A stretch of DNA of 14,319 nt from Flavobacteriaceae bacterium. Lineage in GTDB: Bacteria > Bacteroidota > Bacteroidia > Flavobacteriales > Flavobacteriaceae. Each line of letters opens with the position of its first letter. Position 1 is the stretch's first letter. The notes below the pieces were generated by a model, which saw only the letters and a program-made list of their open reading frames with translations, did no database searches and was not told the DNA's origin. A program made the translations under genes and the position numbers. The stretch lies in contig NZZF01000038.1 of the NCBI GenBank assembly GCA_002702385.1, positions 12,128 through 26,446 on the forward strand, given 5' to 3'. Below are positions 1 to 14,319 of this stretch, piece by piece.

Positions 1-450
1 ATCATAATGATATGCCACATATCCAGACCATTTTTCTGGAACCCTGTAAGATTTTATATTTGGGATTTTATTTAGGATATTATTTTGCAGATTATAAATA
101 GCTAAAGTATCCATTGGCATTTTATCCTTCTTTACTTTTCTTCTTTTCATTTCAACAATACTATCTTTCCAGGCCTTTACACTAAATACAACAAATTTGG
201 AATCATATGTAAATCGATTATTTTCTGATCTATCATGCTTAAAAATTAAATTTCCTTTATCATCTTTAATTTTTAGCTCACTATCCTTTTCACCTTTAAC
301 AACAGAGTAAATTATATAATCCCCATTAGAGCTAATATTTGATCGTTGAATTGAATTCCAAATATCGAAGTCTGGATGATCCAATACTTTTTTTTGTCCA
401 AATAAATTAACACTCATTAAAACGATTAAGTAGCAAAATAGATTTTTCAT
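1..450 (-). CDS. S9 prolyl-oligopeptidase-family protein, N-terminal part (C-terminus off left edge)
   Basis: The frame is open from an ATG at 450 down to base 1 (150 codons, no stop), so the gene continues beyond the window. It begins MKNLFCYLIVLMSVNLFGQ, a Sec signal peptide with a Bacteroidota-style FGQ end. The following segment (KKVLDHPDFDIWNSIQ, then NISSNGDYIIYSV and a later KVKKDKMPMDTLAIYNL) matches, from memory, the start of flavobacterial S9 peptidases with an N-terminal beta-propeller and a C-terminal alpha/beta-hydrolase. The catalytic Ser, Asp and His would lie in the missing part, so activity cannot be judged. It is probably an exported, periplasmic oligopeptidase. It is transcribed away from the gene at 548; the 97-bp gap between them must hold both promoters, but I see no clear consensus there. 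Confidence 0.85.
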   Translation of the reverse strand, partial: MKNLFCYLIVLMSVNLFGQKKVLDHPDFDIWNSIQRSNISSNGDYIIYSVVKGEKDSELKIKDDKGNLIFKHDRSENNRFTYDSKFVVFSVKAWKDSIVEMKRRKVKKDKMPMDTLAIYNLQNNILNKIPNIKSYRVPEKWSGYVAYHYD

Positions 451-547
451 AGTTATACTAATTTAATAATTATAATAAATTGATAATTAACTAGTGATAT
501 TTCATTTGTATAATTTCATAACTTTAACTTAATACCCAAAATATATT

Positions 548-1024
548 ATGATGAAAAAAATTTTAATGACTACTATATTAATTTTTATTATTGCACTTTA
601 TTCTTGTGATTCAAATTCAAGTAAAAACATCTCTGATTCAGTTTTTCATAATAATGAACTTATAAGTATGGTTTACATGAAATCAAACAATAAAACTGAA
701 AAAGAAATTGATGATTTTTCAGATTATTATCAAAAAAGAATGAATGAGCTGGAGCCTAATGTTTTGTCTTGGAAATTCTTTAAATCACAAAATGGACAGA
801 TAACTCTTTTGGAAAGATATATAGATGAAGCAGCTATTTTTAATCACATAGAAAACGTCTCTGAAGGAAAACCTATGGAGCAAGATTTTATAAAATTTTT
901 AGATCATTTTTTAATTGATTCAATAGAGTATTATGGTAAAACCAGTCAAGACTTTAAAGATACCATTGAAACATTTGGCTTCCCAATCAGCTATAAAGAA
1001 CTAATTTCAGGATTTAGTAAATAA
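548..1024 (+). CDS. Lipoprotein with ABM-like (dimeric alpha/beta-barrel) domain
   Basis: A 158-residue protein. The N-terminus MMKKILMTTILIFIIALYSC is a lipoprotein signal with the lipidated cysteine at residue 20. There are two adjacent ATG codons (548 and 551) and either could start it. Residues about 40-135 resemble the antibiotic-biosynthesis-monooxygenase/quinol-monooxygenase-like fold: a strand (ELISMVYMK), a helix, a strand with VLSWKFFKS, then the typical LLERYIDEAAIFNHIENV segment. The end, with SIEYYGK, a short helix and a C-terminal GFSK, is also like small ABM-type proteins. The assignment is by pattern recall only. The catalytic role of this fold varies widely, so no reaction is proposed. 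It stands alone, 86 bp ahead of the serine hydrolase gene, and is divergent from the S9 peptidase. Confidence 0.75.
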   Translation: MMKKILMTTILIFIIALYSCDSNSSKNISDSVFHNNELISMVYMKSNNKTEKEIDDFSDYYQKRMNELEPNVLSWKFFKSQNGQITLLERYIDEAAIFNHIENVSEGKPMEQDFIKFLDHFLIDSIEYYGKTSQDFKDTIETFGFPISYKELISGFSK

Positions 1025-1110
1025 TCATTTATGAAGAGGGTTCTATTTTCTTTATTTGTTCAAATAATTAATTGTCATTTATTAACTTTATTAGCTAACC
1101 AAAAATTATA

Positions 1111-2361
1111 ATGAAAAAATTTAAAATTTATATTTTTCTAATTGCGATGATGTTATTCGCATGTAATGAAAACACAAAAAAAATTGATAACCCAATAGAA
1201 AAATTTCAAAGTGACTTAATTGCTGAGGGCACTACTGGATCAAATGTGGCTAAAGTTTTTAAAAATGGTGAGGTAATTTATGACCAAGTTGTAAATTCTG
1301 GAGCAAGTGGGGATAAAGATATTGACTCAAATACTATTTTTCCTATTTGGTCAATGTCTAAAACTGTAACTACTGTAGGTATGATGATACTTTTAGATCG
1401 AGGTCTTTATAATTTAGACGATAATGTTTCTGATTATCTTCCAGAGTACTCTAATCTTAACTGTAAAGGTGATGATGGAATATATCCATGTGAGAAAAAA
1501 TTAAAAATCACTCATTTACTATCACACAGGTCTGGATTTACATATTATGCCAAAAATGGTTCTAATTGGATAGCATCACTTACCACGGATTTGTATCCTG
1601 CTGTAGCTGATCCTGTTAGGTTTAATAATCTCGATGATTTTTCTAAAGCGGTAGCTAAAATTCCGCTTGATTTTGAACCTGGAGAAATGTATACTTATGG
1701 TATTAATCAAGCAATTCTAGGAAGGTTAATTGAAGTTATAAGTGGACAAAGTTTTTACTCATTTTTGAAAGAAAACATTTTTGATAAACTTGCAATGAAT
1801 GATACAAAATTTCATTTAACAGATGAAGACAGAGAAAGGTTTCAGCCTTTAAGAGTTAATATTAAACCAAACACAGACTTTAATCCATCTGATTTTTATC
1901 TTGATGGTTATACTACTGCCATGGATGGTTATCCATATAGCGAAGACAGTCAAGCTCATTTTGGAGGTGAAGGATTAGTTTCTACTATGTCAGATTTTTC
2001 TAAGTTTTGTGAAATGCTAGTAAATGATGGCACTTATAATGGAGAAAAAATTGTTTCAAGTGATGGAATAAAAATTATGACTGGTAAATATTCAAATGCC
2101 TACCCTGATCCAAGTGAGCCAAATGCTTTTCCATTTTTAGAAGGATACTATTATGGTTTTACTTTTAGTGTTTTGGAGAACACGGAAGCCTATGGTTCTG
2201 GAGCTCCAAATGGAATTTATGGATGGTCTGGATATCATAATACTTGGTATTGGATCGACCCTGTAAATAAGCTATATGCTTTATTCATGTCAAACTCTAT
2301 AAATCCTGATTTTAGTATTTTAAAAAATTTTCAAACAGCAACTTATAAATTCATAAAATGA
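1111..2361 (+). CDS. Beta-lactamase-fold serine hydrolase lipoprotein (class C / family VIII esterase type)
   Basis: A 416-residue protein with lipoprotein signal MKKFKIYIFLIAMMLFAC (lipid Cys18). The beta-lactamase-related fold (PF00144) is clear: catalytic S-x-x-K is S81-M-S-K84 (IWSMSKTVTTVG), followed by ITHLLSHRSGF (134-143), the second motif around Y196 (PGEMYTYGINQAILGRLIE, with Y-G-I instead of penicillin-binding Y-x-N) and the third motif region GWSGYHNTWYWIDP (371-384). A W-x-G third motif is characteristic of family VIII esterases and related hydrolases rather than true beta-lactamases (KTG). It is probably an envelope esterase, amidase or D-amino peptidase; the substrate is unknown. 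It overlaps the downstream gene by ATGA (2358-2361), so the two are translationally coupled and likely work together. Confidence 0.9.
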   Translation: MKKFKIYIFLIAMMLFACNENTKKIDNPIEKFQSDLIAEGTTGSNVAKVFKNGEVIYDQVVNSGASGDKDIDSNTIFPIWSMSKTVTTVGMMILLDRGLYNLDDNVSDYLPEYSNLNCKGDDGIYPCEKKLKITHLLSHRSGFTYYAKNGSNWIASLTTDLYPAVADPVRFNNLDDFSKAVAKIPLDFEPGEMYTYGINQAILGRLIEVISGQSFYSFLKENIFDKLAMNDTKFHLTDEDRERFQPLRVNIKPNTDFNPSDFYLDGYTTAMDGYPYSEDSQAHFGGEGLVSTMSDFSKFCEMLVNDGTYNGEKIVSSDGIKIMTGKYSNAYPDPSEPNAFPFLEGYYYGFTFSVLENTEAYGSGAPNGIYGWSGYHNTWYWIDPVNKLYALFMSNSINPDFSILKNFQTATYKFIK

Positions 2362-3812
2362 AAACAAAAATTATATATATCGCAGTTACAACAATTCTTT
2401 TATTTGGATGTGTTGACACAAAACAAAAACTTGGTTATGAAGCTGAGTACGAAAATGAAGTTGATATCTATGTTGGAGATGTGAAATCTACAGACGTAAT
2501 TAGAAAATGGTTTGATTCCTACAACGCCAGGGATTTAGAAACAGTTTCTAGTATTGAACATGATGATGTAGTATTATATGCTCCCAATGGAATGATTATT
2601 AATGGAAGTGATGAACACACCAAACTTGCAGAGCAATTTCTATCGGCTTATCCAAATGCCAAATGGGAAATACTTTGGTCAATTTCATCTGACATTGCAT
2701 TTAACACAAAACCCTCTGAAAACTGGGTCACTACATGCGTAACTGTTAGTTATGGCGAAGGGGATGAGGCTACAACTTTGCAAAGAATTATTGATGCTCA
2801 AATTGTGGAAGGTAAGATCAAGTTGGTTTATGGATATGAAAGAACCGTCTCTAAAGAAGAAGCTGAACAAAATAAAATTCAAATTTATGATAGCTCAATC
2901 ACTGAAATAATAGATGTTAATGCTGAAATTGAAGAACTTGCAGATTCAATTATGATTCCTGAGGGTCCTGTGTGGGACGATTCATCAAAGTCACTTCTTT
3001 TTGTTGATGTGATGAACAATAAACTATTCAAATGGAATGAAGAAAATGGAGCTTCAGAATATATTTCACCAAGTGGTAATACTGGATATGCGCCAAACTT
3101 AGGACAAGGCCTTTTAGGAGCTAATGGCTTAGCAATTGACAGTGAAGGAAATATTATAGTTTGCCAACATGGTGATAGGAGATTAGCTAAAGTTTCAAAT
3201 TCTAGCTCTAATGAGCCAACTTTTGAAACTGTTGTTGATAATTTTGAAGGAGACGCTTTTAACAGTCCTAATGATTTAGCAATTTCTAACGATGGCTCAA
3301 TCTATTTTAGTGATCCTGCTTTTGGATTTTTTGATTTAAATTCCTATCAGTTTGTAGATTCTGATTTGAAAGGCCTGGATTTTAATGGAATATATAAATA
3401 CAGCCCAGAAACAGAAAAAGCTGAATTAATTACTAAAGATATTGACTTACCTAACGGATTAGCATTATCCCCCGATGAAAAAACATTATATGTTAATAAG
3501 ATGGGAATGCTGGATTCAAACCCACAAATAATAAAAATAAATCTGGAAACAAATGAGTCTGAAACATTTTTTGAAGGGAAAGAATTGGCCGCTAAGTTTG
3601 AAGGAAATTTTGATGGAATGAAAGTTCACTCCAGCGGTAACATATTCACAACTGGACCGGGTGGTATTTTAGTTATTTCACCTGATGGAAAATTAAAAGC
3701 TAAGCTAAACTTTGGACATTCCACTAACTGTGCGTTTGATACAAATGAAGAATATTTATATGTTACAGGCTTTATTAATAATCAAAAAGTATATAGACTT
3801 AAATTGAAATAA
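2358..3812 (+). CDS. NTF2/SnoaL-like domain fused to SMP-30/gluconolactonase propeller, lipoprotein
   Basis: A 484-residue protein with lipoprotein signal ending ILLFGC (Cys18). Residues about 44-165 form an NTF2/SnoaL-like cone fold (VIRKWFDSYNARDLETV, DVVLYAPNGMIINGSDEH, ending IVEGKIKLVYGYER). Residues about 188-484 are an SMP-30/gluconolactonase/LRE six-bladed propeller (PF08450). Visible are EGPVWDD (E202), GANGLAIDSEGNIIVCQHG, FNSPNDLAISNDGSIYFSDP (N305), DLPNGLALSPDEKTLYV (N366), and NFDGMKVHSSGN (D419). The expected metal ligands E202, N366 and D419 are all present, so a divalent-metal lactonase or esterase activity is plausible. Its start overlaps the stop of the serine hydrolase (ATGA), implying a shared role in ester or lactone hydrolysis at the cell envelope. 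The domain order NTF2-propeller is unusual in my experience. The exact substrate cannot be read. Confidence 0.88.
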   Translation: MKTKIIYIAVTTILLFGCVDTKQKLGYEAEYENEVDIYVGDVKSTDVIRKWFDSYNARDLETVSSIEHDDVVLYAPNGMIINGSDEHTKLAEQFLSAYPNAKWEILWSISSDIAFNTKPSENWVTTCVTVSYGEGDEATTLQRIIDAQIVEGKIKLVYGYERTVSKEEAEQNKIQIYDSSITEIIDVNAEIEELADSIMIPEGPVWDDSSKSLLFVDVMNNKLFKWNEENGASEYISPSGNTGYAPNLGQGLLGANGLAIDSEGNIIVCQHGDRRLAKVSNSSSNEPTFETVVDNFEGDAFNSPNDLAISNDGSIYFSDPAFGFFDLNSYQFVDSDLKGLDFNGIYKYSPETEKAELITKDIDLPNGLALSPDEKTLYVNKMGMLDSNPQIIKINLETNESETFFEGKELAAKFEGNFDGMKVHSSGNIFTTGPGGILVISPDGKLKAKLNFGHSTNCAFDTNEEYLYVTGFINNQKVYRLKLK

Positions 3813-3908
3813 TTCTTTCTCAAATTTTTAAAAGATTAGATAATTAACCTATAATTAACAGTATTTAATTATTATTTTAATAGTATTGCTACCTAAAAAT
3901 TAATCAAT

Positions 3909-4430
3909 ATGAACAAAATTAAATTTATTCTATTATCAATTTTGATTGTAGGATGTGCTGGAACAGAAACTAAAAATTCCGAACCAAATATGGAATATGG
4001 AGGTTGGTCAGGAGTTTCAAGTGATTCTAGTAAAGAATCAATGATGACAAGAGAATTGATGAACGCATACATTGCTAATCAATTTGATGATGCTGCTTAC
4101 ATGATGGCAGAAGATGGAGCATTTTATTTCAACTCTGCTCAAGTATCAAAAGAAGAATGGGTTGCTGCTGGAGCTTTACACCACTCTTTATTTGATGATA
4201 TTTCCAACAGTAAAATTCAACCTGCTATTGTTACCACCTCGACTTACGATAATGGTGCCGTATGGTCTCAAGCATGGTTCTGGTGGACAGCAACGGGTAA
4301 AACAACAGGTACAGAAATTCAAATTCCTGTTCATCATGCTTTTAAATTTGAAAACGAAAAAATTGTTGAAGTATATCACTTCTTTGATCCTACTTTATTG
4401 GATGCTGAAGTTGCTGCATCAACTGAATAA
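3909..4430 (+). CDS. NTF2/SnoaL-like lipoprotein
   Basis: A 173-residue protein. MNKIKFILLSILIVGC is a lipoprotein signal (Cys16), followed by a polar linker rich in Ser, Glu and Gly. From about residue 48 (MMTRELMNAYIANQFDDAAYMMAEDGAFYF) to 165 it has the helix-helix-strand pattern of NTF2-like proteins, with a late HHAFKFENEKIVEVYHFFDP that fits the closing sheet, where HHAFKF resembles the 'hvfr...dGKI.e.' motif of SnoaL-type domains. Tryptophans are dense around residues 118-127 (VWSQAWFWWTATGK). It lies 96 bp after the NTF2-propeller fusion and 28 bp before the lipocalin-like gene, so it probably forms an operon with the latter. No catalytic residues can be assigned; it may be a binding or partner protein for the fused NTF2 domain upstream. 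Confidence 0.8.
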   Translation: MNKIKFILLSILIVGCAGTETKNSEPNMEYGGWSGVSSDSSKESMMTRELMNAYIANQFDDAAYMMAEDGAFYFNSAQVSKEEWVAAGALHHSLFDDISNSKIQPAIVTTSTYDNGAVWSQAWFWWTATGKTTGTEIQIPVHHAFKFENEKIVEVYHFFDPTLLDAEVAASTE

Positions 4431-4458
4431 TTAAAACTTAAACTATAAAATTATAAAA

Positions 4459-4956
4459 ATGAAAAATTTACTATTTATTCTGACAATGGTTTTTGCATTT
4501 ACATTAAATGCAAATATCAATTCAAACGATTTTGACAAGCTAAAAAAACTTGAAGGTAAGTGGTTTGGGATGTTAGAAAGAACTGATGGAACCTCTGACA
4601 TGTTAAACCTTGAGTATAGCATAACTTCAAATGGAAGTGCTCTTTTAGAGGAAAGCAATACTGGAGGAGTAGAAATGTTGAGCATATTCAATAATCATAA
4701 TGATGAAGTGCTCATAACTCATTATTGTGGGCTTCAAAATAAGCCTATTTTAAATCTTGTAGGTTCCTCTGATGGGACATTTAAATTTAAGACAGATGCA
4801 AAAAGAAGTGGTTTATCCAGAGATAAAGAAAATTTTGTAGATACATGGACTATTTCTGTAAGTGAGGATGGTCAGGAAATGCACTATGAATATACTGTAA
4901 TTGGTCCTGATGGAGCTACACTTACTGCTACAGCTAAACTTAAGAGAATGAGTTAA
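4459..4956 (+). CDS. Secreted lipocalin-like small protein
   Basis: A 165-residue protein with a Sec signal (MKNLLFILTMVFAFTLNA, cleavage probably near residue 18-20). The mature part begins with LKKLEGKWFGM, the G-x-W start typical of lipocalin or DUF1579-like barrels, followed by alternating strands (LNLEYSITSNGSALLEES, MLSIFNNHNDEVLITHYC, FVDTWTISVSEDGQEMHYEY). The pattern of 'ITHYCGLQNKP' recalls a widespread family of uncharacterised periplasmic proteins with T-H-Y-C near mid-length. I do not recognise a defined function. It is the last gene of the plus-strand group, 28 bp after the NTF2-like lipoprotein, and is followed directly by a hairpin terminator. Confidence 0.78.
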   Translation: MKNLLFILTMVFAFTLNANINSNDFDKLKKLEGKWFGMLERTDGTSDMLNLEYSITSNGSALLEESNTGGVEMLSIFNNHNDEVLITHYCGLQNKPILNLVGSSDGTFKFKTDAKRSGLSRDKENFVDTWTISVSEDGQEMHYEYTVIGPDGATLTATAKLKRMS

Positions 4957-4983
4957 TGCTATTAATCTAAATTGTTTAATAGA

Positions 4984-5010
4984 AGCCCTCTATTTTAGAG
5001 GGTTTTTTAT
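4984..5010 (+). terminator. Intrinsic terminator after the plus-strand envelope gene group
   Basis: A 7-bp perfect stem CCCTCTA (4986-4992) / TAGAGGG (4996-5002) with a TTT loop, a flanking G.T pair, then TTTTTTATTTT. It ends the plus-strand genes. The T-run overlaps the stop codon of the convergent gene at 5007. On the minus strand the hairpin is not followed by a T-run, so it should act mainly in one direction. Confidence 0.85.
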
Positions 5011-5537
5011 TTTATATCAAATTTATATTGTACTTCACCAAAACTCTTTTTTATTTTTCTGTTTATGATTACTTCAATTTTTTTTGAAAGTTTTGGCACA
5101 AAAACCTGGTAGTTGGTTCTAAAGTTTGTTTTTGTATCTATGGTGAAGTTTACGGATTTTACTTCACTATTATTGAACAAGTAAAAGTTAGTTGACATTA
5201 GATTTAGCTTCGATATATTATTCTCACCTCTAAATGAAATAATTTTCTTTTTGACCTTATTATTCTTTGCTAATACCCATTCAGATTTAAAATTTCCAAA
5301 AATTCTTAAAGGTTTATCTTGATTCTCAAGAACAGATTTAATCACAATCAATTTAATTTCTTCAGATAAGTTATAATATTCAGAATTATTAATTCTAATG
5401 TTATCAAAAGTTAGTTTCTCTAATTCTAAGCCTGTTGTTAATTCAAAGTCTATGCATTTACAACTATCTTTTGTTTCAACCTTAACATCCTCGAATTCAT
5501 CCAAGTTAGACGATCCATATATTGATGCTGTAACCAC
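5007..5537 (-). CDS. Unrecognised exported protein (main body; GTG is the only in-frame start)
   Basis: A 176-codon reading frame starting at a GTG. I do not recognise the family. The body is rich in Lys, Asn and Phe, has a CKC pair near residues 26-28 and alternates short strands with few helices, suggesting a small beta-rich envelope protein. The in-frame codons directly upstream (5538-5612) have no ATG, GTG or TTG but read SQILFSQENSNDVV, which looks like the end of a signal peptide. The missing start of that signal peptide is found in another frame (see 5538-5608). The real product is therefore probably about 200 residues and exported. The gene is convergent with the lipocalin-like gene and divergent from ubiE. 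Confidence 0.6.
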   Translation of the reverse strand: MVTASIYGSSNLDEFEDVKVETKDSCKCIDFELTTGLELEKLTFDNIRINNSEYYNLSEEIKLIVIKSVLENQDKPLRIFGNFKSEWVLAKNNKVKKKIISFRGENNISKLNLMSTNFYLFNNSEVKSVNFTIDTKTNFRTNYQVFVPKLSKKIEVIINRKIKKSFGEVQYKFDIK

Positions 5538-5608
5538 ATCATTAGAATTTTCTTGTGAAAATAAAATTTGAGAAAAGCAATAAATATTATTAATCCATAT
5601 TCTTTCAT
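5538..5608 (-). other. Frameshifted 5' end (signal peptide) of the 5007-5537 gene
   Basis: An ATG at 5608 opens MKEYGLIIFIAF, a good signal-peptide start (Lys, then a hydrophobic core), but the frame then continues as LKFYFHKK and does not join the main body. One extra base in the A-run at 5573-5576 (T-run on the coding strand) would fuse it to SQILFSQENSNDVV of the main frame and give a normal Bacteroidota signal peptide ending FSQ. Either the gene carries a one-base deletion or the read or assembly lost a base in the homopolymer. Confidence 0.6.
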
Positions 5609-5623
5609 CGAACTAAAATTAAC

Positions 5624-5631
5624 TAATTTCG
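5624..5631 (+). promoter_or_regulatory. Possible Bacteroidota -7 box upstream of ubiE
   Basis: TAATTTCG, one mismatch from the Bacteroidota TAnnTTTG -7 consensus, 15 bp ahead of the ubiE start codon. No clear -33 TTG element is visible at the right distance, so this is weak evidence in very AT-rich sequence. Confidence 0.3.
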
Positions 5632-5646
5632 TGCATTAAATTTCCA

Positions 5647-6342
5647 ATGAATAAAAATAAAAATCATATAAGAAAAATGTTTGATTCAATTTCTGATGAA
5701 TATGATTTTTTAAATAATGTTATTACCATAGGACAACATCTAAAATGGAAATCAGAAATAGTAGAAATTGCAAAATCAGTAAACCCAAAATTGATTTTAG
5801 ATTTAGCGACAGGCACTTCGGATATCGCAATTAATTTATCTCAAATTAAAAACTGTAAAATTATTGGTGTTGACATATCCAATGACATGTTATCAAAAGC
5901 TCAGAAAAAAATTGATAAAAAAAATTTAAGTGAAATCATCTCTTTAAAAACTGGAGACGCTCAAAACCTAAAATTTAATGATAATAAGTTTGATATTGTA
6001 ACTATTGGTTATGGTATTAGAAATTTTGAACAACTCGAAGCTGGCTTAAAAGAATCTCACAGGGTTTTGAAAGATGATGGTTTATTAATTATTCTTGAAA
6101 CTTCTGTTCCTTCTAATAAGTTTTTAAAATTTTTATATAATATTTATACACTAACATTTATCCCTGTAATTACAAGGCTATTCTCAAATAATCCAGCTGC
6201 ATATAATTATTTAGAAAAATCAGCTAAAGAATTTCCATATGGCAAAAATTTAAAAAATATTTTACTAAAAGTTGGATTTAGTGAAGTAGAATTCAAGCCA
6301 AAAATGTTAGGTGCTTCTACAATATATACTTCCAAAAAGTAA
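5647..6342 (+). CDS. ubiE: Demethylmenaquinone methyltransferase (UbiE/MenG)
   Basis: A 231-residue cytoplasmic, SAM-dependent class I methyltransferase of the UbiE/COQ5 family. It methylates demethylmenaquinone in the last step of menaquinone synthesis. Family signs: RKMFDSISDEYDFLNNVIT at 10-27, SAM motif I LDLATGTSDIA (51-61), GVDISNDMLSKA (74-85), GDAQNLKF (103-110), the diagnostic GYGIRNFEQ (121-129), RVLKDDGLLIILE, the conserved central block ending AAYNYLEKSAKEFP, and C-terminal GASTIYTSKK. Full length. It is divergent from the frameshifted gene and 62 bp ahead of the M24 peptidase gene. The symbol menG applies equally, as Bacteroidota normally make only menaquinone. Confidence 0.95.
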   Translation: MNKNKNHIRKMFDSISDEYDFLNNVITIGQHLKWKSEIVEIAKSVNPKLILDLATGTSDIAINLSQIKNCKIIGVDISNDMLSKAQKKIDKKNLSEIISLKTGDAQNLKFNDNKFDIVTIGYGIRNFEQLEAGLKESHRVLKDDGLLIILETSVPSNKFLKFLYNIYTLTFIPVITRLFSNNPAAYNYLEKSAKEFPYGKNLKNILLKVGFSEVEFKPKMLGASTIYTSKK

Positions 6343-6404
6343 CTCGCTTAAAAGCAATAGTTTATAAATTTATATTAACTTTTAGAATTAAATTTTAATA
6401 AAAA

Positions 6405-7715
6405 ATGAAGAAGTTCATCATACTTTTAGTTTTCACTCAGTTATCATTTTCTCAAAATATTTTGGATTTAAAAAGCAGAGCCGATGTGATTAAAGATTTA
6501 CAAAAAGACAGATTAGATAATCTTTTACCAGATTTGATGGAAGAGACTGGAATTGATATGTGGGTTTTAATTACAAGAGAGTATAATGAAGATCCAATAA
6601 TTAAAACTCTTTTACCACCTACTTGGCTTAATGCAAGAAGAAGAACTATTTTAGCTTTTTATCATAATAACAAAGGCGAAATAGAAAAAGCTGCTATAAC
6701 TCGTTATAATTTTGGAGAAAATATTCCTTCGATTTGGGATAAAGACAAACAACCCGATCAATTAAAAGCGCTTTATGATTATATCAAAAGTAAAAAGCCA
6801 AATAAAATTGGATTAAACTACTCTGAACATTTCGCATTAGTTGATGGTATTTCAAAAACAGATTTTGATCTTTTCTACAATAATGCCCCAATAACAATAA
6901 AGAATAAAGTTGTTTCAGCTGAGGAACTTGGAATCAGATGGATTGAAACTAGAACACAAAAAGAAAAAGTTATTTATGATCAATTAGTTGAAATTACTCA
7001 TAACATAATTAATGAAGCTTTTTCAACTAAGGTAATAACACCTGGAGTTACTACAACTGACGATGTAGTATGGTGGATGCGTGAGAAAGTACTATCCTTA
7101 AATCTTAAAACATGGTTTCATCCTACTATAGATGTGCAAAGAAATTCTCAAAGTGATTTGTACGCTTTTGATGGTAAATCTAAATTCGACATAATTCAAC
7201 CTGGAGATTTAGTTCATTGTGATTTTGGAATTAATTATTTAACACTTAATACTGACTGTCAACAAATTGCATATGTTTTAAAACCAAATGAAAATAAAGC
7301 ACCTGAATATTTGTCAAATGCTTTAAAAGACGCAAACAAATTACAAGATATTTTTACTGATAATTTTGGTTATAAAAAAACAGGAAATCAGATTCTAAAA
7401 GAATCCTTAGAACAAGCAAAATCTGAAGGTTTAAAACCTCAGATATATACTCATCCGTTGGGTACTTATGGCCATTCTGCTGGTACAACTTTAGGTATGT
7501 GGGATTCTCAAGATGGTGTTCCATTCAAAGGAGATTTTAAAATGAATTTTGATACTGTTTATGCAATTGAGTTAAACAATAGAACTTACATAAATGAATG
7601 GAATAAAGAAGTTCGTATAATGTTAGAAGAAGCTGGAATGTTTGAAAAAGATGGTTTTAGATATGTAAACGGAAGACAAACAGAAATTATTTTAATTGGT
7701 AAAAATTTACATTGA
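6405..7715 (+). CDS. Exported M24-family metallopeptidase (Xaa-Pro aminopeptidase type)
   Basis: A 436-residue protein with Sec signal MKKFIILLVFTQLSFSQ (cleavage near 17). Residues about 25-170 form the creatinase-type N-terminal domain (GIDMWVLITREYNEDP, RRRTILAFYHN); residues about 185-436 form the pita-bread catalytic domain. Metal ligands can be placed at D273 (GDLVHCDFGINY), D284 (LNTDCQQIAYV), H357 (HPLGTYGHSAG), E389 (YAIELN) and E408 (RIMLEEAGMF), so the dinuclear site appears intact. The HPLGxYGHxxG block is a variant of the usual GHGIG and marks a subgroup of secreted Bacteroidota M24 proteins. It probably acts on peptides in the periplasm. Its stop overlaps the TTG start of the metallophosphoesterase. 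Confidence 0.9.
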   Translation: MKKFIILLVFTQLSFSQNILDLKSRADVIKDLQKDRLDNLLPDLMEETGIDMWVLITREYNEDPIIKTLLPPTWLNARRRTILAFYHNNKGEIEKAAITRYNFGENIPSIWDKDKQPDQLKALYDYIKSKKPNKIGLNYSEHFALVDGISKTDFDLFYNNAPITIKNKVVSAEELGIRWIETRTQKEKVIYDQLVEITHNIINEAFSTKVITPGVTTTDDVVWWMREKVLSLNLKTWFHPTIDVQRNSQSDLYAFDGKSKFDIIQPGDLVHCDFGINYLTLNTDCQQIAYVLKPNENKAPEYLSNALKDANKLQDIFTDNFGYKKTGNQILKESLEQAKSEGLKPQIYTHPLGTYGHSAGTTLGMWDSQDGVPFKGDFKMNFDTVYAIELNNRTYINEWNKEVRIMLEEAGMFEKDGFRYVNGRQTEIILIGKNLH

Positions 7716-8680
7716 AAAGAAGGAGTTTTTTAAAAAGCAGTTTTCTATTAAGTAATTCAGTATTAATACCTGAAAACTTTTTATTCAATAATAAACCAAA
7801 CCTAAAAGTTGGAATTATTGCAGATGTCCATCAAGACATAATTTTTGATGGAACCAAAAGAATTAAAAAATTTTTGAAAGATGCAAATAAGTTTAATGTA
7901 GATTTTGTAATTCAGCTTGGAGATTTCGCACTTCCAAGAAAGGTCAACCAAAAATTTATTAATAATTGGAATAATTATAAAGGATCAAAGTATCATGTAT
8001 TGGGTAATCATGATATGGTTGATTTTGGTTTTAAAAAACATGAAACTATGAAGTGGTGGGGAATGAATAAGAGATATTATTCTTTTGATAAAGGTGGACT
8101 TCACTTTATTGTACTAGATGGGAATGATAAAAATCCAGGTGATTGGAACGAGTACTATTATAGATATATTGGTGCTGAACAAAAGAACTGGCTTGAAAAT
8201 GATTTAAGAAATACTAAACTACCAGTAATAATTTTCAGTCATCAAAGTTTAGATGCTAACTATGGTGTCAAAAACAGAATTGAAATTAGAAAAATAATCG
8301 AGGATATTAAATTTGAAAATGGAGTCCAAAAAGTTATAGCATGTATTAGCGGTCATCATCATGATGATTACAATCAATCAATCAACGGAATAAATTACGT
8401 ACATATAAATAGTGCATCATATAAATGGGTTGGTGATAAATATAAGTTTTCAAGATTCTCTAAAAAAATTGAAAACAAATTCCCTTCAATAATTAAAACT
8501 TGTCCATATAAAGACTCTTTATATACATTTATGACCTGTGATTTTAGTAAAGGTGAAATTAGATTTGAAGAAAAAATATCGGAGTATATAAAACCATCAC
8601 CAACTGATTTAGGCATTCCTAATTCTGAACAAATGAATCCCTTAATATCTGAAATGAAGTTTAAATACTCTAAGGATTAA
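7712..8680 (+). CDS. Tat-type calcineurin-like metallophosphoesterase
   Basis: A 322-residue protein starting at TTG (7712), which overlaps the TGA of the M24 gene (TTGA). The start is supported because it yields a twin-arginine signal, KRRSFLKSSFLL, immediately. Phosphoesterase motifs (PF00149): D38-x-H40 (IIADVHQD), GD at 70-71 (IQLGDFALP), GNHD at 98-101 (YHVLGNHDMVDFG), H177 (VIIFSHQSL) and G-H-H-H at 214-217 (CISGHHHDD). All dinuclear metal ligands of the family are present. The hydrophobic part of the Tat signal is short, but folded-metalloenzyme export fits the family. The substrate is unknown; phosphodiesters or phosphomonoesters in the periplasm are likely. It closes the plus-strand group and is convergent with the small-gene cluster, with no clear terminator between them. 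Confidence 0.9.
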   Translation: MKRRSFLKSSFLLSNSVLIPENFLFNNKPNLKVGIIADVHQDIIFDGTKRIKKFLKDANKFNVDFVIQLGDFALPRKVNQKFINNWNNYKGSKYHVLGNHDMVDFGFKKHETMKWWGMNKRYYSFDKGGLHFIVLDGNDKNPGDWNEYYYRYIGAEQKNWLENDLRNTKLPVIIFSHQSLDANYGVKNRIEIRKIIEDIKFENGVQKVIACISGHHHDDYNQSINGINYVHINSASYKWVGDKYKFSRFSKKIENKFPSIIKTCPYKDSLYTFMTCDFSKGEIRFEEKISEYIKPSPTDLGIPNSEQMNPLISEMKFKYSKD

Positions 8681-8685
8681 TTTTT

Positions 8686-8808
8686 TCATTTATTTATTAT
8701 ACATTCGCATTTCCTATTTGAATTGGTTTGATTGATTGCTATGGTTGGCTCTCTTTCGAACCTTTTCGCTTTTATATCAAAATCTAAAAATAGAATTAGT
8801 TTTTTCAT
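8686..8808 (-). CDS. Possible 40-residue peptide at the end of the small-gene cluster
   Basis: ATG at 8808, 8 bp after the stop of the 44-residue gene, opening MKKLILFLDFDIKAKRFERE and ending with a Cys-x-Cys (KCECIINK). No family is recognised. Support is only its position and spacing in the series of small ORFs on the same strand. In sequence this AT-rich a 40-codon frame can arise by chance. Confidence 0.3.
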   Translation of the reverse strand: MKKLILFLDFDIKAKRFEREPTIAINQTNSNRKCECIINK

Positions 8809-8816
8809 TTTATCTT

Positions 8817-8951
8817 TTAATTAATAAAATAACACACAATTAATCCTCCAATTATCAAACCTTTTATGAAAGAAATCCAATAAACCTGATAATGAGAAAG
8901 TCCCCACGATTTTCGGATTCTTTCTACTTGTTTTTTGTGCCAATTAATCAT
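8817..8951 (-). CDS. 44-residue small membrane protein
   Basis: Reads MINWHKKQVERIRKSWGLSH, then YQVYWISFIKGLIIGGLIVCYFIN and stop. It has a basic amphipathic N-half (many Lys, Arg and Trp) and one hydrophobic C-terminal helix (about residues 24-43, WISFIKGLIIGGLIVCYF), which would give a single-pass or tail-anchored inner-membrane protein. Its ATG follows directly on the TAA of the cysteine-rich peptide (TAAATG, no gap), which suggests translational coupling. The non-random composition and the coupling favour a real gene; the function is unknown. Confidence 0.55.
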   Translation of the reverse strand: MINWHKKQVERIRKSWGLSHYQVYWISFIKGLIIGGLIVCYFIN

Positions 8952-9017
8952 TTAACAGTCACAGCAGTTGCAAGAACATGAGTTGTTACAATTACAATTT
9001 TTACAATTACAATCCAT
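8952..9017 (-). CDS. 21-residue cysteine-dense peptide (metallothionein-like)
   Basis: ATG at 9017, TAA at 8952-8954. Of 21 residues, nine are Cys (positions 3, 5, 8, 10, 14, 16, 18, 19, 21); the others are Asn, Asp, Ser and Lys with no aromatic or aliphatic residue after Met1. C-x-C pairs recur with a period of about five residues (CNCKN, CNCNN, then SCSCN, CCDC). This composition is that of metal-binding peptides such as metallothioneins, but it is far shorter than known bacterial SmtA-type proteins (about 56 residues). It sits 18 bp after the Kazal lipoprotein gene and directly abuts the ATG of the 44-residue gene. No signal peptide, so it would be cytoplasmic if made. I cannot exclude a chance ORF, but nine TGT/TGC codons in such AT-rich DNA are unexpected. 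Confidence 0.5.
   Translation of the reverse strand: MDCNCKNCNCNNSCSCNCCDC
8986..9013. repeat. 13-bp direct repeat inside the cysteine-rich peptide gene
   Basis: TTACAATTACAAT occurs at 8986-8998 and again at 9001-9013, a 15-bp period equal to five codons. On the coding strand it encodes the two CNC units, so the peptide appears to have grown by tandem duplication. Confidence 0.85.
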
Positions 9018-9035
9018 AATATTAACTCAAGATAC

Positions 9036-9275
9036 TTAAAAATTACATTTTTCACCAGAATCTTTATTTGTAGACTTCCATTTAAGATTTCCTTCTCTTT
9101 CTGCCTGACAGGCATTGCCATATACTAAATCATTACAAGCACAAACAGGTTTATATTCTTCAGTACAAATTCTATCTGGGTCAGGAGACACAAAACAATC
9201 TCCTATAATATCATCATTTCCTGAACAAGAAAATATAAATGGTATAAGCAGTAATAGTAGAATTAATTTTTTCAT
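9036..9275 (-). CDS. Kazal-type protease-inhibitor lipoprotein
   Basis: A 79-residue protein with lipoprotein signal MKKLILLLLLIPFIFSC (Cys17). After a short acidic spacer, residues 27-77 form a Kazal-like domain: Cys27, Cys37, Cys45, Cys47, Cys56 and Cys77, with the signature PVCACNDLVYGNACQAER (44-61; PVC-G/A-C then Y-G-N-x-C). Six cysteines could give three disulfides. Bacterial Kazal lipoproteins are expected to sit at the outer membrane and inhibit serine proteases; the target here is unknown (candidates are environmental, predator, host or the cell's own secreted proteases). Its ATG overlaps the TGA of the 58-residue gene upstream (ATGA), and an AAGGAG lies at 9278-9283, though very close to the start. 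Confidence 0.88.
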   Translation of the reverse strand: MKKLILLLLLIPFIFSCSGNDDIIGDCFVSPDPDRICTEEYKPVCACNDLVYGNACQAEREGNLKWKSTNKDSGEKCNF

Positions 9276-9448
9276 TTCTCCTTAGTTATGTTTTTTAAAA
9301 AACCTGGCATAATCCATAACCCAAAAAACAAACAACTAAAAAAAATTACCTCACTCCAATCATCTTCCATAATATAATATACTATGAACCCAATCATTAT
9401 AGTGCCAGTAATTATACTAACCATTTTTACAAGTCTATTTTTATTCAT
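9272..9448 (-). CDS. 58-residue two-TM small membrane protein
   Basis: ATG at 9448, TGA at 9272-9274. It begins MNKNRLVKMVSIITGTIMIG and carries two hydrophobic segments (about residues 7-26 and 34-50) separated by an acidic turn (MEDDWSE), then a basic end (KNITKEK). This is a classic small inner-membrane hairpin protein. It overlaps the Kazal lipoprotein gene by ATGA and lies 29 bp after the RidA lipoprotein gene, so it is part of the minus-strand series. No family is recognised. Confidence 0.7.
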   Translation of the reverse strand: MNKNRLVKMVSIITGTIMIGFIVYYIMEDDWSEVIFFSCLFFGLWIMPGFLKNITKEK

Positions 9449-9477
9449 TCAATAATTCTAGAATTGTTAAATCAATT

Positions 9478-10023
9478 TTATTCAACCTCAACTATCATAT
9501 CAATCTCAACCGCAATATTTGAAGGTAAAGAATTCATACCAACAGCTGCTCTTGTGTGCTTTCCTTTATCACCAAAAACTTCAACTAAAAGATCAGAACA
9601 TCCATTAACAACTTTTGGATGATCCGTGAATTCGGATGAAGCATTTACCATCCCAGTAACTCTTACTATTCTTTTTACTTTACTCAAATCACCAATAGAA
9701 GCTTTTAAAGTTGAGATTAAGTTTATTGCAGTTAATCTTGCAGCATTATAGCCATCTTCAATTGTAAGATTTTGTCCAACCTTCCCTTTAATATATTCAC
9801 CATTGCTTTGAAGAGGACCTTTGCCTGAAATAAACAAAAGATTGCCAACTTGAACAGTATTTACATAATTAGCCACGGGACTTGAAGGTGTAGAAAGTTC
9901 AATCCCAAGCTCTTGTAGTTTTGTTTCTGGACTTGTTGTATTTAAACTTTCCTTTTCAGCTTCAACACAACTTGTAATTAATAATAACGAAACAAATAAT
10001 GATAGAAATAATTTTATTTTCAT
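9478..10023 (-). CDS. RidA/YjgF-family lipoprotein (PF14588-like)
   Basis: A 181-residue protein with lipoprotein signal ending LLLITSC (Cys19). Residues about 35-180 form a RidA/YjgF fold of the chorismate-mutase-like 'YjgF_endoribonc' subgroup: NTVQVGNLLFISGKGP (55-70), the helix DGYNAARLTAINLISTLKA, VKRIVRVTGMVNAS and HTRAAVGMNSLPSNIAVEID (156-175). The arginine equivalent to the catalytic Arg of RidA imine deaminases (R105 in E. coli) is R158, and E173 matches the conserved Glu. RidA proteins hydrolyse reactive 2-aminoacrylate-type enamines/imines to 2-oxo acids. A lipidated, periplasm-facing RidA is unusual. It lies 5 bp downstream of the PLP enzyme gene, consistent with handling that enzyme's product. 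Confidence 0.88.
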   Translation of the reverse strand: MKIKLFLSLFVSLLLITSCVEAEKESLNTTSPETKLQELGIELSTPSSPVANYVNTVQVGNLLFISGKGPLQSNGEYIKGKVGQNLTIEDGYNAARLTAINLISTLKASIGDLSKVKRIVRVTGMVNASSEFTDHPKVVNGCSDLLVEVFGDKGKHTRAAVGMNSLPSNIAVEIDMIVEVE

Positions 10024-10028
10024 ATGAA

Positions 10029-11243
10029 TTAGATTTTATGTGATTTTAGAATTTTTTTAATTTTTTTAGCAACAATTTTTTCTTGCCCTGGAACCATCAT
10101 CCATGTTGTAATTCCAATTTCATTTTTGTTACCAACAGTTTCGATTGAAGGCGAACCTTCTCTCAAAATTTTTCTAACATTATCCGGACTAATATTAACT
10201 TTTGATTCATCCCAACGGATTTTTAAACTAGGAACATGATTAGCGTGAGGGGGAACATGAATAGTTGTTTCAACTCCACTTATAGATTTTGCAGATTCAC
10301 TGATTAAATCAATTTGATCCTCCCACATTTTCCATTCAGCTTGGTGATCCTTACTTAAATAGAGTTCTAATGCAGCAAGCATTCCTAAGACTTCTTCTTT
10401 ATTGACTTTCATCCCTCTACCAATTGTTTCACCCCTTGGAGGTGTATGTAATCTAGCTGCTTCAATATATTCTTTTTTGCCAAGTAATAATCCAGCACTT
10501 TGTGGTCCACGAAGACCTTTACCACCAGAAAAAGCTACCATGTCAAATCCTATTCTAGTAAATTTAAATAGGTTATCAACTGGAGGAACATCAGCGGCAC
10601 AATCTATAAAAGTTGGGATGTTATGTTTTTTTCCAAGACTTACAAATTCTTCCCATTTAATGTCCCCTCTGTCTGTATTAGCATTTAAAAACCATAACAT
10701 TGCAGTTTTTTTATTAATTGCATTTTCAAGTTCTTCAGCAGTTTTTACTTTGACTAGTTTAGCACCTACATTAGTCAATGCTTGTGCATAACCGATCGTA
10801 TGAGATTCTTGTAAAATAACTTCATTTCTAAGACCAGTAGTATCAGGCAGTTGTTTAATTTTTTTTGGATCTTTTCCGCTCATTACCCCAGCCATAGCAA
10901 TACTCATTGCCCCAAAGCAACCAGATGAAACAGTCGCATATTCACATTCAAGAAGTTCAGCAATTCTTTCACCAACTTTATCTTGCAGTTCATCAAGGTT
11001 GACATATTCTAATGATCCATAATTAATAGCATCGATAACTTCTTTAGGCATAAGAGAACCCGTCATGGAAGTATAGGTGCCTGCAGCATTAATAAATGTT
11101 CTAATTCCTAATTCCTTGAAATAATCTCTATTTAGCTTAACTAAATTTCCATTTTGATAAGTCAATAATTCATTGCTTGACAAAACACCTCCAATGAAAG
11201 GAATGCTGATTAATGATTTTAATGCTTTACGTCTTGTTCCCAT
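10029..11243 (-). CDS. SelA/DgaE-related PLP-dependent lyase with Tat-type signal
   Basis: A 404-residue fold-type I PLP enzyme. The N-terminus MGTRRKALKSLISIPFIGGV looks like a Tat signal (twin Arg at 4-5, then a hydrophobic stretch), as expected for a cofactor-loaded enzyme exported folded. The catalytic part starts about residue 45 (GIRTFINAAGTYTSMTGSLMP), with VSSGCFGAMSIAMAG as phosphate-binding loop (105-119), PTFIDCAADVPP with D214 contacting the pyridine N, and FSGGKGLRGPQSAG with K242 as the Schiff-base lysine. This GGKGLRGPQ block groups it with SelA-related lyases such as D-glucosaminate-6-phosphate ammonia-lyase (DgaE) and the 'SelA_rel' family, not with true selenocysteine synthase. 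Likely reaction: elimination of ammonia or water from an amino acid or amino sugar acid. Genes for RidA proteins flank it on both sides (9 bp and 5 bp gaps). Confidence 0.87.
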   Translation of the reverse strand: MGTRRKALKSLISIPFIGGVLSSNELLTYQNGNLVKLNRDYFKELGIRTFINAAGTYTSMTGSLMPKEVIDAINYGSLEYVNLDELQDKVGERIAELLECEYATVSSGCFGAMSIAMAGVMSGKDPKKIKQLPDTTGLRNEVILQESHTIGYAQALTNVGAKLVKVKTAEELENAINKKTAMLWFLNANTDRGDIKWEEFVSLGKKHNIPTFIDCAADVPPVDNLFKFTRIGFDMVAFSGGKGLRGPQSAGLLLGKKEYIEAARLHTPPRGETIGRGMKVNKEEVLGMLAALELYLSKDHQAEWKMWEDQIDLISESAKSISGVETTIHVPPHANHVPSLKIRWDESKVNISPDNVRKILREGSPSIETVGNKNEIGITTWMMVPGQEKIVAKKIKKILKSHKI

Positions 11244-11252
11244 AATTATAAA

Positions 11253-11708
11253 TTAATCTAGTGATGCAATACAGTCTATTTCAACTAGAGAGTTACCTGG
11301 AACTCCACCGTAGGTTGCTACGGTTGTTCTTACAGGAGGGTTTTTACCAAACCTTCCTCTATAAACTTGATTCATTGCTTTATAGTCAGCTAAATCAGCT
11401 AAGTAGACATTTACTTTTAAAACCTTTTCCATGGAAGATCCATTTTTTATAAGTGCTTTTTCAATTTCTTTAAGAACATGATCGGTATGATCTTTAATAT
11501 CTCCTTCAAAATGAGCTCCTTTTCCTGCAATATAAAGTGTATTTCCATGTTTAACTGCACTTGAAAATAAAGGATAATCTTGATCAGTAATTAAATCACT
11601 AGCTATTTTTTTTGTTTTACTTTCTGATGCCGACAAGCTAGAAATTCCAAAAATTCCAGCTAATCCGACTGTAAATTTCTTTAGTATTGATCTTCTATTA
11701 TTTTTCAT
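11253..11708 (-). CDS. RidA-family protein with Tat-type signal
   Basis: A 151-residue protein. MKNNRRSILKKFTVGLAGIF followed by GISSLSASES is a clear Tat signal (N-R-R-S-I-L-K-K, hydrophobic core, S-x-S-A end). From about residue 40 it is a canonical RidA: PLFSSAVKHGNTLYIAGKG, DHTDHVLKEIEKALIKNG, VLKVNVYLADLADYKAMNQ and PVRTTVATYGGVPGNSLVEI. R127 matches the catalytic Arg and E143 the conserved Glu, so imine deaminase activity is expected. It belongs to a different RidA subgroup from the lipoprotein at 9478. The gene is 9 bp ahead of the PLP enzyme gene and 19 bp after the RraA-like gene, in one operon. RidA is normally cytosolic, so the Tat signal is noteworthy. Confidence 0.9.
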   Translation of the reverse strand: MKNNRRSILKKFTVGLAGIFGISSLSASESKTKKIASDLITDQDYPLFSSAVKHGNTLYIAGKGAHFEGDIKDHTDHVLKEIEKALIKNGSSMEKVLKVNVYLADLADYKAMNQVYRGRFGKNPPVRTTVATYGGVPGNSLVEIDCIASLD

Positions 11709-11727
11709 ATTAATTTATTTTAAAATT

Positions 11728-12654
11728 TTACCAAGTTCTTTTTTTAAGTAATTCTTTTATTTGTTCTTTAGGAACAGGAAGTTCATCAACATTTTTTTCA
11801 AGCCATTTTGAAAAATCTTTTTCAATTTCATCTGACCACTTATTGTCAATTTGACCAGGCGTGTAAACGCCTTCTTTTAATCTAGTGATTCCAAACAAGT
11901 CACGTAATCTTACTACTTCTGATGTAGTAACAACTTTTTCAGCTAAATGAGCAGGAATAAAAATTACACCAGTTTTTTTTGCAAGTACTACATCACCAGG
12001 CATAACACTAGCTGCACCTATCCTGACAGGATAATTAATGCTTAACAACATTACTTCTTTTAAAAAAGAAGGATCCCATCCCTTTACAAAAGCATTAAAA
12101 CCATCGATTTTTGACAATCCTTCCATGTCTCTACTAGATGCATTAAAAACAACACCTGTTTTAGATTTTGCATATATTGCATTTCCAAGATTATCTCCAA
12201 TTAAGGTTCCATCAACAATTTTCCCAAATCCATCAGCAACATAAACATCATATTCAACTAACCTATCAATAGGCCATGAATTAGTATTTCCAATTTCTCC
12301 ACTTTCTATTCCAGTTTTTTTGATCTGATTTGAAACATCTGGTCTATTTGGTAAATATTGCACTGTCAATGCTCTTCCGACGAAAGGAGAATCTTCATGT
12401 AGAGGTTGCCAATTTCCTTCAAATTGATTTAGATAGCCTTCATTTTTTAAAACAACCCAAGCTTCTTCAATAGATACTTGTTTCATTCTTTCAAGAATAG
12501 ACTTTGAAACTTTTGGCCTTCCATCATTGAACCTCTCTCCCTCCCAATTGGAAGTAAGTTCTATCATTTGTTTTTTTGATAAATTTTGTGAATACGTAAA
12601 CGATATACTAGCTAATAAAAAAAGACCTATAATTAAGTTTAATATTTTTTTCAT
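11728..12654 (-). CDS. Exported RraA-like aldolase/decarboxylase-family protein
   Basis: A 308-residue protein with Sec signal MKKILNLIIGLFLLASISFT and a YSQ cleavage site (about residue 23). Residues about 45-270 match the RraA/4-hydroxy-4-methyl-2-oxoglutarate (HMG) aldolase family: FVGRALTVQYLP (91-102), VYVADGFGKIVDGTLIGDNLGN with G153-D154, TGVVFNASSRDMEGL with R175-D176, PVRIGAASVMPGDVVLAKKTGVIFIP (209-234; D221). R175 and D176 correspond to the pyruvate-binding Arg and metal-binding Asp of HMG/oxaloacetate aldolases, which argues for an enzyme that splits or decarboxylates a 2-oxo acid, rather than the RNase E inhibitor role of E. coli RraA. A periplasmic location is unusual. It lies 2 bp after the transporter gene. 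Confidence 0.87.
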   Translation of the reverse strand: MKKILNLIIGLFLLASISFTYSQNLSKKQMIELTSNWEGERFNDGRPKVSKSILERMKQVSIEEAWVVLKNEGYLNQFEGNWQPLHEDSPFVGRALTVQYLPNRPDVSNQIKKTGIESGEIGNTNSWPIDRLVEYDVYVADGFGKIVDGTLIGDNLGNAIYAKSKTGVVFNASSRDMEGLSKIDGFNAFVKGWDPSFLKEVMLLSINYPVRIGAASVMPGDVVLAKKTGVIFIPAHLAEKVVTTSEVVRLRDLFGITRLKEGVYTPGQIDNKWSDEIEKDFSKWLEKNVDELPVPKEQIKELLKKRTW

Positions 12655-12656
12655 TG

Positions 12657-13733
12657 TTATTTTTTTATTGATTTATCTCTCCACCATGTTGCCAATGAAG
12701 ATCCTGAAATGTTCATCCACGGACCAAATATCGCAGGCGCTAATCCTACTGTAGAAATTTTACCCATCTCTAGCGCAATACCAGTAGCTAATCCGCCGTT
12801 TTGCATTCCTACTTCAAACGCAATTGTTCTACAGTCTTGCTCTTTCATTTTAAACAATCTACATCCCCAATATCCAAGTAGATATCCTAATAAGTTATGA
12901 ATTATTGCTGCAAGAATCAAAAATCCTCCAATTGTAAGTAATGAGTCTCTTCCGGCTGCTGTTATAATCATAATAATTATTGCAATACCAGCCATTGAAA
13001 TAATAGGCATAGATTTATCTAGCCATTTTGCTTTTCCGTGAAAGAAATAATTAAATACAAGACCTAAAAAAACAGGTACAATTACAATTTTAAGTATTGA
13101 AATCATCATTCCAACAAAATCTATTGGAACGAATGATCCAGCTAAATATTTCATTAAAAATGGAGTCATGATTGGAGCAAGCAAGGTTGCAAAGGCAGTA
13201 AGAGTTACTGATAAGGCTATATTTGCTTTTGCTAAATAAGCCATAACATTTGATGCAAGACCACTAGGTGAAGAACCAATTAATATTACTCCTGCAGCAA
13301 TTTCAGCTGGAAAATTAAAAATTGATGCTAATGTAAAACCTAAAACAGGCATTATTGAAAACTGACATACCAGTCCTATAAATACACCCTTCGGCATTTT
13401 AATTACTCCGTAAAAGTCTTTAAAACTCATAGCAGTTCCCATTCCAAACATTATTATTTGTAATAAAGGAACAATTAGTTTTTTCATTTCAAAACCATTT
13501 AATTCCACAAAGTATTTTGGATAATACATTGAAATACTAACTGCTGCAAAAATTAATACTGTGAAGGAAAACCCTTTATATTTTTCAGTAGTGTTGAGGC
13601 TGATTGAAAGTAAAATGAGAAATAATATTAGCATTGGACCAGTACTAATAAAATCACTTGTAAAAAATGAGATAATTGTTAGAATTAATGAAACTCCTGT
13701 GATGATTGATAATATTTTTGATAAATTTTTCAT
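12657..13733 (-). CDS. BASS-family (bile acid:Na+ symporter-like) transporter
   Basis: A 358-residue polytopic membrane protein counted from the ATG at 13733 (MKNLSKILSI), 2 bp after the stop of the amidohydrolase; an ATG at 13748 (MGRIT) would add five residues and overlap that gene. About 10 hydrophobic helices. BASS/SBF (PF01758) signatures with likely Na+ ligands: QFSIMPVLGF (Q124), SSPSGLASNVMAYLAKAN (N162) followed by SVTLTAFATLLAP, and FEVGMQNGGLATGIAL (E307, Q311), then GLAPAIFGPWMNISGSSLA. All residues of the two-sodium site that I can place are present, so active Na+-coupled uptake is expected. Relatives move bile acids, pyruvate and other organic anions. Here it most likely imports an organic acid, or a product of the adjacent enzymes. 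Confidence 0.9.
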   Translation of the reverse strand: MKNLSKILSIITGVSLILTIISFFTSDFISTGPMLILFLILLSISLNTTEKYKGFSFTVLIFAAVSISMYYPKYFVELNGFEMKKLIVPLLQIIMFGMGTAMSFKDFYGVIKMPKGVFIGLVCQFSIMPVLGFTLASIFNFPAEIAAGVILIGSSPSGLASNVMAYLAKANIALSVTLTAFATLLAPIMTPFLMKYLAGSFVPIDFVGMMISILKIVIVPVFLGLVFNYFFHGKAKWLDKSMPIISMAGIAIIIMIITAAGRDSLLTIGGFLILAAIIHNLLGYLLGYWGCRLFKMKEQDCRTIAFEVGMQNGGLATGIALEMGKISTVGLAPAIFGPWMNISGSSLATWWRDKSIKK

Positions 13734-13735
13734 AG

Positions 13736-14319
13736 TTATTCGTCCCATTTTAAACTAGCCAAACCATTTAGATCATAAACAATTTTACCATCTTTTATTG
13801 TTAATTCACATTCCAGTTTTTTAGTTCCATTCATTTTTTTGTTTTTAGTATCAATAAAGCCAAAATCACCTTCTCTCAAATTTAAAATTGTAATATCAGC
13901 TACAGAACCAACACTTAAATTTCCAAGATTTTCTTTCTTTATAGATTTAGCTGCATCCCATGTTACCGAAGTTATAACTTCATTTAAATTAAGCCCCATG
14001 TTCAAAAATTTAGACATAACGTTTAATAAATCTTTCATACCTCCATTCATACTTCCTGTATGTAAATCAGTGCTTATAGTATTGGGTTTTAAACCTTGAT
14101 TTATTGCTGGAATTGCTTGTGAAAAAGCAAAACTTCCACCACCATGACCAACATCAAAAATTATCCCTTTATTTTGAGCTTCTTTAACAAAATCATGTAG
14201 TTTATTATTGCCGTCAACTATTGACATTCTGCCTCTAACGTTTGCATAAGTATGAGTAAATATATCTCCGGGTCTTAGTTTATGTAATAGTAAACTATCA
14301 AGTGGCATTAATGGATTGC
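13736..14319 (-). CDS. Amidohydrolase/deacetylase-family metallohydrolase (N-terminus off right edge)
   Basis: The frame is open to the window edge, so the internal ATG at 14308 is not the true start; about 193 C-terminal residues are seen. Counting from that ATG, the sequence has LRPGDIFTHTYANVRG (11-26, His18), IIFDVGHGGGSFAFSQAIPA (49-68, metal His55), TISTDLHTGSMN with D81 (the likely catalytic or metal Asp), and the C-terminal beta-sandwich with LSVGSVADITILN and ELTIKDGKIVYDLNG. This matches the amidohydrolase group related to dihydroorotase/D-aminoacylase (the EF_0837/AHA_3915-like family), which I recall is often encoded beside SelA-related PLP enzymes, as here. It likely hydrolyses an amide, N-acyl or cyclic amide bond. 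It is the most upstream gene visible in the minus-strand series. Whether it carries a signal peptide cannot be seen. Confidence 0.88.
   Translation of the reverse strand, partial: NPLMPLDSLLLHKLRPGDIFTHTYANVRGRMSIVDGNNKLHDFVKEAQNKGIIFDVGHGGGSFAFSQAIPAINQGLKPNTISTDLHTGSMNGGMKDLLNVMSKFLNMGLNLNEVITSVTWDAAKSIKKENLGNLSVGSVADITILNLREGDFGFIDTKNKKMNGTKKLECELTIKDGKIVYDLNGLASLKWDE

Follow-up and report, generated by a model that had tools for sequence, protein, structure and literature searches.

We analysed a 14,319-nt stretch of a Flavobacteriaceae bacterium genome, hereafter the window (GCA_002702385.1, contig NZZF01000038.1, positions 12,128–26,446, forward strand). Six minus-strand genes occupy positions 9478–14317 of the window, separated by stop-to-start gaps of 2, 2, 19, 9, and 5 nt (with the BASS start taken as the ATG at 13733; the longest BASS ORF starts at 13748), in agreement with the preliminary description of six minus-strand genes spaced by 2–19 bp. 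Profile searches assign the products to the Amidohydro_1/PRK09237, SBF/bass, RraA-like, Ribonuc_L-PSP, SelA/TIGR01437, and YjgF_endoribonc families (Table 1), the assignments originally made for all six genes. The window ends where the contig ends (26446), which reduces the amidohydrolase (AMH) to a C-terminal piece. The gene for a glucose-dehydrogenase (GSDH)/cytochrome c lipoprotein, usual in relatives, is not in the window, nor is that for the gluconolactonase of some relatives' operons; we infer that the six genes form the 3′ portion of an operon found in Bacteroidota, and that the GSDH-cytochrome gene would lie beyond the contig end.

Table 1. Genes and predicted export signals at the locus (window coordinates)
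Feature	Position	Strand	Basis
Amidohydrolase of PRK09237/EF_0837 type, C-terminal fragment (193 residues), 5′ end missing	13736..14317	-	family profiles
BASS/PanS-like symporter, inner membrane (predicted)	12657..13733	-	family profiles
RraA-like protein with Sec signal and D-x20-R-D motif	11728..12654	-	profiles, alignment
RidT, Tat RidA; Arg127 and Glu143 present	11253..11708	-	profile, alignment
Tat PLP enzyme, SelA/DgaE fold, PLP lysine K242	10029..11243	-	profiles, alignment
RidL, RidA-family lipoprotein (PF14588); lipobox Cys19, Arg158, Glu173	9478..10023	-	profile, alignment
Tat signal of PLP enzyme, about residues 1–28	11160..11243	-	sequence, alignment
Tat signal of RidT, about residues 1–30	11619..11708	-	sequence, heuristic scoring, alignment
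Lipoprotein signal of RidL, to Cys19	9967..10023	-	sequence, heuristic scoring, alignment
Sec signal of RraA, about residues 1–22	12589..12654	-	sequence, heuristic scoring

Export signals and conservation of the operon

The N-termini of the PLP enzyme (MGTRRKALKSLISIPFIGG) and RidT (MKNNRRSILKKFTVGLAGIFG) are of the Tat type, that of RraA (MKKILNLIIGLFLLASISFTYSQ) is of the Sec type, and that of RidL (...LLLITSC) carries a lipobox. The export signals first attributed to these four proteins are seen in each, and the predicted N-terminal signals are kept to about 45–50% identity. The features of a Tat substrate that can be read from sequence, namely a twin-arginine n-region, a hydrophobic stretch, and a TatC gene in the same genome, are all present. 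In a heuristic scoring of our own, which cannot tell Sec signals from membrane helices and whose counts, like those of the residue alignments, include four duplicate loci, a Tat signal was scored in 89 of 90 5′-complete PLP genes and 70 of 74 RidT genes among the matches listed, versus 48 of 630 other ORFs of the same loci. Given the rate in other ORFs, the predicted Tat signals on the PLP enzyme and RidT are not due to chance. The single PLP miss and two of the four RidT misses result from start codons called too early, and the other two RidT misses carry KR (one locus counted twice). Among the matches listed, the PLP enzyme has RR at residues 4–5 in 92/92 aligned rows, RidT has RR at residues 5–6 in 73/75 rows and KR in 2/75, and the lipobox Cys of RidL is found in 59/60 rows. 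A second RidA (125 aa), encoded on another contig of the same genome, is too short for an N-terminal extension. Full-length amidohydrolase relatives (L017 and L139) have a Sec-type signal at the N-terminus, and the amidohydrolase is predicted to be exported in relatives too, an observation beyond the reach of the preliminary description.

Eighty loci are the best 80 of 462 confirmed relatives and are skewed to near relatives; 84 loci remained after removal of four duplicates, of which 60 were kept with at least 6.5 kb upstream and at least 1 kb downstream of the PLP gene, the other 24 being excluded from neighbourhood counts because their flanks were too short. Among the matches listed, these 60 flanked loci contain AMH (59), GSDH-cytochrome (54), RidT (49), RidL (46), CBM9 (41), RraA (37), BASS (34), and BASS or TRAP (41), and every one of the 60 has at least one Rid gene. 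GSDH is absent nearby in 6, RraA in 23, and BASS in 26; a gluconolactonase gene is found in 14, with none nearby in 46. The gap between GSDH and AMH has a median of 19 nt (55 pairs), and a PIG-L-type deacetylase gene (c37) precedes AMH in 4 loci, again among the matches listed. Two relatives of the same genus (L138 and L139) carry GSDH, gluconolactonase, and all six genes. The gene order, whose lack was to weaken the pathway idea, is conserved together with gene content across Flavobacteriaceae relatives; beyond the family, three further families of Bacteroidota largely keep the content but not the order, with most parts present in shuffled order in the distant loci L126–L130 and L132. A PLP gene at L131 has no operon partner within 10.7 kb, no Rid gene accompanies the two PLP genes of L132 within 20 kb, and L140 retains CBM9-GSDH-TRAP without AMH and PLP. 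Overall, the signals and the operon are strongly conserved.

At the genome level, full-length GSDH-cytochrome (E ≤ 1e-190) occurs in 8/8 other PLP-positive genomes versus 1/140 of the rest (149 family genomes, with 4 genomes having PLP matches of only E 1e-4 scored negative). It lies far from the PLP locus in one genome (G032), and a full-length GSDH was not found in the window's own bin, which is 69.5% complete. The distribution of PLP-positive genomes is patchy, comprising 4/23 genus genomes (all incomplete) and 8/395 phylum genomes. The SMP-30 lipoprotein encoded in the window (2358–3812) shares 31% identity over 175 residues with the operon's gluconolactonase and is not claimed as the missing lactonase.

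Catalytic residues of the encoded proteins

The nearest solved relatives of the PLP enzyme are structures of DgaE (7lc0/7lce), on which ground a SelA function was rejected; the enzyme scores below the cut-offs of the DGL profiles (NF047797, 157.1 versus 600 bits; TIGR01437 (selA_rel), 196.8 versus 385.3 bits). The PLP-binding lysine of the SGxK motif, K242, is present in 92/92 rows among the matches listed; in the alignment it falls on DgaE K213 as counted along the chain, Lys-217 in the published numbering. The DgaE phosphate cluster Arg-301/332/346, invariant in 14 DGL sequences hand-picked from 120 listed, is replaced by S339/V370/G386, with Arg in 0/92 rows among the matches listed. Furthermore, the DgaE His-162/His-163 pair is replaced by N189/T190, and the 92 rows, among the matches listed, have His at the His-163 column in none and at the His-162 column in 11. 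Among 12 distant PLP copies, one (L127, 2976–4187) has His at the His-163 column, and the copy at L129 carries a single Arg, aligned with Arg-346. According to the available text of PMC9529869, the DgaE H163A mutant releases enamine. The PLP enzyme, which lacks the counterpart of this proton donor, should therefore release enamine as well, and such a lyase would explain the RidA pair in the operon. The PLP enzyme is a candidate 2-amino-2-deoxy-aldonate ammonia-lyase.

RidT scores above the gathering threshold of PF01042 (77.9 versus 27.3 bits) and below the cut-off of TIGR00004 (Rid family detoxifying hydrolase; 65.6 versus 106.25 bits), while RidL scores above the gathering threshold of PF14588 (92.2 versus 35 bits). 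Among the matches listed, R127 and E143 of RidT are found in 75/75 rows, and R158 and E173 of RidL in 60/60; we take the conserved Arg of RidT to be the RidA catalytic Arg.

Full-length AMH from L139 exceeds the PRK09237 (NF006689) cut-off (433.5 versus 371 bits), and the fragment in the window, at 225.6 bits, falls under it. The binuclear metal ligands H85, H87, K188, H243, and D305 are found in 78/78 rows and H279 in 76/78 (L018 numbering, among the matches listed), and the nearest solved structures are amidohydrolases 8je0, 2ogj, and 2ics. AMH is proposed to be an N-acyl-aminosugar-acid deacylase. BASS exceeds the SBF Pfam cut-off (141.5 versus 24.3 bits) and is below the equivalog cut-offs TIGR00841 (245 versus 326.3 bits) and PanS (243.1 versus 400 bits); its nearest solved relatives are bacterial bile-acid-symporter-family transporters (8oyf/3zuy), and it is the putative importer of the 2-oxo acid product.

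In RraA, residues D154, R175, and D176 form a D-x20-R-D motif, that of RraA-type class II aldolases, in 50/51 rows among the matches listed. The nearest solved structures are RraA-like 5x15 and aldolase 3noj, and the score for LigK-type CHA aldolase (TIGR02798) is below the cut-off (46.6 versus 304.5 bits). A role as RNase E regulator was rejected on the profile scores (NF006875, 28.6 versus 136 bits; TIGR01935, 22.7 versus 123.8 bits) and the predicted export. RraA may act as a periplasmic aldolase on a 2-keto-3-deoxy acid, the least certain assignment. Elsewhere, 14/15 exported RraA paralogues adjoin an enolase-superfamily sugar-acid dehydratase, with RR, predicting Tat export, in 13/13 of the dehydratases with a complete 5′ end, and 7/15 have BASS within 2 kb. 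RraA alone was dropped as a pathway marker because its relatives are more widespread (14/149 family genomes at 1e-30), a result that led to the dehydratase loci. A clean split into Asp-type RraA without and Ser-type RraA with KDG kinase was likewise dropped, since L147 has both types in one stretch; there, an Asp-type RraA also adjoins a KDPG-type aldolase. KDPG-aldolase-type genes are present in 14/14 near-complete PLP-positive genomes, and the product may therefore enter the cytoplasm uncleaved.

Proposed route and alternative explanations

We propose, with a probability of roughly 0.64, that this conserved Bacteroidota operon encodes an oxidative route by which an N-acylated amino sugar of the GlcNAc/GalNAc type is broken down in the periplasm without phosphorylation. 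The periplasmic catabolic pathway of the preliminary description is supported by the conserved signals and operon; the gene set, the operon, the predicted export signals, the catalytic residues, and their conservation are read from the DNA itself, and the catalytic steps are suggested by them. The route seems to begin earlier than the genes of the window, with GSDH-cytochrome and, in subsets, gluconolactonase and a CBM9 lipoprotein. Specifically, the GSDH-fold cytochrome c lipoprotein, probably PQQ-dependent, would oxidise C1; the SMP-30/gluconolactonase, where present, would open the lactone; the exported amidohydrolase would take off the acyl group; the Tat PLP enzyme would eliminate water from the 2-amino-2-deoxy-aldonate, and, judging from its residues and the published DgaE mutant, should release the enamine; and the Tat-RidA and the RidA lipoprotein would convert enamine/imine to 2-keto-3-deoxy acid and ammonia. 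Least certain is the end: RraA may cleave the 2-keto-3-deoxy acid, giving pyruvate plus an aldehyde, BASS or TRAP may import the 2-oxo acid to the cytoplasm, or both may happen. One benefit of this arrangement, as first suggested, could be that enamines stay outside the cytosol.

An exported salvage of N-acyl amino acids, such as D-amino acids from peptidoglycan or peptides, is unlikely. AMH would then deacylate, the PLP enzyme would deaminate serine/threonine-like substrates, RidA would hydrolyse 2-aminoacrylate, and BASS would import pyruvate or 2-oxobutanoate; consistent with this are D-aminoacylases among the weak amidohydrolase matches, the classic RidA substrates of the 2-aminoacrylate type (also stated in PMC9529869), and the resemblance of BASS to PanS, by family name a ketopantoate/pantoate transporter. 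However, the GSDH-cytochrome, gluconolactonase, and CBM9 genes in the neighbourhood point to an amino sugar, not an amino acid, as substrate, and the PIG-L-type gene before AMH, the sugar-acid lyase as nearest solved PLP enzyme, and the company that RraA and BASS relatives keep with Tat sugar-acid dehydratases also argue against amino-acid salvage.

The same amino-sugar-acid chemistry could instead start from an aldonic acid made elsewhere, with GSDH and lactonase serving another sugar. The flanked loci that have no GSDH nearby, the scarcity of lactonase, and the L140 locus are in line with such an entry, which we nevertheless regard as improbable in view of the short GSDH–AMH gap and the genome-level co-occurrence of GSDH; a feed by LPMO_10 (PF03067) was rejected, as this family was found in 0/18 PLP-positive genomes. 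Some RidA proteins have chaperone-like roles, and the operon might serve envelope quality control rather than catabolism, with the PLP enzyme as a detoxifier. This is very improbable, since the catalytic residues are conserved, the patchy spread fits an accessory trait, and the operon includes transporters and CBM9.

Beyond the amino-sugar route, we tentatively raise the possibility of a general periplasmic, non-phosphorylative Entner–Doudoroff-like platform in Bacteroidota, in which swappable exported front ends would feed exported RraA and BASS/TRAP. Amino sugar acids would enter through the PLP ammonia-lyase and neutral ones through Tat enolase-superfamily dehydratases, and the amino-sugar lyase, devoid of the protonating His, would release free enamine outside the cytoplasm and hand it to two dedicated exported RidA proteins.

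Comparison with known systems

PLP lyases and RidA proteins are generally regarded as cytosolic, where RidA spares PLP enzymes enamine damage, and the periplasm would be a new place for amino-sugar breakdown chemistry. Among the papers listed when the literature was searched for exported RidA/PLP/RraA pathways, we recognised none, by title and abstract, that deals with this operon. A conserved operon with predicted export of both RidA and a lyase devoid of the residue that prevents enamine release is well suited to testing whether a separate compartment and RidA stand in for the proton donor. If the proposed route is true, it would add to carbon and nitrogen cycling an ATP-free use of amino sugars in which ammonia is set free outside the cytoplasm, and many proteins named RraA family, RidA family, or selenium-transferase-like would gain a function.

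Periplasmic direct glucose oxidation in Pseudomonas and acetic acid bacteria likewise combines quinoprotein oxidation and a lactonase outside the cytoplasm with acid uptake, but its amine-releasing and C–C-cleaving steps are not known to be periplasmic, unlike in the proposed route. PvdN of Pseudomonas is also a Tat-exported PLP enzyme, but of a different subfamily and for siderophore maturation, not catabolism. The EF0837/Atu3266 amidohydrolases, of the same family as AMH, have DgaE-like gene neighbours as well, but those systems are cytosolic, whereas the window has export signals and RidA. Sugar-acid enzymes are described as cytoplasmic in the available text of PMC11036162.

DgaE/DgaF shares with the window the lyase fold, the PLP lysine, an aldolase-type partner (PMC9529869, available text), and, as predicted, the beta-elimination of water from a 2-amino-2-deoxy-aldonate. 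Unlike DgaE, the window enzyme has an export signal and lacks the phosphate-binding Arg triad and His-163 throughout the 92-row set, and its operon has a RidA pair, RraA in place of DgaF, and no PTS seen among its genes. The Ong pathway of Pseudoalteromonas prydzensis, in the available text of PMC9537276, converts GlcNAc1A to KDG through the deacetylase OngB, the PLP deaminase OngC, and the RidA OngD, together with KdgK, and requires its RidA in vivo. The combination of deacetylase, PLP deaminase, and RidA is common to both; however, OngB and OngC are predicted there to be cytoplasmic and OngC is of fold type III, whereas the window-type operon, with LPMO_10 found in 0/18 genomes, has a SelA-family PLP enzyme with a Tat signal and adds RraA, BASS, and GSDH.

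A conserved operon at the contig end

On its minus strand the window encodes, in the order of transcription, a PRK09237-type amidohydrolase (AMH), a BASS symporter, RraA, a Tat-type RidA (RidT), a PLP-dependent enzyme of the SelA/DgaE type and a RidA lipoprotein (RidL), as assigned from the sequence and family searches, with gaps of 2, 2, 19, 9 and 5 nt between them. The window's right edge is the contig end, and only the last 193 residues of AMH lie within it; the genome bin comprises 1.19 Mb and is 69.5% complete. Two genus relatives (L138 and L139) carry a gluconolactonase, a glucose-dehydrogenase/cytochrome c lipoprotein (GSDH) and a full AMH with a Sec signal, and by analogy the contig end probably hides the same genes.

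Strong matches to the PLP enzyme were found in 9 of 149 family genomes (own genome counted; 4 more at E ~1e-4) and in 4 of 23 genus genomes (none 90% complete), and matches at 1e-20 in 8 of 395 phylum genomes (own genome and G032 included). The named-genome sample supplied 80 loci, the best 80 of 462 confirmed relatives. Operon counts covered 84 loci after the removal of 4 duplicates, and 60 of these extend at least 6.5 kb upstream and at least 1 kb downstream of the PLP gene. One PLP gene (L093), 60% identical and accompanied by RidT, lies on a contig binned as Verrucomicrobia, reflecting either gene transfer or misbinning.

The conserved co-occurrence anticipated by the preliminary description is borne out. 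Among the 60 flanked loci, which include loci from the best 80 of 462 relatives, AMH is present in 59, GSDH in 54, RidT in 49, RidL in 46, one or both of these Rid genes in all 60, CBM9 in 41, RraA in 37, BASS in 34, TRAP in 10 (either transporter in 41) and gluconolactonase in 14. The commonest order is CBM9–GSDH–AMH–BASS–RraA–RidT–PLP–RidL, sometimes followed by DctP/Q/M, with median gaps of at most 38 nt between most neighbours (AMH–PLP, 70; CBM9–GSDH, 165); the gluconolactonase gene is in most cases upstream and divergent. Within the family sample, full-length GSDH (E ≤ 1e-190) is encoded by 8/8 other PLP-positive genomes but only 1/140 PLP-negative genomes, with weaker relatives in 16 further genomes; in G032 it lies apart from the PLP locus.

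Three further families of the phylum also possess most operon parts, in shuffled and duplicated form (L126–L130, L132 and L133), so the linkage is more than synteny by descent. L132, for instance, holds two PLP genes, two AMH genes, GSDH, gluconolactonase, RraA and BASS, while at L131 no operon partner of the PLP gene was found within 10.7 kb, up to the contig end.

Coordinates of features in the window and in loci of relatives
Feature	Location	Strand	Remarks
Beta-lactamase-family protein	window 1111-2361	+	
Lipoprotein-like protein, SnoaL-like domain fused to SMP-30/gluconolactonase domain	window 2358-3812	+	only 31% identity over 175 residues to the operon gluconolactonase
M24 peptidase-family protein	window 6405-7715		adjoins the phosphoesterase
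Calcineurin-like phosphoesterase	window 7712-8680	+	N-terminus MKRRSFLKSSFLL is Tat-like, with TTG taken as start codon
Contig end	G000:C35:26446 (window: G000:C35:12128-26446)		right edge of window
Distant relative (24%) of the window's Beta-lactamase-family protein	L037:11802-13058		sits after RidL in L029-L032 and L037
Second exported PLP copy	L127:2976-4187		NASHH at DgaE His-162/163 position; adjoins an SDR gene without obvious signal
Second amidohydrolase (33-35% identical)	L138:1855-3273; L139:16912-18339		adjoins gluconolactonase
CBM9-GSDH/cytochrome c-TRAP-esterase cluster	L140 (G050:C1:183000-202999)		without AMH, Rid or PLP genes
RraA paralogue with Tat-signal dehydratase	L148:3692-6062		
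Ser-type RraA	L147:6398-7366		

Export signals and catalytic residues

The export signals claimed for the PLP enzyme, both RidA proteins and RraA are present in the window sequence, and TatC is encoded in the same genome. A further RidA of 125 residues is encoded on a different contig, so the exported RidA copies are additional. Across relatives including the best 80 of 462, a home-made classifier, which does not separate Sec signals from membrane helices, scored Tat signals in 89/90 5′-complete PLP genes and 70/74 RidT genes, lipoprotein signals in 53/60 RidL genes, and some export or membrane signal in 51/51 RraA and 76/78 AMH genes, in agreement with the predicted conservation of the PLP and RidA signals. 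The 630 other ORFs of the same loci gave 48 Tat, 154 lipoprotein, 210 Sec/membrane and 218 negative calls. Lipoprotein calls made by this classifier on RraA could be spurious, and the informative result is the Tat excess alone. The single PLP miss and two of the RidT misses are start-codon artefacts, and the remaining two are KR variants from a single locus that is present in duplicate. In alignments that include the best 80 of 462 relatives, the twin arginines are invariant in 92/92 PLP sequences and the RidL lipobox Cys is kept in 59/60. PLP copies from other families likewise carry RR near the N-terminus (12/12), preceded in the 573-residue L128 copy by an upstream extension.

The residues that we take to be catalytic in RidA, RraA, SMP-30, GSDH and AMH are retained, as is the PLP lysine. 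Specifically, in alignments that include the best 80 of 462 relatives, K242 of the PLP enzyme is kept in 92/92 rows, R127/E143 of RidT in 75/75, R158/E173 of RidL in 60/60, the D-x20-R-D motif of RraA in 50/51 PLP-operon rows, the AMH metal ligands in 78/78 (one His in 76/78), gluconolactonase E/N/N/D in 18/18, and the GSDH His/Arg and CxxCH haem motif in 64–65/65. The best solved relative of the PLP enzyme is DgaE (7lc0/7lce); those of AMH are 8je0, 2ogj (presumably Atu3266) and 2ics (presumably EF0837), with a weak, partial match to PpOngB (9kb1). RraA resembles 5x15 and the aldolase 3noj, gluconolactonase resembles SMP-30/gluconolactonase-type propellers, and BASS resembles bacterial bile-acid-symporter-family transporters.

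The active site of the putative lyase and the candidate substrate

The DgaE report describes manual docking that places the substrate phosphate near Arg-301, Arg-332 and Arg-346, protonation of C-3 by His-163, and an H163A variant that retains activity but releases the enamine; its authors argue that released enamines may be toxic and are degraded by RidA-type enzymes (PMC9529869). None of these four residues varies across 14 DgaE sequences selected from a list of 120, and they correspond to S339, V370, G386 and T190 of the PLP enzyme (profile–profile alignment, probability 100). Among 92 aligned PLP rows, including the best 80 of 462 relatives, no row has Arg at the three Arg columns or His at the His-163 column, and 11 have His at the His-162 column. 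Two of 12 distant copies depart from this pattern: that of L127 carries His at the His-163 column, and that of L129 carries Arg at the Arg-346 column.

The absence of the phosphate arginines predicts an unphosphorylated substrate, in keeping with an ATP-free compartment, while the absence of the proton donor predicts enamine release, which would explain the Rid gene at every flanked locus. However, another residue could take over proton transfer, and L132, in which no Rid gene was found within 20 kb, is a counter-example to the lyase–Rid pairing. In the Pseudoalteromonas Ong pathway, a mutant deleted for ongD, which encodes the RidA protein, no longer grew on GlcNAc1A (PMC9537276).

An amino sugar is the favoured substrate, because GSDH, CBM9 and gluconolactonase accompany a DgaE-like lyase, a PIG-L-type deacetylase gene precedes AMH in 4 loci, and the stretches retrieved for 5 loci contain GlcNAc 2-epimerase relatives. 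A profile search found LPMO_10 in none of 18 PLP-positive genomes, which makes the dehydrogenase the probable source of the aldonic acid. Several loci argue against a rigid scheme: GSDH is not nearby in 6/60 flanked loci, a lactonase is nearby in only 14/60, 11/60 (Arenibacter-type) have no RraA, BASS or RidT, and L140 retains CBM9–GSDH–TRAP without the lyase part, as either a remnant or a separate oxidation–uptake module.

RraA, BASS and known pathways

A search of the 149 family genomes yielded 23 RraA matches: 7 are close orthologues in PLP operons, 1 lies in the PLP locus L023, and the other 15 are paralogues at different sites. Among the paralogues, 14/15 adjoin a gene whose product resembles an enolase-superfamily sugar-acid dehydratase and 7/15 have BASS within 2 kb. 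The scanned dehydratases (L141, L142, L144 and L151) are of the galactonate/gluconate/arabinonate type, and all 13 dehydratases with a complete 5′ end carry RR within the first 60 residues, although in L152 the RR that the script reported precedes the Tat-like ARRNFLKKT; the L146 dehydratase gene is cut at its 5′ end. These loci (L141–L153) appear to constitute a parallel module of exported proteins that would serve neutral sugar acids. Exported RraA and BASS thus tend to accompany whichever exported enzyme is expected to form a 2-keto-3-deoxy sugar acid.

The product could be cleaved by RraA or imported intact. Conservation of the motif Asp in PLP-operon RraA allows aldolase activity, while Ser replaces it in seven dehydratase-linked copies (L145–L147 and L150–L153), which may not be aldolases. 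L151 also encodes a KDG-kinase-like protein, a KHG/KDPG aldolase, mannonate dehydratase and mannonate oxidoreductase; L147 resembles it by eye, and its aldolase was confirmed by search. A second, Asp-type RraA lies beside this aldolase, in the same stretch as the Ser-type copy, and cleavage and import can therefore not be told apart by this residue. KDPG-aldolase-type genes are present in 14/14 near-complete and 16/18 of all PLP-positive genomes, making import of the intact acid possible.

Literature searches covering mainly open-access papers, judged by titles and the starts of abstracts, brought up no recognisable account of the operon. As far as we found, novelty lies in the predicted compartment, in the pair of exported RidA proteins, in the absent proton donor and in the link to RraA, whereas every operon protein is a member of a known family and the operon chemistry parallels that of the Dga and Ong pathways.
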